Below are positions 1 to 64,000 of a stretch of 64,000 nt of DNA, piece after piece. Every line of letters starts with the position of its first letter. Position 1 is the stretch's first letter. This stretch comes from Candidatus Paraprevotella stercoravium (GTDB lineage Bacteria > Bacteroidota > Bacteroidia > Bacteroidales > Bacteroidaceae). Below the pieces are notes generated by a model that did no database searches, had not been told where the DNA came from, and was given only the letters and a program-made list of their open reading frames with translations. The stretch is taken from assembly GCA_944320795.1 (NCBI GenBank), contig CALUIU010000002.1, forward strand, positions 62,001 through 126,000. The letters run 5' to 3'. The position numbers were made by a program, and so were the translations under genes.

Positions 1-234
1 GGTTCCGCTCACTGGTGAAACGAACTTCACTGTAGGATGTGCCTTGTCTACAAACAAGGCTTCGCCGGCCTTAACGACATCACCCTCCTTGACTACCACT
101 TTCGGCTTCATTCCCACGAAGCTGTCCGGAACCAAAGCATAGGTTCCCGGACAAGCTACCTGAAACTTTTCCTTGGCGGCTTTGCCCTTGAGATTGACAT
201 CAAGACCCTTACGTAATTTAATTACACTTGCCAT
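1..234 (-). CDS. nqrA: Na+-translocating NADH:quinone reductase subunit A (partial, N-terminus)
   Basis: The first 78 residues of NqrA, the large peripheral subunit of the sodium-pumping NADH:quinone oxidoreductase in the inner membrane. The gene continues past the left edge of the window. The visible part starts MASVIKLRKGLDVNLKGKA and contains PGTYALVPDSFVGMKPKVVVKEGD and VKFVSPVSG (read as separate short motifs), which is the typical biotinyl-lipoyl-like N-terminal domain of NqrA. The ATG at 232-234 lies about 40 bases downstream of a perfect -7 box. It is divergent from the TamB-like gene. The remaining nqr subunits would lie outside the window on the same strand, as is usual for this operon. 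Confidence 0.93.
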   Translation of the reverse strand, partial: MASVIKLRKGLDVNLKGKAAKEKFQVACPGTYALVPDSFVGMKPKVVVKEGDVVKAGEALFVDKAHPTVKFVSPVSGT

Positions 235-273
235 ATATTTGGATTATAAAAAATGGTTTTAATTAAAACGGCG

Positions 274-281
274 CAAATTTA
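274..281 (-). promoter_or_regulatory. Promoter -7 box for nqrA
   Basis: TAAATTTG on the minus strand, an exact match to the Bacteroides -7 consensus TAnnTTTG. It predicts a leader of about 35 nt ahead of the nqrA start at 234. No convincing -33 TTTG at the ideal spacing was seen. Confidence 0.6.
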
Positions 282-325
282 CGTAAAATAATAGAAAAAG
301 AGAAAGGTTTCTCCAAATAAAATTG

Positions 326-333
326 TAATTTCG
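326..333 (+). promoter_or_regulatory. Probable -7 box for the TamB-like gene
   Basis: TAATTTCG, seven of eight matches to TAnnTTTG. It lies 11 bases before an ATG at 345 that opens a short frame, MIKISKRSRK, which looks like the original N-terminus of the TamB-like protein. Its position supports 345 rather than the GTG at 401 as the ancestral start. Confidence 0.4.
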
Positions 334-400
334 TCTATCAAAATATGATAAAAATATCAAAACGCTCAAGAAAATAACCCGTTGGCTGATCGGATGTATT

Positions 401-3400
401 GTGACTGTCTATCTGTTAGGCCTGATATTGCTGAATATTCCAGCAATACAGGTCCGTATGTCCACACTTCTGGCAAACCGGCTCTCGGATTTTCTAAACA
501 CAGAAATAAGTATCGGACGCACGGATATGGGCCTATTGAACCGCATTATCCTGGATGATGTTCTCATTATGGACCAGCAGCAGGATACCTTGTTGCGTGC
601 AGCCCGTCTTTCAGCCAAGCTGGATTTAGGAGCTATTCTTAAAGGAAAAATTGTCATTAACAATGCACAACTGTTCGGCTGTTATGTGAATATATATCAA
701 AATAATCCGAAAGGGAAAACAAATCTCCAGTTCCTGATCGATGCATTTTCATCTAAAGACACAACTGCCCAAAAGGATATTGATTTACGCATCAACTCCG
801 TTCTGGTCAGAAGAGGTGAAATACGCTTCAACAAGCACTATATAGCAGAAACCCCTGGTCAATTTAATCCTGCACATATTCATCTGAAACAGCTGAGCAC
901 CAACATTGCCCTAAAGGCTTTCACCAAAGATTCGCTTAATTTTCAGGTAAAGCGCCTTTCATTCCAAGAACAATCCGGAATTCAATTAAATAAATTACAT
1001 TTTAAGATTCTTGCCAATAAAAAAGAGGCTAAAATATCCGCATTGGAAATCAAACTTCCGGACAGCAATCTGAAAATAGACACTCTTTATGCAAACTATT
1101 CCAATTCCCCCCAGTATATCGGTTGGAAGGAATGGTTTCAGACCTTACATGCCGGCATACGTATCAGCAACTCATTCATAGCCCCCAATGATCTGGCACC
1201 CTTTGTGCCAGCCCTGAAAGGAATCCATGAACCTATTCACATAAAGTTATATGGAGAATTGCTCCGGGAGCATATATTCTTTGACGAAATTCATCTGTAT
1301 ACAAAAGAACGGGAACTGGATGCCAGATCCCGCATATTGCTATATAGTCCGCTTAATAAAGAAAAGCAGAAGATTCATGCCTCTAACCTAAGTTTAAAGG
1401 CAGACAAAAGAGTCCTGAGTTTTTTACCGGAAGAGCAACAGAAAAAGCTTTCGGGAATAATTCCATACGTAGAAAAAGTAGGATTTCTGGATTTTGACGG
1501 TGAAATAAAAGCGAATCATAACATTCTGACAGTAAACGGAAAAGCTGATTGTGAAGCGGGTTCACTCCACTTAAACGGAAGCTTTGGCAGCACAAAAAAA
1601 TTCAAAGGACAGATTGCTTCCAACGCACTGCAATTAGACAAGATTCTAGGAACTGAGAATGATCTGGGAACCTTATCCTTCAATCTGAAAATAAACGGAG
1701 ATCTGGAGCATAAGATTCCCAAAATCCAAGCAAAAGGAAATATTCAAAACATAGAATTCAAGACTTACAACTATCAAAACATTCAGATTGACGGTAAATA
1801 CGATACAAAAGGATTCCAAGGCAGTGTTGCCATGGAAGATCCTAACGGTACAATCCAAATAAACGGTAAAGTAAACCCATACCAAAAAGAACCGGCAGTA
1901 AACCTGAAGATAAGTCTGAACCAAGTATCTCCGCACGAACTGAAGTTGTCAGAACGTTTCTCCGGAATCAAACTTACCACCGAAGTAAATGCAGACTTTA
2001 CAGGAATTCATGCCGATGATATCAATGGCAATCTCAGCATCATGGATTTACAGGTTGAGAACAATAACGAAAACCACAATTTCGGCAATATAATACTTGA
2101 CTGGCAGAAAAAAGGACCAAAAGAAAAAAACATCAAACTGCAAAGTAATTTTATTCAGGCATCGGTAACAGGAGAATTCACGTTCAAGGATCTGATAAAC
2201 AATATAAAATACTCTATCTCTGAATATCTGCCCGGACTCATAGAAGCACCGGAAAAGAAAATGCCAGAGTGTCAGATCAATGCAATGGTTCACATACAGA
2301 ATCTGGATGCAGTGAAGTGTATCTTAGGCACTCCGATTTCTTTCGGACAAGCTGCCTATATCAATGCATTTTACAACAGCAAAAAAAGTCTCACGCAAAT
2401 ACAGGTAAATGCTCCTCACATCATATATGGTACAGAAAACATAAAGAACCTATATGTAAACTACTCCGGAAGCAATGGTTTTCTAAACGGAAACCTGTCT
2501 CTTGCCAGAGAAATGAATCAGAAAATGGTCCATATTGATGTCAATACAAATATTCAAGACGGCATTCTGTACAACCAGTTACATTGGAATATCCCTAAAA
2601 ACAAAAAATATTCAGGCACAATTGCCCTTAATGCATTATTTGAAGAAACTCCGGAAAAAAAGACTAGAACCATAATCAACTTCAATCCGAGCGAAATCGT
2701 AATTAACGATTCCATTTGGCATGTCCATTCGGCTCAGGTCGACATTCATCCGGAAAAAATTCTTATTGACAATTTTCTCATTGATCAGTCTGCCGACAGA
2801 TACCTAAGCATAAAAGGATCAGTTTCAGACCAAGACAATGACTCTCTGGTAGCTAATTTAAAGAACATCAATTTGCAATATGTGTTTAACATGATCAACT
2901 TCCATGCGGTTGAATTTGACGGATTCGCCACAGGAAAAGTTTATGCACATAATCTGAAATCAGACCCCACAATTGAAGCCTACCTGAATGTACAAGATTT
3001 CACGTTTAATCTGGCTAAAATGGGAAATATGAACGCCTACGCAAGATGGAAAAAAAGCGAACAGTCAATTTCTTTAAATGCTCAAATGAATGATCTGGCA
3101 GAAAACAGTATGACGCGTGTAGACGGCACCGTAACACCAGGACATGCACCGGGAAGCGGATTGAACCTGAACATCACTGCAAATAACACCAACCTGTATT
3201 TTCTGAATCAATATACAAGCGGTATCTTTACAAACCTCCAGGGAAGAACTACCGGAAACCTGAGAGTCTTTGGACCATTTGGAGGTATCGACATAGAAGG
3301 CGACATGATGGTAAAACATGCAAACATGAAAGTTGATATTCTAAATACCAAATATCATATGTATAACAATATGATAACCATACGTCCCGGAAAAATCATC

Positions 3401-4885
3401 TTTAAGAATGCGATAATCTATGATGAAAACGGCGGAACCCAAACCGAAGGTCATAAAGCCGTAATAAACGGAGTACTCGCCCATGATCATTTTTCCAAAA
3501 TGACTTATGATTTAGATATCAAGACAGACCGTCTACTGGCATATGATCAGGAAGAGTTCGGCGATGAATTATTCTGTGGTACGGCAATTGCTTCTGGAAG
3601 TGTTGGCATCAAAGGTTCTCCAGGAATTTTAAATGTTGACATCAACGCATGGCCGGAAGAGGGCACTCTATTCCAATACAACTTGTCACGCCCTGACGTA
3701 CTTACCGAAAATCAATTTGTAAAATTCGTATCAAATAAAAAAGAGAATAATAAGAACAACAACCTAATATTTGAAAATGAAACGAACAACTTTATTTCCA
3801 ACAAAGTAGAAAGCAACCAGCCTCTAACAACAGAGCCAACCGAAAATACCAGCGACGTACGTGTCGATTTCAATCTGCACATTACCCCAAGGGCAACTTT
3901 GAGAATCCTGATGGACGCTCGGGCCGGAGACTATGTTTCAGTCAATGGAAATGGAAACATCAAAGCATCTTTCTATAATAAAGGAAAATTTCAGATGTAC
4001 GGAACCTTTACGGTTCAGGAAGGCATCTACAAACTGTCATTACAAGATGTTATCCGTAAGGATTTTATCCTTTCTCCTGGTGGAAGCATCGTATTCGGCG
4101 GTGATCCCAACGAAGCAGCTCTGAAATTACAGGCTATTTACAGTGTGCCATCCGTCTCCCTCAATGACTTAAGCTCAACAACCTTTAGTCAGAATAATGT
4201 GCGTGTAAATTGCCTGATGAACATACAAGGCAAAGCCAAACAGCCACATATCAGTTTTGATTTCGATATTCCAAACGTCAATGAGGACGAAAAGCGCATG
4301 GTTAAAAGCCTGATCAGTACAGAAGAAGAAAAAAACATGCAAATTGTCTACCTGCTTGGTATTGGACGCTTCTATACCTACGATTATAATAATCAGGAGC
4401 AAAGCCAATCGTCTGTAGCCATGAAATCGCTCCTGTCTTCAACCCTGAGCGGACAACTTAATGAGATGTTATCCAATATCATTGGCAACAACAACTGGAA
4501 TTTTGGAACAAATCTAAGCACAGGCGAACAGGGATGGAGTGATATGGACGTAGAAGGATTACTTTCAGGAAGACTACTGAACAACCGCTTACTGATCAAC
4601 GGTAATTTCGGCTATCGGGACAATACAAATACCTATAAATCATCTAATTTTATCGGTGATTTTGACATTCAGTGGCTACTCACTCCCAATGGTAACCTTT
4701 CCCTGAAAGCCTACAGTGAAACCAACGACCGATATTTTACAAAATCATCACTGACCACCCAAGGTATTGGTATACAGTTTAAAAAAGACTTCGGCTCTTG
4801 GAAAGATCTGTTTCGCATCTCAAGAAGGAGAAGACCAGACATACTGAAACTGGATTCTGTAACACAGAAAAAAATACAGGAATAA
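401..4885 (+). CDS. TamB-like translocation/assembly module protein (DUF490), N-terminus possibly frameshifted
   Basis: A 1494-residue AsmA/TamB-type protein. Such proteins are anchored in the inner membrane and span the periplasm as a long beta-structured groove, serving outer-membrane protein assembly or lipid transport. The N-terminus is hydrophobic (VYLLGLILLNIPAIQ). The middle is repetitive, beta-rich and Asn/Lys-rich. The C-terminal 450 residues resemble the TamB (DUF490) domain, with GSIVFGGDPNEAALKLQAIY and a basic tail. Length is usual for Bacteroidetes members. The only start codon in this frame is the GTG at 401, which cuts into the membrane helix. An ATG at 345 in another frame gives MIKISKRSRK and then TAA at 375. 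One extra A in the A-run at 371-374 would join it to ITRWLIGCIV and restore a normal anchor. This is either a sequencing indel or a real frameshift. Confidence 0.85.
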   Translation: MTVYLLGLILLNIPAIQVRMSTLLANRLSDFLNTEISIGRTDMGLLNRIILDDVLIMDQQQDTLLRAARLSAKLDLGAILKGKIVINNAQLFGCYVNIYQNNPKGKTNLQFLIDAFSSKDTTAQKDIDLRINSVLVRRGEIRFNKHYIAETPGQFNPAHIHLKQLSTNIALKAFTKDSLNFQVKRLSFQEQSGIQLNKLHFKILANKKEAKISALEIKLPDSNLKIDTLYANYSNSPQYIGWKEWFQTLHAGIRISNSFIAPNDLAPFVPALKGIHEPIHIKLYGELLREHIFFDEIHLYTKERELDARSRILLYSPLNKEKQKIHASNLSLKADKRVLSFLPEEQQKKLSGIIPYVEKVGFLDFDGEIKANHNILTVNGKADCEAGSLHLNGSFGSTKKFKGQIASNALQLDKILGTENDLGTLSFNLKINGDLEHKIPKIQAKGNIQNIEFKTYNYQNIQIDGKYDTKGFQGSVAMEDPNGTIQINGKVNPYQKEPAVNLKISLNQVSPHELKLSERFSGIKLTTEVNADFTGIHADDINGNLSIMDLQVENNNENHNFGNIILDWQKKGPKEKNIKLQSNFIQASVTGEFTFKDLINNIKYSISEYLPGLIEAPEKKMPECQINAMVHIQNLDAVKCILGTPISFGQAAYINAFYNSKKSLTQIQVNAPHIIYGTENIKNLYVNYSGSNGFLNGNLSLAREMNQKMVHIDVNTNIQDGILYNQLHWNIPKNKKYSGTIALNALFEETPEKKTRTIINFNPSEIVINDSIWHVHSAQVDIHPEKILIDNFLIDQSADRYLSIKGSVSDQDNDSLVANLKNINLQYVFNMINFHAVEFDGFATGKVYAHNLKSDPTIEAYLNVQDFTFNLAKMGNMNAYARWKKSEQSISLNAQMNDLAENSMTRVDGTVTPGHAPGSGLNLNITANNTNLYFLNQYTSGIFTNLQGRTTGNLRVFGPFGGIDIEGDMMVKHANMKVDILNTKYHMYNNMITIRPGKIIFKNAIIYDENGGTQTEGHKAVINGVLAHDHFSKMTYDLDIKTDRLLAYDQEEFGDELFCGTAIASGSVGIKGSPGILNVDINAWPEEGTLFQYNLSRPDVLTENQFVKFVSNKKENNKNNNLIFENETNNFISNKVESNQPLTTEPTENTSDVRVDFNLHITPRATLRILMDARAGDYVSVNGNGNIKASFYNKGKFQMYGTFTVQEGIYKLSLQDVIRKDFILSPGGSIVFGGDPNEAALKLQAIYSVPSVSLNDLSSTTFSQNNVRVNCLMNIQGKAKQPHISFDFDIPNVNEDEKRMVKSLISTEEEKNMQIVYLLGIGRFYTYDYNNQEQSQSSVAMKSLLSSTLSGQLNEMLSNIIGNNNWNFGTNLSTGEQGWSDMDVEGLLSGRLLNNRLLINGNFGYRDNTNTYKSSNFIGDFDIQWLLTPNGNLSLKAYSETNDRYFTKSSLTTQGIGIQFKKDFGSWKDLFRISRRRRPDILKLDSVTQKKIQE

Positions 4886-4929
4886 AAAAATACAGGCCGC
4901 ATCCGAATCCAGGTGCGGCCTGTATTTTT
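4886..4929. terminator. Bidirectional terminator between the TamB-like gene and thrE
   Basis: A perfect 16-bp stem (4886-4901 with 4914-4929) built on TACAGGCCGCA, with a 12-nt loop and A/T tracts on both flanks. It lies between two convergent genes and can serve both. Confidence 0.9.
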
Positions 4930-4952
4930 ATAATCAAATTCTTAATATAGAT

Positions 4953-6329
4953 TTACCACTCGATAAATTTACCACGCTCACGTCTTTTACGCAATTCTTC
5001 CTGTAGGAAACGCTGACGATCCTTGGCAATAAAACGACGTGCAAAAATATTTGGAATAGCAACGCCCAAGGCAATACAGAAAATTACCATACCGGAATTT
5101 ACGCCGCTCTCCAAAGCTTTCATAAACGGTGTAATCTGATCCAAGGACTTCACATTCATACTGATAAAACCTAAAAGCATACGATACATCAATACTCCCG
5201 GAATCATTGGAATCACAGATGGAATGGTCAACACGTGATTAGGCACATGGAACCAGTGAACAGCTTTAATCGCAATGAGACTTACCAATACAGAACCGGC
5301 AAAAGATCCCATTACCAGTCCCATATCCAAACCGATATTATTCGTACTTGGACCCAAATTCACAAAGTTACGCGTACATACAGCCAAAATACCACCGATG
5401 GCCACAACCCAAAGCAAACGACGCGGAATATTAAAGATCATGGAGAAACCCATCGCTGAAATGGCAGCAGCAATAGCATATTCCCAATAAGCATGATGAG
5501 GCACAATACTCAGAGTTGCAAATAATTCCGGAATATTACAGAACTTGATGACAAAGGTAATACCGAACGCCATCGAAGTGACAATCAACAATGTATTGAC
5601 CGCACGCACGATACCCACCTGGATATAATTGTCGAGCATATCATCCACAAAATTAATCAAAGGTACACCCGGAACGATAAACAGGGCACAAGCCAACAAC
5701 GGATGATAAGGAGTGCTGGTCCATTCCGAAGGCAGATAAGTCGTAGACCAGGCAATCAGTGTCGAAATGAATGCGGCAATGGCAATGCTCATATAGTGAT
5801 TGATCCCCCACTCATTGCAGATAGCACGCACACGCATACCCAAAATAGCCGCAATGGAAGCATAAAGGAAAGCCACCCAGTCACAACCGAACTGAATACA
5901 GAATCCGCCACAGGCAAAACCGGCACCAATTGCTACCTGCCAGGGAGTGTAGTTGCGTTTTTTGGTACGAATCTTTTCCAGTTCAGCCTCATACTGATCC
6001 AGAGAATAATCTTGCTCAATGGCTCTCCATGACAATTTGCTGACTTCCGAAATAGCAGTCATGTTCACACCATGATGTTCACACTTCTGAAGTTTGGAGA
6101 AAGAGTGGGCATTGTCACTCAGGTTCACTTGCAGCATGGTAAAACCGACGTCTATGTGCAGTTTATCCTCCGGCAAGCCCAAGTAGGCTGCTACCCGATT
6201 CATGTTGCGTACAACTCTATTGGTGTCGGCCAGACTTTCTACCAATAATTTTCCGGTTCTCAATAATAAATCTAACTTTCTTCTGATCAATAACAGATCC
6301 TGCTGGTCTTCTTGTTTGTGCTCCAACAT
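4953..6329 (-). CDS. Threonine/serine exporter family membrane protein (ThrE-like)
   Basis: A 458-residue integral membrane protein of the ThrE/YjjP-YjjB family, which exports threonine and serine by proton-coupled transport in characterised members. The soluble N-terminal third (to about residue 135) carries the conserved stretch DVGFTMLQVNLSD. About ten hydrophobic helices follow. The motifs FACGGFCIQFGCDW, ALFIVPGVPLINFVDDMLD and PSVIPMIPGVLMYR are typical of the family, and the pattern indicates both halves (DUF1212 and DUF3815) fused in one chain. The substrate in this organism is inferred only from the family. It has its own promoter and a terminator shared with the convergent gene. Confidence 0.85.
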   Translation of the reverse strand: MLEHKQEDQQDLLLIRRKLDLLLRTGKLLVESLADTNRVVRNMNRVAAYLGLPEDKLHIDVGFTMLQVNLSDNAHSFSKLQKCEHHGVNMTAISEVSKLSWRAIEQDYSLDQYEAELEKIRTKKRNYTPWQVAIGAGFACGGFCIQFGCDWVAFLYASIAAILGMRVRAICNEWGINHYMSIAIAAFISTLIAWSTTYLPSEWTSTPYHPLLACALFIVPGVPLINFVDDMLDNYIQVGIVRAVNTLLIVTSMAFGITFVIKFCNIPELFATLSIVPHHAYWEYAIAAAISAMGFSMIFNIPRRLLWVVAIGGILAVCTRNFVNLGPSTNNIGLDMGLVMGSFAGSVLVSLIAIKAVHWFHVPNHVLTIPSVIPMIPGVLMYRMLLGFISMNVKSLDQITPFMKALESGVNSGMVIFCIALGVAIPNIFARRFIAKDRQRFLQEELRKRRERGKFIEW

Positions 6330-6374
6330 AAATTAATTTTTATATACAAAAAAATCGATATATCTTTCGAAGTG

Positions 6375-6382
6375 CAAAAGTA
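6375..6382 (-). promoter_or_regulatory. Promoter -7 box for the thrE-like gene
   Basis: TACTTTTG on the minus strand, an exact TAnnTTTG match, about 45 bases before the start at 6329. It predicts a leader of roughly 40 nt. Confidence 0.6.
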
Positions 6383-6480
6383 TAAAAAAATCACCAACCC
6401 GACAACGTATAACTGATATTTAACCCAATCTTACAGCACCTTAGCGACTCTGCAAAAGACAGAAGCCATCCTTAAAAAGG

Positions 6481-6523
6481 AAAGAGCATGCTTACGGGAC
6501 TCTTCCCCGAAAGCATGCTCTTT
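6481..6523 (-). terminator. Terminator downstream of proS
   Basis: A perfect 13-bp stem (6481-6493 with 6511-6523, AAAGAGCATGCTT) with a 17-nt loop. It lies 40 bases past the proS stop, and the minus strand continues into CCTTTTTAAG. Confidence 0.8.
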
Positions 6524-6564
6524 TCTATTATTTTTATCCTCTCTCAAAAACGAGAAGCTGTATT

Positions 6565-8046
6565 TTAATAAGAACGGGCAATCAAGACTCTGCACTTTGC
6601 AGGTTTTCCGCTCACCATGTCTACTCCTGGAGTCTGCTCAAATTCAAATGGCACACAACGGATTGTTGCCTGAGTATCCTCCTTGATCTTAGCTTCCGTC
6701 TCGGCTGTTCCATCCCAGTGACACAGGAAGAAACCGCCGTCCTTAACTCGTTTCTTAAAGTCTTCGTAATCATCACACTCGTAAATATGTGCATCACGGT
6801 AAGCCTTGGCTTTGGCAAAGATATTGTTCTGAATATCATCCAACAAGTCTTTGACATACTGTTCAATACCGTCCATCGTACGGGTTTCTTTCTCCAAAGT
6901 ATCACGACGCATGATCTCCACCGTATTATTCTCCAGATCACGGGCACCGATAACCAGACGTACAGGTACTCCCTTCAGCTCATAATCCGCAAACTTAAAG
7001 CCCGGACGTTTGTTGTCGGCATTGTCATACTTCACAGAAACGCCCATAGCACGCAGATTGGCCGCAATACCTTCAACCTTGGCATCAATAGCTGCCAATT
7101 GTTCCTCATTTTTATAAATTGGCACGATAACCACCTGAATCGGAGCCAACTTTGGAGGTAATACCAGACCGTTGTCATCCGAATGAGTCATAATCAGAGC
7201 GCCCATCAAACGGGTGGATACACCCCAAGAAGTAGCCCACGCATACTCCAGCTTGTTCTCCTTATTGATGAACTGCACATCAAACGCCTTTCCGAAGTTC
7301 TGACCCAAAAAATGAGAAGTACCACTCTGCAAAGCTTTTCCGTCTTGCATCATCGCCTCAATGGTATAAGTATCCAAGGCACCGGCAAAACGCTCTGTCT
7401 CACTTTTCACACCTTGCACTACCGGTACAGCCATATACTTCTCGGCAAAATCAGCATAAACCTTCAGCATCTGCTTGGCACGATCTTCCGCTTCCTCGCG
7501 GGTAGCGTGAGCGGTGTGGCCTTCCTGCCACAGGAATTCAGCAGTACGCAAGAACAGACGGGTACGCATCTCCCAACGCATCACATTACACCACTGATTG
7601 CACAACACCGGCAGATCGCGATAACTCTGAATCCAGTTACGGAAAGTATTCCAGATGATCGTTTCAGAAGTTGGACGGATAATCAATTCTTCCTCCAGCT
7701 TGGCAGCCGGATCTACCACCACCCCGTTCTTTTCCTCATTGGTTTTCAAACGATAATGAGTCACCACTGCGCATTCTTTTGCAAAACCTTCTACATGCTC
7801 AGCTTCCTTACTCAGGAAAGATTTCGGAATCAACAATGGAAAATATGCATTCTGCACCCCTGTTTCCTTAAATTTATCATCCAGAATGCGCTGCATTTTT
7901 TCCCAAATAGCATAGCCGTAAGGTTTGATTACCATACAACCACGCACGTCTGACTGCTCGGCCAAATCGGCTTTTACAACCAGTTCGTTATACCATTGAG
8001 AATAGTTTTCGCTTCTCTTCGTCAGATTTTTCAGTTCTTTAGCCAT
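6565..8046 (-). CDS. proS: Prolyl-tRNA synthetase (archaeal/eukaryotic-like short type)
   Basis: Class II aminoacyl-tRNA synthetase, 493 residues, charging tRNA-Pro in the cytoplasm. Class II motif 2 is clear (VMRWEMRTR followed by [16 protein letters not shown]), as is the preceding [14 protein letters not shown]. The C-terminal domain carries spaced cysteines (FLCHW, IRCVP, AKCRV) and ends in Tyr, as in the archaeal-like type without the bacterial editing insertion; this type is normal in Bacteroidetes. The ATG at 8046 ([11 protein letters not shown]) is chosen because the frame's upstream TTG at 8076 falls inside the -7 promoter box. Confidence 0.96.
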
Positions 8047-8073
8047 AATTTTATCACAAGTTATTTCTTTGCG

Positions 8074-8081
8074 CAAAATTA
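8074..8081 (-). promoter_or_regulatory. Promoter -7 box for proS
   Basis: TAATTTTG on the minus strand, an exact TAnnTTTG match 27 bases before the ATG at 8046. It excludes the upstream TTG as the start of proS. Confidence 0.65.
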
Positions 8082-8123
8082 CAAAAAACTTTTTATTCCT
8101 TGTGTGAAAAAGAAAAAATGTCT

Positions 8124-8131
8124 TATCTTTG
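8124..8131 (+). promoter_or_regulatory. Promoter for the OmpA-like lipoprotein gene
   Basis: TATCTTTG, an exact -7 match, with a TTG at 8100-8102 about 21 bases upstream as a possible -33 element. The leader to the ATG at 8169 would be about 33 nt. Confidence 0.65.
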
Positions 8132-8168
8132 CCTACGTTTTGAAGAATTTTTAATTTAGAAGTTAACT

Positions 8169-8891
8169 ATGAAAGGAATGAAATTGACAGCAGGTTTTCT
8201 CTGCTTTTCATTAGTGTTGAGTAGCTGTGGTATGTCAAATACCGGAAAAGGCTCATTAATCGGTGCAGGCGGCGGTGCAGCATTGGGTTCATTAATCGGT
8301 GCATTGGCCAGCCAAAATAAAGGAAAAGGTGCAGCAATCGGTGCCGCAGTTGGTTCTGCCGTAGGTGTTACCGCAGGTGCGTTGATCGGTAAGAAAATGG
8401 ATAAAGCCAAGGCAGAGGCAGAAAAAATCGCCAATGCTCAGGTTGAAAGTGTAACAGACGCCAATGGTCTGCAGGCTGTAAAGGTTACTTTTGATTCTGG
8501 TATCCTGTTCAACACCAGCAGTTCTACTCTGAGCACAACAGCACAGTCTTCACTGAAAAACTTTGCAACGAACGTATTACGCCCCAATACAGATATGGAT
8601 GTGGCTATCAAAGGATACACAGACAATCAGGGATGGAAAAACAGCACAGCAGAACAGAGTGTCCAGAAGAACATCACCTTATCTCTGCAACGTGCTCAGG
8701 CTGTTGAATCTTATCTGAGAGCTCAGGGAGTAGGCTCATCTCAGATTAAGTCTGTAGAAGGACTGGGTGAAGCTAATCCGGTTGCTGATAATTCAACAGC
8801 ATCAGGCCGCCAGCAGAATCGCCGCGTTGAAGTATATCTGTATGCTAGCGAAGCGATGATCAAAGCTGCTGAAGCAGGAACTTTACAATAA
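8169..8891 (+). CDS. OmpA-family lipoprotein with glycine-zipper segment
   Basis: A 240-residue outer-membrane lipoprotein that probably ties the outer membrane to peptidoglycan. The signal peptide ends in the lipobox VLSSC (Cys20). A glycine/alanine-rich zipper follows at about residues 27-77 (SLIGAGGGAALGSLIGA and a second copy, GAAIGAAVGSAVGVTAGAL), then a short Lys/Glu/Ala-rich helix. The OmpA-type peptidoglycan-binding domain covers about residues 100-228, with IKGYTDNQG, LSLQRAQAVESYL and the closing QQNRRVEVYL. The architecture matches YiaD-like lipoproteins. It lies 24 bases ahead of mtgA on the same strand, so the two are probably cotranscribed and both concern the cell wall. Confidence 0.92.
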   Translation: MKGMKLTAGFLCFSLVLSSCGMSNTGKGSLIGAGGGAALGSLIGALASQNKGKGAAIGAAVGSAVGVTAGALIGKKMDKAKAEAEKIANAQVESVTDANGLQAVKVTFDSGILFNTSSSTLSTTAQSSLKNFATNVLRPNTDMDVAIKGYTDNQGWKNSTAEQSVQKNITLSLQRAQAVESYLRAQGVGSSQIKSVEGLGEANPVADNSTASGRQQNRRVEVYLYASEAMIKAAEAGTLQ

Positions 8892-8915
8892 ACAACCTTC
8901 TTATAAAAGGAAATC

Positions 8916-9617
8916 ATGTTTCACATATTGAAACGGATTCAGAAAGTATTGCAATGGATTGTACTTCTATTTTTTGGAAGTACAATCCTTGCTGTTTTAG
9001 TATACCGGTTTGCTCCCGTACCAATCACTCCATTAATGATTATCCGCTGCACCCAACAGATGGCTCGAGGAGAAAAGGTACGGCTCAAACATCACTGGGT
9101 TCCTTTAAACCGTATTTCAAAGTATTTGCCGGTAGCAGTAATGGCCTCTGAAGACCAACGCTTTATGACTCATCACGGATTTGACCTGACTGAGATTCAA
9201 AATGCGTTGGAAGAGCGGGAACAAGGCAAACGCATCCGTGGAGGAAGTACAATAAGCCAGCAAACCGCAAAGAATGTATTCTTATGGCCTACGTCTTCAT
9301 GGATACGCAAAGGGTTTGAAGCTTATTTTACGGTACTGATCGAGTTGGCATGGAGTAAGGAACGTATCATGGAAGTATATCTGAATTCTATTGAAATGGG
9401 AGATGGAATTTACGGTGCAGAAGCTGTTGCCCAACAGAATTTCGGACATTCAGCAGCACAATTGACACGCGCCAACTGTGCTCTCATAGCCGCAACCTTA
9501 CCTAATCCGCTCCGTTTCAGTTCCAAAGATCCGTCACGATACATGCTAAAACGGCAAACCGCCATTATGAAGCAAATGAAACATATCGATCTGCTTCCCA
9601 TACACAACAACCGATAG
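8916..9617 (+). CDS. mtgA: Monofunctional peptidoglycan glycosyltransferase
   Basis: A 233-residue GT51 enzyme that polymerises lipid II into glycan strands at the outer face of the inner membrane. One N-terminal membrane anchor (about residues 12-31) is followed by a compact catalytic domain. The GT51 motifs are intact: [14 protein letters not shown] with catalytic Glu79, [18 protein letters not shown], and [23 protein letters not shown]. No transpeptidase domain follows, so it is the monofunctional type at the usual length. It lies just after the OmpA-like lipoprotein gene and converges with a DUF1460 gene after a one-base gap. Confidence 0.95.
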
Positions 9618-9618
9618 C

Positions 9619-10494
9619 TTAGTGCACGCGCAGAACGCGTATGCCGAGAAGCATCGGTTGTTTTTTCAGATATTCGCTCAAAGTCAAAGGTTCTATGACA
9701 ACTTTTTTGCGCAGACTGGAAGCATGAATAAAATGCCATTCCCCCTCTTGATAGCATAACACTCCCACATGGGCTATATCCAATCCCGACTTGCGCGTAA
9801 CAAAAGCAACAATATCTCCTTCCCGAAAAGCTTTTTGTTCCTGAGTCTGCATGGCAATCTTCTCTTTAGGCAAATACCAGATCCGACTGCCACTAATAGC
9901 CTGTTCCTTAGCAGAAATCTGCTTACGCGCGTCCTTGCTTTTTCTTAATAACGGGTATTGGCTGAAATTCCGACTCATGTAATTTATTTTTAAAGTCAAA
10001 GGAGCTAATGCAGATTCCCGGACATGATAACGTTCGTCAAACAAATCCACCAACAGACCCATATCCGAATTACTTCTGATCCATTCACTGAAATAATGAT
10101 TCCGGGATGCATAGCCGGAACGGATTCCCTGAGTATAACGGATACGTTCCAATGCCTCACAGAAATCAAAAAACGAAGTACTTCCCCTTCCGGCCGTAAG
10201 TGAAAGAGCTGTAACATTCTCTACCAGTGTCGCACAATCCAGTTCATTAAGATTCACCACCAGTTTCTCATTATCGTTACGGTCCAAAACACCCCCAACA
10301 TAAGGTCTCCCCAAAAACTTTTTGGCAAAGAAAAGCATCCGGTCAGTCTTCACATACTGCTCCCGCGCTTCTTCCAGCCATTGAACTACCTGAACAGAAT
10401 CGGCCGTAGTATAATCTACATCAGATAAAGAAAAGGCTTTTATTGAAAATTGCCCTTGAAAGAGTAGAACGAATAAAACAAGAAAATACCTCAT
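9619..10494 (-). CDS. DUF1460 family exported amidase/peptidase-like protein
   Basis: A 291-residue protein with a signal peptide (cleavage near residue 20, SIKA/FS). DUF1460 is an NlpC/P60-related fold annotated as N-acetylmuramoyl-L-alanine amidase-like. The catalytic Cys is Cys87 in LNELDCATLVENV; the His is in GLDIAHVGVL. RIRYTQGIRSGYASRNHYFSEW is also typical. It probably acts on muropeptides in the periplasm. It has its own promoter and converges with mtgA, with only one base between the two stop codons. The exact bond cut cannot be read from sequence. Confidence 0.85.
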   Translation of the reverse strand: MRYFLVLFVLLFQGQFSIKAFSLSDVDYTTADSVQVVQWLEEAREQYVKTDRMLFFAKKFLGRPYVGGVLDRNDNEKLVVNLNELDCATLVENVTALSLTAGRGSTSFFDFCEALERIRYTQGIRSGYASRNHYFSEWIRSNSDMGLLVDLFDERYHVRESALAPLTLKINYMSRNFSQYPLLRKSKDARKQISAKEQAISGSRIWYLPKEKIAMQTQEQKAFREGDIVAFVTRKSGLDIAHVGVLCYQEGEWHFIHASSLRKKVVIEPLTLSEYLKKQPMLLGIRVLRVH

Positions 10495-10522
10495 AACTAT
10501 AAATCTTCTTTAAAACGATGTA

Positions 10523-10530
10523 CAAAAATA
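10523..10530 (-). promoter_or_regulatory. Promoter -7 box for the DUF1460 gene
   Basis: TATTTTTG on the minus strand, an exact TAnnTTTG match about 29 bases before the start at 10494. Confidence 0.55.
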
Positions 10531-10561
10531 CAGATAAAAAACGGTTCTGATAAAAAAAAAC

Positions 10562-10569
10562 TAACTTTG
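10562..10569 (+). promoter_or_regulatory. Promoter for the DUF5103 gene, very close to the start codon
   Basis: TAACTTTG, an exact -7 match, with only four bases between it and the ATG at 10574. The expected transcription start falls on or next to the start codon, so the mRNA is probably leaderless. Confidence 0.65.
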
Positions 10570-10573
10570 CATT

Positions 10574-11830
10574 ATGAAAAAACGATCTTACACCCTACTT
10601 TTTCTATTTTCTTTTCTGTGTTCCATACAGGCACAGAACTCTCGCATATATTCCGAACATGTTAAAAGTCTTCAGGTCATCGCCAACGAAGACATACTCC
10701 TTCCGCCCATTGTAAATCTGGGTGGAAACAATGTCATCGACTTTGACTTTGATATGCTCAGTCACGACTATCATCGGCTGATTTACAAAATCGAGCATTG
10801 CAATGCCGACTGGACACCATCAACCGAGATTTTCGAATCGGATTATCTGGCCGGATTCAACGGACAAGTCATAGAAGATGTAGAAAACAGTTTCAACACC
10901 AATCTGCTCTACACACATTATCATGTACGTATTCCCAACGAAAACGTAGCCTTGAAGTTATCAGGTAACTATAAGCTGCATGTATATCTTGACGAGGATG
11001 GCGCTGACCCTGAACGGCCTTTGCTTACAGCCTGTTTTTCAGTCGTAGAACCCGAAGTTGGCATCAGTGTCAGTGTATCTTCAAACACCGACATTGACTT
11101 CAATAAAACACACCAGCAATTGAGTTTTTCCATTAATTATGGAACACTCACAGTAGGTGATCCTATCCGGGAATTGAAAACAGTCATTATGCAGAATCGC
11201 CGCACTGACAACTGGGTCATTAATCCAAAACCGGATATTCAAAAAGTAAATGTCCTGGAATATAAACACAACCGGCAACTGATTTTTGACGCAGGAAATG
11301 AATACCATAAATTTGAAATTTTAGGGTTTAACCGCGCTAATATGAATGTGGATCAAATCAAATGGTTTGATCCCTATTATCACGTTATTCTTAATGAAGA
11401 CCGTCCTTCAAAAAATTACATCTTCGAAACGGATCAAAACGGTGCTTCGGTCATTCGACACGCAGATAATTGGGACAATGAAACCACATCAGAATATGTA
11501 TGGGTTCATTTTACACTAAAAAGTCCGCAACAGACACAGGGAGAGATTTACTTGTCGGGCAACTGGACTTTTAATCAGTTTACCCCGCAATACCGTATGA
11601 ATTACAATCCGGATATTCAATGTTACGAGGCCGCTTTGCTGCTGAAACAAGGATACTATAACTATCAATATCTGTATGTTCCATCGGGTAGTCAGCGGGG
11701 AGAAAGTCTCATTGACGGAAATTACTTCCAGACTGAGAACGAATACATCATACTCGTTTACCATCGTCCGGTAGGTGAACGCTATGACAGACTTGTGGGA
11801 TATCGGAAGATGAACTATCTGGGACAATAA
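10574..11830 (+). CDS. DUF5103 / type IX secretion plug-domain protein
   Basis: A 418-residue exported protein with a signal peptide (MKKRSYTLLFLFSFLCSIQA). It matches the Bacteroidetes family DUF5103, whose N-terminal part is named after the plug protein of the type IX secretion translocon. Recognisable parts are IYKIEHCNADWTPS, FNGQVIEDVENSFNT, TYHVRIPNEN-like TLLYTHYHVRIP, and a C-terminal beta-sandwich with LSGNWTFNQFTPQYRMNY. It may associate with the outer membrane. The family also occurs in Bacteroides species that lack a full type IX system, so the role here is uncertain. It is a single gene with its own promoter. Confidence 0.78.
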   Translation: MKKRSYTLLFLFSFLCSIQAQNSRIYSEHVKSLQVIANEDILLPPIVNLGGNNVIDFDFDMLSHDYHRLIYKIEHCNADWTPSTEIFESDYLAGFNGQVIEDVENSFNTNLLYTHYHVRIPNENVALKLSGNYKLHVYLDEDGADPERPLLTACFSVVEPEVGISVSVSSNTDIDFNKTHQQLSFSINYGTLTVGDPIRELKTVIMQNRRTDNWVINPKPDIQKVNVLEYKHNRQLIFDAGNEYHKFEILGFNRANMNVDQIKWFDPYYHVILNEDRPSKNYIFETDQNGASVIRHADNWDNETTSEYVWVHFTLKSPQQTQGEIYLSGNWTFNQFTPQYRMNYNPDIQCYEAALLLKQGYYNYQYLYVPSGSQRGESLIDGNYFQTENEYIILVYHRPVGERYDRLVGYRKMNYLGQ

Positions 11831-11893
11831 AAACAGCCGCCAGATATTCTTATAAGAATCTTTAAAAGCAGTTCAGGATATCTGTAAAAACAC

Positions 11894-11901
11894 TAACTTT
11901 G
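11894..11901 (+). promoter_or_regulatory. Promoter -7 box for the hydroxyacid dehydrogenase gene
   Basis: TAACTTTG, an exact TAnnTTTG match, 27 bases before the ATG at 11929. Confidence 0.6.
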
Positions 11902-11928
11902 CACTCCAATCTTTAAGCACCTAAACAA

Positions 11929-12882
11929 ATGAATATTGTAGTACTTGACGGTTATGGACTGAATCCGGGTGATCTGACCTGGGATTCAATCAAAACATTA
12001 GGTCATTTAACTGTTTACGACCGCACCAGCGATCAGGAAATCATACGTCGGGCAGCCAATGCCGATATCATTCTGACCAATAAAACCATTCTTACGGCAG
12101 GCACCTTGCAAAGTCTGCCCAAGCTCAAATATATCGGTATACTCTCAACCGGCTATAATGTAATTGACATAGAAGCAGCCAAAAGCAAAGGAATCGTTGT
12201 CTGCAACATCCCGACCTACAGCACCGAATCTGTTGCACAAATGACTTTTGCGCACCTGCTTAATATTACCAACCAAGTGGACCATTATGCTCGGGAAAAC
12301 CGAAACGGACGTTGGAATGCATCCATGGATTTCTGCTATTGGGACTCCCCCATTATGGAATTATACGGTAAAAAATTCGGAATTATCGGCATGGGACACA
12401 TCGGAACAGCCGTAGCCCGAATAGCACGAGCTTTCGGAATGGAAGTACTAACCGTTACTGCACGTAAAGCAGACACATTGCCGGAAGGAGTCAAGAAAGT
12501 TTCCTTAGAAGAATTACTACAAAAATGTGATGTAGTCAGTCTGCACTGTCCGTTAACAACAGAAAGCAGACAGATCATCAATTGGGAGCGTCTTACCCAA
12601 ATGAAGTCTACCGCCATTCTGATCAACACAGGCCGTGGTCATTTGGTAAATGAAAACGATTTGGCAGAAGCACTCAATCAAGGTATCATTGCTGCGTACG
12701 GTGCAGATGTTCTGTGTGTAGAACCGGCTCTTCCCAACAATCCGTTGCTTACTGCCAAAAATGCTTTTCTGACTCCACATATCGCCTGGGCATCTACAGA
12801 AGCACGCAAACGCCTTTTGGAAATCTGTACAGACAATATCAAGGCTTTTTTAAACGGAACGCCTCAAAACATCGTTGAATAA
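11929..12882 (+). CDS. D-2-hydroxyacid dehydrogenase (glycerate dehydrogenase/hydroxypyruvate reductase-like)
   Basis: A 317-residue NAD(P)-dependent dehydrogenase reducing 2-keto acids to D-2-hydroxy acids; hydroxypyruvate to D-glycerate is the likeliest reaction. The dinucleotide-binding motif is GMGHIGTAVA (around residue 152). The catalytic triad of the family is visible as Arg in NTGRG, Glu in VLCVEP and His in TPHIAW. SVAQMTFAHLL is the usual interdomain segment. Length is typical of HprA-type enzymes. The next gene begins 16 bases after its stop, so they are probably cotranscribed. Substrate specificity is inferred. Confidence 0.88.
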   Translation: MNIVVLDGYGLNPGDLTWDSIKTLGHLTVYDRTSDQEIIRRAANADIILTNKTILTAGTLQSLPKLKYIGILSTGYNVIDIEAAKSKGIVVCNIPTYSTESVAQMTFAHLLNITNQVDHYARENRNGRWNASMDFCYWDSPIMELYGKKFGIIGMGHIGTAVARIARAFGMEVLTVTARKADTLPEGVKKVSLEELLQKCDVVSLHCPLTTESRQIINWERLTQMKSTAILINTGRGHLVNENDLAEALNQGIIAAYGADVLCVEPALPNNPLLTAKNAFLTPHIAWASTEARKRLLEICTDNIKAFLNGTPQNIVE

Positions 12883-12898
12883 TAATTACCATACAAAA

Positions 12899-13564
12899 AT
12901 GCAAGAGATCTTAAACATTCTGCAAAAAATGGGCGAAGCGCTACGCATTCCCACATCATTCGTAATCATAGAGTTTATCGGAACCTTCGCTTTTGCAATT
13001 TCGGGTATCCGCCTGGCTTCAGCAAAAAAATTCGATTGGTTTGGAGCTTATATTGTAGGAATGGTAACAGCTATCGGAGGAGGTACCATACGCGATGTCA
13101 TGCTGGGTTTGCCTCCATTTTGGATGACCAATTCCATATATATTATCTGTTGCGCTTTGGCTCTGTTCTACGTAATTATATTCGGCAAACGAATCATCCG
13201 CCAAAACAGTACATGGTTCATTTTTGATGCTATCGGTCTGGCTCTGTTCAACATCATCGGTATTGAGAAAACACTTAATATGGGTTATCCATTCTGGATG
13301 GCCATTATTATGGGAAGCATCACCGGTGCAGCCGGAGGTGTAATCCGTGATGTTTTCATTAATGAAGTACCACTGATTTTCAGGAAAGATATATATGCCA
13401 TGGCCTGTGTCGTAGGAGGTATTGTTTATGTAATCTGCCATCGGTTAGGACTATCAGCAGAAATCAATGCCCTTCTTTCAGGAATCACAGTTGTTGTCAT
13501 CCGTATCCTCACAGTTAGATATCATTGGCAGCTTCCTGTTCTTAAAGGAGAAAGCGAGGAATAG
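12899..13564 (+). CDS. TRIC-type cation channel family membrane protein (UPF0126)
   Basis: A 221-residue inner-membrane protein of the prokaryotic TRIC/UPF0126 family, potassium-permeable channels in characterised members. About seven hydrophobic helices are seen. The two repeats carry the signature glycines followed by IRDV: AIGGGTIRDVMLG and AGGVIRDVFINEVPLI. The ATG at 12899 is chosen over a TTG at 12875 that would overlap the previous stop codon. It is probably in an operon with the dehydrogenase upstream and ends at a bidirectional terminator. Confidence 0.88.
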   Translation: MQEILNILQKMGEALRIPTSFVIIEFIGTFAFAISGIRLASAKKFDWFGAYIVGMVTAIGGGTIRDVMLGLPPFWMTNSIYIICCALALFYVIIFGKRIIRQNSTWFIFDAIGLALFNIIGIEKTLNMGYPFWMAIIMGSITGAAGGVIRDVFINEVPLIFRKDIYAMACVVGGIVYVICHRLGLSAEINALLSGITVVVIRILTVRYHWQLPVLKGESEE

Positions 13565-13659
13565 CTCTTATTCACATTACATAAACACAGAAGGGAGGAT
13601 TAAAATCCAATTCTAAAAGAATAAGCTTTTAATTTGAAATACACATTCTTACAACCGGA

Positions 13660-13707
13660 AAAGAGTCATATCAAAACTCAAAAAACAGAGTTTGATATGA
13701 CTCTTTC
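13660..13707. terminator. Bidirectional terminator between the TRIC and YihY genes
   Basis: A long stem (AAAGAGTCATATCAAA.CTC with GAG.TTTGATATGACTCTTT) with a short A-rich loop between convergent genes. T-tracts follow on both strands. Confidence 0.85.
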
Positions 13708-13729
13708 TCATATCTGTAATTATCATTCA

Positions 13730-15046
13730 CTACAAATCCTTCAACAAAATATCCCCCTCCTCAAAGCGACAAGTCTTCCGGATACGGAGTAACTTATCCC
13801 ATTCCGGCAATAACCATCCAACCGTAGCCTTACCGGTATAAAAATCGCCATAGGCATCCAAACGGGCCATAACCTCATTAACGGTAAGACGATGAATGTC
13901 TACGGAAGGTACCACACGCTGCGTTGCTTCCAGGTCATCTCCCTCTACAACAATCAGATTCATGCGATGCAGTTCATGAACAAGCTTGCCAATAACCCCG
14001 ACCGGCAAAGAGGTTTCGGCTGACAAACCATATAGACTATAAGGAATCATATCCTTTTCAAAACGCTTGCATATTTTAGAAAGAATCATCAGAATCAGCA
14101 CATCGTGATAATTACGGCTGATACGATGAATATCTTTCAGATAATAATAACTCTTCAGATTCTGATTGGCATAAGTCAATTGCGCTCCAAAAAGACAGAT
14201 AATCCAGGAAAAATTCACCCAAAGCATAAACATAGGCAATGCCGCAAACGAACCGTAAATGGCATTGTAAGTCGACACCCATATCTGAGAATGGATATAA
14301 AAGTATTGCAGTAACTGGAATAGCACACCTGCCAGAATACCCGGAAAAAAAGCATGCCGTACTTGTACTCTGGTATTTGGCATATAACAATAAAGCCCAA
14401 CAAACAGCAGACTACTGATGACATAAGGTAATAAATGCAACAAAATCTGTACAGTAGTACTCAACACCATAAAATTCGGAAAGTGCTGAGCTATCGTAGC
14501 CAAAAATATGCTCAAACCGCTGGAAATGATAATCAGTATGGGCAACAACAGAAACACACTGATATAATCTGTAATCTGACGATAAACACTGCGTTGATTC
14601 TTCACCTGCCATATTTCATTCAAGGCTATCTCAATATTGCTGGTCAGCTGGATAATCGTATAAAGCAACAAAAGAAGGCCAAAGCCAATAAAAAAGCCAC
14701 TTTTAGTGTGCTCCAGATAAGAACCGATAAAATCAAATATAAGATCGGCAAATCCCTGATTGACACTTAAATTACGCTTAATTTCATTCTCGATCATTGT
14801 CCCGTATCCAAAACCGCGACCTATAGCAAAGATAATGGCCAGAATAGGTACAATAGCCAAAATAGACGAAAAAGTCAGAGCAGAAGCATAACTGTTGATA
14901 TTTCTTCGTAGAAAACACTCAACGGTAAGCACCACTTTCTTCATCATCCGGAACACATAACGACGTACCGGTGAAAGTTCACTTTCGTTGACATACCATA
15001 TCTTCTGAGTGAAAAAGAAAACAATCTGACGATAACTGAACGGCAT
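13730..15046 (-). CDS. YihY/UPF0761 family inner-membrane protein
   Basis: A 438-residue membrane protein of the YihY/BrkB family, long misnamed ribonuclease BN; the function is unknown. About six hydrophobic helices lie between residues 55 and 300. Family features include SYASALTFSSILAIVPILA, EIALNEIWQVKNQRSVYRQ and YNAIYGSFAALPMFMLWVNFSWIICLFGAQLTY (split here as consecutive motifs). The C-terminal 130 residues are soluble. The start codon is 27 bases from the 3' end of the RNase P RNA on the same strand, with no promoter box in that gap. Expression may come from read-through or from a promoter within rnpB. A later start at MMKKVVLTVE is possible. Confidence 0.85.
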   Translation of the reverse strand: MPFSYRQIVFFFTQKIWYVNESELSPVRRYVFRMMKKVVLTVECFLRRNINSYASALTFSSILAIVPILAIIFAIGRGFGYGTMIENEIKRNLSVNQGFADLIFDFIGSYLEHTKSGFFIGFGLLLLLYTIIQLTSNIEIALNEIWQVKNQRSVYRQITDYISVFLLLPILIIISSGLSIFLATIAQHFPNFMVLSTTVQILLHLLPYVISSLLFVGLYCYMPNTRVQVRHAFFPGILAGVLFQLLQYFYIHSQIWVSTYNAIYGSFAALPMFMLWVNFSWIICLFGAQLTYANQNLKSYYYLKDIHRISRNYHDVLILMILSKICKRFEKDMIPYSLYGLSAETSLPVGVIGKLVHELHRMNLIVVEGDDLEATQRVVPSVDIHRLTVNEVMARLDAYGDFYTGKATVGWLLPEWDKLLRIRKTCRFEEGDILLKDL

Positions 15047-15072
15047 AGGCTCTTCTTTTACAATAAAAAAAT

Positions 15073-15438
15073 AAAAGCAGCCAGACGATAAGCCGGGTTC
15101 TGTTCCTTGAAAATCAAGGCGTCTGTCATTTATCCACGCCTTATGTCACCACAAGGCTCTATCGTTCTACCCTCCGACTCAGACGGGCCGCCTTTCGTTA
15201 GCGCCGGTTTACGCGAACTTTCAACCCCCAGAATGCACAGCACGGACGTCACCGCCCGCCTGGTGAGCTCTTACCTCACCTTCTCACCCTTACCTGCCGA
15301 AGCAGGCGGTTATTTTCTTCTACATGATCTAACCCTCACAGACTACTTCCCGTTAAGAAGTGGGGTGCCCTATGTTGCCCGGACTTTCCTCCCGCCTTTT
15401 TACAAAAGACCAGCGACAGACTGTCCGACTGCTTTTAT
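15073..15438 (-). ncRNA. rnpB: RNase P RNA (class A)
   Basis: The catalytic RNA of RNase P, which removes tRNA 5' leaders. Read on the minus strand, the conserved core near the 5' end is GAGGAAAGTCCGGGC, and the 3' end carries ACAGAACCCGGCTTAT. The two ends pair as helix P1 (AAAGCAGTCGGAC with GTCTGGCTGCTTT). A pyrimidine/purine-rich hairpin (CCGCCTGCTTCGGCAGG) and the GGTAAGGGTG-type segment also fit. The promoter, 5-12 bases upstream, is an exact -7 box. Ends are accurate to a few bases. Any protein reading frame called on the plus strand here is spurious. Confidence 0.95.
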
Positions 15439-15442
15439 GCGA

Positions 15443-15450
15443 CAAAAGTA
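15443..15450 (-). promoter_or_regulatory. rnpB promoter
   Basis: TACTTTTG on the minus strand, an exact -7 match immediately upstream of the RNA 5' end. TTGTTTGAAAC about 20 bases further upstream supplies a -33 TTTG. Confidence 0.75.
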
Positions 15451-15591
15451 ATCAAATATTCTGTTTCAAACAAGTTAAACGAATGCAAAAAAGGAGTTAC
15501 GACGGAATTAACTACCGTTAATCCTACTTTCCGCATTGTTAAAAGAAAGGAAAATAGAAATATAGCAAGACTAATCAATGACATTTGTATT

Positions 15592-15599
15592 TACTTTTG
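15592..15599 (+). promoter_or_regulatory. Promoter -7 box for degQ/htrA
   Basis: TACTTTTG, an exact TAnnTTTG match, about 54 bases before the ATG at 15654. The rest of the roughly 200-base region between rnpB and this gene holds only a weak 6-bp dyad (15507-15522). Confidence 0.6.
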
Positions 15600-15653
15600 C
15601 TCCAGAAACAAATCAATAACGCAAATAAATTAACACTACAAATCAATTAAGTT

Positions 15654-17117
15654 ATGAAACAGCTAACTAAAAGAATTGCAGGAACAGCAGGCATAGCGCT
15701 GTTAGGAGCCGGTTTCTTTGGCTTCTGCCCTACTATTTCGTCAGCCTATGCCGCTGAAATTACCACTGGAATGGTGGATCTCACTCAAGCAGCAGAATCA
15801 TCGGTTAATGCCGTGGTGTATATTAAAGTAACGATGAACAGCAAAACGCAAACCGTATCTGTACGGGATCCATTTTCCGATTTCTTCGGTGATTTCTTCG
15901 GATTCGGTGGCGGCGGCACACAGAAACGCCAGATACAAACCCCGAAAAGACAGGCTTCAGGATCAGGAGTCATCATTTCAAAGGACGGATATATTGTCAC
16001 AAACAACCATGTAGTAAACGGTGCGGACGAACTGGTTGTCAAGTTGAATGATAACCGAGAGTTCAAAGCACGCATCATCGGTTGCGATGAACAGACAGAC
16101 TTGGCTCTGATTAAAATAGAAGGAAAAGATCTGCCTACAATTCCTATCGGAAACTCTGACGATCTGAGATTGGGCGAATGGGTCTTGGCTGTAGGTAACC
16201 CATTCAATTTGACTTCTACCGTAACAGCTGGTATAGTAAGTGCCAAGGCCCGCTCGTTGGGTGCCAATTCCATTGAAAGTTTTATTCAGACCGATGCAGC
16301 TATCAATTCCGGAAATTCCGGAGGTGCATTGGTGAATGCAAAAGGCGAATTAGTGGGTATTAATGCAATGCTCTATTCACAGACCGGTTCTTATTCCGGT
16401 TATGGCTTTGCCATCCCGACCACCATCATGAACAAGGTAGTTCACGATCTTAAGGAATTCGGAATCGTGCAGCGTGCCGTATTGGGTGTAAGCGGAACCG
16501 ATGTACTGAATTACATTGACAGTGAGAAAGAAAAAGGTAATACCGTAGATCTGGGTACTGTTTCCGGAGTTTATGTAAACAGTGTAGAACCCAACTCAAC
16601 TGCAGCCGAGCTGAATTTGGTTAAGGGAGATGTAATTACCGCCATCGACGGAAAGAACATCACCAAGATTGCCGAACTTCAGGAAGAACTGGCCAAACAT
16701 CGTCCGGGCGATCAGATCAAGATCACATATGTAAGAAACAAGAAGACCCACAACGAAACTGTCACTCTGCGCAATGCGCAAGGCAATACCAAAGCACTTG
16801 AAGAACTTGATATCGACCAGTTCGGCGCAGCCCTCAAACCGCTGAGTGAAGAAACTAAAGCACAGCTGAACTTGCCATACGGACTTGAAGTGGCCGCTCT
16901 GCGTAATGGAAAGATGAAGGATGCCGGCATAACCAAAGGCCTCATCATTCTGATGATCAACGATAAGCCTATGCGCACGTTGGAAGATTTCGAAGCCGTA
17001 GTGAAAGAAACCAACCAGTCTTCTGACCGTACACTGTGGATCAGAGCTATCACACAAAGCGGTATCAAGAAGAGTATGGTTATAGAACTGAATGATCCGA
17101 AAGAAAAAAAGAAATAA
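15654..17117 (+). CDS. degQ: Periplasmic Do-type serine protease/chaperone (DegQ/HtrA)
   Basis: A 487-residue exported protease that degrades or refolds misfolded envelope proteins. An N-terminal signal peptide ends near residue 33 (SSAYAA). The trypsin-like domain has the triad His119 (NNHVV), Asp149 (DLALIKI) and Ser222 (GNSGGALV). Two PDZ domains follow at roughly 285-385 and 400-480. A Gly/Phe-rich linker (FSDFFGDFFGFGGGG) precedes the protease core, as in Bacteroidetes homologues. It has its own promoter and terminator. DegP and DegQ cannot be separated by sequence here, so the symbol is conventional. Confidence 0.94.
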   Translation: MKQLTKRIAGTAGIALLGAGFFGFCPTISSAYAAEITTGMVDLTQAAESSVNAVVYIKVTMNSKTQTVSVRDPFSDFFGDFFGFGGGGTQKRQIQTPKRQASGSGVIISKDGYIVTNNHVVNGADELVVKLNDNREFKARIIGCDEQTDLALIKIEGKDLPTIPIGNSDDLRLGEWVLAVGNPFNLTSTVTAGIVSAKARSLGANSIESFIQTDAAINSGNSGGALVNAKGELVGINAMLYSQTGSYSGYGFAIPTTIMNKVVHDLKEFGIVQRAVLGVSGTDVLNYIDSEKEKGNTVDLGTVSGVYVNSVEPNSTAAELNLVKGDVITAIDGKNITKIAELQEELAKHRPGDQIKITYVRNKKTHNETVTLRNAQGNTKALEELDIDQFGAALKPLSEETKAQLNLPYGLEVAALRNGKMKDAGITKGLIILMINDKPMRTLEDFEAVVKETNQSSDRTLWIRAITQSGIKKSMVIELNDPKEKKK

Positions 17118-17139
17118 AGACATACTTGTGTATTTAAAC

Positions 17140-17177
17140 AAAAAGAGTTGTACCTATCTCCGGTGCAACTCTTTTTG
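17140..17177 (+). terminator. Terminator of degQ
   Basis: A stem of about 14 bp (AAAAAGAGTTG.ACC with GGT.CAACTCTTTTT) followed by GTTTTT, 22 bases past the stop codon. Confidence 0.85.
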
Positions 17178-17437
17178 TTTTTACCCCGAGAATTCAATCC
17201 CATTAAACGAGCAGAATCAGGATAATCTGTAAAAACACGTTGTTCCATCACAAACTTTTTCGTCCTAAACCGAAATATACCCGAACAAGAAATTCATACG
17301 ATGTAGCCACCCCTTTAGAAAACTTATTAAAACCAAATTTATCCACCTTATAGTTAATAAATAATAATATTAAGCAAACCATAATCTATAATTCATTTTT
17401 TCTTTATAAATTAGCAACCTAAAATTGTTAAGAAGAA
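17178..17437 (+). promoter_or_regulatory. AT-rich leader region upstream of rpoD, promoter not clearly located
   Basis: About 260 bases without a gene between the degQ terminator and rpoD. It is strongly AT-rich toward rpoD. The best -7-like box is TAAAATTG at 17420-17427 (one mismatch), too close to the ATG at 17438 for a normal leader. The rpoD promoter must lie here, but I cannot place it with confidence. Confidence 0.35.
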
Positions 17438-18298
17438 ATGAGACAATTAAAGATTACCAAAAGTATCACCAATCGTGAGAGTGCTTCTTTGGACAAATAC
17501 CTTCAGGAAATCGGCCGCGAGGAACTGATTACCGTAGAAGAAGAGGTCGAATTAGCACAACGCATCCGCAAAGGAGACCGCATCGCGCTTGAAAAATTGA
17601 CACGAGCAAATCTTCGTTTCGTTGTATCTGTGGCAAAACAATACCAAAACCAAGGATTAAGTCTGCCAGACTTGATCAATGAAGGAAATCTGGGTCTGAT
17701 TAAGGCAGCCGAAAAGTTCGACGAAACAAGAGGTTTCAAATTTATCAGTTATGCGGTATGGTGGATCAGACAGTCCATTCTGCAAGCTCTGGCCGAACAA
17801 AGCCGAATCGTGCGCCTGCCTCTTAACCAAGTAGGATCATTGAATAAGATCAGCAAGGCGTTCAGCAAATTCGAACAGGAGAATGAAAGAAGACCAAGCC
17901 CGGAGGAATTGGCAGATGAACTGGATATTCCGGTAGATAAAATCTCGGACACCATGAAAGTAAGCGGAAGACACATTTCCGTAGACGCTCCTTTCGTTGA
18001 GGGTGAAGACAACAGTCTGTTGGATGTACTCGTTAATGACGACTCTCCTATGGCCGACCGCTCACTGGTGAACGAATCTCTGTCACGCGAAATTGACCGT
18101 GCATTGTCCATGCTGAGCGAGCGTGAAAAAGAAATCATACAGATGTTCTTCGGAATCAACCATCAGGAAATGACCCTGGAAGAAATCGGAGATAAATTCA
18201 ATCTGACACGTGAGCGTGTTCGACAAATCAAAGAAAAGGCAATCCGCAGACTGAGACAAAACTCAAAAAGCAAATTACTGAAATCTTACTTGGGATAA
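17438..18298 (+). CDS. rpoD: RNA polymerase primary sigma factor
   Basis: The housekeeping sigma factor, 286 residues, matching the compact Bacteroidetes type (sigma-ABfr) that lacks region 1.1 and the long non-conserved insert. Region 1.2 is at the N-terminus ([16 protein letters not shown]). Region 2 includes [32 protein letters not shown] and [15 protein letters not shown] (described as consecutive motifs). Region 3 follows [12 protein letters not shown]. Region 4 ends with the helix-turn-helix [22 protein letters not shown]. This factor recognises the TAnnTTTG/TTTG promoters seen throughout the window. It is a single gene ending at a strong terminator. Confidence 0.98.
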
Positions 18299-18340
18299 TC
18301 CCCAATACAGACTTATACATTAGCATTTGGCAAATCAGCA

Positions 18341-18373
18341 AGGTGTACCTGTAAAAGCAGGTACACCTTTTTC
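18341..18373 (+). terminator. Terminator of rpoD
   Basis: An 11-bp stem (AGGTGTACCTG with CAGGTACACCT), a 6-nt loop and a T-tract, about 43 bases past the rpoD stop. It separates rpoD from the next operon. Confidence 0.9.
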
Positions 18374-18441
18374 ATTTTCACACCAATCAGACAAAAACAA
18401 TAAAAAAAGAGTTTTTTGTTGGCTGATGAAAGATTATTCCT

Positions 18442-18449
18442 TATTTTTG
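18442..18449 (+). promoter_or_regulatory. Promoter of the kinase/peptidase/PqqD operon
   Basis: TATTTTTG, an exact -7 match, 20 bases before the ATG at 18470. A TTG at 18419-18421 stands about 20 bases upstream as -33. It is the only clear promoter for the four genes that follow. Confidence 0.65.
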
Positions 18450-18469
18450 TAACGATAAAACTTTAAAAT

Positions 18470-18901
18470 ATGAAACGTTTCAAATTTTCTTTTTTATTAC
18501 TTTTTACCGTGCTTGTTGTCGGCATAAATTCATATGCTAAAGACAAAAACACGACAAAAACCGAAAAAGTATATATGTTCGGCTTCTCTGCATCCTTTAA
18601 TGACTCTCTAGTTTACATTACAGATATACAGGGTGTAGATTCTGTTGAGATCGAGCCAAAAACGGACTTTCTTGTTGGCCGTACAGCTTATGGCAATCAA
18701 TTGCAATTTTATCTGGCAGATTATAAAGAGCGTCCAAACACGACTTGCGTCGTTTTTTTTGACAAGAAAGAAGACAAATTGCGCAAAAAATACAATAAGA
18801 TCTTGAAACGATACAAGAACAGCAAAGAAACGATCCTAAAAAACCTGACACGAGACGAGTTCAGCTTCAAGCGCGAAATCAATAAAGTAATTTCCGAATA
18901 A
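18470..18901 (+). CDS. Small exported protein of unknown function, first gene of the kinase/peptidase/PqqD operon
   Basis: A 143-residue protein I do not recognise. A clear signal peptide (MKRFKFSFLLLFTVLVVGINSYA, cleavage after residue 23) puts the mature part in the periplasm or outside; there is no lipobox. The mature N-terminal half is beta-prone (VYMFGFSASFNDSLVYITD, IQGVDSVEI). The C-terminal 55 residues are very basic and helical (KKEDKLRKKYNKILKRYKNS). It is followed after five bases by the HPr-kinase-like gene and shares its promoter, so it probably belongs to the same function and could be a substrate. That link is inference from position only. Confidence 0.7.
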   Translation: MKRFKFSFLLLFTVLVVGINSYAKDKNTTKTEKVYMFGFSASFNDSLVYITDIQGVDSVEIEPKTDFLVGRTAYGNQLQFYLADYKERPNTTCVVFFDKKEDKLRKKYNKILKRYKNSKETILKNLTRDEFSFKREINKVISE

Positions 18902-18906
18902 TATAC

Positions 18907-19788
18907 ATGAAAACAAAACAATATAAAGTAGCCGGACATCTGTTCCGATTATCCTTTGAAGTGCCGGAACTGATTGAAGACCTGTTACCTTCCTGCTCTC
19001 CTTTCATCTGTGAAACGAGCGATGAAAAAGAGCTTTTTGAGATGTCCGTTACTGAAAATCCATGTACAGAAACCCCACAAGAAGAAATTGGACAGTTTGA
19101 TTGCGGTGGTTGCAACCACGGAGTTTACCTGATGGAAGACGGCGGTTATGAATTTGTCATCAGTAGTGTTTCCAGTGTAAAATGTTGCCTTGTCCGTGTC
19201 AATGCAGACTTCAGCAAAGCGACAGTACACCTGATGACCCCCAAAAAGGAAGACCGGGCATTTGGAACCAACAATGCCCTGATGATTGTCTTTGCTTTTG
19301 CCACATCGGGACATAACACATTACTCATTCATTCGTCCGTCATCCGGAACAATAACAAAGGATACTTGTTTTTAGGGAAAAGCGGTACAGGAAAAAGTAC
19401 ACATACACGTTTGTGGCTCAAACATATTCCCGGATCAGACTTGATGAATGATGATAATCCGGTAATACGTGTTATTGATGGAAAGACTTTTGTTTATGGT
19501 TCCCCATGGAGCGGCAAAACCCCTTGCTATCGTAATGTTGAAGCCGAAGCTGGTGCCTTTGTTCAATTGGAACAGAAAAAGAAAAACGAAATCCGACGTG
19601 AAGATATCCTACACTCCTTCGCTCATATCCTGTCATCTGTATCGGTTATGAAATGGGACAAACGTGTTTACAACGATATTTGCAACACAATCTCCGAAAT
19701 ACTGTCGCACACCCCTGTATATCATTTAGGGTGTCTGCCCGATGAAGAAGCTGCACGCCTCAGCCATCAAACTGTAACCTCGGCATGA
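18907..19788 (+). CDS. HPr-kinase-like ATPase (PqqD-associated type)
   Basis: A 293-residue protein with a P-loop, GKSGTGKST at residues 157-165, and a following acidic motif LMNDDNPVIRV. The arrangement matches the C-terminal kinase domain of HPr kinase/phosphorylase and the related kinases found next to PqqD-like proteins in peptide-modification clusters. The N-terminal half is not the HPr-kinase N domain; it is a beta-rich segment with a Cys pair (FDCGGCNHG). GSPWSGKTPCYRNVEAEAGAFVQLEQ is typical of the associated family. It probably phosphorylates a Ser in a protein or peptide. The stop codon overlaps the next ATG by four bases (ATGA), which implies translational coupling. Confidence 0.78.
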   Translation: MKTKQYKVAGHLFRLSFEVPELIEDLLPSCSPFICETSDEKELFEMSVTENPCTETPQEEIGQFDCGGCNHGVYLMEDGGYEFVISSVSSVKCCLVRVNADFSKATVHLMTPKKEDRAFGTNNALMIVFAFATSGHNTLLIHSSVIRNNNKGYLFLGKSGTGKSTHTRLWLKHIPGSDLMNDDNPVIRVIDGKTFVYGSPWSGKTPCYRNVEAEAGAFVQLEQKKKNEIRREDILHSFAHILSSVSVMKWDKRVYNDICNTISEILSHTPVYHLGCLPDEEAARLSHQTVTSA

Positions 19789-20342
19789 AAAAAAGTATCA
19801 GGAAAAAAATTTTCGGAATTGTATGGAAAGGATTCTCCCCCATACGACGGCTTACCGCTCCTGCTTCTCCGGCATCCCGAACAGAAAATACAACCCGCGT
19901 AGTGATACCCAACGAAATTATTCTCGGACAGGTAAAGGAACTGGTGCGCGAAGGACACACTGTAAAAATCATGGTCAAAGGATATAGCATGCGTCCTTTT
20001 CTGGAACATTGCCGGGATAGTGTGATACTAGGACCTTTCTCGGAACTGAAAGTGGGTGATGTGGCATTGGCCGAAATATTTCCGGGCAAATATGTATTGC
20101 ACCGTATCATTGCACTTGACGGAGATCAGGTAACCCTGATGGGTGACGGTAATCTGAGAGGGAAAGAATACTGCCGGCGCGAGAAAGTGGCTGCCGTGGT
20201 GCGCACATTTATCCGCAACGGAATAGCTACTGATGCCGACAATGAGAAATGGAAACGCTATGCCCGCCTTTGGGGCAAACTGCTCCCTATAAGAAAGTAT
20301 TTATTATGGATCTATAAATTAAATCTTGAACAGAAATCATGA
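19785..20342 (+). CDS. S24/S26 signal-peptidase-like serine peptidase
   Basis: A 185-residue protein of the S24/S26 fold. The catalytic Ser is Ser68 in VKGYSMRPFL, equivalent to box B of signal peptidase I. A His (His106 in YVLHRIIALDGD) replaces the usual Lys, as in the Ser-His type of archaeal and ER signal peptidases. LMGDGN at 118-123 is the matching downstream motif. There is no N-terminal membrane helix, unlike housekeeping signal peptidase, although the last 25 residues are hydrophobic and basic. It may remove a leader from a peptide made by this operon. It overlaps both neighbours by four bases, so the three genes are coupled. Confidence 0.78.
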   Translation: MKKSIRKKIFGIVWKGFSPIRRLTAPASPASRTENTTRVVIPNEIILGQVKELVREGHTVKIMVKGYSMRPFLEHCRDSVILGPFSELKVGDVALAEIFPGKYVLHRIIALDGDQVTLMGDGNLRGKEYCRREKVAAVVRTFIRNGIATDADNEKWKRYARLWGKLLPIRKYLLWIYKLNLEQKS

Positions 20343-20605
20343 AAATAAAAAACGGATTTGACCTGAAGAATGTCTGCAACGAATACGTGGTTGTCGCTTA
20401 CGGAAAGGAAAATATCGACTTCACCAAGATTATCAGCCTCAATGAATCGGCTGCATACTTGTGGAACAAGGTAAAAGATACAGATTTTGATGCGGAACAG
20501 TTGGCACAGTTGCTGCTCGACGAATATGAAGTGGATGCGGAAACGGCTCTGAACGACGCCCGTGACATCATGAAGTCGTGGAACGAAGCTGGACTGACCG
20601 AATAA
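20339..20605 (+). CDS. PqqD-family peptide-recognition protein
   Basis: An 88-residue protein of the PqqD family. This is the winged-helix RiPP recognition element that binds leader peptides and presents them to modifying enzymes. Visible family features are NEYVVVAYGKENIDFTKIISLNESAAYLWNKV (read as beta hairpin then ISLNESAAYLW) and a helical C-terminus (DAETALNDARDIMKSW). It is translationally coupled to the S24/S26 peptidase gene (ATGA overlap) and ends the operon at a strong terminator. No radical SAM enzyme, transglutaminase or asparagine-synthetase homologue lies beside it, so it is not a standard PQQ or lasso-peptide locus. Confidence 0.82.
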   Translation: MKIKNGFDLKNVCNEYVVVAYGKENIDFTKIISLNESAAYLWNKVKDTDFDAEQLAQLLLDEYEVDAETALNDARDIMKSWNEAGLTE

Positions 20606-20630
20606 GCTTCTGTTCTGAACATCAGAAAAC

Positions 20631-20689
20631 AAACATTAAAGGCGCTTTCACTGCTTGCATATACAAGTAAGAAAGCGCCTTTAATGTTT
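20631..20689. terminator. Bidirectional terminator between the PqqD operon and ribE
   Basis: A perfect 19-bp stem (20631-20649 with 20671-20689, AAACATTAAAGGCGCTTTC) enclosing a small inner CTTG/CAAG hairpin. It lies between convergent genes. Confidence 0.92.
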
Positions 20690-20711
20690 TATCTTTTTTT
20701 ATTTCCAGTAT

Positions 20712-21326
20712 TTAACCCTGCTGTCCGGTCAGTGACATCATGCGACTCAGATACTTACCGATAATGTCGAATTCCAGATTAACGACACTACCCGGCTTGA
20801 AAGTATGGAAGTTGGTATGATCGAAGGTATAAGGGATGATGCACACCTGGAAAGTGTCCTGTGTAGGATTGCACACCGTAAGACTTACTCCGTTCACGGT
20901 TACCGATCCCTTATCAACGGTAAAATAACCGCGTTTGGCCATTTCCGGATCAAAAGCATAACGGAAAGTAAACACATGACTTCCCTCTGCATCTTCTACA
21001 GAAACACACTCGGCGGTCTGGTCTACATGCCCCTGTACGATATGTCCGTCCAAACGTCCGTTCATCATCATGGAACGTTCCACATTGACTTCATCACCCA
21101 CTTGAAGCAGTCCTAAATTACTACGGTCCAGCGTTTCCTTCATGGCGGTCACGGTATATGTGCCGTTTTCTATACGCACCACAGTAAGACAAACTCCATT
21201 ATGTGCCACACTTTGGTCTATTTTCAACTCATCCACAAAAGAGCATTTCAGAGTGAAATGCACATTTTCCAACTCTTTTTCAATGGCCACAACCTGGGCA
21301 CATTCTTCTACTATTCCAGAAAACAT
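20712..21326 (-). CDS. ribE: Riboflavin synthase (alpha chain)
   Basis: A 204-residue enzyme that dismutates two 6,7-dimethyl-8-ribityllumazine molecules into riboflavin. It has the two-fold lumazine-binding repeat. Repeat one starts MFSGIVEECAQVV and includes SVAHNGVCLTVV. Repeat two includes GHIVQGHVDQTAECV and GSVTVNGVSLTVC. The ATG at 21326 gives the canonical MFSGIVE start and fits a -7 box 28 bases upstream. No FMN riboswitch can fit in the short leader, so regulation is not by that route. It is a single gene. Confidence 0.96.
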   Translation of the reverse strand: MFSGIVEECAQVVAIEKELENVHFTLKCSFVDELKIDQSVAHNGVCLTVVRIENGTYTVTAMKETLDRSNLGLLQVGDEVNVERSMMMNGRLDGHIVQGHVDQTAECVSVEDAEGSHVFTFRYAFDPEMAKRGYFTVDKGSVTVNGVSLTVCNPTQDTFQVCIIPYTFDHTNFHTFKPGSVVNLEFDIIGKYLSRMMSLTGQQG

Positions 21327-21353
21327 AAGCTTGCATTTATGATTTTTACCCTT

Positions 21354-21361
21354 CAAAGGTA
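21354..21361 (-). promoter_or_regulatory. Promoter -7 box for ribE
   Basis: TACCTTTG on the minus strand, an exact TAnnTTTG match 28 bases before the start at 21326. Confidence 0.65.
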
Positions 21362-21447
21362 CAATATTTTCATAGAATAAAAAGGCTGTTTCGTCGAAAA
21401 AAAAATCCCCTTTGTATATTATAATTGTAAGAGCGGGAAAGCACTCA

Positions 21448-21455
21448 TAAATTTG
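21448..21455 (+). promoter_or_regulatory. Promoter of the efflux/two-component operon
   Basis: TAAATTTG, an exact -7 match, with a TTG at 21425-21427 giving 20-base spacing as -33. The leader to the ATG at 21483 is about 23 nt. Confidence 0.65.
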
Positions 21456-21482
21456 CCTTCGTAAAAACCAAACAAGACGATT

Positions 21483-22829
21483 ATGAGCAAGAAGAAGTAT
21501 TTTTTAGCTCTGTTGTCCCTCTTCATGATGAACAACATCAGGGCCGGCAACGAAGAAACCTGGGATTTGGAGCGTTGTATACAATATGCCGTAGAAAATA
21601 ACATCCAGATCCAAAAATCCAATGTAAGCGAACAGCAACAGGAAGTCAGCCTCAAAGAAGCACAGGCCGCTCTTTTCCCGAGCTTGTCATTCGGAATGAA
21701 CCAGTCACTCAACTACCGCCCGCTACAAGACAGTCCCAACAGTATTGTAGCAAACGGTATGGCCAATACCTCTGTAAAGAAGCTAACCGAAAACGGAAAT
21801 TATTCACTGAACGCCTCCTGGACCGTGTGGGACGGCAAATCAAACACAAACACAATCAAGATACAGAAATTAAACAAAAAGATGGCCGAGTTGGATACAG
21901 AGATCAGCAAAAACAGCATTACGGAGCAAATCACGCAGCTGTATATTCAGATCCTGTACTCCACCGAAGCCAAGAAAGTGAATGAAAGTATTCTGGAAAC
22001 CGCCAAAAAGCAGGTGGAACGCGGAAAGGATATGATGCAGAACGGGCTGCTTTCCGAAACGGAACTGAAACAATTAGAGGCACAATGGAGCAGCGCTCAA
22101 TATGACGTGGTCAATGCTCAGACCCAAATCGACGACTACAATCTGCAACTGAAACAGCTGTTGGAACTGGATCCAAATACGGATTTCCAGATTGCTGATC
22201 TGGAGATTGCCGATGAACAGGCACTACAGCTGGTGCCGTCCAGTAATGAAGTCTATAGTCAGGCCCTGTTACTGCGCCCGGAAATTCAAAGCAAACAGAC
22301 CGCTATTGAGGCTGCAAAACTGAGTGTTGATGTAGCCAAGGCCGGATACCAGCCAAGCCTGTCACTCAATGCTTCCATCAGCGACAGCCACTACAGCACC
22401 GGAGCTCAGGTGGCCAGCCAGCTGAAAGAGAATTTAAATGGAAGCATTGGATTGACACTCTCTGTACCGATCTTCGACAACCGCAAGAACAAAAGCGCCG
22501 TGGAACGTGCCAAACTGGATCAGGTTACCAAAGCCTTGGAACTGACAGAGGAACAGAAAAACCTGTACAACACCATTGAAAGCTATAATCTCCAGGCGCG
22601 CAACAATCAGGAAAAGTTCAAGGCTTCGATCACCAAAACCGAGAGTATGGAAAGTAGCTATAAACTGCTGAACGAACAGTTCGAAAACGGACTGAAAAAC
22701 GTGGTGGAACTGCTCACCGGAAAAGATGATCTGCTTCAGGCACAACAGGAAAAGCTGCAAAGCAAATACACCACCCTACTGAATATCCAGCTCCTGAAAT
22801 TCTATCAGGGCAACAGCATGACTTTATAA
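21483..22829 (+). CDS. TolC-family outer-membrane efflux protein
   Basis: A 448-residue outer-membrane channel for a tripartite efflux pump. The signal peptide is MSKKKYFLALLSLFMMNNIRAG. The mature protein begins TWDLERCIQYAVENNIQIQ, the usual first helix of TolC-like proteins. Two copies of the outer-membrane-efflux repeat follow, with long coiled helices (KKQVERGKDMMQNGLLSETELKQLEAQW, seen as a heptad region) and LTLSVPIFDNRKNKSAVERAK in the second. It is the first gene of a six-gene operon and supplies the exit duct for the MacAB-like pump encoded next. Confidence 0.93.
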   Translation: MSKKKYFLALLSLFMMNNIRAGNEETWDLERCIQYAVENNIQIQKSNVSEQQQEVSLKEAQAALFPSLSFGMNQSLNYRPLQDSPNSIVANGMANTSVKKLTENGNYSLNASWTVWDGKSNTNTIKIQKLNKKMAELDTEISKNSITEQITQLYIQILYSTEAKKVNESILETAKKQVERGKDMMQNGLLSETELKQLEAQWSSAQYDVVNAQTQIDDYNLQLKQLLELDPNTDFQIADLEIADEQALQLVPSSNEVYSQALLLRPEIQSKQTAIEAAKLSVDVAKAGYQPSLSLNASISDSHYSTGAQVASQLKENLNGSIGLTLSVPIFDNRKNKSAVERAKLDQVTKALELTEEQKNLYNTIESYNLQARNNQEKFKASITKTESMESSYKLLNEQFENGLKNVVELLTGKDDLLQAQQEKLQSKYTTLLNIQLLKFYQGNSMTL

Positions 22830-22862
22830 AATCACTTCATTTTCAATTTAAAGAACTGAATC

Positions 22863-24035
22863 ATGAAAAAGAATAAAATCATCATGGCTTCGGCCATTGT
22901 CATCATCGCCGCCGGAATATTTTTCTTCTGGCCCAAAGGTGACCTGAACTTGAAACAGGAATATGAAACCACCAAGGTGGAAAAAGACACCATAAAAAGT
23001 ATTGTAACAGCTACCGGAAGTATCGAACCGGTAACCAGCGTAGATGTGGGTACACAGGTATCCGGTATCATCAGCAAAATTTATGTAGATTACAACAGCG
23101 TAGTTAAAAAGGGACAAGTCATTGCAGAACTCGATAAAACCAACCTGATCAGCGAGCTCAACAGCGCACAAGCCAACCTGACCAGTTCGAAGAGTGACTA
23201 CCAGTATCAGAAAGCCAATTACGAACGCTATAAAAATCTGTATGACAAAGGACTGGTAAGCCGAAACGATTATGAAGTAGCCCGACTCAGTTATCAAAAA
23301 GCAGCCGAGGATGTGAAGACCAAAGAAGAAAATGTAAAGAAAGCACAGACCAACCTGGGTTATGCCATCATCACCTCTCCGATCGATGGTATCGTATTGG
23401 GCAAAGACGTGGAAGAAGGACAGACTGTAGCCTCCAGCTATAGTACCCCTACCCTGTTTACCATCGCACAGGACCTGACCGACATGCAGGTAGTAGCCGA
23501 CATTGACGAAGCCGACATAGGCAACATCAAGGAAGGACAGAAAGTAAGCTTCACCGTAGACGCGTTTCCGGATGATACCTTTAACGGAGTGGTCACTCAG
23601 GTACGTCAGGAAGCTGTAACCGAAAGCAATGTGGTCACTTACGAAGTGGTAATCTCAGCACCAAACAAAGATCTGAAACTGAAACCGGGACTTACCGCCA
23701 ACGTGAGCATTACCACCATCGAACGTCCCAATGTCGTCAGCGTAAAATCAAAGGCTTTGCGCTTCACTCCTTCTGCTGCCAATCTGAAGGATATAAAGAT
23801 TGAGGACTGCAAGGGAGCCAACAAACTTTGGGTAAAGAACGGCAATGTACTGAAAGCTTATCCGGTTAAAATTGGTGTATCTGATGGAACCCGCACGGAA
23901 ATTCTGAGCGGAGTACCAGAGAATACCGAGGTTATCATGAGTGTAAAAGAGCTTCAGGAAGGTATGGAAGAAGGACCGCAACAAGCAGAGAGCAGCCCGT
24001 TCATGCCACATCCGGGAGATAAGAAAAAGAAATAA
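22863..24035 (+). CDS. MacA-like periplasmic adaptor (HlyD/RND family)
   Basis: A 390-residue membrane-fusion protein linking the inner-membrane ABC part to the TolC-like channel. An N-terminal membrane anchor covers residues 8-24. The lipoyl halves flank an alpha-hairpin of about residues 95-160: VDVGTQVSGIISKIYVDYNS on one side, TSPIDGIVLGKDVEEGQTV on the other. The beta-barrel domain includes DIDEADIGNIKEGQKVSFTVDAFP. The Pro/Lys-rich tail (MPHPGDKKKK) is typical. It lies 33 bases after the tolC-like gene and 14 before the ATPase gene. Confidence 0.93.
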   Translation: MKKNKIIMASAIVIIAAGIFFFWPKGDLNLKQEYETTKVEKDTIKSIVTATGSIEPVTSVDVGTQVSGIISKIYVDYNSVVKKGQVIAELDKTNLISELNSAQANLTSSKSDYQYQKANYERYKNLYDKGLVSRNDYEVARLSYQKAAEDVKTKEENVKKAQTNLGYAIITSPIDGIVLGKDVEEGQTVASSYSTPTLFTIAQDLTDMQVVADIDEADIGNIKEGQKVSFTVDAFPDDTFNGVVTQVRQEAVTESNVVTYEVVISAPNKDLKLKPGLTANVSITTIERPNVVSVKSKALRFTPSAANLKDIKIEDCKGANKLWVKNGNVLKAYPVKIGVSDGTRTEILSGVPENTEVIMSVKELQEGMEEGPQQAESSPFMPHPGDKKKK

Positions 24036-24049
24036 AATCAGAATGGATT

Positions 24050-24808
24050 ATGGAAGAAGACAAAAGAAAAGTAGTCATTGAACTACAGGATGTAAAACGA
24101 AACTTTCTGGTTGGTGACGAAATTGTTCACGCCTTGCGCGGAGTGTCTTTCAAAATCTATGAAGGAGAATTCGTCACCATCATGGGTACTTCCGGCTCCG
24201 GCAAATCTACCTTGCTGAACCAATTGGGATGTCTGGATACGCCGACCAGCGGAGAATACATTCTGGACGGCTCTCCGGTGAAGAATATGAGCCGCACCCA
24301 GCGCGCCATTCTGCGTAATCGTAAAATCGGATTCGTATTTCAGAACTACAATCTGTTGGCCAAGACCACTGCCATCGAAAATGTAGAACTGCCACTGATG
24401 TATAATGCGTCCGTATCGACCAAGGAACGGCAGGAAAGAGCTGTCAAGGCTCTTGAAATGGTGGGACTTGGCGACCGACTCTATCACAAGTCAAACCAGA
24501 TGTCGGGCGGACAGATGCAGCGTGTGGCCATCGCCCGTGCTTTGGTAAACAATCCGGCCGTGATTCTGGCCGATGAAGCTACCGGTAATCTGGACACCCG
24601 CACCTCATTCGAGATTCTGGTGCTGTTCCAACAACTGCACCGCGAGGGAAGAACCATCATATTTGTAACGCACAATCCTGAAATTGCGCAATACAGCAGC
24701 CGGAATATTGTTCTCCGCGACGGCAAAATCCGGGAAGACGTAATCAATCCGAATATTCTCTCCGCCGCCGAAGCACTGGCCAAGCTGCCCAAACCTCAGG
24801 ATGACTAA
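24050..24808 (+). CDS. MacB-type ABC transporter ATP-binding protein
   Basis: A 252-residue ATPase of the LolD/MacB class. Walker A is GTSGSGKST at residues 46-54. The signature is [15 protein letters not shown] and Walker B is VILADEAT, followed by GNLD and the switch His in FVTHNPE. In classical MacB the ATPase is fused to the permease; here it is a separate chain. It powers the mechanotransmission pump with the FtsX-like permease encoded next. Confidence 0.95.
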
Positions 24809-24820
24809 TTGAATCGCAGT

Positions 24821-26059
24821 ATGAATACAATCAATCTTTTCAAAATAGCACTGAAAGCCATCGCGGCCAACAAGCTGCGCTCATTCCTTACGGCATTGGG
24901 TATCATCATCGGTGTGGCTTCGGTCATTGCCATGCTGGCCATCGGACAAGGCTCCAAACGAAGCATCCGACAGCAGATCTCCGAAATGGGCTCCAACATG
25001 ATCATGATTCATCCGGGAGCAGATATGCGGGGAGGTGTACGCCAGGATCCGAGCGAAATGCAGACGCTGAAAATCAGCGACTTTGAGGCACTGCGCGATG
25101 AGGCCCGTTTCATCACCGCCATCAGCCCTTCCGTAAACAGCAGCGGACAGTTCGTATCGGGAAATAACAATACTCCGTCTACCGTCTATGGTATCAACCA
25201 GGATTATCTGGAGATCCGACAATTGGAAGTGGAAGACGGAGAGATGTTTACCGACCAGGACATCAAAACGGCAGCCAAAGTGTGTCTGCTGGGTAAAACA
25301 GTAGTGGATAATCTCTTCCCCGACGGTAGTGACCCAATTGGAAGAGTGGTACGTTTCAACTCTATCCCTTTCCGCGTAATCGGAGTCCTCAAATCAAAAG
25401 GATACAACTCCATGGGACAGGATCAGGATGATGTAGTGCTGGCTCCTTACACCACGGTCATGAAACGTATCCTGGCCGTAACTTATCTTCAAGGCATCAA
25501 CTGTTCGGCAGTGACCGAAGAAGCCACAGATGCAGCGATAGAAGATATCACCTCCATTCTGCGCCGCACACACAAACTGAAAGATGCTACGGAAACGACA
25601 GAAGCCGAAGAGGATGACTTCACGATACGAAGTCAGGAAGAAATGGCCTCCATGATGAATTCCACCATGAATCTGCTCACCATCCTGTTAGGTAGTGTTG
25701 CCGGTATCTCCCTGATTGTCGGCGGTATCGGTATCATGAACATCATGTATGTGTCCGTAACCGAACGTACCAAGGAAATCGGTTTGCGTATGTCTGTAGG
25801 AGCACGTGGCATTGACATTTTAAGTCAGTTCCTCATCGAAGCAGCCCTATTAAGCATATCAGGCGGCATTTTAGGAATTGTTTTTGGTATTGGCGCCTCA
25901 TTCCTGATAAAAATGTTGGCAAACATGCCTATTTATATCCAACCTTGGAGTATCTTTGTAAGTTTTGGTGTGTGTACCTTCATCGGAGTATTCTTCGGAT
26001 GGTACCCCGCACAGAAGGCTGCAAGGATGAATCCGATAGAAGCAATCAGATATGAATAA
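24821..26059 (+). CDS. MacB-type ABC transporter permease (FtsX-like)
   Basis: A 412-residue inner-membrane protein. An N-terminal helix (residues 17-42, SFLTALGIIIGVASVIAML) is followed by a large periplasmic MacB domain to about residue 280, then three C-terminal helices of the FtsX domain (ISLIVGGIGIMNIMYVSV, ERTKEIGLRMSVGA, GWYPAQKAARMNPIEAIRYE as the closing motif). The ATG at 24821 (MNTINLFKIAL) is preferred over a TTG at 24809 that abuts the previous stop. It overlaps the histidine-kinase gene by eight bases. Confidence 0.94.
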   Translation: MNTINLFKIALKAIAANKLRSFLTALGIIIGVASVIAMLAIGQGSKRSIRQQISEMGSNMIMIHPGADMRGGVRQDPSEMQTLKISDFEALRDEARFITAISPSVNSSGQFVSGNNNTPSTVYGINQDYLEIRQLEVEDGEMFTDQDIKTAAKVCLLGKTVVDNLFPDGSDPIGRVVRFNSIPFRVIGVLKSKGYNSMGQDQDDVVLAPYTTVMKRILAVTYLQGINCSAVTEEATDAAIEDITSILRRTHKLKDATETTEAEEDDFTIRSQEEMASMMNSTMNLLTILLGSVAGISLIVGGIGIMNIMYVSVTERTKEIGLRMSVGARGIDILSQFLIEAALLSISGGILGIVFGIGASFLIKMLANMPIYIQPWSIFVSFGVCTFIGVFFGWYPAQKAARMNPIEAIRYE

Positions 26060-27131
26060 ACTGAAGATATTCTTTTCACAAGGTAAAATTCCGAGAGAAT
26101 GGGTAATCCACCTGTTCTCTTGGACTTTTCTGTTCGTATTTCCCTTCATGCTCATGAACCGGGGCAGCGAAGACCTCGGCTCTAGAGAATGGATCAAGAT
26201 GATGGGTGCTCCACTCACCCTAAGCATCGTATTCTATGGAAACTATCTGTTTTGGGTTCCGAAATATCTGTTGTCACACCGGAAGAAAGAATTCATTCTG
26301 GCCAATTTGGGTACGTTCGTTGTCGCCTTCCTGTTCACCCGCTTCTGGTTTACGCTGATGGATACACTCTATCCCATCCGACCGCATCACATGCACCGGG
26401 TATTGGACTGGAGTGACAAGGTCTTATTCTGCATCCGCGAACTGGTTCATTATGTATTTGCCACAGCATTGGCTGCCATCACTCGGATGAGCCAGCAATG
26501 GCAGCATGCCGAAATGGCCCGACAGGACGCCGAACTGAAACGTGCAGAGGCTGAGTTACAGAACCTGCGCAGCCAGATCAATCCGCATTTTCTGCTTAAT
26601 ACATTAAACAATATCTACGCCCTGATTGCATTCAATCAGGAAAAGGCACAAGATGCCGTATTGGATTTGAGCAAACTTCTGCGTCATGTGCTTTATGACA
26701 ATGAACAGCAGTTCGTGAGTCTGAAAAAAGAATGTGACTTTCTGAACAACTATATCTCACTGATGCGCATCCGACTCAGCAAAGACGTTGATGTACAATT
26801 TCACATTGATTTGTTCCAAAACCAGGATTTGCCTATCGCTCCTTTGATTTTTATCTCTCTGATTGAGAATGCATTCAAACATGGAATCAGTCCGATGGAA
26901 AAGAGTTTTATCCACATATCTCTGCGTACTGACGAAAAACATACCATCTATTTCCGCACGGAAAATTCCAATTTCCCGAAGAAAAAGAATGATGTGAGTG
27001 GTAGCGGCATCGGACTGGAACAGGTAAAACGCAGACTGCACCTGATGTATTCCAACCATCATGAATGGAAACAGTATACAGATGCTGCAAACAATACTTA
27101 CATTTCAGAACTCACTATTTATACAGAATAA
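26052..27131 (+). CDS. LytS-type sensor histidine kinase
   Basis: A 359-residue membrane kinase. About four hydrophobic helices occupy residues 15-145 and form the sensor region, with very short loops, so it may sense a membrane event. A short coiled coil (EMARQDAELKRAEAELQNLRSQ) leads to the His_kinase domain, where NPHFLLNTLNNIYAL places the phosphorylated His at residue 179. The ATPase N-box is LIENAFKHGI. The start overlaps the permease gene by eight bases, which implies that the kinase senses substrates or stress relevant to the pump. Confidence 0.93.
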   Translation: MNKLKIFFSQGKIPREWVIHLFSWTFLFVFPFMLMNRGSEDLGSREWIKMMGAPLTLSIVFYGNYLFWVPKYLLSHRKKEFILANLGTFVVAFLFTRFWFTLMDTLYPIRPHHMHRVLDWSDKVLFCIRELVHYVFATALAAITRMSQQWQHAEMARQDAELKRAEAELQNLRSQINPHFLLNTLNNIYALIAFNQEKAQDAVLDLSKLLRHVLYDNEQQFVSLKKECDFLNNYISLMRIRLSKDVDVQFHIDLFQNQDLPIAPLIFISLIENAFKHGISPMEKSFIHISLRTDEKHTIYFRTENSNFPKKKNDVSGSGIGLEQVKRRLHLMYSNHHEWKQYTDAANNTYISELTIYTE

Positions 27132-27135
27132 GATT

Positions 27136-27852
27136 ATGGAACTTCATTGTGTCATCATTGACGACGAGCCCCTGGCTTTGGATCTGCTGGAGTCATACAT
27201 TCAGAAAACTCCCTTTCTGATCCTGGAAGGGAAATACAGTAGTGCTGTAGAGGCATTGTCGAAAGTAGACTGGAACCTGATAGACATCATTTTCCTGGAC
27301 ATACAGATGCCGGACCTCAACGGACTTGAATTTTCAAGAATGCTCCCGAATCGGGTGCGCATCATCTTCACCACAGCCTTTCAGCAGTATGCTTTGGACG
27401 GATTCCGGGCCAATGCTCTGGATTATCTGCTCAAGCCTTTCAGTTATACTGATTTTATGGAGGCTGTCAAAAAAGCGTTGGAATGGTTTCAGATGAAGAA
27501 TTCCAATCCGGAAAAAGAACCAACCGACCACGATTTCATCTACGTGAAATCAGATTACAAACTGATACAAATCGCCCTGAAAGACATTCTGTATATTGAA
27601 GGCCTGAAAGACTATCTGAAAATCTATCTGGAAAATGAGGCTCGCCCGATTATTACGCTGGCCAGTATGAAATCCATGGAAGAACGGCTACCTTCTCCCC
27701 GCTTCATGCGCGTACACCGCTCCTATATCGTACAGACCGCAAAAGTAAAGACTCTGGAGCGAGGTGTCATCGTTTTTGGCAAAACCCGCATTCCGGTTTC
27801 CGAAAGCTATAAAGGCGCCCTGATGAATTTTTTGAATGAGTATACTGTGTAA
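27136..27852 (+). CDS. LytTR-family response regulator
   Basis: A 238-residue transcription regulator partnered with the kinase immediately upstream (four bases between them). The receiver domain has the acidic pocket IIDDEP at residues 7-12, the phospho-acceptor Asp55 (IIFLDIQMPDLNG), the Thr in FTTAF and the Lys in LLKPF. A LytTR DNA-binding domain covers about residues 137-236 (FIYVKSDYKLIQIALKDILYIEGLKDY; RFMRVHRSYIVQ). The ATG at 27136 (MELHCVIIDDEP) is the family start. It probably controls its own operon. Confidence 0.95.
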   Translation: MELHCVIIDDEPLALDLLESYIQKTPFLILEGKYSSAVEALSKVDWNLIDIIFLDIQMPDLNGLEFSRMLPNRVRIIFTTAFQQYALDGFRANALDYLLKPFSYTDFMEAVKKALEWFQMKNSNPEKEPTDHDFIYVKSDYKLIQIALKDILYIEGLKDYLKIYLENEARPIITLASMKSMEERLPSPRFMRVHRSYIVQTAKVKTLERGVIVFGKTRIPVSESYKGALMNFLNEYTV

Positions 27853-27910
27853 AAGTAGTTAATTTGAATAAAACATTCAGAGCACATATAAATTATTTTG
27901 CCCTTTTGTT

Positions 27911-27918
27911 TAAATTTG
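27911..27918 (+). promoter_or_regulatory. Promoter -7 box for the DUF4468 gene
   Basis: TAAATTTG, an exact TAnnTTTG match 23 bases before the ATG at 27942. It supports that ATG over an upstream in-frame TTG at 27864. Confidence 0.55.
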
Positions 27919-27941
27919 CAGTGAAACTAAAGAAACAAAAC

Positions 27942-28559
27942 ATGAAACAGTTATTATTTACCTTATTATTTTGCCTGCCTTTGTTCGTTTTTGCCAAAAA
28001 TGATGACTCCAAATATTTGGCCGGAGCTGTACCCGAAGTAAACGGACAAGTACTATTCCAACAGACTTTTGCTGTAAAAGACAAAAGCAAAGACGAAATT
28101 TATCAAGTGATGAATGCTTTTGTCAAACGAATGACACAAGAAGAAAACCAACTAAAGCGCACTCGCATTACAGCTGAAGATCCGGCTACAGGAACTATCA
28201 CCGCGCGCTTTGAGGAATGGCTTGTCTTCAAGAAAAAAATTCTGTATCTGGACCGTACACGTTTCAACTATTTGTTAAACGTAACTTGCTCCGACGGAAA
28301 ATGCAAAATGGTCATTACACAGATCAGCTACTATTACCGTGAAGATATGAACGGTGAAAACGGAGACACCTATAAGGCTGAAGAATGGATTAGCGATAAA
28401 GAAGCGATCAATAAAGCCGGAACCAAGCTATATCCGATTTCCGGAAAATTCCGTAGAAAAACTGTCGATCGCGTTGAAAGTATCTTCAAACAGGCACGCG
28501 AGGAATTTGAAAAAGAAATAAGAAAAGAAAATCAGGCCACAGAACTGATTACCGAATAA
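27942..28559 (+). CDS. DUF4468 exported protein
   Basis: A 205-residue protein with a signal peptide (MKQLLFTLLFCLPLFVFA). It matches the DUF4468 family of Bacteroidales, whose function is unknown. The family usually has an N-terminal TBP-like fold domain, seen here as GQVLFQQTFAVKDKSKDEIYQVMNAFVKRM and ARFEEWLVFKKKILYLDRTRFNYLLNV (described as two motifs). The C-terminus is a charged helix (FKQAREEFEKEIRKE). It lies 90 bases after the response regulator with its own promoter, so a link to the efflux operon is not implied. Confidence 0.82.
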   Translation: MKQLLFTLLFCLPLFVFAKNDDSKYLAGAVPEVNGQVLFQQTFAVKDKSKDEIYQVMNAFVKRMTQEENQLKRTRITAEDPATGTITARFEEWLVFKKKILYLDRTRFNYLLNVTCSDGKCKMVITQISYYYREDMNGENGDTYKAEEWISDKEAINKAGTKLYPISGKFRRKTVDRVESIFKQAREEFEKEIRKENQATELITE

Positions 28560-28592
28560 TAACAGAATCTATTTCGGAAAGAATAAATGATA

Positions 28593-28631
28593 GGCGACAG
28601 GATTTCTTCACAAAATATCCTGTCGCTTAAT
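28593..28631 (+). terminator. Terminator of the DUF4468 gene
   Basis: A perfect 10-bp stem (GCGACAGGAT with ATCCTGTCGC), a 14-nt loop and TTAATTTTT. The remaining 200 bases to the next promoter are AT-rich with nothing recognisable. Confidence 0.85.
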
Positions 28632-28833
28632 TTTTAGCACAAAAAATACATTTTTGAGCAAAATCTAGGTATCGGATTTTACAATATAGTTGCAATTAAA
28701 ACCAAAAGACCACTTTTTTATTACTTATTACAAACCAAACACTTACGCCAAAATAAAACTATAATTTTATCAATATTTAAATTAATATTCGTTTATTTTT
28801 CCGAACTTTTTATCCAAATGGGAAATATGAGAG

Positions 28834-28841
28834 TATCTTTG
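28834..28841 (+). promoter_or_regulatory. Promoter of the TPR/2-oxoacid oxidoreductase operon
   Basis: TATCTTTG, an exact TAnnTTTG match 26 bases before the ATG at 28868. Confidence 0.6.
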
Positions 28842-28867
28842 TAGTAAGGAATCAATGCATATTTTTT

Positions 28868-29143
28868 ATGAAAGAAATTGCCGAATGCAAAAGACTATTG
28901 CAAGAAGGAAGTATTGAGGAGGTTAAGAAAAAAATTCAGGATTTACTTATCCGGAAAGAAGGTCCGGCTGATGAACTTTACTATCTTCTGGGAAATGCCT
29001 ACCGCAAGCAGCAGAATTGGCAAATGGCTATCAACAATTACTCAGAAGCCATCTCAATCAACCCGGAAAGTCCGGCACGCGAAGCACGAAGCATGTTATT
29101 GGATATTCTGAATTTCTATCATAAAGACCTGTACAATCCTTGA
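28868..29143 (+). CDS. Small TPR protein heading the 2-oxoacid oxidoreductase operon
   Basis: A 91-residue cytoplasmic protein with two tetratricopeptide-like helix pairs. The clearest is residues 38-72 (ELYYLLGNAYRKQQNWQMAINNYSEAISINPES, read as one TPR). It has no signal peptide. It lies 29 bases ahead of the ferredoxin-like subunit gene and shares the operon promoter. TPR proteins mediate protein contacts, so it may help assemble or regulate the oxidoreductase; that role is inference. Confidence 0.75.
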   Translation: MKEIAECKRLLQEGSIEEVKKKIQDLLIRKEGPADELYYLLGNAYRKQQNWQMAINNYSEAISINPESPAREARSMLLDILNFYHKDLYNP

Positions 29144-29172
29144 TTGAACTTTAACGACTAATACAAAAATAT

Positions 29173-29403
29173 ATGGCAAAAATAAGAGGTGCAATCATCA
29201 TTGACCGCGACCGCTGCAAGGGATGCAACCTGTGTGTGGTAGCTTGCCCGCTAAACCTGCTGGCTTTAGCTGAAAAAGAGGTCAATAAGAAAGGTTATCG
29301 ATTTGCCCAACAGACAATAGAGAATGTCTGCAATGGATGTGCATCATGCGCCATTGTCTGTCCGGACGGATGTATAACGGTTTATAAAAAGAAAGAAATC
29401 TAG
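29173..29403 (+). CDS. korD: 2-oxoacid:ferredoxin oxidoreductase, delta (4Fe-4S ferredoxin) subunit
   Basis: A 76-residue protein with two CxxCxxCxxxCP clusters, CKGCNLCVVACP and CNGCASCAIVCP, each binding a 4Fe-4S cluster. Such subunits carry electrons from the catalytic TPP site to ferredoxin in the anaerobic oxidative decarboxylation of 2-oxoacids. It lies four bases ahead of the alpha-subunit gene. The symbol follows the 2-oxoglutarate enzyme, but the branched-chain enzyme (vor) is equally possible. Confidence 0.88.
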   Translation: MAKIRGAIIIDRDRCKGCNLCVVACPLNLLALAEKEVNKKGYRFAQQTIENVCNGCASCAIVCPDGCITVYKKKEI

Positions 29404-29407
29404 AAGT

Positions 29408-30496
29408 ATGGCAAAGGAAGAAATCGTTTTAATGAAAGGCAATGAAGCCATTGCCCATGCTGCTATCCGCTGCGGATGCGACGGATACTTCGGCTACCCT
29501 ATTACTCCACAGTCGGAAGTATTGGAAACACTGGCAGCCGAGGAACCTTGGAAAACAACCGGTATGGTCGTGTTGCAAGCCGAAAGTGAGGTTGCCTCCA
29601 TCAATATGGTTTACGGTGGCGGTGCCGCCGGAAAGCGGGTCATGACCTCATCTTCAAGTCCGGGTGTGGCCTTGATGCAAGAGGGTATTTCTTATATGGC
29701 CGGTGCTGAAATCCCGGGACTGATTGTCAACGTACAGCGTGGCGGACCGGGTTTGGGTACCATTCAGCCTAGTCAGTCTGATTATTTTCAGGCCACCCGT
29801 GGTGGCGGTAACGGCGATTACAATGTCATCGTACTGGCTCCGGCATCCGTTCAGGAAATGGCCGATTTTGTAGACCTCTCTTTTGAACTGGCTTTCAAAT
29901 ACCGCAACCCGGCAATGATTTTAAGCGACGGCGTCATTGGACAAATGATGGAAAAAGTTGTTCTGCCTCCATTCAAGCCCAGACGCACGGAAGAAGAAGT
30001 GGAAAAGGAATGCCCATGGGCAGCTATCGGCAAAAAGAAACATCGTGCACCTAATATTATCACGTCGCTGGAACTTGAACCGCACCACATGGAAGAAAAG
30101 AATCTTCATTTACAGGCCAAATACCAGGAAATCCGTGAAAAGGAAGTACGTTACGAAGAAATTCTCTGCGATGATGCCGACTACGTAATTGTCGCTTTCG
30201 GTTCAGCCTCACGTATCGCTCAGAAAGTCATCGAATTATGCCGCGAAGAGGGGCTGAAAGTCGGTTTGCTTCGCCCCATTACCCTTTGGCCGTTCCCCAG
30301 CAAGGAAATTCATGAACTGAGCAAGCACGTCAAAGGAATACTCAGCTTTGAAATCAATGCCGGTCAGATGATCGAAGATATCCGTCTGGCTGTAGAGGGA
30401 AATGCTCCGGTTGCCTATTACGGACGAATGGGCGGTATTGTCCCAACTCCAGAAGAGGTTGTTGAGGCCTTGAAAAAAGAACTTATCATGAAGTAA
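29408..30496 (+). CDS. korA: 2-oxoacid:ferredoxin oxidoreductase, alpha subunit (KorA/VorB)
   Basis: A 362-residue subunit of the CoA-acylating 2-oxoacid oxidoreductase, which turns 2-oxoacids such as 2-oxoglutarate or 2-oxoisovalerate into acyl-CoA, CO2 and reduced ferredoxin. The pyrimidine-binding domain shows GNEAIAHAAIRCGCDGYFGYPITPQSE and MTSSSSPGVALMQEGISY; domain II shows VIVAFGSASRIAQKVI. GQMIEDIRLAVEG is near the end. Substrate choice (kor or vor) cannot be settled by eye. The next gene is a small membrane protein rather than the beta subunit. Confidence 0.9.
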   Translation: MAKEEIVLMKGNEAIAHAAIRCGCDGYFGYPITPQSEVLETLAAEEPWKTTGMVVLQAESEVASINMVYGGGAAGKRVMTSSSSPGVALMQEGISYMAGAEIPGLIVNVQRGGPGLGTIQPSQSDYFQATRGGGNGDYNVIVLAPASVQEMADFVDLSFELAFKYRNPAMILSDGVIGQMMEKVVLPPFKPRRTEEEVEKECPWAAIGKKKHRAPNIITSLELEPHHMEEKNLHLQAKYQEIREKEVRYEEILCDDADYVIVAFGSASRIAQKVIELCREEGLKVGLLRPITLWPFPSKEIHELSKHVKGILSFEINAGQMIEDIRLAVEGNAPVAYYGRMGGIVPTPEEVVEALKKELIMK

Positions 30497-30509
30497 AAAG
30501 AAGAATCAG

Positions 30510-30749
30510 ATGAACCGAGAAGAAATAGAAAAACTTGTTGAAGAATCGGCAGCACAAGCCAGAAAGCGTCGAAAAGGCCCTTCTACAGAGCAGATCCGTC
30601 AGATACTCAATACCCTGTTTCTGATTGCGGCTGTTGTAGGTATAATTTGCTATTTTGCAATACCCGAAAACCGCTGGATAGGATTGGGCATTGTCGGATC
30701 AGGAATGATTCTCAAAGTCATTGAGTTCTTCATACGATTCATGTTCTAA
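30510..30749 (+). CDS. Small membrane protein inside the 2-oxoacid oxidoreductase operon
   Basis: A 79-residue protein I do not recognise. The N-terminal 30 residues are charged (EEIEKLVEESAAQARKRRKG). Two hydrophobic segments follow (about 32-52, FLIAAVVGIICYFAI, and 56-77, IGLGIVGSGMILKVIEFFI) separated by a PENRW turn. It lies between the alpha and beta subunit genes with gaps of 13 and 11 bases, so it is translated with the enzyme. It may tether the complex to the membrane; this is inference. Confidence 0.75.
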   Translation: MNREEIEKLVEESAAQARKRRKGPSTEQIRQILNTLFLIAAVVGIICYFAIPENRWIGLGIVGSGMILKVIEFFIRFMF

Positions 30750-30760
30750 AGGATATAATT

Positions 30761-31534
30761 ATGACAGACAACGAAATCATACAGCCAGAAAATCTGGTAT
30801 ACAGCAAGCCCAAACTGTTGAATGACAACCCGATGCACTATTGCCCGGGATGCAGTCACGGTGTGGTACACAAATTGGTGGCAGAAGTTATTGAAGAGAT
30901 GGGCATGGAAGAAAAGTGTGTAGCCATATCTCCGGTAGGTTGTGCTGTTTTTGCCTACAACTACATAGATGTCGATTGGGTTGAAGCGGCACACGGACGT
31001 GCTCCGGCCTTGGCTACAGCCATTAAGCGATTGTGGCCCGAACGACTGGTCTTCACATATCAGGGAGACGGTGACCTGGCCTGCATCGGAACAGCAGAAA
31101 CCATCCATGCCTTGAACCGTGGCGAGCATATCGCCATCATCTTCATCAACAATGCTATCTACGGCATGACAGGCGGTCAGATGGCCCCAACCACACTTAT
31201 GGGCATGAAAACAGCAACCTGTCCATACGGACGTGAAGCCGATATCCATGGATATCCATTAAACATCACCCAAATTGCCAGTACTTTAGAAGGAACTTCA
31301 TACGTAACCCGACAGTCTGTACACAGTGTGGCTGCTATCCGGAAAGCAAAGAAAGCAATCCGAAAAGCCTTTGAAAACAGCCTGAGAGGCGAAGGATCAA
31401 GTCTGGTAGAGATTGTTTCCACTTGCAATGCCGGTTGGAAAATGTCACCGGAGAAAGCCAACCAATGGATGGAAGAGAATATGTTCAAATCCTATCCGGT
31501 AGGCGATCTGAAAGACACAACAAATCTGGAATAA
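30761..31534 (+). CDS. korB: 2-oxoacid:ferredoxin oxidoreductase, beta (TPP-binding) subunit
   Basis: A 257-residue subunit that binds thiamine pyrophosphate. HYCPGCSHGVVHK at the N-terminus and VGCAVFAYNYIDVD are typical; the TPP/Mg motif is GDGDLACIGTAETIHALNRG followed by NNAIYGMTGGQMAPTT. It pairs with the alpha subunit to form the catalytic core. It is part of the operon 28868-32094. Confidence 0.93.
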   Translation: MTDNEIIQPENLVYSKPKLLNDNPMHYCPGCSHGVVHKLVAEVIEEMGMEEKCVAISPVGCAVFAYNYIDVDWVEAAHGRAPALATAIKRLWPERLVFTYQGDGDLACIGTAETIHALNRGEHIAIIFINNAIYGMTGGQMAPTTLMGMKTATCPYGREADIHGYPLNITQIASTLEGTSYVTRQSVHSVAAIRKAKKAIRKAFENSLRGEGSSLVEIVSTCNAGWKMSPEKANQWMEENMFKSYPVGDLKDTTNLE

Positions 31535-31548
31535 AGAGTTAGACAATT

Positions 31549-32094
31549 ATGAAAGAAGAAATTATTATAGCAGGATTCGGCGGTCAGGGTGTTTTATCCA
31601 TGGGAAAAATCTTAGCTTATGCCGCTCTTATGGAAGGAAAGGAAGTATCCTGGATGCCCTCATACGGTCCGGAACAACGAGGCGGAACAGCCAATGTAAC
31701 CATCATCGTAAGTGATGAGCGCATCTCCTCTCCCATCTTGAGCACATACGACACAGCGATTATCCTGAACCAGCCTTCACTGGACCGTTTCGAACAGCAA
31801 ATCAAACCCGGTGGAACCCTGATCTACGACAGTTATGGTATCACAACACCACCAACTCGGGAAGACATCTCCATTTACCGTATTGAAGCCATGGAGGCTG
31901 CGGCGGAAATGCAAAATGCAAAGGCTTTCAATATGATTGTATTGGGAGGACTGTTGAAGATCCATCCGCTGGCAGAACTGGACAATGTGTTGTTGGCCTT
32001 GCGCAAGACACTTCCCGAACGCCATCACAAGCTCATTCCTGTAAATGAAGCGGCATTACGCAAGGGAATGGAAATAATTTATCCGGTCCGATAA
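31549..32094 (+). CDS. korC: 2-oxoacid:ferredoxin oxidoreductase, gamma subunit
   Basis: A 181-residue gamma domain, the fourth catalytic-complex subunit. Family motifs are IIIAGFGGQGVLSMGKILAYAAL near the N-terminus (GFGGQGV), the WMPSYGPEQRGGTANVTIIVSD segment and FNMIVLGGLLK. It follows the beta subunit after 14 bases and ends the operon at a strong terminator. Confidence 0.92.
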   Translation: MKEEIIIAGFGGQGVLSMGKILAYAALMEGKEVSWMPSYGPEQRGGTANVTIIVSDERISSPILSTYDTAIILNQPSLDRFEQQIKPGGTLIYDSYGITTPPTREDISIYRIEAMEAAAEMQNAKAFNMIVLGGLLKIHPLAELDNVLLALRKTLPERHHKLIPVNEAALRKGMEIIYPVR

Positions 32095-32109
32095 GAAGAT
32101 TTTTCATTG

Positions 32110-32150
32110 AAAAAGAGCATGTTTTAAATTCAGAAACATGCTCTTTTTTT
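32110..32150 (+). terminator. Terminator of the 2-oxoacid oxidoreductase operon
   Basis: A perfect 14-bp stem (AAAAGAGCATGTTT with AAACATGCTCTTTT), a 9-nt loop and a T-tract, 16 bases past the stop codon. Confidence 0.92.
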
Positions 32151-32160
32151 AATTTATTAC

Positions 32161-32168
32161 TATCTTTG
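32161..32168 (+). promoter_or_regulatory. Promoter of the putative porin gene, near-leaderless
   Basis: TATCTTTG, an exact -7 match, with only eight bases to the ATG at 32177. The predicted leader is about four nt or less. Confidence 0.65.
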
Positions 32169-32176
32169 TACCCATT

Positions 32177-34384
32177 ATGAAGCAATATCTTTTAGTACTG
32201 CTATTCCTGCTCCTTACTCCAGTTACAGGAAAAGCTCAGATTGACAACTTCAGTCAGCAGAATCAGGGGTATAACGAAGAATACGGAAGGATGGAAAATG
32301 GCGGAAACAACCATTTTTCCTGGGGACGAGATACAACAAAAAGTGACAAGCCTATTCCCATAGGCCTGTTTATGTGGAATATTGACAAACGCCTGGGAGA
32401 TATCACCCATGTGGAAGCGGACACGATGATGTATCGGTTTCAAAACTTCAACAATACCGATGGTATCAGCGGCTCTTACAATACTTTAGGAAACTTGGGG
32501 TCTCCCCGCATGAATCGCCTTTTTATGGATCGGGAAGTTTTTTCCGAAACATTCTTCATGGAACCTTACAGTTTCTTCTATACTCCCGTAAACAAATTCA
32601 TGTTTACCAATACCAAAAGCCCGTTTACCAATCTTTCTTATCACCGAGCTGGAAACACGCAGGACGGTGAAGACCGCGTACGCGCTTATTTTGCCTCAAA
32701 CATCAATAAACTATCCGGTATCGGTTTTTTGTTGGATTACGCCTATGGACGCGGTTTCTACAACAATCAAGCCACTTCTTTGTTTAACGGAAGCCTTTAC
32801 GGCTACTATCTGGGAGACCGGTACAACATGCACGCATGGATCAGTTCCAATCACATCAAGATTGGAGAAAACGGCGGTATTGACGATGACACTTATATAA
32901 CAAACCCGGAAAGCTTCAGCCAGTCATTCCGTTCCAAGGATATCCCTACTGTTCTGGCAGAGACATGGAACCGGAATGATGACCAGACCTATTTTCTGAC
33001 TCATCGCTACAATCTGGGATTTGACCAATCCCTTATTACCAAAGATTCTATCGCCAAATTGATTCCGGCCGATACGACCTTGTTCAAATCCTTAAAGGAC
33101 AGTATACTGCGTGTACGTATAGAAACAGACACCTTACTCCGCAAACAAGTACGTGATTCTCTGTGCCAGAATTATATCACCAGTCTTGCGTTGCCATCAC
33201 GCTTCGTTCCGGTGACCAGTTTTATTCACACCTTGAATGTCCGTCATGGCGTACACGGTTACTACAGCCGTGAAACCCCGGATTTCTATTATACCAACCA
33301 TTATTACGGTGATCAGAATCAGGTAAAAGATATTTTTGACGAACTCTCAGTCAGAAACACATTGGGCATCGCCTTGCATGAAGGATTCAACAAATGGGCA
33401 AAAGCCGGACTGACTGCTTTTGCGACCCACGAATTCCGCACGTACAATCTGCCTTATCACCTGGGAACCGGTGGAAAAGCCACGCAACGCTATACGGAAA
33501 ACAATATATCGGTCGGTGGTATACTCAGCAAGAAAGAAGGAAAGCTGTTGCATTACAAGGCAGAAGGCGATATCGTATTATTGGGTGAGGACGTCGGACA
33601 ATTTAATATTGACGGTAAAGCCGACCTGAATTTCCGTCTGTTCAAAGACACCGTCACTCTGGCTGCACATGCCTACATGAAGAATCTGAACCCTTCATTC
33701 TATTATCGCCATTATCAGTCACAGTTTACTTGGTGGAACAATGATCTGAACTACGAGTTCCGTACTCGTATTGAAGGAGCCCTTCATTCCAAGAAAACAA
33801 AGACGACTTTACGGATCGGTGTGGAAAACATCAAAAACTACACCTATTTCGGTATGGAAAAAACTCCTTATGCGGAGAATTATGAAACGATAGGATACAG
33901 TCACAACACGGTAGTCAACCAGTATAGCGGAAATATACAGGTATTCAGTGCGATATTAAACCAGGATTTCCGTTTTGGCATCTTCAACTGGGAAAACGAA
34001 ATAGCCTATCAGAAAGCCAGCAATTCAGCGGCATTACCTTTGCCCGATCTGACCTTATACAGTAATCTGTACATCAAGTTCAAGATTGCCAAAGTACTGA
34101 ATCTGGAGTTAGGAGGTGATATACGTTATTTTACAAAATATTATGCTCCCGACTATTCTCCGGCCATCGGACAGTTTGTGACACAAGACCGCAATTCATA
34201 TGTTTCTATCGGTAACTATCCGATTTGCAATGTCTATGCCAACCTGCTTTTGAAACACTTCCGTTTCTATATTACAGGCAGTCATATCAACGCTTCTATG
34301 AACGGAAATGCCTTTTTGGCTCCACACTACCCGATAAATCCAATGGTCATCCGCTTTGGACTCTCCTGGAATTTCTACAACTAA
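32177..34384 (+). CDS. Putative outer-membrane porin (Bacteroidetes Porin_10 family)
   Basis: A 735-residue exported protein with a signal peptide (MKQYLLVLLFLLLTPVTGKA). It resembles the Bacteroidetes putative-porin family: an Asn/Gln-rich N-terminus, DITHVEADTMMYRFQNFNNTDG, NLGSPRMNRLFMDR, and a long series of alternating beta strands rich in aromatic residues. The last residues, VIRFGLSWNFYN, end in an aromatic/Asn strand, normal for outer-membrane barrels. What passes through it is unknown. It is a single gene with its own promoter and terminator. Confidence 0.85.
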   Translation: MKQYLLVLLFLLLTPVTGKAQIDNFSQQNQGYNEEYGRMENGGNNHFSWGRDTTKSDKPIPIGLFMWNIDKRLGDITHVEADTMMYRFQNFNNTDGISGSYNTLGNLGSPRMNRLFMDREVFSETFFMEPYSFFYTPVNKFMFTNTKSPFTNLSYHRAGNTQDGEDRVRAYFASNINKLSGIGFLLDYAYGRGFYNNQATSLFNGSLYGYYLGDRYNMHAWISSNHIKIGENGGIDDDTYITNPESFSQSFRSKDIPTVLAETWNRNDDQTYFLTHRYNLGFDQSLITKDSIAKLIPADTTLFKSLKDSILRVRIETDTLLRKQVRDSLCQNYITSLALPSRFVPVTSFIHTLNVRHGVHGYYSRETPDFYYTNHYYGDQNQVKDIFDELSVRNTLGIALHEGFNKWAKAGLTAFATHEFRTYNLPYHLGTGGKATQRYTENNISVGGILSKKEGKLLHYKAEGDIVLLGEDVGQFNIDGKADLNFRLFKDTVTLAAHAYMKNLNPSFYYRHYQSQFTWWNNDLNYEFRTRIEGALHSKKTKTTLRIGVENIKNYTYFGMEKTPYAENYETIGYSHNTVVNQYSGNIQVFSAILNQDFRFGIFNWENEIAYQKASNSAALPLPDLTLYSNLYIKFKIAKVLNLELGGDIRYFTKYYAPDYSPAIGQFVTQDRNSYVSIGNYPICNVYANLLLKHFRFYITGSHINASMNGNAFLAPHYPINPMVIRFGLSWNFYN

Positions 34385-34418
34385 ACCAGAGATGTCAAGA
34401 CAAGCATAATACAAAACT

Positions 34419-34464
34419 AAAAAACGCATTCTCTTCTGCCAAGTCAGAAAAGAATGCGTTTTTT
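34419..34464. terminator. Bidirectional terminator after the porin gene
   Basis: A perfect 14-bp stem (AAAAAACGCATTCT with AGAATGCGTTTTTT) between convergent genes. Confidence 0.9.
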
Positions 34465-34479
34465 GATTGTAAACCTAAA

Positions 34480-35412
34480 CTATGCTTGCAACAGGCGTTT
34501 CTGCTCCTGCTCATAAAGAGCAATCTCTTCCTTTTTCTTCTCCTGTGAACCATACATAAATAACAGAGAGAAATACATGGTAGAGAAAAGAAACAGACTC
34601 AAAGCTGCTGACAGAAAAACAACCAAAAACTGCATCACATTAAAAGCAACCGGCAAATCAGTCAGGTCTCCTCCCAATTCCATAAAGAATGATTCGGAAC
34701 GGGCAAAAAGCAAGACCAAAGAAGGCATACAGAAAAATACAGTGCAAAGAACACAAAATAAGCCACTGATAAAAAATACAGCCGACCATGCTCCCCAACT
34801 CTGATACAGTTCCCGAATATTGGAAAGCTGAAGTGAAACTGTCTTCGAAGGAAGCAAACTAGATACTACAAAAGCAGTATAAGGAATAAATACAGCCAAG
34901 ATTAGCATCACATCCCAGAACCAGCTCCACCAGGCAACTCCCACAAAATAATGAAATACTCCTGACAGAACAGCAAGCATCAGCAGAAAGATAAATGCGA
35001 AAGCCAACAATTTACCTGAAGGCTCCATCGCAACCTTCATCAAGCGGCCTTTTCCCATATATCGCAAATGCCCTGTCTGAACATAATTGCGTGCCAGTAC
35101 TGTAAGCTGACCGCCAAAAAAGGCAGAAAGCAAAGTAGCGGCCAACAACAGGAGCACCAATAGCATTCCAAACAATATCTTTGGAAAAAAAGGAAAGTTG
35201 GACGGATCAACATAGGTAAACACGAATCGTGCCAAAGGCTGGTACATAAAGCTGCACACAGCCATACAAAAAGAAAACAGCAAAACGGACGTCCATGTCT
35301 GTTTCAAAATCGTCCACAAATTATCGGCAAAAAGCTTGAATCCCTTTATCAGACAGGAGGAATAACTCCGCACCTTATAAAAACCCTGATCAACATCTTT
35401 ATTCTCTTCCAT
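34480..35412 (-). CDS. Integral membrane protein of unknown function
   Basis: A 310-residue protein I cannot assign. Six hydrophobic segments are seen (about residues 40-58, 78-100, 132-153, 158-183, 210-236 and 255-290). The N-terminus (YKVRSYSSCLIKGFKLFADNLWTILKQTW) is cytoplasmic and resembles the amphipathic entry of DUF4013/YciC-like membrane proteins. The C-terminus is a charged Lys/Glu tail. It is a single gene with its own promoter and a shared terminator. Nothing in the neighbourhood suggests a substrate. Confidence 0.7.
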   Translation of the reverse strand: MEENKDVDQGFYKVRSYSSCLIKGFKLFADNLWTILKQTWTSVLLFSFCMAVCSFMYQPLARFVFTYVDPSNFPFFPKILFGMLLVLLLLAATLLSAFFGGQLTVLARNYVQTGHLRYMGKGRLMKVAMEPSGKLLAFAFIFLLMLAVLSGVFHYFVGVAWWSWFWDVMLILAVFIPYTAFVVSSLLPSKTVSLQLSNIRELYQSWGAWSAVFFISGLFCVLCTVFFCMPSLVLLFARSESFFMELGGDLTDLPVAFNVMQFLVVFLSAALSLFLFSTMYFSLLFMYGSQEKKKEEIALYEQEQKRLLQA

Positions 35413-35436
35413 AATTTCAATAGATTAATGTGAGGG

Positions 35437-35444
35437 CAAATATA
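35437..35444 (-). promoter_or_regulatory. Promoter -7 box for the membrane-protein gene
   Basis: TATATTTG on the minus strand, an exact TAnnTTTG match 24 bases before the start at 35412. Confidence 0.6.
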
Positions 35445-35581
35445 CCCAAAAAATCCGATAACAAGACAGGAAAAAGGCTACGAAAAAAGCAAATGTAAAC
35501 AAAATTATTCTTATTTGGAGAGCGTTTACATCTGTATGTCACAAAAAGCCGGCGAAGCTTTCTTTTTTCCAAAATAAAAAC

Positions 35582-35589
35582 TAATTTTG
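35582..35589 (+). promoter_or_regulatory. Promoter -7 box for the Gfo/Idh/MocA gene
   Basis: TAATTTTG, an exact TAnnTTTG match about 54 bases before the ATG at 35644. An in-frame TTG at 35587 falls within the box and cannot be the start. Confidence 0.6.
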
Positions 35590-35643
35590 TGTAGAAAGAG
35601 TAAAGAACTACTACGTAAATTCCAAGAATCAAAAATCAGATAT

Positions 35644-36630
35644 ATGAATGAAGAAATCATCAAATGGGGGTTTATCGGCTGCGGCGAAGTGACCGAGAAA
35701 AAAAGCGGACCTGCCTTCAATATCGTACCAGGATCGCATATCGAAGCTGTCATGAGCCGTAATAAAGAACGCGCACGCTCCTATGCGGAACGTCACAACA
35801 TCAAAAAATGGTATACCGACGCACAGGAATTGATTGATGATCCGGATGTCAATGCCATTTATATTGCAACCCCTCCTTCTTCACATGCCACGTTTGCGAT
35901 TATGGCCATGAAAGCGGGTAAACCTGTATATGTGGAAAAGCCACTGGCTGCCAGCTATCAGGAATGCGCACGCATTAACCGTATTTCGGCAGAAACAGGT
36001 GTTCCCTGTTTTGTAGCCTATTACAGACGCTATCTGCCTTATTTTTTAAAGGTAAAAGAACTGTTGGCCAATAACACGATCGGCAAGGTACTGAATATTC
36101 ACATCCGCTTTGCCGTACCGCCACGTGACCTGGACTATAACAGCCAGAACCTACCCTGGCGAGTGCAACGCGACATTGCCGGCGGCGGCTATTTCTATGA
36201 TCTGGCTCCCCATCAGTTAGACCTGTTACAAGATTTCTTCGGACCGATACTCAAAGCGCAAGGATACTGCACCAACCGGGGTGGCCTTTACACCACAGAA
36301 GACAATGTAAGTGCCTGTTTCCAATTTGCCAACGGTATTCCCGGATCCGGTTCCTGGTGCTTCGTGGCACACGAATCCGCAAAGACAGACCGCATAGAAA
36401 TTGTTGGGGACAAAGGACAGCTTTCTTTTTCAGTATTCACATATGAACCGATAAGTATCCATACAGAAGAGGGACAAAAAGAACTGATCATTCCAAATCC
36501 CGATCACGTACAGCTGCCATTAATTCAAAACGTAGTAGAGCACTTGCAGAAAAAAAGCATCTGCCTGTGTGACTGCATCAGTGCGACTCCTGTAAACTGG
36601 GTCATGGATAAAATTCTGAATAAGTTTTAA
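35644..36630 (+). CDS. Gfo/Idh/MocA-family NAD(P)-dependent oxidoreductase
   Basis: A 328-residue cytoplasmic dehydrogenase of the glucose-fructose oxidoreductase fold, probably acting on a sugar or inositol-like substrate. The Rossmann motif is WGFIGCGEVTEKKSGPAF. IYIATPPSSHA and the catalytic Lys motif YVEKPLAASYQEC follow, and the C-terminal domain shows GGGYFYDLAPHQLDLLQDFFG with the conserved His. The ATG at 35644 (MNEEIIKWG) is chosen on homology. Its stop codon abuts the next ATG with no gap, so the DUF4421 gene is cotranscribed. The substrate is unknown. Confidence 0.9.
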   Translation: MNEEIIKWGFIGCGEVTEKKSGPAFNIVPGSHIEAVMSRNKERARSYAERHNIKKWYTDAQELIDDPDVNAIYIATPPSSHATFAIMAMKAGKPVYVEKPLAASYQECARINRISAETGVPCFVAYYRRYLPYFLKVKELLANNTIGKVLNIHIRFAVPPRDLDYNSQNLPWRVQRDIAGGGYFYDLAPHQLDLLQDFFGPILKAQGYCTNRGGLYTTEDNVSACFQFANGIPGSGSWCFVAHESAKTDRIEIVGDKGQLSFSVFTYEPISIHTEEGQKELIIPNPDHVQLPLIQNVVEHLQKKSICLCDCISATPVNWVMDKILNKF

Positions 36631-37773
36631 ATGAACAAACGACTTTTCTGGCTATCCGCATTCCTAGTGTGTTTTCTTTCGGCAAAAGCACAGTTGCCCG
36701 AACAGGAAAATACACCCCGACTGTCTCCAGACAATCGGAAGGATCTCATGTCCGTCCTTACGGATTCTGTGAAACCGGCAAAAGAAAATTTCATCAAACG
36801 TTTTATCCGTGCTTTCAATGAAATGGATACCACATACATACAGCCCAACAAATACAATTGGGCTGTCATGTTCCAGAACACCAACGCATTTGAAAGTTAT
36901 ACCATAAAAGAAACAAAATCGCACCAGAGCATCACTTTCTCCCCAAAACCCGGAGTTAGAATCGGTCCCTATTTGGGATGGAGATGGCTTTTCTTCGGCT
37001 ATACCTTCGATATCAGTTCTCTTTGGAAAGGCCATAAATCCACCAAAACAGAATTTGAACTGAGTCTATATTCTTCCATGTTAATGTGTGATTTGATCTA
37101 CCGCCGCACAGGTGACGACTTCCAACTACGCCGTCTGAGCGGATTTGATCAAAATGTAGAACAACTGGAAGGAAAGTATTTCAATGGAGTAAGGAGCAAT
37201 ACTATCGGTATCAATGCCTATTATATCTTCAACCACAAACGCTTTTCCTATCCGGCAGCCTATGCCCAAAGCACGGTACAAAAAAAGAGCTGCGGAACCT
37301 GGAAAGCCGGATTCTCCTTTGATTTGCATGAACTGAATTTTGACTATAGGGAACTGCCGGAAAATCTGCCATTGAGCGATGACCTGAAATTCAAACAAAA
37401 CAAATACTGGAATCTGAGTATTTCGGCCGGATACGGCTACAATTGGGTATTCAAGAAAAACTGTCTGCTCAACATTTCGCTCACTCCGGCTATCGGGTAT
37501 ACCCATAATTACGGACACACTACATTAAATACCGATACAGATGCCAAAGAACAACTTCTATTCAAGAATTTTAACCGGAATAATTTTCACCTAAACTGTA
37601 CAGGACGCTTGGGAGTGGTGTGGAACAATACCAAATACTTTGCCGGAATGTCGCTGATTGTGCATACCTTCAACTTCAAGCACACCAACCTGTTTACCAA
37701 CAACACATTCGGAACCCTGAACTTCTATGTGGGACTGAATTTCATGAAGCGCAAGGAATATAGGGACGAATAA
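36631..37773 (+). CDS. DUF4421 exported protein
   Basis: A 380-residue protein with a signal peptide (MNKRLFWLSAFLVCFLSAKA). It matches DUF4421, a Bacteroidetes family thought to form an outer-membrane beta barrel: FIRAFNEMDTTYIQPNKYNWAVMFQNT, RIGPYLGWRWLFFGYTFDI, and the repeated aromatic-alternating strands ending YVGLNFMKR (listed as short motifs). The function is unknown. It directly abuts the oxidoreductase gene, so the two probably share a transcript. It converges with a GNAT gene one base away. Confidence 0.82.
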   Translation: MNKRLFWLSAFLVCFLSAKAQLPEQENTPRLSPDNRKDLMSVLTDSVKPAKENFIKRFIRAFNEMDTTYIQPNKYNWAVMFQNTNAFESYTIKETKSHQSITFSPKPGVRIGPYLGWRWLFFGYTFDISSLWKGHKSTKTEFELSLYSSMLMCDLIYRRTGDDFQLRRLSGFDQNVEQLEGKYFNGVRSNTIGINAYYIFNHKRFSYPAAYAQSTVQKKSCGTWKAGFSFDLHELNFDYRELPENLPLSDDLKFKQNKYWNLSISAGYGYNWVFKKNCLLNISLTPAIGYTHNYGHTTLNTDTDAKEQLLFKNFNRNNFHLNCTGRLGVVWNNTKYFAGMSLIVHTFNFKHTNLFTNNTFGTLNFYVGLNFMKRKEYRDE

Positions 37774-37774
37774 C

Positions 37775-38287
37775 TTAAATATGTTTTCCGAACACCACAC
37801 GCGGACTACCGCCATAAAGATGCACTTCGGCCAGTTCCTCGTATCCCAAAGCCCGGATATTATTTCGGGAATAGATATTATCGGGGTGCACCGTACACTG
37901 CAGATAGGCTATGCCTTGAGTCTTTAATTCCGGTTCTGCTTCCTGCATCAAACGCTGTTGCAGGCGATGTCCCCGGAAATCCGGACTTACAGCCACAATA
38001 TCCATATAGGCAACAGGAAGTGTCGCATCAGGTAGCCATGCGTCCAGATAACGGTCCGTTTCCGGGAGTACAACAATCAGCACGGCAGCCAAACGCTCAC
38101 AGCAAAAAGCGCCCCAAATCAGGGTGTGCTCATCCCGGCAAACGGTATCGAGATAGCCTTCCTCGTCTACAGCAAACCAGGCTTTGTCGGATACCTGTTG
38201 CCAGACATCCCACACCAGACGGATCACTTGCGGTACTTCTTCCCGAATACACCGACGAATCCGTATTCCCGCATTTTCTTTATTCAT
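37775..38287 (-). CDS. GNAT-family N-acetyltransferase
   Basis: A 170-residue acetyltransferase using acetyl-CoA. The acetyl-CoA site motif is YMDIVAVSPDFRGHRLQQRLMQEAE (motif A, R/Q-x-x-G-x-R/L), followed by YLQCTVHPDNIYSRNNIRALGYE, the usual motif B. The substrate cannot be read from sequence. It is divergent from the DNA-glycosylase-like gene, with 25 bases between start codons, so their promoters overlap; no clear -7 box was found. Confidence 0.85.
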   Translation of the reverse strand: MNKENAGIRIRRCIREEVPQVIRLVWDVWQQVSDKAWFAVDEEGYLDTVCRDEHTLIWGAFCCERLAAVLIVVLPETDRYLDAWLPDATLPVAYMDIVAVSPDFRGHRLQQRLMQEAEPELKTQGIAYLQCTVHPDNIYSRNNIRALGYEELAEVHLYGGSPRVVFGKHI

Positions 38288-38312
38288 GAATCTATAACTT
38301 TATTATTACTTT

Positions 38313-38933
38313 ATGTCCAATACAAATTCAAAAATCATATTACCGGAAGTAGAAGAACACCCATTGGAGCCCTTTCTGCCCCCTCATGCACGACTGCTGA
38401 TGCTGGGTAGTTTCCCGCCTCAGAAGAAACGCTGGTGCATGGAATTTTATTACCCGAACTGGATCAATGACATGTGGCGGATTATGGGACACATTTTCTA
38501 CGGAAACCGGAACGAGTTTGTAAAAACCAACGAGAAGACCTTCGATAAGGAAAAAATCATCGGCTTCCTGATGCAGCGTGGCATTGCGCTTTATGATACA
38601 GCCAGTGCCGTGCGTCGCCTGAAGGACAACGCATCGGACAAATTCTTGGAAGTAGTACAACCCACAGATCTGGATCTTCTGCTACGACAGATACCGGAAT
38701 GCCACACCATTGTGACTACCGGTGAAAAAGCAACAGAAACAATCTGTGCCTATTTCGGACAGACACAAATGCCGGCAGTGGGCCAATACATCAGTTTCAC
38801 GCATGGTGACCGACCGCTCCGCCTTTACCGGATGCCTTCAAGTTCCAGAGCCTATCCCATGAAACTGGAACAGAAAGCTGTCTGTTATCGGGACATGATG
38901 ATTCAAACGGGACTTCTCCGGGAAACTGAATAA
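38313..38933 (+). CDS. Uracil-DNA-glycosylase-superfamily protein
   Basis: A 206-residue protein with features of the uracil/mismatch DNA glycosylase superfamily. LLMLGSFPP sits where the family has its catalytic G-x-x-P-G loop; FYYPNWINDMWRIMGHIF follows; IALYDTASAVRRL and the C-terminal MPSSSRAYPM (normally H-P-S-P) complete the fold. The water-activating residues differ from classical UDG, so activity is not certain. It may excise damaged or mismatched bases. It is a single gene whose last codons form part of its terminator. Confidence 0.72.
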   Translation: MSNTNSKIILPEVEEHPLEPFLPPHARLLMLGSFPPQKKRWCMEFYYPNWINDMWRIMGHIFYGNRNEFVKTNEKTFDKEKIIGFLMQRGIALYDTASAVRRLKDNASDKFLEVVQPTDLDLLLRQIPECHTIVTTGEKATETICAYFGQTQMPAVGQYISFTHGDRPLRLYRMPSSSRAYPMKLEQKAVCYRDMMIQTGLLRETE

Positions 38934-38957
38934 GGTTTCCCCGGAAAAGTCCCGTTT
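38905..38957. terminator. Terminator whose stem begins inside the coding region
   Basis: An imperfect stem of about 21 bp (38905-38926 with 38935-38957, AAACGGGACTT.. paired to ..AAGTCCCGTTT) and an 8-nt loop that holds the stop codon. TTTCTTTATT follows. It also faces the end of the convergent thioesterase gene. Confidence 0.8.
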
Positions 38958-38965
38958 CTTTATTC

Positions 38966-39361
38966 TCAAAACAAATTCTCCTTTTTACGGTATCCAGAAC
39001 TGGTAAGTACAGCTACCAGTCGCCCTTCTTCATCGGTAATCCGCACTTCAATGAAAGGAACCCGTGCGTGTGAAAATACTTCTTCGGCCTCTGCATAAAC
39101 CCATCCTTGCGCCACTGCACTCAGAAAAGTAATCTGAGCATTCAGAGAGAGAGTAAGCTGTCGCCGGCTGTTGGCCACAGCGGCAAAAGCCAGATCGGCC
39201 AACGTAAACAAGGCACCTCCTTGACAAACCCCTCCGGCATTCAGATGATTCTTGGTAACCAGCATACGGGCCTTGGCATATCCCTCGCGTACTTCCATTA
39301 ACTCAACTCCTGCCCCGGCTGCAAATCGGTCGTGGAGGAGAATGTCTTTCAGTTTCTCCAT
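38966..39361 (-). CDS. PaaI-type hotdog thioesterase
   Basis: A 131-residue acyl-CoA thioesterase of the PaaI group. The hotdog motif is HLNAGGVCQGGALFTLADLAFAAVANS, with Asn, Gly and Asp in the family positions; LSLNAQITFLSAV and FIEVRITDEEGRLVAVLTSSGYR follow. It hydrolyses acyl- or phenylacetyl-CoA-type thioesters; the actual substrate is unknown. It starts 22 bases downstream of the TonB-dependent receptor on the same strand, so they are cotranscribed, an unusual pairing. Confidence 0.9.
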   Translation of the reverse strand: MEKLKDILLHDRFAAGAGVELMEVREGYAKARMLVTKNHLNAGGVCQGGALFTLADLAFAAVANSRRQLTLSLNAQITFLSAVAQGWVYAEAEEVFSHARVPFIEVRITDEEGRLVAVLTSSGYRKKENLF

Positions 39362-39383
39362 AATCTGTTCATTTTTTTATCTA

Positions 39384-41900
39384 TTAGAAACGGCAACGCA
39401 CATCAACACCGATCTGCATCGGACGTCCCTGCTGCTCAAATCCGCGGCTCATCGTCTCGAAATAGATGGTCTGATACTTGGTGTTCAGCGCATTGTTGAT
39501 CCACAGACCAATCTGTCCGTTGCCTTTGTTCAGACTGATACGTCCGTTCAAGGTACCGTAAACCGACTGGCTCACATTATTCTGTTCGGTCCAGTAAATA
39601 CGGCCGGCACCACGGTAGTTGGCGTTTACGGTAATATTATCCAACCAGTTGCAGCGCTTCAGGGCAAACACATACTGCGCTCCGGCACCAAAGGTGTGCA
39701 TCGGCACGAACGGTACATATTTTCCGTTGTAGTTCACTTCATTTCCGCTCTTGTCATTCGTCACATAGTCGGTAAAGGTAGCATGCGTATATCCATAGTT
39801 TCCATTCAGCGTAAAGGCATCAGTGATGCGTGCCACAACAGCAGCCTCAGCACCCAGACTACGGCTCTTTCCGGCATTTACTGTTGTACGGCCCAATCCA
39901 CTTTGCGCAAAACGGGAAATCTGCTGGTTACGGGTATCCATATAGTAGGCAGCTACATCAGCCTGTACCTTGCCGTCAAACAGGGTTGTATGCGCACCCA
40001 CCTCATAGTTCCAGGAATATTCCGGCTTGTATAAGGTAGCTTTCTCCACATCCGTTTCTACCGACTGCGACAAGCGGTTCAGAATACCGGTCACCTGGTC
40101 CTTGATATTCTGAGGTACCATCGGAGTAGCGTTTATCACGGGAATAGTTACATCAGCCACATCCTTCATGTTCATGCTCTGCATGTCACCCTGCAAGATA
40201 TCCGAAAACATCTGAATGTTGTAGCCTCCCGAACGGTATCCTTTAGATACGGTTGCATAGATATTGTTCTGACTGTTGAAATCATATTTCAAGGCCACCT
40301 TCGGCAACCACTGCAAATAACCGTGGTTCAGTTCTCCCTGATAATAGATGCTCTTTTCAAAAGTCTGCGCCGGCACCATGGTGATTTCCTTATTGGCCGG
40401 AGTCAGTTTTCCGGAGAGCGCATAGGTATGCGTATATCCGCAACCGGTATTGTAGTCCAGGTTCAGATGTTCGTAATCCAAACGCATACCCAAGGTAAGC
40501 GAAAGTCCTTTGGCACCGAACAGGTCGTTAAAGGTGGACTGATGGAACACGGCTCCGTTCCAGACCGGAGTGCTGAAGTTACCCTCTATCGGCAATGTCT
40601 GACCGTTGATGATATCACTGAACACAAAGTTCATGGTCATCGGTCCCATGCTGATCGGCGGCATATATTTATTGGCCATGCCGTTTACCATACCGTTCAG
40701 CCATGCCAGTCCGTCTTTACGGAAGGTTACCGGTGCTTCGGTATCAAGCCACTGGTAAAATCCGCTCACTCCGGTGGTCCACTGCCAGCGATGACCGGGC
40801 TTGGACTTGAATACCAGTTCCTCACTGACGGTCTTGGAGTTCTGCTTCTGAACCATGGTATAGATGTCCTGCTCCGTGAAATCCTGATCCAGATCCATCT
40901 GATCTTTCAGATACTGAAATCCCGTCACACTGCTGAGGATAAAGTTATCTGCCTGATGCTCCAGGTTCAATCCACCATTCAACAGGTTACGTTTGTATCC
41001 GCTTTCGTTATTGTATGCAATCTTACCGATATAGTCCTTGCGGTCTTCTTCCCCACTCACCAGTCCGGTGTACGCATACGGATAACCGCCCTGATCGGTA
41101 AACTCATAATTCAGGGTAAAGTCCAGTTTCAGATTCTCTTTCGGAAAATAAATGGCACGAAGGCGCCCTCCAAATTCATCACTTTTGTCGATTTTGCTGT
41201 TGTCGCGCGCTATATTTTCAAAGAAACCGCCCTTATGGTCATAAAACAGATTGGCCGAAAAGGCAAACCGATCGGAAATACGGTGATAGTGACTCACGGA
41301 AGCCTTATAATTATTATAGGTAGCGGCACTCAAAGTCAAGTCAGTTCCCTGATAAGTGAACGGCGACTTGGTGTAGATACGGATCAAGCCACCCATCGTA
41401 TTGCGTCCGTAAAGTGTTCCCTGAGGTCCGCGCAATACATCAATACGTTCAATATCTGAATAATTGAAGTCAAATGCCGACTTGTCTATGAAAGGAATAT
41501 TATCCACATACAGTCCCACAGCCGGCGTATTGATACGTGAACCGATACCACGCACATAAACCGAAGTGGTCAGTTTGGAACCGTAATCCGGGATAAACAG
41601 GTTAGGCACCAGTCCGGTGAGCGCTTTCACCGAGTTTACGCCATTGTTCCGCATATCCTGCTGTGAAAGCGAAGTCGCAGAAAGAGGCTGTTGTCTTAAT
41701 CGGTTGTTCTCTTTGGGAGTAGCTATGATTACCAGTTCTTCAATATCCATCAGTTTGGCCGTATCTGCCACGGCTGTTACGGGTATTGTCTTTTCTGAGA
41801 CAGAGACTGTTTCAACATGTGAAGCTGCTGCCAGAGAACCGGCAGCAAGTGTTGCAGCAAAAGTGCAAAGCGGTCTTAAATTCTTATATCCTTTCTTCAT
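39384..41900 (-). CDS. TonB-dependent outer-membrane receptor (siderophore/cofactor type)
   Basis: An 838-residue outer-membrane active transporter. A signal peptide (to about residue 26) and a short linker lead to a TonB-box-like EELVIIAT, then the plug domain (residues 65-175: QPLSATSLSQQDMRNNGV, SVYVRGIGSRINTPAVGLYVD, RIDVLRGPQGTLYGRNTMGG as motifs) and a 22-strand barrel ending in VDVRCRF. It lacks the N-terminal carboxypeptidase-like domain of SusC proteins and has no SusD partner, so it resembles iron- or cofactor-uptake receptors. A 20-bp palindrome overlaps its promoter. The thioesterase gene follows in the same operon. Confidence 0.92.
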   Translation of the reverse strand: MKKGYKNLRPLCTFAATLAAGSLAAASHVETVSVSEKTIPVTAVADTAKLMDIEELVIIATPKENNRLRQQPLSATSLSQQDMRNNGVNSVKALTGLVPNLFIPDYGSKLTTSVYVRGIGSRINTPAVGLYVDNIPFIDKSAFDFNYSDIERIDVLRGPQGTLYGRNTMGGLIRIYTKSPFTYQGTDLTLSAATYNNYKASVSHYHRISDRFAFSANLFYDHKGGFFENIARDNSKIDKSDEFGGRLRAIYFPKENLKLDFTLNYEFTDQGGYPYAYTGLVSGEEDRKDYIGKIAYNNESGYKRNLLNGGLNLEHQADNFILSSVTGFQYLKDQMDLDQDFTEQDIYTMVQKQNSKTVSEELVFKSKPGHRWQWTTGVSGFYQWLDTEAPVTFRKDGLAWLNGMVNGMANKYMPPISMGPMTMNFVFSDIINGQTLPIEGNFSTPVWNGAVFHQSTFNDLFGAKGLSLTLGMRLDYEHLNLDYNTGCGYTHTYALSGKLTPANKEITMVPAQTFEKSIYYQGELNHGYLQWLPKVALKYDFNSQNNIYATVSKGYRSGGYNIQMFSDILQGDMQSMNMKDVADVTIPVINATPMVPQNIKDQVTGILNRLSQSVETDVEKATLYKPEYSWNYEVGAHTTLFDGKVQADVAAYYMDTRNQQISRFAQSGLGRTTVNAGKSRSLGAEAAVVARITDAFTLNGNYGYTHATFTDYVTNDKSGNEVNYNGKYVPFVPMHTFGAGAQYVFALKRCNWLDNITVNANYRGAGRIYWTEQNNVSQSVYGTLNGRISLNKGNGQIGLWINNALNTKYQTIYFETMSRGFEQQGRPMQIGVDVRCRF

Positions 41901-41929
41901 CGATTTATTTCATTCTTGTTTTCCGGGTG

Positions 41930-41937
41930 CAAAGTAA
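41930..41937 (-). promoter_or_regulatory. Promoter of the TonB-dependent receptor gene
   Basis: TTACTTTG on the minus strand, seven of eight matches to TAnnTTTG, 29 bases before the start at 41900. A TTG about 20 bases upstream (within 41958-41961) is the -33 element. Confidence 0.55.
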
Positions 41938-41958
41938 CGGAAAAAAGAAAAACACGGC

Positions 41959-41978
41959 AATCCTAATTTATTAGGATT
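41959..41978. promoter_or_regulatory. Perfect palindrome over the -33 element of the TonB-receptor promoter: candidate operator
   Basis: AATCCTAAT-TT-ATTAGGATT, two perfect 9-base arms around a 2-base centre. It covers the probable -33 TTG of the receptor promoter, the place where a repressor would block transcription. The rest of the 290-base region between the receptor and the leucine-rich-repeat gene is AT-rich apart from the hairpin at 42122-42168. Confidence 0.5.
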
Positions 41979-42121
41979 TTTATCAGCACAGCTCTCTAGC
42001 GAATTGGCACAAACTTCAAAAGTATATTCCATAAAAAACAATCAAAAAAGATACGAACTCCATAACAAAATTACGGAAAAAAATCCAGTTCACAATATAC
42101 CAAAACATTATCTGAAAATGA

Positions 42122-42168
42122 CATCAGAAGAACGCATGATGCAAAAATACACCATGATTCTTCTGATG
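42122..42168 (-). terminator. Hairpin downstream of the leucine-rich-repeat gene
   Basis: A perfect 11-bp stem (CATCAGAAGAA with TTCTTCTGATG) with a long partly paired loop, 22 bases past the stop of the minus-strand gene. The following T-tract is weak, so termination is probable rather than certain. Confidence 0.55.
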
Positions 42169-42189
42169 CCATAGATACATATTCAATAA

Positions 42190-44667
42190 TTAAGGGATAA
42201 CCATGCGCAAGGTATGAGTTCCACAGCGGAGAATATAAATTCCGGCAGGCAATGCAAGATACCCGGCATTCTGCGTCTGATACAAAAGACTTCCGTCCGG
42301 ACTATAAACACAAAGCGGATCAGGCATAAATGAAGAAACATAAATTCCTCCCGAAACTATTTTTATCTGTTCTAGAAGCCCTAGGTCAGTCTGAATATCA
42401 TCAATGCTTGTCGGCAGTTCTTTAATATCCAGCCGGTTCCACCCGTTTGCAAGCCGATAATCCATAATACTTCCGGTCGGAATCAACAACAGACAAGTCT
42501 CCGGAACATTTCCGAAAAGAAGGATATTGGCCTCTACCGGAACTGTCATCATGCTTTGTACTTCCTGCAAGGAAAGACAATTATAGAAAGCCTTCTCTCC
42601 GATAGCAGTCAATGTGGACGGCAAAGTCAGCTTCTGCATCTGTCTGCATTCAGCCAAAACATGACTGCCCAATACGGTTAACCCTTCTGCAAAATGGAAT
42701 TCCTGGAGTTTCGAATTGTAATAGAATGCAGAATCACCGACTTCTTTTAATACTGTTTCCTTATTCTCGAAACCGATATGCTGCAAGCTGACACAATAAG
42801 CAAAAGCGGAACTGCCTATACGCTCAACAGCAGAAGGCAAAGTAATTTCAGGAAGCAAACGGCAATTCTCAAAGGCACGGTGGGGTATTTCCTTCAACCG
42901 GGCAGAGGACTCAAATTCCACAATCTTCACCGGCGCGTCCAACAAAAACTCCTGCGGCAAACGAATGACATCACGCCCGATAACCACCTTGTCAAATTCA
43001 TTTCCCGCCAAACAACTTTCATCACACTCGGGAACATTCCACACCAAACCATTCCGGGCCGTGCATCCGTAAAAAGCTCCAGGATCGGCATAGGGAATAC
43101 GATGATTGACAACCACCTCGGATAAAATGCAACCACCGAATACCATATTGCCGATACTATCTAAAGTTGCCGGCAATACCATATTCTGATTTAATCCGGA
43201 AGCTCTGAAAGCCATAGGCCCTAACACCTTCAGTTTCTGTGAGAACGGAAAGTTCTTCAACAGGGAGCATTCGCTGAAGGCATTTTCCGAAATAACCTCT
43301 ACATTCTCTCCTCCTACAACTTCTTTTAAATTACCACAACGCAAAAACAAGGCATCAGGCAACACGCGAACTGTGTTTCCCAAATGAACCGATGCGATCT
43401 GCTCGCAGAACTGAAAGATGGATTTTCCGGAAGCCTCGGGCACATGGTAATCTACATGTTCCAAAGAGGTACACCCTTGAAACGCCTCATCACCGACCTC
43501 TTCCAAAGAGGCTGGTAAGGATATGGTTTTCAAAGCGGATAGATCCCGAAAAGCCCATCTGCCAATATTCTTTATTCCCTCGGGCAATTTTATTTCCGAA
43601 AGTTCCCGACAGCCGTCAAAACACCTTTCACCGATATATTTCAGAGACGACGGCAGATTGATATGCTTCAAGCCGGACTCATAGAACAATTCATCCCCCA
43701 AACCTTTGGTATCCGGACGCAAATCAACAGTTCCACCGTTCTGCGCCGCAAATCCCCATTGCATTTCACAGGCAAAACCCTGAATATAACGTATTCCCCC
43801 TTCATAAGGCAAGCTGTTAAACCAGGGAGTAGCGAAAAAGGCATCATTTCCTAATTTATCAATATCACTGCATAAGTATACAGAATCCAACTTTTCACAA
43901 CCGTAAAAAGAGCTCGCGCCTATCTCCTGCAAATACGGATCACCAACCAGACATTCCAAAGAAGAACACCGCCAGAAAGCCTGATCGCCTATGCTTCGTA
44001 CACCTTCCAGACGTAATGTATCCACCAAAGACTCACAAGCATAGAAAGCATAATCCTCAATAGTGTCCGCCTGAAGAATTTCTGAAGAAAGACGCAGAGA
44101 TGAACAATTCGTAAAAGCCGAATAACGGACACAAGAAAGATCCTCAGGCCATATAACCTTCTTCAAATTACTGCATTTATAAAATGTTTGTTTCCCGATC
44201 ACATTCAACATAGAAGGTAAACGGACCTCCTGCAAAGACTCATTTCCATAAAAAAGAGCACTTAAATCATTGGTATAAACACGGTGCCACTGATTCAGGG
44301 TATGAGTTTCTGTACGCAATGTATCCGAATAATAATAGTAATAAGTGTACATGTTTATCGTTTCTCCGGGAACCACACGATAACAGATGCCATCACCTAC
44401 CGGACGGACATGCGTCATATCCAGAAAAACCATATCCTGAAGTTTCCCCTCAGCCTTAGCCAAAACAGCCAGATCCGCACCTCCCAACGGTCCGTTTATA
44501 GTAAGACTGTCAATCCTCTCCGGCATACACTGGTCCAATAACTCAGTAAGTTCTCCGCTTTTTGTTGTCGTCAAATACTCATGTGTACCCTCTGCACACA
44601 GAGAAAAGGTTCCTAACCAAAAGACAGCCGTACAAAGCAGCTGATAAAAATTTACGTTAATTCTCAT
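42190..44667 (-). CDS. BspA-type leucine-rich-repeat exported protein
   Basis: An 825-residue exported protein. A signal peptide ends near residue 25 (SLCAEG). From about residue 130 to 745 it is a run of BspA-type LRR_5 repeats with the pattern LP..L..IG..AF..C..L (for instance LPSTLTAIGEKAFYNCLSLQ). Such proteins are surface or extracellular adhesion or recognition factors. The last 50 residues (VYSPDGSLLYQTQNAG, LPAGIYILRCGTHTLRMVIP) resemble the C-terminal sorting-type beta domain of type IX cargo or its Bacteroides relatives. It is a single gene with its own promoter. The partner molecule is unknown. Confidence 0.85.
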   Translation of the reverse strand: MRINVNFYQLLCTAVFWLGTFSLCAEGTHEYLTTTKSGELTELLDQCMPERIDSLTINGPLGGADLAVLAKAEGKLQDMVFLDMTHVRPVGDGICYRVVPGETINMYTYYYYYSDTLRTETHTLNQWHRVYTNDLSALFYGNESLQEVRLPSMLNVIGKQTFYKCSNLKKVIWPEDLSCVRYSAFTNCSSLRLSSEILQADTIEDYAFYACESLVDTLRLEGVRSIGDQAFWRCSSLECLVGDPYLQEIGASSFYGCEKLDSVYLCSDIDKLGNDAFFATPWFNSLPYEGGIRYIQGFACEMQWGFAAQNGGTVDLRPDTKGLGDELFYESGLKHINLPSSLKYIGERCFDGCRELSEIKLPEGIKNIGRWAFRDLSALKTISLPASLEEVGDEAFQGCTSLEHVDYHVPEASGKSIFQFCEQIASVHLGNTVRVLPDALFLRCGNLKEVVGGENVEVISENAFSECSLLKNFPFSQKLKVLGPMAFRASGLNQNMVLPATLDSIGNMVFGGCILSEVVVNHRIPYADPGAFYGCTARNGLVWNVPECDESCLAGNEFDKVVIGRDVIRLPQEFLLDAPVKIVEFESSARLKEIPHRAFENCRLLPEITLPSAVERIGSSAFAYCVSLQHIGFENKETVLKEVGDSAFYYNSKLQEFHFAEGLTVLGSHVLAECRQMQKLTLPSTLTAIGEKAFYNCLSLQEVQSMMTVPVEANILLFGNVPETCLLLIPTGSIMDYRLANGWNRLDIKELPTSIDDIQTDLGLLEQIKIVSGGIYVSSFMPDPLCVYSPDGSLLYQTQNAGYLALPAGIYILRCGTHTLRMVIP

Positions 44668-44714
44668 GGTACATTCATTTAAGGGTTAAAAAATAGATTT
44701 ACAAACTCATTATC

Positions 44715-44722
44715 GCAAATAT
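44715..44722 (-). promoter_or_regulatory. Promoter -7 box for the leucine-rich-repeat gene
   Basis: TATATTTG on the minus strand, an exact TAnnTTTG match 47 bases before the start at 44667. Confidence 0.6.
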
Positions 44723-44757
44723 AAACAAAAAACTTAATTTACAATATTTTCTCAAAA

Positions 44758-44883
44758 ATGATTTCAAGACAACATAAAAATCTCATACTGATGAAACAAC
44801 TACTATTCCAGATTTTTAAAAAACAATCCGAATCATTCGTCATCAGAATCGAATCTTCTTGTAAAATACAAATCAAACAATGA
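44758..44883 (+). CDS. Possible 41-residue reading frame ending at a long hairpin
   Basis: A short frame on the plus strand (MISRQHKNLILMKQLLFQIFKKQ and 18 more residues) whose TGA immediately precedes the perfect hairpin at 44884-44951. The composition is basic, with no signal peptide and no recognised family. No exact -7 box lies upstream, and the frame overlaps nothing else. The tight stop-to-hairpin spacing resembles a gene end, but chance in AT-rich DNA is likely. Confidence 0.15.
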   Translation: MISRQHKNLILMKQLLFQIFKKQSESFVIRIESSCKIQIKQ

Positions 44884-44951
44884 AAAAAACCGTCCTGTCG
44901 GTACTCAAATTTCATTTCGACAAAATTTGAGTACCGACAGGACGGTTTTTT
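44884..44951. repeat. Perfect 29-bp inverted repeat (long hairpin) between divergent genes
   Basis: Left arm 44884-44912 and right arm 44923-44951 are perfectly complementary (29 bp) around a 10-nt loop, with A- and T-runs at the outer ends. The arms contain CCGTCCTGTCGGTACTC. It has the form of a bidirectional terminator but lies between the start sites of two divergent genes, so it ends neither. The rest of the 468-base region holds the two genes' promoters. Confidence 0.85.
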
Positions 44952-45078
44952 CAAGATTTCGAAAGCTTCTCAAAAACATATAAAGGATTTATAGTTTTTA
45001 TTCAGGCTGTCTATAGATGAAATAAAGGATGTAGATAAATATACAACATTTTCTTTTGTTTAACATTATATTTTCATA

Positions 45079-45086
45079 TAACTTTG
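45079..45086 (+). promoter_or_regulatory. Promoter of the cysteine-motif lipoprotein gene
   Basis: TAACTTTG, an exact -7 match, with TTTG at 45055-45058 giving 20-base spacing as -33, the best complete promoter in the window. The leader is about 45 nt. Confidence 0.75.
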
Positions 45087-45135
45087 CAAAACATTCATAT
45101 AAGACCTATACATTTAATCTAAATACAAACAAATT

Positions 45136-45543
45136 ATGAAGACAGCATATTTGATTACACTTATTTGCGGAATTCTTTTCTCATCTTGCAATGCGGCCAT
45201 GCTCGAGGGTTTTGCTTCTGCATTGGCAGGATACAGTACTTACGGATTAGGAACATACTACAACAATGTTTATCCCACCTATAACACGACCGGTTCTACC
45301 GGCAGCACTTACTCTTCCAGTTACACAACAACAAGTAGCTCTTCATCATCCGGCAGCAGTAGCACTCCTACCGTAAAGACCACAAGTCATTGTAGCGTAT
45401 GTTCCGGAACAGGAACAATTGTCAAATATACTTCCAATTATGGAAGTTCTGAAAAGAAGTATTGCAACATTTGCAATAAAACAGTCATGCTGGGACACTA
45501 TCATGCAACCTGTACCACTTGCAGAGGAAAAGGTTATTATTAA
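45136..45543 (+). CDS. Lipoprotein with DnaJ-type zinc-binding cysteine motifs
   Basis: A 135-residue protein of unknown function. The N-terminus is a lipoprotein signal with lipobox ILFSSC (Cys18). A Gly/Tyr-rich part and a 30-residue Ser/Thr-rich low-complexity linker follow. The C-terminal 50 residues hold three paired-cysteine motifs, CSVCSGTG, CNICNKTV and CTTCRGKG. The first and third are the CxxCxGxG repeat of the DnaJ zinc-finger domain. No J domain is present. It should be anchored to a membrane facing the periplasm or outside, an odd place for such a module. It is a single gene with a strong promoter and terminator. Confidence 0.8.
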   Translation: MKTAYLITLICGILFSSCNAAMLEGFASALAGYSTYGLGTYYNNVYPTYNTTGSTGSTYSSSYTTTSSSSSSGSSSTPTVKTTSHCSVCSGTGTIVKYTSNYGSSEKKYCNICNKTVMLGHYHATCTTCRGKGYY

Positions 45544-45562
45544 TAAATCATAATAAAAAAAT

Positions 45563-45594
45563 AAGGTTAGCCATTTTTATATTCGGCTAACCTT
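45563..45594 (+). terminator. Terminator of the cysteine-motif lipoprotein gene
   Basis: A perfect 10-bp stem (AAGGTTAGCC with GGCTAACCTT) and a 12-nt loop, 20 bases past the stop. The T-tract is weak on the plus strand; on the minus strand it is preceded by an A-rich run, so it may also serve the convergent gene. Confidence 0.7.
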
Positions 45595-45627
45595 AAAGCT
45601 ATCTATAAACAAGATTCTTGTAATATA

Positions 45628-46707
45628 TCATTCAATCCTACTATAGTCCGGAAGAATGCAATCATACACATTTTGCCAACAAGAACTATACCGGAAAGGA
45701 TTCATCTCGTCTTTTTCATAAAGAGGATTGCCGTCATTATCCACAGGCAAACGGGGTGATTCTTCAGATTCCAAGACCTCTCCTTGGACACCAATCAGCT
45801 GCCGGCACAATAACTTGCCATCTTGCCAGATATTGCGGTGTGCCACCGGGCTACCTTCTTCCTGACGAGTATAAACCTGCTTTCCATCTATAATTTCATA
45901 CGTAAAAGTCATAGCTTTAGCATCCGAATACGAAGGTTCGGCATGCCACAGAATCCGAACAAGATTACCTGCTTTAAAGCTCAAGTCCATGGAAGGAAGC
46001 ATATCGGCATAACGCTTCACCACATAATCTGAAGCATCTGTCTGCACCGGAACCTGATCAATCAGGAAAACAAACCGGCCTCCATCCAAATCGCTTGCCC
46101 AAAAACTCTGACAGGGCCGGATATCCACCTGCAATTGATACCCCTCAGGAGCCACAATTTCAGAAGCTCCCTGATTCCGCAATACACGCATAGCATGTCC
46201 TTCTGCATTGTATTCCACATCAAAGCGGGAATAGTGTGCCGTATCCCAAGCCTCATCATCCCAATGTTCCATCCTCTGCCGGAATGCCAGATAAAGAGAA
46301 TCTCCGTTCCCAAACCAATTGCCATAAATACTATCAGTTACATCAGGTGCTTCACAATCAAAAGTAAGAAAACGGAGTAACCGGCCCTGATCGTCATACC
46401 GGCGAATCATGACCTGCATCATGCATTCCGAAGCTTGAGCCCATGTGGCTACAACACGCCCCATAGGATCGCGAAACTCCGTCAGACTGTTCTGTGGTGC
46501 CCACTGTAAACGGTGCACCGCCGTAGAACCGTCAGAAAAACTTATGGAATCATATTCCAGGATCCCCTTCTCGGTCATCAGTTCGGGATTGTCAAAGTTA
46601 TTCTCATGCACAGCCTTGACAATCTCTATATGTTGCTCTTTTTTACAGGAAGACAGCAGGATAACACATCCCAACAAAGCGAAAAACAAAAGGTCTGGTC
46701 TTTTCAT
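45628..46707 (-). CDS. Lipoprotein of unknown function
   Basis: A 359-residue lipoprotein with the signal MKRPDLLFFALLGCVILLSSC (lipobox Cys21) and a typical Bacteroidetes surface-export tail (CKKEQ). The mature part is acidic and beta-rich, with repeated short segments of the form EYD.....DG that recall Bacteroidetes lipoproteins with YD-like repeats (MIRRYDDQGRLLRFLTFD, FDVEYNAEGHAMRVLRNQ). I do not recognise the family. It is a single gene with its own promoter, convergent with the cysteine-motif lipoprotein gene. Confidence 0.72.
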   Translation of the reverse strand: MKRPDLLFFALLGCVILLSSCKKEQHIEIVKAVHENNFDNPELMTEKGILEYDSISFSDGSTAVHRLQWAPQNSLTEFRDPMGRVVATWAQASECMMQVMIRRYDDQGRLLRFLTFDCEAPDVTDSIYGNWFGNGDSLYLAFRQRMEHWDDEAWDTAHYSRFDVEYNAEGHAMRVLRNQGASEIVAPEGYQLQVDIRPCQSFWASDLDGGRFVFLIDQVPVQTDASDYVVKRYADMLPSMDLSFKAGNLVRILWHAEPSYSDAKAMTFTYEIIDGKQVYTRQEEGSPVAHRNIWQDGKLLCRQLIGVQGEVLESEESPRLPVDNDGNPLYEKDEMNPFRYSSCWQNVYDCILPDYSRIE

Positions 46708-46758
46708 GATTCAAATATTTAATGAAACAATCCCCTATTATATCGGGGGACTCTGCGG

Positions 46759-46766
46759 CAAAAATA
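46759..46766 (-). promoter_or_regulatory. Promoter -7 box for the unknown lipoprotein gene
   Basis: TATTTTTG on the minus strand, an exact TAnnTTTG match about 52 bases before the start at 46707. The short leader contains a small CCCC/GGGG hairpin. Confidence 0.55.
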
Positions 46767-46803
46767 AAGAAAATCCGGACAACAGACAAACGGATATAAA
46801 AAA

Positions 46804-46838
46804 CTCTCTCCGACAAATCCTGTGATTGTCGGAGAGAG
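46804..46838 (-). terminator. Terminator of carB
   Basis: A perfect 13-bp stem (CTCTCTCCGACAA with TTGTCGGAGAGAG), a 9-nt loop and TTTTTT on the minus strand, 33 bases past the carB stop. Confidence 0.92.
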
Positions 46839-46870
46839 CTTATAGTGTTTCAAAAAACGGATCAGAATGA

Positions 46871-49800
46871 TTATTTATACTCCTGCCAGCTCTTGATCTG
46901 GATGTCTTCCATATTCATCTCGCAGAAGGCTTCGATGAAGGCCTTGGCCAGACGGGCATTGGTCATCAACGGAATGTTGTGATCGATGGCACCACGACGG
47001 ATGCGGTAACCGTTGGTCAGCTCGCGTTTGCTGTGATTCTTCGGAATGTTCACAATCAGATCGAACTTATGGTCGGCGATCATCTTCATCACATTATTCT
47101 CATCCTGCGGATTCTCATCCGGCCAATGCACGGTAACAGCCGGCACATTGTTCTCGTTCAGGAAGGCCGCAGTGCCCGGAGTGGCGTAAATTTCATAGCC
47201 CTTGGCAGCCAACATACGGCTTGCGTCGAGCAGATCCACCTTAGATTTGGCAGCGCCGGAAGAGAACATGACAGACTTCTTCGGAATCTTGTAACCTGTA
47301 GCGATGAGTGCGTTCAACAGGGCTTCGTTGAAGTCATCGCCCAAACAACCTACCTCACCGGTTGAAGACATGTCTACACCCAATACCGGGTCGGCATTCT
47401 GCAAACGGGCAAATGAGAACTGAGAAGCCTTCACACCGATACGGTCGATATCGAATGCAGACTTGTCCGGCTGGCTGTATGGAGCATCAAGCATAATGCG
47501 GGTTGCGGTTTCGATGAAGTTGCGCTTCAGAATCTTCGATACGAACGGGAAGCTTCGTGAAGCACGCAGGTTACACTCAATAACCTTCACCTGACGACCC
47601 TTGGCCAGGAACTGGATGTTGAACGGTCCGGAGATGTTCAATTCCTTGGCAATCTGACGGCTGATCTTCTTGATAGCACGTGCTGTTGAGAAGTAGATCT
47701 GCTGTGCCGGGAATACCAGTGTAGCGTCACCGGAATGCACACCGGCAAACTCAACATGCTCGGAAATGGCGTATTCTACCACCTCACCGTTCTGAGCTAC
47801 CGCATCGAACTCAATCTCCTTGGTTTCCTGCATGAACTGAGAAACCACAACCGGATATTCCTTAGATACCTCGGTAGCCATCTGCAGGAATCGGGTCAGC
47901 TCTTCTTCATTGTGACATACGTTCATGGCAGCACCGGAAAGCACATATGACGGACGAACCAGAACCGGATAACCCACCTTGTCGATAAAGGCTTTCATCT
48001 CATCCAGGCTGGTCAGCTCCTGCCATGCCGGCTGGTCGATACCCAGCTGGTCGAGCATTGCAGAGAACTTGTTACGGTTTTCGGCACGGTCGATAGATAC
48101 CGGAGAGGTACCCAGGATAGGCACAGACTGACGATGCAGCTTCATGGCCAAGTTGTTCGGAATCTGACCACCCACAGATACAATCACACCGCGTGGCTGC
48201 TCCAGATCGATGACATCGAGTACGCGCTCGAAAGACAGTTCATCGAAGTACAGACGGTCGCACATGTCGTAGTCGGTAGAAACAGTTTCCGGGTTGTAGT
48301 TGATCATGATAGACTTGTAACCCAGCTTGCGGGCTGTCTGAATGGCATTTACAGAGCACCAGTCAAACTCTACGGAAGAACCGATGCGGTAAGCTCCTGA
48401 TCCCAGTACGATGACTGATTTCTCGTTCTTATAATAGTTCACGTCGTAACCCTCTACGGCGTAAGTCATATACAGATAGTTGGTCAGTTCCGGATGTTCT
48501 GAAGCAACGGTATTGATGCGCTTCACAGCCGGCAGGATACCCAGCTGCTTGCGGTAAGCACGCACCTGAAGGTTTTCCTTCTCCATATTCCCCTGCTGTG
48601 GTTTCAGCACGAAACGGGCAATCTGGAAATCAGAGAAGCCCAGCACCTTTGCCTCACGCAACAGCTCGGCAGAAATATCTTCCAGTTTGTTGTGTTCCTG
48701 CAAACGGGCCTTCATGTCCACAATGTTCTTCAGCTTATCGATGAACCAAGGGTCAATCTTAGTCAGTTCGAAGATGCGCTCAATGGTATATCCTTCTTCC
48801 AAAGCCTGGGCCATGGCAAAGATACGCAAGTCGGTCGGATTGGCCAGTTCATCGTCCAGATTGTCGAAGTGAATATTTTCATTGCCCACAAATCCGTGCA
48901 TACCCTGACCGATCATACGGAGTCCTTTCTGGATGATTTCCTCGAAAGAACGGCCGATAGACATGATTTCACCCACAGACTTCATGCTGGAACCGATATG
49001 ACGGGATACACCGGCAAACTTGGTGAGGTCCCAACGTGGAATCTTACAAATCAGATAGTCCAGAGAAGGGGCTACATATGCTGAATTCGGAGTTCCCATC
49101 TCGCCGATCTGATCCAAGGTATAACCCAAACCGATCTTGGCGGCTACGAAAGCCAACGGATAACCGGTTGCCTTGGAAGCCAGAGCTGATGAACGGCTCA
49201 AACGGGCATTTACCTCGATGACACGATAGTCGTCGGTATCGGCGTTGAACGCATACTGGATGTTACACTCACCCACAATACCCAAATGACGGATACATTT
49301 CTTGGAGAGTTCCTGAAGCATGCTCACCTGATCTTCGGTCAGGGAGCAGGTCGGAGCCACGACGATAGACTCACCGGTGTGGATACCCAGCGGGTCGAAG
49401 TTTTCCATGCTGGCCACTGTGAAGCAGTGGTCGTTGGCATCGCGGATCACCTCAAACTCGATTTCCTTCCAGCCTTTCAGAGACTCCTCTACCAAGATCT
49501 GCGGAGAGAAAGTAAAGGCGCTCTCGGCCAGTTCGATGAATTTCTCTTCGTTCGGACAGATACCGCTACCCAAACCTCCCAAAGCATAAGCCGAGCGGAT
49601 CATCACCGGATAACCGATGCGACGGGCGGCAGCCAAGGCGTCTTCCATGTTTTCCACGGCCTGGCTCACCGGAGTCTTCATCTTGATCTCGTCCAGTTTC
49701 TTCACAAACAGGTCGCGGTCTTCTGTATACATGATAGCCTCAACGGAAGTACCCAATACCTCAACTCCATATTCTTTCAGAATTCCTTTCTGATAAAGTT

Positions 49801-50095
49801 CTGTACCACAGTTCAATGCAGTCTGTCCTCCGAAAGCGAGCAGAATACCGTCCGGACGCTCTTTCTTGATGATTTCAGTAACGAAATAAGGAGTAACCGG
49901 CAGGAAATATACCTGATCGGCAATACCTTCAGAAGTCTGAATGGTAGCAATATTCGGATTAACCAGAACAGAGCGGATTCCTTCTTCACGCAAGGCCTTC
50001 AATGCCTGCGAACCTGAATAGTCAAACTCACCGGCCTGACCGATTTTCAAGGCACCGGAACCCAGTACCAGTACTTTCTTCAATTGTTTCTTCAT
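46871..50095 (-). CDS. carB: Carbamoyl-phosphate synthase large subunit
   Basis: A 1074-residue enzyme making carbamoyl phosphate for pyrimidines and arginine. It has two homologous halves, each with an ATP-grasp domain: LVLGSGALKIGQAGEFDYSG begins half one and VLGSGAYRIGSSVEFDWCS begins half two. RDANDHCFTVASMENFDPLGIHTGES and EFAGVHSGDATLVFPAQ are the paired metal/ATP loops. The MGS-like allosteric domain fills the last 140 residues. The ATG at 50095 (MKKQLKKVLVLG) is chosen because an ATG at 50125 would fall at the transcription start. The small subunit carA is not adjacent, so it must be encoded elsewhere. Confidence 0.95.
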   Translation of the reverse strand: MKKQLKKVLVLGSGALKIGQAGEFDYSGSQALKALREEGIRSVLVNPNIATIQTSEGIADQVYFLPVTPYFVTEIIKKERPDGILLAFGGQTALNCGTELYQKGILKEYGVEVLGTSVEAIMYTEDRDLFVKKLDEIKMKTPVSQAVENMEDALAAARRIGYPVMIRSAYALGGLGSGICPNEEKFIELAESAFTFSPQILVEESLKGWKEIEFEVIRDANDHCFTVASMENFDPLGIHTGESIVVAPTCSLTEDQVSMLQELSKKCIRHLGIVGECNIQYAFNADTDDYRVIEVNARLSRSSALASKATGYPLAFVAAKIGLGYTLDQIGEMGTPNSAYVAPSLDYLICKIPRWDLTKFAGVSRHIGSSMKSVGEIMSIGRSFEEIIQKGLRMIGQGMHGFVGNENIHFDNLDDELANPTDLRIFAMAQALEEGYTIERIFELTKIDPWFIDKLKNIVDMKARLQEHNKLEDISAELLREAKVLGFSDFQIARFVLKPQQGNMEKENLQVRAYRKQLGILPAVKRINTVASEHPELTNYLYMTYAVEGYDVNYYKNEKSVIVLGSGAYRIGSSVEFDWCSVNAIQTARKLGYKSIMINYNPETVSTDYDMCDRLYFDELSFERVLDVIDLEQPRGVIVSVGGQIPNNLAMKLHRQSVPILGTSPVSIDRAENRNKFSAMLDQLGIDQPAWQELTSLDEMKAFIDKVGYPVLVRPSYVLSGAAMNVCHNEEELTRFLQMATEVSKEYPVVVSQFMQETKEIEFDAVAQNGEVVEYAISEHVEFAGVHSGDATLVFPAQQIYFSTARAIKKISRQIAKELNISGPFNIQFLAKGRQVKVIECNLRASRSFPFVSKILKRNFIETATRIMLDAPYSQPDKSAFDIDRIGVKASQFSFARLQNADPVLGVDMSSTGEVGCLGDDFNEALLNALIATGYKIPKKSVMFSSGAAKSKVDLLDASRMLAAKGYEIYATPGTAAFLNENNVPAVTVHWPDENPQDENNVMKMIADHKFDLIVNIPKNHSKRELTNGYRIRRGAIDHNIPLMTNARLAKAFIEAFCEMNMEDIQIKSWQEYK

Positions 50096-50126
50096 GATTA
50101 ATAGGTTTTTAAAGTTGTTCATCATG

Positions 50127-50134
50127 CAAATGTA
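50127..50134 (-). promoter_or_regulatory. Promoter -7 box for carB
   Basis: TACATTTG on the minus strand, an exact TAnnTTTG match 32 bases before the start at 50095. It shows that carB can be transcribed separately from the HAD gene upstream. Confidence 0.65.
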
Positions 50135-50174
50135 AAAAATAAAACGGATTACCGGAACTCTTTCCGCATAAAAA

Positions 50175-50966
50175 TCACAGAATTTCCAGTGTACGCAGAG
50201 CGTACTCTATTCCGTCATCATCCACACTGCGGGTAACAAATCCGGCGGCCGCCTTTACCTCGTCGGAAGCATTGCCCATGGCAATGCCCAGACCGACATG
50301 ACGCAACATATCGATATCATTTCCGCCATCGCCGAAAGCTATAGTCTGATTCAAGGAAATGCCCTCATGTTCCAACATACGGTCAATGCCGTAACTCTTG
50401 CTTACTCCCCGGGTAATGATGTCGGCAAAGGTGTGATGCCAGCGCATGGCCACACAACCGGGCATCAGCTGCTCCATATAGCGGGCTTCGTCCTGAGGCG
50501 GGAAGAAGGCGATAATCTGCAGAATGTCTTTCTCCAACGCATGAGCCACCGGCAGCACGGCCGGAATCTCGAAATTCAACAGACGGGACAGATCTTCCAG
50601 CTCGGGCGACAGACCGGTAACGAAAAGTTCATCCTGCGCCACAAAAATAATAGGGAAAGCTTCCTGAGGGCAGGTTTCATGATGATGAACCAGACGTTCT
50701 ATATCACTGCGGTCTACCGTGCGCAAAGCGAATGAGTTCCCTTCCCGGTCAATGCAGTGGGCTCCGGTTGTCGTCACCAGACCGTCATACTCCAACTCTC
50801 CCAAATTGTCAATAAAGAGCAAAGGGCGGCCGGTCGCTACATAAACTTTTATTCCTTTACGGCGTGCCGCCTTCACGGCTTCAAGCGTCGAAGCAGGAAT
50901 CGTATGAGTCTTGAAGGACACCAGTGTACCGTCAATATCCAGAAAAATTGCTTTACAATCCATCAT
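50175..50966 (-). CDS. Cof-type HAD-superfamily phosphatase
   Basis: A 263-residue hydrolase of the HAD superfamily, Cof/YbjI subgroup with a C2 cap. Motif I is FLDIDGTLV (nucleophile Asp), motif II lies in YVATGRP, motif III is the Lys in RGVSKSYGI, and motif IV is FGDGGNDIDMLRHVGLGIAMGNA. Such enzymes dephosphorylate sugar phosphates, FMN or related metabolites; the substrate is not predictable. No clear -7 box lies upstream. It lies between the DUF1573 terminator and carB on the same strand. Confidence 0.9.
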   Translation of the reverse strand: MMDCKAIFLDIDGTLVSFKTHTIPASTLEAVKAARRKGIKVYVATGRPLLFIDNLGELEYDGLVTTTGAHCIDREGNSFALRTVDRSDIERLVHHHETCPQEAFPIIFVAQDELFVTGLSPELEDLSRLLNFEIPAVLPVAHALEKDILQIIAFFPPQDEARYMEQLMPGCVAMRWHHTFADIITRGVSKSYGIDRMLEHEGISLNQTIAFGDGGNDIDMLRHVGLGIAMGNASDEVKAAAGFVTRSVDDDGIEYALRTLEIL

Positions 50967-50984
50967 ATCGTTTATTATTCAAAA

Positions 50985-51027
50985 AAAAACTCATTTCAGA
51001 ATGCCGAGCATCCGGAAATGAGTTTTT
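50985..51027 (-). terminator. Terminator of the DUF1573 gene
   Basis: A perfect 13-bp stem (AAAAACTCATTTC with GAAATGAGTTTTT), a 17-nt loop and a run of T on the minus strand. Confidence 0.88.
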
Positions 51028-51059
51028 CGTGGTTTATCTCTTTGTTTGAAACATGCGTT

Positions 51060-51461
51060 TTATTTCTTTGAGGCTTCCATCGTACCTTCTACATACAAGC
51101 GTACCATCTTGGTCTTGCCGTTCGTGCGCACGGTAATGGACTTCTTAAAATGTCCCGGAAATTTTCCAGCTCCGTTATAACGGATTTCCAACTTACCGCT
51201 CTCACCCGGTTTGATCGGTTCTTTTGTATAAGTAGGTACAGTACAACCACAAGAAGGCACAGCCTGATGTATGATCAGCGGTGCTGTTCCGGTATTCGTA
51301 AACTTGAAAACACAGGTCACCACGGGATCGTCCTCCGAGAAGGTGCCGAAGTTGTGGCTTGTTTTGTCAAACTTGATGTCGGCCTGCTTGGCAGCATTTT
51401 GGGCAAAAGCCGTGGTCAGCATCACAAAACACAGGAGGGTAAAAGCAAGAACCTTCTTCAT
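51060..51461 (-). CDS. DUF1573 exported protein
   Basis: A 133-residue protein with a signal peptide (MKKVLAFTLLCFVMLTTAFA). It matches DUF1573, an immunoglobulin-like family common in Bacteroidetes: DKTSHNFGTFSEDDPVVTCVFKFTNTG, LIIHQAVPSCGCTVPTYTKEPIKPG and KKSITVRTNGK (as family motifs). The CGC motif is conserved in the family. It probably sits in the periplasm or at the outer membrane; the function is unknown. The ATG at 51461 gives the signal peptide and fits the -7 box. It is a single gene. Confidence 0.88.
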   Translation of the reverse strand: MKKVLAFTLLCFVMLTTAFAQNAAKQADIKFDKTSHNFGTFSEDDPVVTCVFKFTNTGTAPLIIHQAVPSCGCTVPTYTKEPIKPGESGKLEIRYNGAGKFPGHFKKSITVRTNGKTKMVRLYVEGTMEASKK

Positions 51462-51494
51462 AATCTTCTTTTTAGGTTTAAAATTATTCCGGTG

Positions 51495-51502
51495 CAAAAG
51501 TA
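51495..51502 (-). promoter_or_regulatory. Promoter -7 box for the DUF1573 gene
   Basis: TACTTTTG on the minus strand, an exact TAnnTTTG match 34 bases before the start at 51461. Confidence 0.6.
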
Positions 51503-51598
51503 AAACTAAAAAATGAAACTGTCCACATTTTATATTTAAAAAACAACATTTTACCTACAGTTTAAGATTTTTGGCCCTTTAAATTCCTATTTTTATTA

Positions 51599-51606
51599 TA
51601 ACTTTG
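51599..51606 (+). promoter_or_regulatory. Promoter of the DUF4286-ruvC-ABC operon
   Basis: TAACTTTG, an exact TAnnTTTG match 31 bases before the ATG at 51638. Confidence 0.65.
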
Positions 51607-51637
51607 CACTTCATTACAAACAATTTATCAGAAGAAT

Positions 51638-51949
51638 ATGTTAGTCTACAACATTACTTTCCAGGTGGATTTCAACGAAGCGCGCAACTTCGTCATTTGG
51701 GCACATCAGGTATATATCCAGAAAACGCTCGAAAGCGGTCTGCTTCAAAAGGCGCGTCTAAGCAAGATTCTTTCACATCGAGACGAAGATACAGAGTGCT
51801 TCTCCTTGCAGTTCGAGGTGGAAAGTTCGGCTGTACTTCACCAATGGTACACCAAATTAGGCAAACAGCTGCACGACGAAATGGTGGCTTTATTCAACGA
51901 GAAAGTAGTAGCTTTCTCTACTCTGATGGAAATCATCGAAGAAGCATGA
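51638..51949 (+). CDS. DUF4286 family small protein
   Basis: A 103-residue cytoplasmic protein of the DUF4286 family, function unknown, alpha/beta with a ferredoxin-like pattern ([61 protein letters not shown] as successive elements). Its stop codon overlaps the ruvC start by four bases (ATGA), so translation of RuvC is coupled to it. A role in recombination is suggested only by that coupling. Confidence 0.85.
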
Positions 51950-52521
51950 CACCAAAGAAAGACTGCGAAAAAATCATTCTGGGGGTGGACCCGGGTACCA
52001 ATCTCATGGGATATGGTATTTTAAAAGTAAAAGGCAACCGTGCGGAAATGATCGCTATGGGAGTGATTGACCTGAGAAAATATACCGACCCGTACCTCAA
52101 ACTGGGGCGCATTTTCGACCGTCTGAGCGGTATCATTGAGGCTTATCTGCCCGATGAGCTGGCTATCGAAGCTCCTTTCTTCGGAAAAAACGTACAGAGT
52201 ATGCTCAAACTGGGGCGTGCGCAGGGGGTAGCCATTGCCGCGGCCATGAAGCATGACGTGCCGATCACGGAGTATGCTCCCCTGAAAATCAAGATGGCCA
52301 TTACCGGAAACGGGCAGGCCAGCAAGGAGCAGGTGGCGGGCATGCTGCAACGCATCCTGAAAATAGCCAACGCCGACATGCTTCCTTATCTGGACGCTAC
52401 GGACGGACTGGCGGCTGCCTACTGCCATTTCCTGCAGATGGGACGCCCCGACACCACCAAAGCCTACTCGGGATGGAAGGATTTCATACAGAAGAATCCG
52501 GATAAGATCAAAGGATTATAA
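51946..52521 (+). CDS. ruvC: Holliday junction resolvase RuvC
   Basis: A 191-residue endonuclease that resolves Holliday junctions with RuvAB. The acidic catalytic residues are present: Asp15 ([14 protein letters not shown]), Glu75 ([14 protein letters not shown]), Asp150 and Asp153 ([14 protein letters not shown], also His161). The core segment [14 protein letters not shown] is typical. The ATG at 51946 is chosen because it restores the family N-terminus; the frame stays open further upstream through the DUF4286 gene without meaning. It is cotranscribed with DUF4286 and the ABC ATPase, which starts 9 bases later. Confidence 0.95.
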
Positions 52522-52530
52522 AGAAACATC

Positions 52531-54057
52531 ATGGAGAAAAAAGTAATAGAAATAGTTCAGGGAGTGACCCGACATCCGCTTTACCGCACCAAGACTCCGG
52601 TAGATCTGTGCATCCGCAAGGGAGAACAGATTGCCATCGTGGGCGAAAACGGTAGTGGAAAGACCCGCCTGGTGGATATCATCACGGGAAAACTGCCGCT
52701 GTTGCGGAACGAAGTGGCTTACGATTTCTCCCCGTCCCCCTACCCGCTCATCAGCGACAATATCAAGTCCATCACGTTCCGCGACTCGTATGGCGACCAT
52801 GACGGAACCTATTATTACCAGCAGCGGTGGAACCAGCACGACATTGACGAATCGGTACCTACCGTAGGCACCCTGCTCGAAGAGTGCTTCCGCAACAACT
52901 GCCGTCAGGAAGAAGCCGGCAACCGGCGCAAGGAAGAATTGCGTGACAAGCTGTACCAGTTGTTCCACTTGGAGGAACTGGAGGACAAGCGCATCATCAC
53001 CCTGTCCAGCGGTGAGCTGCGCAAATTCCAGCTGACCAAAACGCTGTTGGCCGCCCCGAAGGTGCTGATCATGGACAACCCGTATATCGGCTTGGACAGT
53101 ACGGCACGCGAACAGCTGACCGACCTGCTGAAAAAACTGATTGCCGAAACGGACTTGCAGGTCATTCTCGTGCTTTCACGCAACAGTGACATTCCGGATT
53201 TCATCACGCACGTGATTCCGGTAAAAGACTTGGAGGTGCTTCCGAAAACGGAGCGTAACGCCTTCTTGGAGCAGAACCCGGAAGCCGCTCATTCTGATGC
53301 GTCTGCCATCGAACTTATGCTCAGTGAGTTGCAAAAAGACGAAAAGCCAGAAGAAAACCTGGAAAGGGATATTCTGAAGTTCAACAACATTCATATCCAA
53401 TATGGCAAACGGGTGATTCTGGATCAACTGAACTGGCAGGTAAAAAAAGGAGAGAAATGGGCCTTGAAAGGACAGAACGGCTCCGGGAAATCTACGCTGC
53501 TGAGCTTGGTATGCGCCGACAATCCGCAAAGTTATGCCTGCGACATCGAGCTGTTCGGCAAAAAGAGAGGAACGGGCGAAAGTATCTGGGACATCAAGAA
53601 ACAGATCGGATATGTCAGTCCGGAAATGCACCGCGCTTATCTGAAAGACATGCCGGCGCTGGACATCGTGGCCAGCGGACTGAATGACTCGGTAGGACTC
53701 TATGTGCGTCCCAAACCGGAACAGAAGGAGATTTGTGTAAAATGGATGGAGCTGTTCGGTATTGCTCATCTGAAAGACAGTACCTTCCTGAAAATTTCCA
53801 GCGGTGAACAACGACTCTGTCTGCTGGCACGGGCCTTCGTCAAGAACCCTCCCCTGCTCATCCTCGACGAACCGTTGCACGGACTGGATCATTCCAACCG
53901 CGAACGGGTGAAATTCATCATTGAGAAGTTTGCAGAAAAACCGGAAAAAACACTGATTATGGTCACTCATTATGCCGAAGACCTCCCTCCGGTCATTGAC
54001 CATGAACTGGTTTTATGCAAACAGGGAGACTGTAATACCAAAACTACCAGAAAATAA
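52531..54057 (+). CDS. Tandem ABC ATPase, ModF-like, without membrane domain
   Basis: A 508-residue soluble protein with two ABC ATPase domains in one chain, resembling ModF/PhrA-type proteins. Domain one has Walker A GENGSGKT (about residues 38-45), signature LSSGELRKF, and Walker B VLIMDNPYIGLD, in which Asn replaces the catalytic Glu. Domain two has GQNGSGKST (about 316-324), ISSGEQRLC, and an intact LLILDEPLHGLD. The first site is therefore probably degenerate. No permease is encoded nearby. It follows ruvC by nine bases. The physiological role is unknown; ModF proteins are linked to molybdate by context only. Confidence 0.85.
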   Translation: MEKKVIEIVQGVTRHPLYRTKTPVDLCIRKGEQIAIVGENGSGKTRLVDIITGKLPLLRNEVAYDFSPSPYPLISDNIKSITFRDSYGDHDGTYYYQQRWNQHDIDESVPTVGTLLEECFRNNCRQEEAGNRRKEELRDKLYQLFHLEELEDKRIITLSSGELRKFQLTKTLLAAPKVLIMDNPYIGLDSTAREQLTDLLKKLIAETDLQVILVLSRNSDIPDFITHVIPVKDLEVLPKTERNAFLEQNPEAAHSDASAIELMLSELQKDEKPEENLERDILKFNNIHIQYGKRVILDQLNWQVKKGEKWALKGQNGSGKSTLLSLVCADNPQSYACDIELFGKKRGTGESIWDIKKQIGYVSPEMHRAYLKDMPALDIVASGLNDSVGLYVRPKPEQKEICVKWMELFGIAHLKDSTFLKISSGEQRLCLLARAFVKNPPLLILDEPLHGLDHSNRERVKFIIEKFAEKPEKTLIMVTHYAEDLPPVIDHELVLCKQGDCNTKTTRK

Positions 54058-54060
54058 GTA

Positions 54061-54108
54061 GTAAAAGCAGTTTTGAATCCAAAGGATTCGAAGCTGCTTT
54101 TACTTTTT
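54061..54108 (+). terminator. Terminator of the ruvC-ABC operon
   Basis: A nested stem (GTAAAAGCAG with CTGCTTTTAC outside, GAATCC with GGATTC inside) followed by a T-tract, three bases past the stop codon. Confidence 0.9.
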
Positions 54109-54142
54109 TTGCAGCAAAAGGACCTACTTGCTTTTTTTTTCG

Positions 54143-54150
54143 TATATTTG
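54143..54150 (+). promoter_or_regulatory. Promoter of the his-ftsE-lys run
   Basis: TATATTTG, an exact TAnnTTTG match 35 bases before the ATG at 54186. No further terminator is visible until the end of the run at 61330. Confidence 0.6.
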
Positions 54151-54185
54151 CGCCTAAATAGCTCATAATGTAATTTAAAGACTGA

Positions 54186-54776
54186 ATGAAAGTAGCCATT
54201 GTAAAGTATAATGCCGGAAATATATGCTCCGTTGTCAACGCACTGAATCGTGTGGGCGTAACACCGCTTGTTACAGACAATCCGGAAGAACTTCTCTCGG
54301 CAGACAAGATCCTGTTTCCGGGACAAGGAGAAGCCAAAAACACCATGGCCTATCTGAAAGAGCATAAACTGGACCAGCTGATCCGTAATCTGAAGCAGCC
54401 GGTATTAGGCATCTGCATCGGGCAGCAGCTCATGTGTCGCCATTCGGAAGAAGGAGACGTGGACTGTCTGGGCATATTCGATGTGGACGTACTGAAGTTC
54501 AGACCGCAAAGACATGAAGACAAGGTGCCTCACATGGGATGGAACACCCTGAAACAGCCCCAAGACGCCTTGTTCAAAGACTTTGAAGAAAATGAGTTTG
54601 TTTATTTCGTCCACAGTTTCTATGTACCGGTGTGCGAGCAGACCACGGCCATAACCGAATATATCCAGCCGTTCAGCGCCTCGCTACATAAGGACAATTT
54701 CTATGCCACTCAGTTTCATCCGGAAAAGAGCGGCAGTGTGGGCGAACGTATCATCCGGAATTTCTTGGACCTCTAA
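54186..54776 (+). CDS. hisH: Imidazole glycerol phosphate synthase, glutaminase subunit
   Basis: A 196-residue class I amidotransferase that supplies ammonia to HisF in histidine synthesis. The nucleophile is Cys77 in LGICIGQQLMC; the His-Glu pair is in TQFHPEKSG near residue 180. FPGQGEA and the VPHMGWNTL segment are typical. It is the first gene of a run hisH-hisA-hisF-hisIE; the early genes hisG, hisD, hisC and hisB are not in the window. Confidence 0.96.
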   Translation: MKVAIVKYNAGNICSVVNALNRVGVTPLVTDNPEELLSADKILFPGQGEAKNTMAYLKEHKLDQLIRNLKQPVLGICIGQQLMCRHSEEGDVDCLGIFDVDVLKFRPQRHEDKVPHMGWNTLKQPQDALFKDFEENEFVYFVHSFYVPVCEQTTAITEYIQPFSASLHKDNFYATQFHPEKSGSVGERIIRNFLDL

Positions 54777-54788
54777 CCCTATTAGAAT

Positions 54789-55520
54789 ATGATAGAACTG
54801 ATTCCTGCTATAGACCTGATCGGAGGAAAGTGTGTGCGCCTGACAAAAGGTGACTACGACACTCAAAAAGTATATAACGAGGATCCTGTGGCAGTGGCCC
54901 GGGAATTTGAAGAATACGGTTTCAAACGGTTGCACGTGGTAGATCTGGACGGTGCCCGCTCCAAACATGTGGTGAACCATAAAGTTCTGGAACGCATGGC
55001 GCAGGCTACCAATCTGGTCATCGACTTCGGCGGCGGAATCAAAACAGACGAAGATATCCGCATCGCTACGGAAAGCGGCGCGCAGATGGTCACCGTGGGC
55101 AGTGTGGCTGTAACCCAGCCGGATCTGTTTCTGGGATGGCTCCAGCAATTGGGCAGCGAGCGTATTATTCTCGGAGCAGACGTCAAGAACGGACGCATCT
55201 CTATCAACGGATGGAAAGAAGACAGCAGCGACGAACTGATTCCGTTTCTGGATAAATATATTCAAAGGGGGGTGCAAAAAGTACTTTGCACGGAAATCAG
55301 CAAGGACGGCACCCTGCAGGGACCGGCCACAGCGCTGTACCGGGAAATCATGACGCAGTTTCCGCAATGCCATCTCATTGCCAGCGGAGGCGTGAGCTCC
55401 ATGAACGATCTGCAGGAACTGGATCAGGCCGGCATTCCGGCCGTAGTGTTTGGAAAAGCTATTTACGAGGGACGCATCGCACTGAAGGATCTGGCTCTCT
55501 GGATGGAAGAAAACCGATAA
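54789..55520 (+). CDS. hisA: Phosphoribosylformimino-5-aminoimidazole carboxamide ribotide isomerase
   Basis: A 243-residue TIM-barrel enzyme that opens the ProFAR ribose by Amadori rearrangement. The catalytic Asp8 is in [19 protein letters not shown] and the second Asp in [10 protein letters not shown]. The two phosphate-binding loops are DFGGGIKT and ASGGVSS. It starts 12 bases after hisH and its stop is two bases from hisF. Confidence 0.96.
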
Positions 55521-55522
55521 TT

Positions 55523-56281
55523 ATGGCATTAGCGAAAAGAATCATACCATGTCTGGACATCAAGGACGGACAGACCGTAAAAGGAACGAATTTTGTAAAT
55601 CTGCGCCAGGCAGGCGACCCGGTGGAACTGGGCAAGGCGTACAGCGAACAGGGAGCCGACGAACTGGTGTATCTGGATATCACCGCCAGCCATGAAGGAA
55701 GAAAGACCTTTACCTCCATGGTGCAACAGGTGGCCGCACAGATTTCTATCCCCTTTACTGTGGGAGGAGGAATCAACGAACTGGCGGATGTGGACCGGTT
55801 GCTGAATGCCGGAGCCGACAAGATCAGCATCAACTCGGCCGCATTGCGACGCCCGGAACTCATCGACGAAATTGCCCGTCATTTCGGTTCGCAGGTTTGT
55901 GTCGTGGCTATTGACGCCAAACAGACCGAAGAGGGCTGGTTCTGCTATCTGAACGGAGGACGCGTGAAGACAGAACGCAAGTTACTGGAATGGGCACGCG
56001 AAGTGAATGACCGCGGTGCCGGAGAAATTCTCTTCACGTCCATGGACCACGACGGAGTAAAAACCGGATTTGCCAACGAAGCGCTGGCGCAACTGGCCGA
56101 CAGCCTGAGCATTCCGGTAATCGCTTCGGGAGGAGCCGGCAATATGGAGCATTTCAAAGATGCCTTTACATTAGGAAAAAGCGACGCGGCATTGGCTGCA
56201 AGCGTTTTCCACTTTGGAGAAATTAAAATACCCGACCTGAAACAGTATCTGAGAAATGAGGGTATTGAGGTCAGACTATAA
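55523..56281 (+). CDS. hisF: Imidazole glycerol phosphate synthase, cyclase subunit
   Basis: A 252-residue TIM-barrel cyclase making imidazole glycerol phosphate and AICAR. Catalytic Asp12 is in [19 protein letters not shown], and the second in VVAIDAKQ. The phosphate loops are [11 protein letters not shown] and IASGGAGN. The ATG at 55523 is chosen by homology; the frame extends back into hisA. It lies two bases after hisA. Confidence 0.96.
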
Positions 56282-56294
56282 AAATAACAGCGAA

Positions 56295-56909
56295 ATGAAA
56301 ATTGATTTTGACAAAATGGGAGGACTGGTTCCCGCCATCATACAGGATGATAAAACCAAAAACGTACTGATGCTGGGCTATATGAACCAGGAAGCATACG
56401 ATAAAACCGTGGAAACCGGTAAGGTGACTTTCTACAGCAGAACCAAACAAAGACTGTGGACCAAAGGCGAAGAAAGCGGAAACTTTCTGAACGTGGTTTC
56501 CATCAAAAACGACTGCGATCAGGATACCCTGCTCATCCGTGTCAATCCGGTGGGACCGGTTTGCCACACCGGAACAGACACCTGTTGGGGAGAAGAAAAC
56601 CAGATGAATCCATTACTGTTCCTCACCGAGTTACAGGATTTCATTGAGAAAAGACACCGCGAAATGCCGGAAGGCTCTTATACCACCAGCCTGTTCAAGG
56701 ACGGACTGAACCGCATGGCACAGAAAGTAGGAGAAGAAGCTCTTGAGGCTGTCATCGAAGCGGTAAACGGAAGCAACGAACGACTCATTTACGAAGGATC
56801 AGACATGATTTATCATCTCATCGTCCTGCTGACCGCCAAAGGACTGCGCATCGAGGATATGGCTCAGGAATTGATGGTGCGTCATAATCCGGGATGGAAG
56901 AAACATTAA
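56295..56909 (+). CDS. hisI: Bifunctional phosphoribosyl-AMP cyclohydrolase / phosphoribosyl-ATP pyrophosphatase
   Basis: A 204-residue fusion (HisIE) catalysing steps 2 and 3 of histidine synthesis. The N-terminal cyclohydrolase carries MLGYMNQEAYDKTVETG, LWTKGEESGN and the zinc ligands in KNDCDQDTLLIRV and GPVCHTGTDTCWG. The C-terminal pyrophosphohydrolase (from about residue 115) has RMAQKVGEEALEAVIEAV and EGSDMIYHLIVLL. The ATG at 56295 (MKIDFDKMGGLVPAI) is preferred over an upstream frame start inside hisF. Confidence 0.95.
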   Translation: MKIDFDKMGGLVPAIIQDDKTKNVLMLGYMNQEAYDKTVETGKVTFYSRTKQRLWTKGEESGNFLNVVSIKNDCDQDTLLIRVNPVGPVCHTGTDTCWGEENQMNPLLFLTELQDFIEKRHREMPEGSYTTSLFKDGLNRMAQKVGEEALEAVIEAVNGSNERLIYEGSDMIYHLIVLLTAKGLRIEDMAQELMVRHNPGWKKH

Positions 56910-56931
56910 TCGGACTTTTAGCATCATTTTT

Positions 56932-57621
56932 ATGTTAGTGGATTTTGATCAGGTGCAGATCTATCAGGAAGATCATTTGATCTTGAAAGATGTGAAACTG
57001 CAAATCAATGAAGGAGAGTTTGTCTACATCATCGGCAAAGTGGGCACCGGAAAGACTTCCTTACTGAAAACGCTTTACGGCGAACTCGACGTAAACAAAG
57101 GAAAGGCTATGGTGCTGGACACAGACATGTGCCGTGTGAAAAGAAAGCAACTCCCCACCCTAAGACGCCAGTTAGGCATCGTGTTTCAGGACTTTCAGCT
57201 GCTGCTCGATCGAAATGTAGAAGAAAACCTGAACTTTGTGTTGCGCGCCACCGGATGGAAAAAGAAAAAGGAACGGAAAGAGCGCATTGACCGGGTACTG
57301 CAACTGGTAGAGATGGAAGAGTACAAAAAATGTATGCCATACGAACTCTCCGGAGGAGAACAGCAACGGGTGTGCATTGCCAGAGCGCTGCTCAACAAAC
57401 CGAAACTCATCATTGCCGATGAAGCAACCGGAAACTTGGATGCCGAAACCGGACGCAAGACCGCCGCGCTTCTTTACGAAATCTGTAAGAACGGTACAGC
57501 CGTAATTATGAGCACGCACAACGAACAGCTCATTCAGGAGTTTCCGGGTGCCGTGTACCGTTGCAAAGACGCACAGTTGGAAGAGTGTACGGAAAGCTTC
57601 CGCAAACAGGCATCTCTTTAA
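56932..57621 (+). CDS. ftsE: Cell-division ABC ATPase FtsE-like
   Basis: A 229-residue ATPase resembling FtsE, which with FtsX regulates peptidoglycan hydrolases at the division site. Walker A is GKVGTGKTS (about 35-43, GKVGTGKTSLLK), the Q-loop is IVFQDFQLL, the signature is LSGGEQQRVCIARALL, and Walker B is [12 protein letters not shown]. It sits between hisIE (22 bases) and aspartokinase (41 bases). ftsX is not adjacent, so its permease must lie elsewhere. Assignment over other LolD-like ATPases rests on the length and the AMVLDTDMCRVKR-type insert. Confidence 0.8.
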   Translation: MLVDFDQVQIYQEDHLILKDVKLQINEGEFVYIIGKVGTGKTSLLKTLYGELDVNKGKAMVLDTDMCRVKRKQLPTLRRQLGIVFQDFQLLLDRNVEENLNFVLRATGWKKKKERKERIDRVLQLVEMEEYKKCMPYELSGGEQQRVCIARALLNKPKLIIADEATGNLDAETGRKTAALLYEICKNGTAVIMSTHNEQLIQEFPGAVYRCKDAQLEECTESFRKQASL

Positions 57622-57662
57622 ACAAAGATTTTAATAATAACCATTTTACGATAAGGAATAAT

Positions 57663-58985
57663 ATGAAAGTTTTAAAATTTGGTGGAACATCTGTTGGCTC
57701 TGCTCAGAGAATGAAAGATGTGTCTAAACTGATTACAAGTGACGGAGAAGCTAAAATCGTAGTATTATCTGCCATGTCGGGAACTACCAACACACTGGTA
57801 GAAATCTCAGACTATCTGTACAAGAAGAATCCGGAAGGCGCAAACAATATCATCAACCGCCTGGAACAGAAATATATCGACCATGTGGAAGAATTGTATG
57901 CCACAGAAGAATACAAGCAGAAGACTCTGGAATTCCTGAAAGAAGAATTCAACTACATCAGAACCTTCACTAAGGTGATGTTCACTTCTTTTGAGGAAAA
58001 GATCATTCTGGCTCAGGGTGAAATCATCAGCACCAACATGGTAACCAACTACCTGAAAGAGTGTGGCGTGAAGACAATTCTGTTGCCGGCCCTGGAATTC
58101 ATGCGTACCGACAAGAACGCAGAACCGGACATGAACTTCATCAAGGAGAAGACGAATGAGATTATGGAGAAGAACCCGGGTTACGAAATCTATATCACTC
58201 AGGGGTTCATCTGCAAGAACGCTTACGGAGAGGTGGACAACCTGTTGCGCGGTGGTTCTGACTACACAGCTTGTCTGATCGGTGCAGTGCTGAACTCTGA
58301 AGAGATCCAGATCTGGACCGACATCGATGGCATGCACAACAACGACCCGAGAATCGTTGACCACACCGAGCCGGTACGTCAGCTGCACTTTGAAGAGGCT
58401 GCCGAGTTGGCTTATTTCGGTGCCAAGATCCTGCACCCGACTTGTATCCAGCCTGCCAAGTTTGCCGGTGTTCCGGTACGTCTGTTGAATACCATGGATC
58501 CGACAGCTCCGGGTACCATCATCAACAACAAGATCGAAAAAGGCGTCATCAAGGCTGTAGCTGCCAAAGACAATATTGTATCTATCCAGATCCAGTCAAG
58601 CCGCATGCTGCTGGCTTACGGTTTCCTGAGAAAGGTATTCGAGATCTTCGAAAGCTACAAGACCAGTATCGATATGGTATGTACTTCTGAGGTAGGTGTA
58701 TCGATTACTATTGACAACACCTCATATTTGAAGGACATCATCGCCGACCTGATGAAATACGGAACCGTAACTGTAGACGAAAACATGTGTATCATCTGTG
58801 TTGTAGGTGACCTGGCATGGAGCAACGTAGGCTTCGAAACTCTGGCTACAGAAGCTCTGAAGGATATTCCGGTACGTATGATTTCTTATGGAGGAAGCAA
58901 CCACAATATCTCATTCCTGGTGAAAGGTGAAGACAAGAAACGCACTTTGCAGGCTTTGAGCGATACATTATTCCACAAGAAATAA
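57663..58985 (+). CDS. Aspartate kinase
   Basis: A 440-residue monofunctional aspartokinase that makes aspartyl phosphate, the first step toward lysine, diaminopimelate, threonine and methionine. The N-terminal kinase motif is MKVLKFGGTSVGSAQRM, followed by LSAMSGTTNTL, RGGSDYTACLIGA and WTDIDGMHNNDPRIV. Two ACT-type domains occupy about residues 300-440 (VSIQIQSSRMLLAYGFLRKVFEIF). It has no homoserine dehydrogenase domain. Fourteen bases before lysA, it belongs to the diaminopimelate/lysine route. The ATG at 57663 is the family start. Confidence 0.94.
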   Translation: MKVLKFGGTSVGSAQRMKDVSKLITSDGEAKIVVLSAMSGTTNTLVEISDYLYKKNPEGANNIINRLEQKYIDHVEELYATEEYKQKTLEFLKEEFNYIRTFTKVMFTSFEEKIILAQGEIISTNMVTNYLKECGVKTILLPALEFMRTDKNAEPDMNFIKEKTNEIMEKNPGYEIYITQGFICKNAYGEVDNLLRGGSDYTACLIGAVLNSEEIQIWTDIDGMHNNDPRIVDHTEPVRQLHFEEAAELAYFGAKILHPTCIQPAKFAGVPVRLLNTMDPTAPGTIINNKIEKGVIKAVAAKDNIVSIQIQSSRMLLAYGFLRKVFEIFESYKTSIDMVCTSEVGVSITIDNTSYLKDIIADLMKYGTVTVDENMCIICVVGDLAWSNVGFETLATEALKDIPVRMISYGGSNHNISFLVKGEDKKRTLQALSDTLFHKK

Positions 58986-58999
58986 ATACAACAACATTT

Positions 59000-60160
59000 A
59001 TGATGCACAAAATATCCGCAGACAAATTTAAAGACATACGCACTCCGTTCTATTATTATGACACCGAAATTCTGCAACAGACTTTGGATGCCATCAAGAA
59101 AGAAATCGGAGACAAACCAAACTATCATTTGCACTATGCCGTAAAGGCCAATGCAAACCCTAAGGTTCTGAAACAGATCAGTCAGGCAGGATTTGGCGCC
59201 GACTGTGTAAGTGGCGGTGAGATCCGTGCCAGTCTGGCAGCAGGATTTCCGGCAAAGGAAATCGTGTACGCCGGAGTAGGAAAAAGCGATTGGGAAATCA
59301 ATCTGGGACTGGATGCAGACATTGCTTACTTCAACGTGGAAAGCATTGCCGAACTGGAAGTCATCAATGATCTGGCAGCCCAAAAACAGAAAGTAGCTCG
59401 CGTGTCTTTCCGTATCAACCCGAATGTAGGAGCCCATACGCATGCCAACATCACCACCGGATTGGCTGAAAACAAATTCGGTATCGCCATGGAGGACATG
59501 GAGAAAGTGATCGGCATCGCTGCTAAGATGGAGCACGTACAATTCATCGGACTGCACTTCCATATCGGCTCACAAATTCTGGAAATGGAAGACTTCGAAG
59601 CATTGTGCGTCCGCATCAATGAATTGCAGGATCGTCTGGAGCAGGAAGGTATCCGTGTGGAGAATATCAACGTGGGCGGTGGACTTGGTATTGACTACCA
59701 GGCACCGGACGCTCATCCGATTCCGGACTTCAAGGCATACTTCGAAACTTACGAAAAGAATCTGAAGTTGCGCGAAGGACAACATCTGCATTTTGAGTTG
59801 GGACGCGCTGTAGTAGGACAATGCGGAAGCCTCATCACCCGGGTGCTCTACGTAAAGCAAGCTACTGTAAAGCAATTTGCCATTGTAGATGCCGGTATGA
59901 CCGACCTGCTCCGCCCTGCCCTTTATCAGGCTTATCATCAGATAGACAACCTGACCAGCGAGGAACCGGAAGAGGTTTATGACGTTGTAGGTCCGATTTG
60001 CGAATCAAGCGATGTCTTTGCCAAAGAGTATAAATTAAACAAATGTCATCGGGGTGATCTGATCGCGTTGCGTTCTGCCGGAGCTTATGGAGAAATCATG
60101 GCTTCGCAATACAACTGCCGCGAGTTACCTCAAGGATATACCACAGAAGATCTTTTATAA
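59000..60160 (+). CDS. lysA: Diaminopimelate decarboxylase
   Basis: A 386-residue PLP enzyme that converts meso-diaminopimelate to lysine. The PLP-lysine motif is HYAVKANANPKVL; GFGADCVSGGEIRASLAAG, GLHFHIGSQI and NVGGGLGIDY follow; the C-terminal CESSDVFAKEYKL carries the substrate-binding Cys/Glu. It is the last step of lysine synthesis and consumes the peptidoglycan precursor. The stop codon directly precedes the ATG of the glycosyltransferase gene. A second ATG at 59003 is an equally good start. Confidence 0.96.
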   Translation: MMHKISADKFKDIRTPFYYYDTEILQQTLDAIKKEIGDKPNYHLHYAVKANANPKVLKQISQAGFGADCVSGGEIRASLAAGFPAKEIVYAGVGKSDWEINLGLDADIAYFNVESIAELEVINDLAAQKQKVARVSFRINPNVGAHTHANITTGLAENKFGIAMEDMEKVIGIAAKMEHVQFIGLHFHIGSQILEMEDFEALCVRINELQDRLEQEGIRVENINVGGGLGIDYQAPDAHPIPDFKAYFETYEKNLKLREGQHLHFELGRAVVGQCGSLITRVLYVKQATVKQFAIVDAGMTDLLRPALYQAYHQIDNLTSEEPEEVYDVVGPICESSDVFAKEYKLNKCHRGDLIALRSAGAYGEIMASQYNCRELPQGYTTEDLL

Positions 60161-61330
60161 ATGTTTTTTCTGACAAATCCAATGGAAATCACTGCCTACA
60201 CAAGTTTTCTGCTTGTGTGGGCAGTTAATTTGTTCAGAGTATGCTATCCGAATGCTTTGAGCAAAGAAATAAAAAAGAAATCCGACAAATCTGATTGCGG
60301 AAAAGGAGCGCAAGCAGAAAAAACGGGCATATCAGTCGTTATCCTGACACAGAATCAGGAAGAGCAACTTATGACGCTATTGCCCCGTGTTCTGGAACAA
60401 GCATACGATACTTTTGAAATCATTGTCGTGGACATGAATTCAAAAGACAACACGCGCATCCAGCTGGAAAATATGGAAAAGCGATACGACAACCTGAAAT
60501 ATACCTTTGTTCCCAAAGATACACGGCAAATCAGTCTGCATACCTTAGCAGTGATTTTAGGTGTCAAGGCAGCACATTATTCCTGGGTCATGCTGCTTAC
60601 TCCAGACTTTATGCCTCATTCTGAATACTGGCTGGCCTGCATGTCCGATAACATGACAGAGAATAAGGATTTTGTATTGGGTGCTCGTTCGGTTAGCTCC
60701 GGAAGCAGTTCGACCCGTTCCTTCTATTATCTACAGGAACAAAGCCGCTTCCTTTCCTGGGCGCTCCATCACCAAACCTATCATTGCAATCATGTCAATT
60801 TAGCGTTTCGTAAAGAGAAACTTCTTTCCTGCAAGACATTGGGCGAATATGGTGTCCTCCTTTCAGGAATAGAAAACATTTTTGTAAACCGATTCAGCAC
60901 AAACGAACGGACAGCCGTATGCATCGCTCCTGAAGCCTTATTGCTGGAAATCTCAGAAACAAAGGACAAGGATTGGAAAAAAGAAATGCTCAATCAGAAA
61001 GAAGCCAAGTGTTTTTACAAACACAAAAGTCAATACGGGCTATACAGTGCATTCCGTATGGGAATAATCTGGTTGTTGTTTCTGCTCAGCGTTTTCACTT
61101 TAATCCTGAGTATATGGGCCCAACACTGGGAATATACGACAAGCATCGTCTTGTTGCTGATTCTCTGGAGTTGTCTGCGCACCCGGAAACTGAAAAAGCT
61201 GTCGACTCTGTTCTCAATCAAAACAGCCGGCATATACCTGCCGTTCTATGAATTACGATTGTCTTGCATCTACTGGAGCAACAGCATCCGGTATGCCTTT
61301 CAAGACAAGAAAGTGTTTTACCGGAAATAA
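60161..61330 (+). CDS. Family 2 glycosyltransferase, membrane-anchored
   Basis: A 389-residue protein with an N-terminal membrane segment (about residues 10-28), a GT2-like domain from residue 56 (ISVVILTQNQEEQLMTLLPRVLEQ; IIVVDMNSKDNT as the first acidic motif; WVMLLTPDFMPHSEYW) and two hydrophobic helices near the C-terminus (about 300-345). It lacks an obvious classic DxD plus QxxRW set, so it is a divergent member. It may add sugar to a lipid- or envelope-bound acceptor. It is read directly after lysA with no gap and converges with the PHP gene after four bases. Confidence 0.72.
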   Translation: MFFLTNPMEITAYTSFLLVWAVNLFRVCYPNALSKEIKKKSDKSDCGKGAQAEKTGISVVILTQNQEEQLMTLLPRVLEQAYDTFEIIVVDMNSKDNTRIQLENMEKRYDNLKYTFVPKDTRQISLHTLAVILGVKAAHYSWVMLLTPDFMPHSEYWLACMSDNMTENKDFVLGARSVSSGSSSTRSFYYLQEQSRFLSWALHHQTYHCNHVNLAFRKEKLLSCKTLGEYGVLLSGIENIFVNRFSTNERTAVCIAPEALLLEISETKDKDWKKEMLNQKEAKCFYKHKSQYGLYSAFRMGIIWLLFLLSVFTLILSIWAQHWEYTTSIVLLLILWSCLRTRKLKKLSTLFSIKTAGIYLPFYELRLSCIYWSNSIRYAFQDKKVFYRK

Positions 61331-61334
61331 CCCG

Positions 61335-62054
61335 TCAAGCCAGTTGTAAGCCTGTAAAATGGTTAAAACGCTGCATATCAACATTCACGACCAGTTCCTC
61401 CGGAAATGATGTTTCCTGAAGCAGTTCATAGACATAGGTATAATCAGCTATAGAAAAAGAAATGTGAGCATCGCTTCCTAAAATAACGGGAGTGTCGTAC
61501 TGACGGCACAATTCCAACAATTCACGGTTCAATCCGCGAGCGACCGCATTTTTACGCAGCGGATTCATGGAACTGTTGTTCACTTCAAGCAATGTGCCGG
61601 TTTCGCGTGAAGCTCGCACCAATGCTTCCAGATCCACTGTAGCCGCTCCGTCTGCCGGGTGACTGATAATATTTACTCTGGGATTATGCATCGCAGCCAG
61701 TACGGCTTCGGTGTTCTTCAATTTTGTTGATGTCGGAAAGCATACTTTATGCACTCCGGCCACGACATGATCAAAACGCTTGTAATATTCTTCTCCCAAA
61801 TCCAGATTTCCCTGCAGATCACAAATATTCAGTTCGGCACCATGCAGGATGCGCACACCTGAAATGAACTTGGGAACGCAATGCAGATTCCTGAAATAAA
61901 TAGGATCCGGTGCTCCGGGTACTAAAGGTCCATGTTCTGTAATACCTAAAAAACTCAGTCCCTTTTCGGCAGCTGCGGCGGCCATTTCCTGAATGGTACT
62001 GTAGGCATGTCCGGAAGCAATGGAATGAGTATGTAAATCCAATACAATCTTCAT
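61335..62054 (-). CDS. PHP-domain phosphatase, YcdX-like
   Basis: A 239-residue metal-dependent phosphoesterase of the PHP superfamily, closest to YcdX-like phosphatases. The trinuclear metal ligands are seen in DLHTHSIASGHAYST, ITEHGP, ILHGAELNI, IISHPADG and VILGSDAHISFSI. The substrate is unknown. It is a single gene with its own promoter and faces the glycosyltransferase gene. Confidence 0.9.
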   Translation of the reverse strand: MKIVLDLHTHSIASGHAYSTIQEMAAAAAEKGLSFLGITEHGPLVPGAPDPIYFRNLHCVPKFISGVRILHGAELNICDLQGNLDLGEEYYKRFDHVVAGVHKVCFPTSTKLKNTEAVLAAMHNPRVNIISHPADGAATVDLEALVRASRETGTLLEVNNSSMNPLRKNAVARGLNRELLELCRQYDTPVILGSDAHISFSIADYTYVYELLQETSFPEELVVNVDMQRFNHFTGLQLA

Positions 62055-62077
62055 AATGTCTTTATTCTTGATAAACG

Positions 62078-62085
62078 CAAAGATA
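62078..62085 (-). promoter_or_regulatory. Promoter -7 box for the PHP gene
   Basis: TATCTTTG on the minus strand, an exact TAnnTTTG match 24 bases before the start at 62054. The divergent MATE gene has no equally clear box. Confidence 0.6.
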
Positions 62086-62121
62086 CCAAAAAATCATTGG
62101 CTATAAAACGAAAATAAGAAA

Positions 62122-63468
62122 ATGAATCATAGTTCTGTTTTAAGTTACAAGACCCATATCCGCTCCCTGATTGCTTTAGGATTTCCGATTATCATCGGAC
62201 AGATCGGTACGATTGTACAGGGACTGGCCGATACCATCATGACCGGCCAATACAGTTCACAGGCGCTGGCAGCCGCCGGCTTCGTCAACAACGTGATGAC
62301 CTTGGTGCTGATCTTTGCCATGGGATATTCCTATGGCCTTACGCCCGTTGTAGGTGCTTATCACGCAAGAAAAGAGTACCAGCATATCGGACAGTCACTG
62401 CGTTGCAGTCTTCAGACAAATGCAGTTCTGGCAACAATCATCTTTCTGCTGATGGGCAGTCTGTATTTCTTTCTCGACCGCCTGGGACAACCGGAAGAAT
62501 TATTACCCATCATCCGCCCTTATTATTTAGTCATTCTGCTGTCGCTGCCCTTCCAGATTCTGTTCAACGCCTACAAACAGTTTTTTGACGGAATCGGAAA
62601 AACGCAAATCGCAATGTGGATCATGATCGGAGCAAACATCTTCAACATCATCGGCAACTGGTTTCTGATTTATGGATGGGGGCCTTTCCCGGAACTCGGA
62701 CTGCTCGGTGCCGGTATCTCCACCTGTCTGTCGCGCATCGGTATGTTGCTCTGCATGACCTTTATTTTTTATCGTTCAACATCTTTCCGAATATATCAGG
62801 AAGGCTTCCGTCTCCGAGAAGGAAATAGAGAATTGCGCAAAAAGCTGAATCGCCTGGGACTTCCGATCGGTTTGCAAATGGGCATGGAGTGTGCTTCCTT
62901 CGCGCTTTGCGCCGTTATGCAGGGCTGGATTGGCACCTCAGCGCTGGCCGCCCATCAGATTATGACCAACGTAGCATCGGTATGTTATATGATTTATTAT
63001 GGAATCGGTGCATCTGTAGCCATTCGCATCAGTCACTTTACAGGATTGAAAGATACGGGAAATGTACGTCGCTGCGCCTTTGCCGGTTATCGCATGATTC
63101 TGTTTTGCGGTATTGTCCTGTCAAGTATGATGGTTCTCTGCCACCATCAGATCAGTTCGTTCTTTACGAACGATCCAGCGGTCAGTGCCATTGTCATGAG
63201 TCTTATGGTACCTTTTGTACTCTACCAGTTAGGTGACGGGCTGCAAACAAACTTTGCCAATGCCCTACGTGGTATTGCTGATGTTAAACCGATGATGCGT
63301 TATGCATTTATCAGCTACATTGTCATATCTCTGCCATTAAGTTATTTCCTGGGAATACAATTCGCATGGGGACCGGCAGGTATCTGGATGGCCTTCCCGA
63401 TAGCTCTTTCTGTTGCCGGTATGCTTTTCTATTGGAGGTTCAATAAAAAGATCTCAAAGGGGATATAA
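62122..63468 (+). CDS. MATE-family multidrug efflux transporter
   Basis: A 448-residue inner-membrane transporter with twelve predicted helices, expelling cationic compounds by sodium or proton antiport. The N-terminal half shows ALGFPIIIGQIGTIVQGLADTIMTGQY, and the second half LGLPIGLQMGMECASFALCAVMQGWIGTSALAAHQI, the repeated MATE pattern. The length is typical. It is divergent from the PHP gene. Its stop is followed after six bases by a terminator that also ends the small RNA on the other strand. Confidence 0.93.
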   Translation: MNHSSVLSYKTHIRSLIALGFPIIIGQIGTIVQGLADTIMTGQYSSQALAAAGFVNNVMTLVLIFAMGYSYGLTPVVGAYHARKEYQHIGQSLRCSLQTNAVLATIIFLLMGSLYFFLDRLGQPEELLPIIRPYYLVILLSLPFQILFNAYKQFFDGIGKTQIAMWIMIGANIFNIIGNWFLIYGWGPFPELGLLGAGISTCLSRIGMLLCMTFIFYRSTSFRIYQEGFRLREGNRELRKKLNRLGLPIGLQMGMECASFALCAVMQGWIGTSALAAHQIMTNVASVCYMIYYGIGASVAIRISHFTGLKDTGNVRRCAFAGYRMILFCGIVLSSMMVLCHHQISSFFTNDPAVSAIVMSLMVPFVLYQLGDGLQTNFANALRGIADVKPMMRYAFISYIVISLPLSYFLGIQFAWGPAGIWMAFPIALSVAGMLFYWRFNKKISKGI

Positions 63469-63566
63469 AAAAAGAATCCTACTTGCAATCACTGCAGGTA
63501 GGATTTTTTAGATCTTCGCTAAGATCTCACCTTTGTTAACCTTAAATCTAATACTATGAAAAACAC
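63467..63566 (-). ncRNA. Probable small RNA of about 100 nt
   Basis: A minus-strand transcription unit with no protein. It starts about five bases after an exact -7 box (63571-63578, with TTG at 63598-63600 as -33). The 5' part is single-stranded and pyrimidine/purine-patterned (CATAGTATTAGATTTAAGG). Then come a small hairpin (AGATCTTAGCGAAGATCT at 63511-63528) and an intrinsic terminator (AATCCTACCTGCA with TGCAAGTAGGATT, 63474-63504), ending in a run of T. An unstructured 5' seed followed by two hairpins is typical of trans-acting bacterial small RNAs. The target is unknown. Confidence 0.55.
63474..63512. terminator. Bidirectional terminator of the MATE gene and the small RNA
   Basis: A 13-bp stem with one G-T pair (AATCCTACTTGCA with TGCAGGTAGGATT) and a 5-nt loop. 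T-tracts lie on both strands. Confidence 0.85.
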
Positions 63567-63570
63567 ATTG

Positions 63571-63578
63571 CAAATATA
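63571..63578 (-). promoter_or_regulatory. Promoter of the small RNA
   Basis: TATATTTG on the minus strand, an exact TAnnTTTG match, with TTG at 63598-63600 about 19 bases upstream. No protein-coding gene starts downstream of it on this strand for more than two kilobases. Confidence 0.6.
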
Positions 63579-63650
63579 ATATTTATTTTTATCAAAGCAA
63601 TAGATTTGAAATAAAAATGAGATCAAATAACTTTTTTTAATATTAAATTC

Positions 63651-64000
63651 TTATATCTCAATAGTAAGACCGTCGTAAGCAACAAAAACCGAGTCCGGAA
63701 GTTTTGCTTGTAAGTCCGCATGCAAGCCAGCCTGATGACTCATATGGACAAGCCAAGTGCGGCGAGCTCCAATTTTACGGGCAAACGCACAAGCATCATC
63801 TATCGTCTGATGAGAATAATGTTCCTTATATCGCAATCCATTCACGATTAACAAATCCAATCCTTGCAAATATTCCAATTCCGAATCCGGAATCGTTTTC
63901 ATATCTGTAATATATGCCATACGATTGATCCGAAATCCCAAAATGGGCAAAGCAGCGTGCATTATCCGGATGGGAGTAATCTGAAAATCATGTACTGCAA
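63651..64000 (-). CDS. Metallo-beta-lactamase-fold hydrolase (C-terminal part, truncated by window edge)
   Basis: The last 116 residues of an MBL-fold protein like PhnP-type phosphoribosyl cyclic phosphodiesterases. The frame stays open to the right edge, reading VHDFQITPIRIMHAALPILGFRI and then MAYITDMKTIPDSE, so the ATG at 63962 is internal. The conserved HSHQT..DA and WLVHMSHQAGLHADL segments carry metal ligands of the fold; the N-terminal HxHxDH motif would lie outside. It is upstream of the small RNA on the same strand. The substrate is unknown. Confidence 0.85.
   Translation of the reverse strand, partial: AVHDFQITPIRIMHAALPILGFRINRMAYITDMKTIPDSELEYLQGLDLLIVNGLRYKEHYSHQTIDDACAFARKIGARRTWLVHMSHQAGLHADLQAKLPDSVFVAYDGLTIEI

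Follow-up and report, generated by a model that had tools for sequence, protein, structure and literature searches.

RREs bind the leaders of precursor peptides, and the pairing of an HprK-like kinase with a PqqD-like protein occurs in the HprK-related kinase A and SynChlorMet cassettes. The closest described system is the linear polyphosphorylated peptide (LPP) family of RiPPs, published in 2026, which combines a SipW-like peptidase, an RRE, an HprK-like kinase, an NTP transferase and an exporter with precursors that carry a YxxP leader (PMC13381572). In experiments with the Bacillota systems, the RRE bound YxxP, the HprK-like LppK phosphorylated S3 of the core, and LppS (SpI-like, Ser/His/Asp) required the RRE for cleavage in vitro (PMC13381572). 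The precursors follow the consensus YxxPxVLxHQxIxFETxxS, with the Ser at Tyr+18 and cleavage three residues earlier, and according to the discussion of that paper LPPs are restricted to Bacillota (PMC13381572). Phosphorylated lasso peptides (paeninodin, pseudomycoidin) are made with an RRE, an HprK-like kinase and a Y/WxxP leader motif as well; their kinases act on a C-terminal Ser, as described in an excerpt of PMC8498205.

The window analysed here is a stretch of 64,000 nt from Candidatus Paraprevotella stercoravium (GCA_944320795.1, contig CALUIU010000002.1, 62,001-126,000, forward strand). The first-pass annotation had described a four-gene operon closed by terminators, and this was borne out: four ORFs were found on the + strand (Table 1), and hairpins are present at both ends, with none of 200 shuffles as good for either. 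The gene of the exported protein is separated from that of the kinase by 5 nt, and the ATGA overlaps that had been claimed are present at the kinase/peptidase and peptidase/PqqD junctions. Upstream lies a sigma gene, named rpoD-like by eye; the operon-end hairpin adjoins a convergent gene that looks riboflavin-synthase-like, also by eye. The promoter-like pair includes TAnnTTTG, which we take to be the Bacteroidetes -7 element. Since 25 such boxes are found on the + strand of the whole window, the box of the operon is suggestive only.

Table 1. Features of the operon and its flanks (positions in the window)
Feature	Position	Strand	Basis or remark
Intrinsic terminator 3' of upstream rpoD-like sigma gene	18340..18369	+	-21.3 kcal/mol, z -8.1
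Promoter-like pair, Bacteroidetes type	18415..18449	+	Pattern match; TTTG 18415-18418, TATTTTTG 18442-18449
Exported protein, 143 aa	18470..18901	+	ORF; family unknown; near-core gene
HprK/PEPCK-fold kinase (LppK-like), 293 aa	18907..19788	+	ORF
Kinase P-loop GKSGTGKSTH, residues 157-166	19375..19404	+	S159-H166 invariant in 27/27 aligned
S26/SipW-like Ser-His peptidase (LppS-like), 185 aa	19785..20342	+	ORF; weak family matches, alignment
Ser68 codon, predicted catalytic	19986..19988	+	Invariant in 24/24 aligned
His106 codon, predicted catalytic	20100..20102	+	Invariant in 24/24 aligned
Discrete RRE, PqqD family (LppB-like), 88 aa	20339..20605	+	ORF; Pfam E 9.6e-16
Operon-end terminator hairpin	20631..20689	+	-33.5 kcal/mol, z -10.0

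The first-pass annotation stated that the operon matches no standard class. This is out of date, since the LPP family has the same enzyme logic (PMC13381572). With lppAKBSDN of Paenibacillus alginolyticus the locus shares the discrete RRE and the HprK-fold kinase, and its Ser-His peptidase resembles the SipW-like serine peptidase of that cluster; the two systems also have in common a YxxP leader, a conserved Ser early in the core and the motif-holding RRE residues N/Y/D. In contrast to LPP, the operon contains neither an NTP transferase nor an MsbA-like exporter, which counts against an LPP-type reading as regards the export step. Furthermore, nine candidate precursors are dispersed here, whereas LPP clusters contain one to three; the Ser is mostly at Tyr+19 instead of Tyr+18; and the host belongs to Bacteroidota, with most precursors 3' of genes for large proteins with a T9SS-like end. 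Two NTP_transf_5 genes are present in the window's genome, both away from the operon, and all five LPP gene types were found within 8 of the 21 related Bacteroidota loci examined. A related kit has been described for Bacillus-type bacteria, but the present layout, with peptide genes scattered through the genome, seems to be new, as does the connection with surface proteins.

The kinase has the HprK/PEPCK fold but only weak family matches (HprK_rel_A, E 1.2e-5; Hpr_kinase_C, E 0.094). The HprK-related kinase A / SynChlorMet ScmC-ScmD cassettes (NCBIfam) share an HprK-like kinase and a PqqD-like protein with the operon; the window's kinase, however, scores far under both family cut-offs (24.6 vs 200 bits for TIGR04352 and 14.4 vs 125 bits for ScmC). 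The motifs SGTGKSTH, NDDNP and PWSGKT are invariant in the 27 of 30 fetched relatives that were aligned (near-duplicates were left out). A catalytically dead P-loop or Ser68/His106 across the family, which the first-pass annotation had named as signs against its reading, was thus not found; the exceptions are one relative outside the kinase alignment (L099/L111) with STQ in place of STH, and a peptidase split across two frames in L014 and L034 (apparently one contig) and in L097. For the peptidase (24 of the 30 fetched relatives aligned), matches to known families were weak as well (signal peptidase I, E 9.8e-5; Peptidase_S24, E 0.0025), and D121 or E128 is the candidate third catalytic acid. 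The PqqD match (PF05402, E 9.6e-16) identifies the last protein as a discrete RRE. Its residues N35, Y63 and D73 are invariant in 25/25 aligned sequences and align with the YxxP-gripping N33, Y60 and D70 of LppB (9x8z), in an alignment that is weak (E 0.21) and on which the numbering is our own count.

Gene order, which the first-pass annotation had proposed to compare across relatives, is conserved in two sets of 30 and 80 relatives, which share some contigs and in which some misses are contig ends. The peptidase gene follows the kinase gene in 30/30 and 78/80, and the PqqD gene comes next in 30/30 and 76/80. The enzymes are thus largely not scattered; the exception is L099, where the genes of peptidase and PqqD are found some 4 kb away, on the opposite strand. 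Across 201 genomes of the family, in which kinase, RRE, exported protein and peptide were counted (the peptidase was counted at the loci of the relatives), kinase and RRE occur together in 164, and no genome had the kinase without the RRE. The kinase is widespread and mostly single-copy; the window's genome has one kinase match and one RRE match. Together, the kinase, the S26-like peptidase and the PqqD/RRE protein make up a conserved triad.

Within the window no YxxP precursor gene was found, but profile searches of the window's genome detected nine scattered peptides of 50-62 aa with a YxxP leader. The first profile was built from 12 peptides, each encoded near a kinase or RRE gene of another genome, and found nine scattered relatives, five of them at E <1e-3. 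With an enlarged profile, the seeds of which include seven of these nine peptides, the nine matches had E values of 3e-12 to 3e-9. Since its seeds stem from the window's genome and from loci linked to a kinase or an RRE, the profile may miss peptides of other lineages. Among 42 distinct peptides, Ser stands exactly 19 residues after the leader Tyr in 31, L/F/I/M at Tyr+16 in all 42 and Ala/Cys at Tyr+17 in 33, counts to be read with the fact that the profile itself favours such columns. The evidence points to a substrate encoded elsewhere in the genome, which the first-pass annotation had given as its alternative.

Eight of the nine peptide genes in the window's genome lie directly 3' of a gene for a large protein, mostly with a signal peptide, and 7 of these 8 proteins have the kind of C-terminal pattern that is typical of cargo of type IX secretion. 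With the short-CTD type IX cargo of Prevotella intermedia (PMC11969387) they share the T/GI motif, the Y..xG motif, GxY and a basic end, seen in most of them by eye and by pattern. T/GI is missing from 2 of the 6 C-terminal ends checked, and in the four proteins measured it lies 42-49 residues from the end. None of these proteins reached the cut-off of TIGR04183 (best 17.2 vs 23 bits) or PF18962 (best 14.6 vs 27 bits), and for 6 of the 8 C-terminal ends TIGR04183 gave no match at E 1. In contrast to the P. intermedia cargo, the T9SS-like proteins here are of interest as neighbours of the peptides, outside the window's operon.

We consider it likely that the last three genes of the operon form a trans-acting, LPP-type RiPP maturation module for the dispersed YxxP peptides, and that the exported protein is not the substrate. 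On genomic grounds, this would be an LPP-like variant with dispersed precursors and an operon without NTP transferase or exporter. The PqqD-like RRE would grip YxxP in the leader of the small precursors, the HprK-fold kinase would add at least one phosphate to the Ser at Tyr+19, roughly the third residue of the core, and the SipW-like Ser-His peptidase, aided by the RRE, would remove the leader, probably between Tyr+16 and Tyr+17. The predicted product is a linear phosphopeptide of roughly 25-45 residues that is acidic, often ends in Trp and may be exported. The gene set with its conservation and co-occurrence, and the peptide family with its motif spacing and neighbours, are direct observations, from which binding, phosphorylation, cleavage site, export and role are inferred. 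The first-pass annotation had proposed a system that recognises, phosphorylates and cleaves a peptide, with PqqD binding the leader; that part is supported by the sequence comparisons, whereas its preferred substrate, the exported protein, is not.

Such a module would provide a likely substrate and function for a gene set of which the kinase is found in most sampled genomes (164/201) of a dominant gut family, and would extend to Bacteroidota a RiPP logic that was described for Bacillota in 2026. It would also break the usual rule that RiPP enzymes lie beside their precursors; gene-cluster mining would miss all nine peptides for this reason. More tentatively, and possible rather than probable, the single-copy triad might mature a repertoire of linear phosphopeptides mostly co-encoded with a T9SS-exported surface protein, the peptides accompanying that cargo, whether displayed with it, binding to it or forming part of its bond to surface polysaccharide. 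If so, this RiPP pathway would serve Prevotella-like bacteria as a general means of building the envelope, and not as an antibiotic pathway. That precursor genes are linked with genes of T9SS-like cargo was unexpected, and the connection is directly testable in Paraprevotella clara, for which an excerpt of PMC9477747 describes a porU mutant and cargo deletions.

In favour of the LPP-type reading, the peptide was detected in 130 of 164 kinase-positive and 5 of 37 kinase-negative genomes (Fisher 7e-14); against it stand the 34 kinase-positive genomes without a detected peptide and the 5 kinase-negative ones with it. Single-kinase genomes contained it in 110/138 cases, those of the own genus in 12/12. 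A third factor, e.g. type IX secretion, could drive this co-occurrence. It is rather improbable that the triad modifies something linked to surface polysaccharide and that the YxxP peptides are unrelated, co-occurring through shared ancestry or type IX secretion. In favour of this reading, several second kinase copies with NTP_transf_5 and RRE lie among exopolysaccharide genes, and the NTP_transf_5 genes of the window's genome are near or among polysaccharide genes (all gene names by eye). In addition, 3 of 9 mixed genera show no kinase-peptide association: genera g18 (peptide in 0/3 kinase-positive vs 1/1 kinase-negative genomes) and g22 (5/10 vs 1/1) run against it, and g20 (1/9 vs 0/3) shows little. 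Nevertheless, the association survives permutation within genera (p 5e-5) and the RRE grip residues are invariant. A YxxP peptide is also present, in the fetched stretch, at 10/20 second-copy kinase loci vs 3/80 triad-search loci and 0/20 triad-less loci, although this comparison is circular in part, as profile seeds were drawn from those loci.

The exported 143-aa protein, for which profile searches gave no family match, was the substrate preferred in the first-pass annotation; PqqD would bind its leader, and phosphorylation and cleavage of the protein would precede or accompany its export. Its gene lies upstream of the kinase, adjacent to it, in 29/30 and 74/80 relatives, and all 164 kinase-positive genomes have it. 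It is, however, near-universal (195/201 family genomes, 132/132 good genomes), including 31 of the 37 kinase-negative genomes, and therefore not a dedicated substrate. Among 20 kinase-less loci, a C11 peptidase gene is adjacent in 14 and an rpoD-like gene lies directly 5' in 10; in four genomes with the triad elsewhere, the exported protein remains with the C11 gene. Its N-terminus reads as an ordinary signal peptide without conserved YxxP, and peptidase and RRE look cytoplasmic (all by eye). We give this substrate little credence; the protein is probably a near-core neighbour with no part in peptide maturation.

Just as poor are the prospects of a regulatory module, in which the kinase and the S24/S26-like peptidase would control a host protein in the manner of HPr kinase or LexA-type peptidases. 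The fold of the kinase and its widespread, mostly single-copy distribution would fit, but an RRE, a leader binder, is present in all 164 kinase-positive genomes, no DNA-binding family was among the profile matches of the operon proteins, and the kinase falls far under the HPr kinase/phosphorylase cut-off (TIGR00679, 13.5 vs 240 bits). A lasso-type pathway with an unlinked cyclase is very improbable: lasso pathways, too, have a YxxP leader, a discrete RRE and an HprK-like kinase (PMC8498205, PMC12710340), but the peptidase here resembles that of LPP systems and the operon contains no macrolactam cyclase and no B2 cysteine peptidase.

At the related loci, a C11 (clostripain) peptidase gene, not mentioned in the first-pass annotation, lies between the genes of the exported protein and the kinase in 10/30 and 7/80 relatives.

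The kinase (HprK fold), S26-like (SipW-like) peptidase and PqqD-like protein (RRE) encoded by the last three genes of the operon, here called the triad, form a well conserved set. Among the 201 genomes of the family, the kinase was present in 164 and the PqqD-like protein in 167; three genomes contained the PqqD-like protein without the kinase and none the reverse, a co-occurrence count that covers these two members of the triad. In a phylum-wide sample the kinase was found in 5 of 296 genomes at E 1e-10, including the window's own genome. Gene order was preserved for the peptidase, downstream of the kinase, in 30/30 and 78/80 loci, and for the PqqD-like gene in 30/30 and 76/80 (the two sets overlap in some contigs, and contig ends explain some of the misses). 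In the relatives that could be aligned out of 30 fetched loci, the kinase motifs SGTGKSTH, NDDNP and PWSGKT (27/27), Ser68 and His106 of the peptidase (24/24) and N35, Y63 and D73 of the PqqD-like protein (25/25) were invariant. Beyond the kinase alignment, loci L099/L111 have STQ in place of STH in the P-loop. The peptidase gene of the metagenome-assembled relatives L014/L034 and L097, which are outside the alignment, lies in two frames, indicating either a broken gene or an assembly error.

The first gene of the operon, encoding the 143-residue exported protein, had a different distribution. Its family was present in 195/201 genomes (132/132 good genomes), including 31 of the 37 kinase-negative ones. 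In 20 loci fetched from these 31 genomes, a C11 clostripain peptidase gene adjoined it in 14, and in 10 the exported-protein gene directly followed an rpoD-like gene. The exported-protein and C11 genes were still paired in four genomes with the triad located elsewhere, preceded by the rpoD-like gene in three. Because this pair persists without the triad or apart from it, the two sets of genes appear to be distinct modules within one operon, with the exported protein a neighbour of the triad. The C11 gene lay between the exported protein and kinase genes in 10/30 and 7/80 triad loci; the sole C11 match in the window's genome is on a different contig.

Second copies of the kinase or RRE in other genomes were studied in 20 chosen stretches (18 from family genomes and a further two from a single genome of a different family) and in Bacteroides sp. 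51. Two settings were seen: RRE, NTP_transf_5 and kinase amid exopolysaccharide genes (gene names assigned by eye), and sets containing an ABC exporter and an S26-like peptidase. L145, L146, L148 and L157 showed the first setting, and the S26-like peptidase was absent from the stretch fetched. Kinase, peptidase, RRE, NTP_transf_5 and ABC exporter were all present in the stretches of 8/21 loci (L105, L155, L156, L159, L161-L164), although any exporter of this kind would be hit by the ABC query, and the RRE of L164 lies approximately 9 kb from the kinase. These five gene types are the core set of the clusters for linear polyphosphorylated peptides (LPP), a RiPP family known from Bacillota; Bacteroidota are excluded in the discussion of that work (PMC13381572), whereas by gene content the five also occur together in these eight Bacteroidota loci.

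Beside the second-copy cassettes, short ORFs sharing the start MKK.Y..P were seen. A first profile, built from 12 such peptides, matched nine dispersed relatives in the window's genome, five of them at E < 1e-3. With a profile enlarged to 32 peptides, seven of them from this genome, the E values of the nine copies (50-62 residues each) lay between 3e-12 and 3e-9; one further match (E 0.42, internal stop) was left out. Motifs were counted in 42 distinct peptides from 81 loci, after merging duplicates and excluding loci without a passing ORF and one match lacking YxxP. Counted from the Tyr of YxxP, position +16 was L, F, I or M in 42/42, +17 was A or C in 33/42 and +19 was Ser in 31/42. The remainder is acidic (21% D/E versus 4.5% K/R). 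Trp occurred within the last eight residues of 29/42 peptides (36 Trp in 336 residues, versus 10 in 804 of the preceding core). As the profile favours conserved columns, these figures characterise the family and do not test it independently; the exception is the C-terminal Trp, which is outside the profile.

The enlarged profile (E 0.001) detected peptides in 135/201 genomes, 130 of the 164 with the kinase versus 5 of the 37 without (Fisher 7e-14). Its seeds had been drawn from the window's genome and from loci linked to the kinase or the RRE, which biases it toward such lineages. The first profile gave 111/164 and 5/37. Permutation within genera yielded 122.3 expected genomes with both, against 130 observed (p 5e-5). 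Genomes with one kinase match only had peptides in 110/138 cases; in the window's own genus all 12 genomes had them, 10 of these with a single kinase match. Counter to the trend were genera g18 (peptides in 0/3 kinase-positive versus 1/1 kinase-negative genomes), g22 (5/10 versus 1/1) and g20 (1/9 versus 0/3).

In LPP, the RRE was shown experimentally to bind YxxP, the HprK-like kinase phosphorylates core S3 multiply, and cleavage by the SipW-like peptidase is RRE-dependent and poor on unphosphorylated precursor (PMC13381572). The consensus there is YxxPxVLxHQxIxFETxxS, with the phosphorylated Ser, core residue 3, at Tyr+18, whereas the Ser here is mostly at Tyr+19. In the LppB-leader crystal structure the motif is held by N33, Y60 and D70 (PMC13381572); N35, Y63 and D73 of the window protein fall on these in a profile alignment, from which the numbering was read and whose overall match is weak (E 0.21). 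As far as sequence can tell, the RRE side thus also fits the LPP leader grip. By homology and pattern, the RRE of the triad would bind the YxxP of the nine dispersed precursors, the kinase would phosphorylate their core Ser multiply, and the peptidase would cleave them in an RRE-dependent manner. An NTP transferase with exporter and a precursor inside the cluster, both features of LPP, were looked for in the window and not found, and for this reason the triad is not classed as an LPP member; NTP_transf_5 genes of this genome are unlinked to the triad, near or among polysaccharide genes. We infer that the triad is LPP-like in its working, a putative variant from another phylum that acts in trans on dispersed precursors.

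Eight of the nine peptide genes begin 12-45 nt downstream of a same-strand gene for a large protein; the ninth is upstream of a hemin-type TonB receptor gene. Seven of the eight large proteins have a signal-peptide-like start (by eye), which is absent in the eighth, a 437-aa frame. A domain scan covering seven of the eight detected ricin-type lectin domains in two (one below cut-off) as well as GH16, PCMD/calycin, Ig-like and CHB_HEX domains, and one protein had no family. All eight share a C-terminal region resembling the short signals for type IX secretion known in Prevotella intermedia (PMC11969387), in the order T/GI, Y..xG, GxY, basic end; T/GI was absent from 2/6 ends checked, and family models for the signal remained below cut-off. 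A strict C-terminal pattern matched 7/9 own-genome cases. Overall it matched 16/32 upstream frames versus 8/1,091 ORFs of the window and loci L031-L110 (p 1e-21; paralogues are not independent), or 16/42 when counted per peptide, since for ten peptides the stretch fetched contained no upstream frame. The window's genome has at least one T9SS gene, for the plug protein, and T9SS function in Paraprevotella clara has been shown experimentally (PMC9477747). A tentative idea, which we consider rather unlikely, is that the phosphopeptides accompany surface cargo of the T9SS.

Secretion-related and RNA features located in the window
Feature	Position	Strand	Remarks
T9SS plug protein gene	10574-11830	+	NF052315, E 2e-137; approximately 7 kb from the triad
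RNase P RNA	15073-15432	-	Rfam
Bacteroidetes FopS sRNA	63464-63566	-	Rfam

An island of glycan-active proteins (sialidase-, fucosidase- and GH16-like proteins and lectins) with five YxxP peptide genes was seen in L210 and L211 (G000:C14:1-36000).
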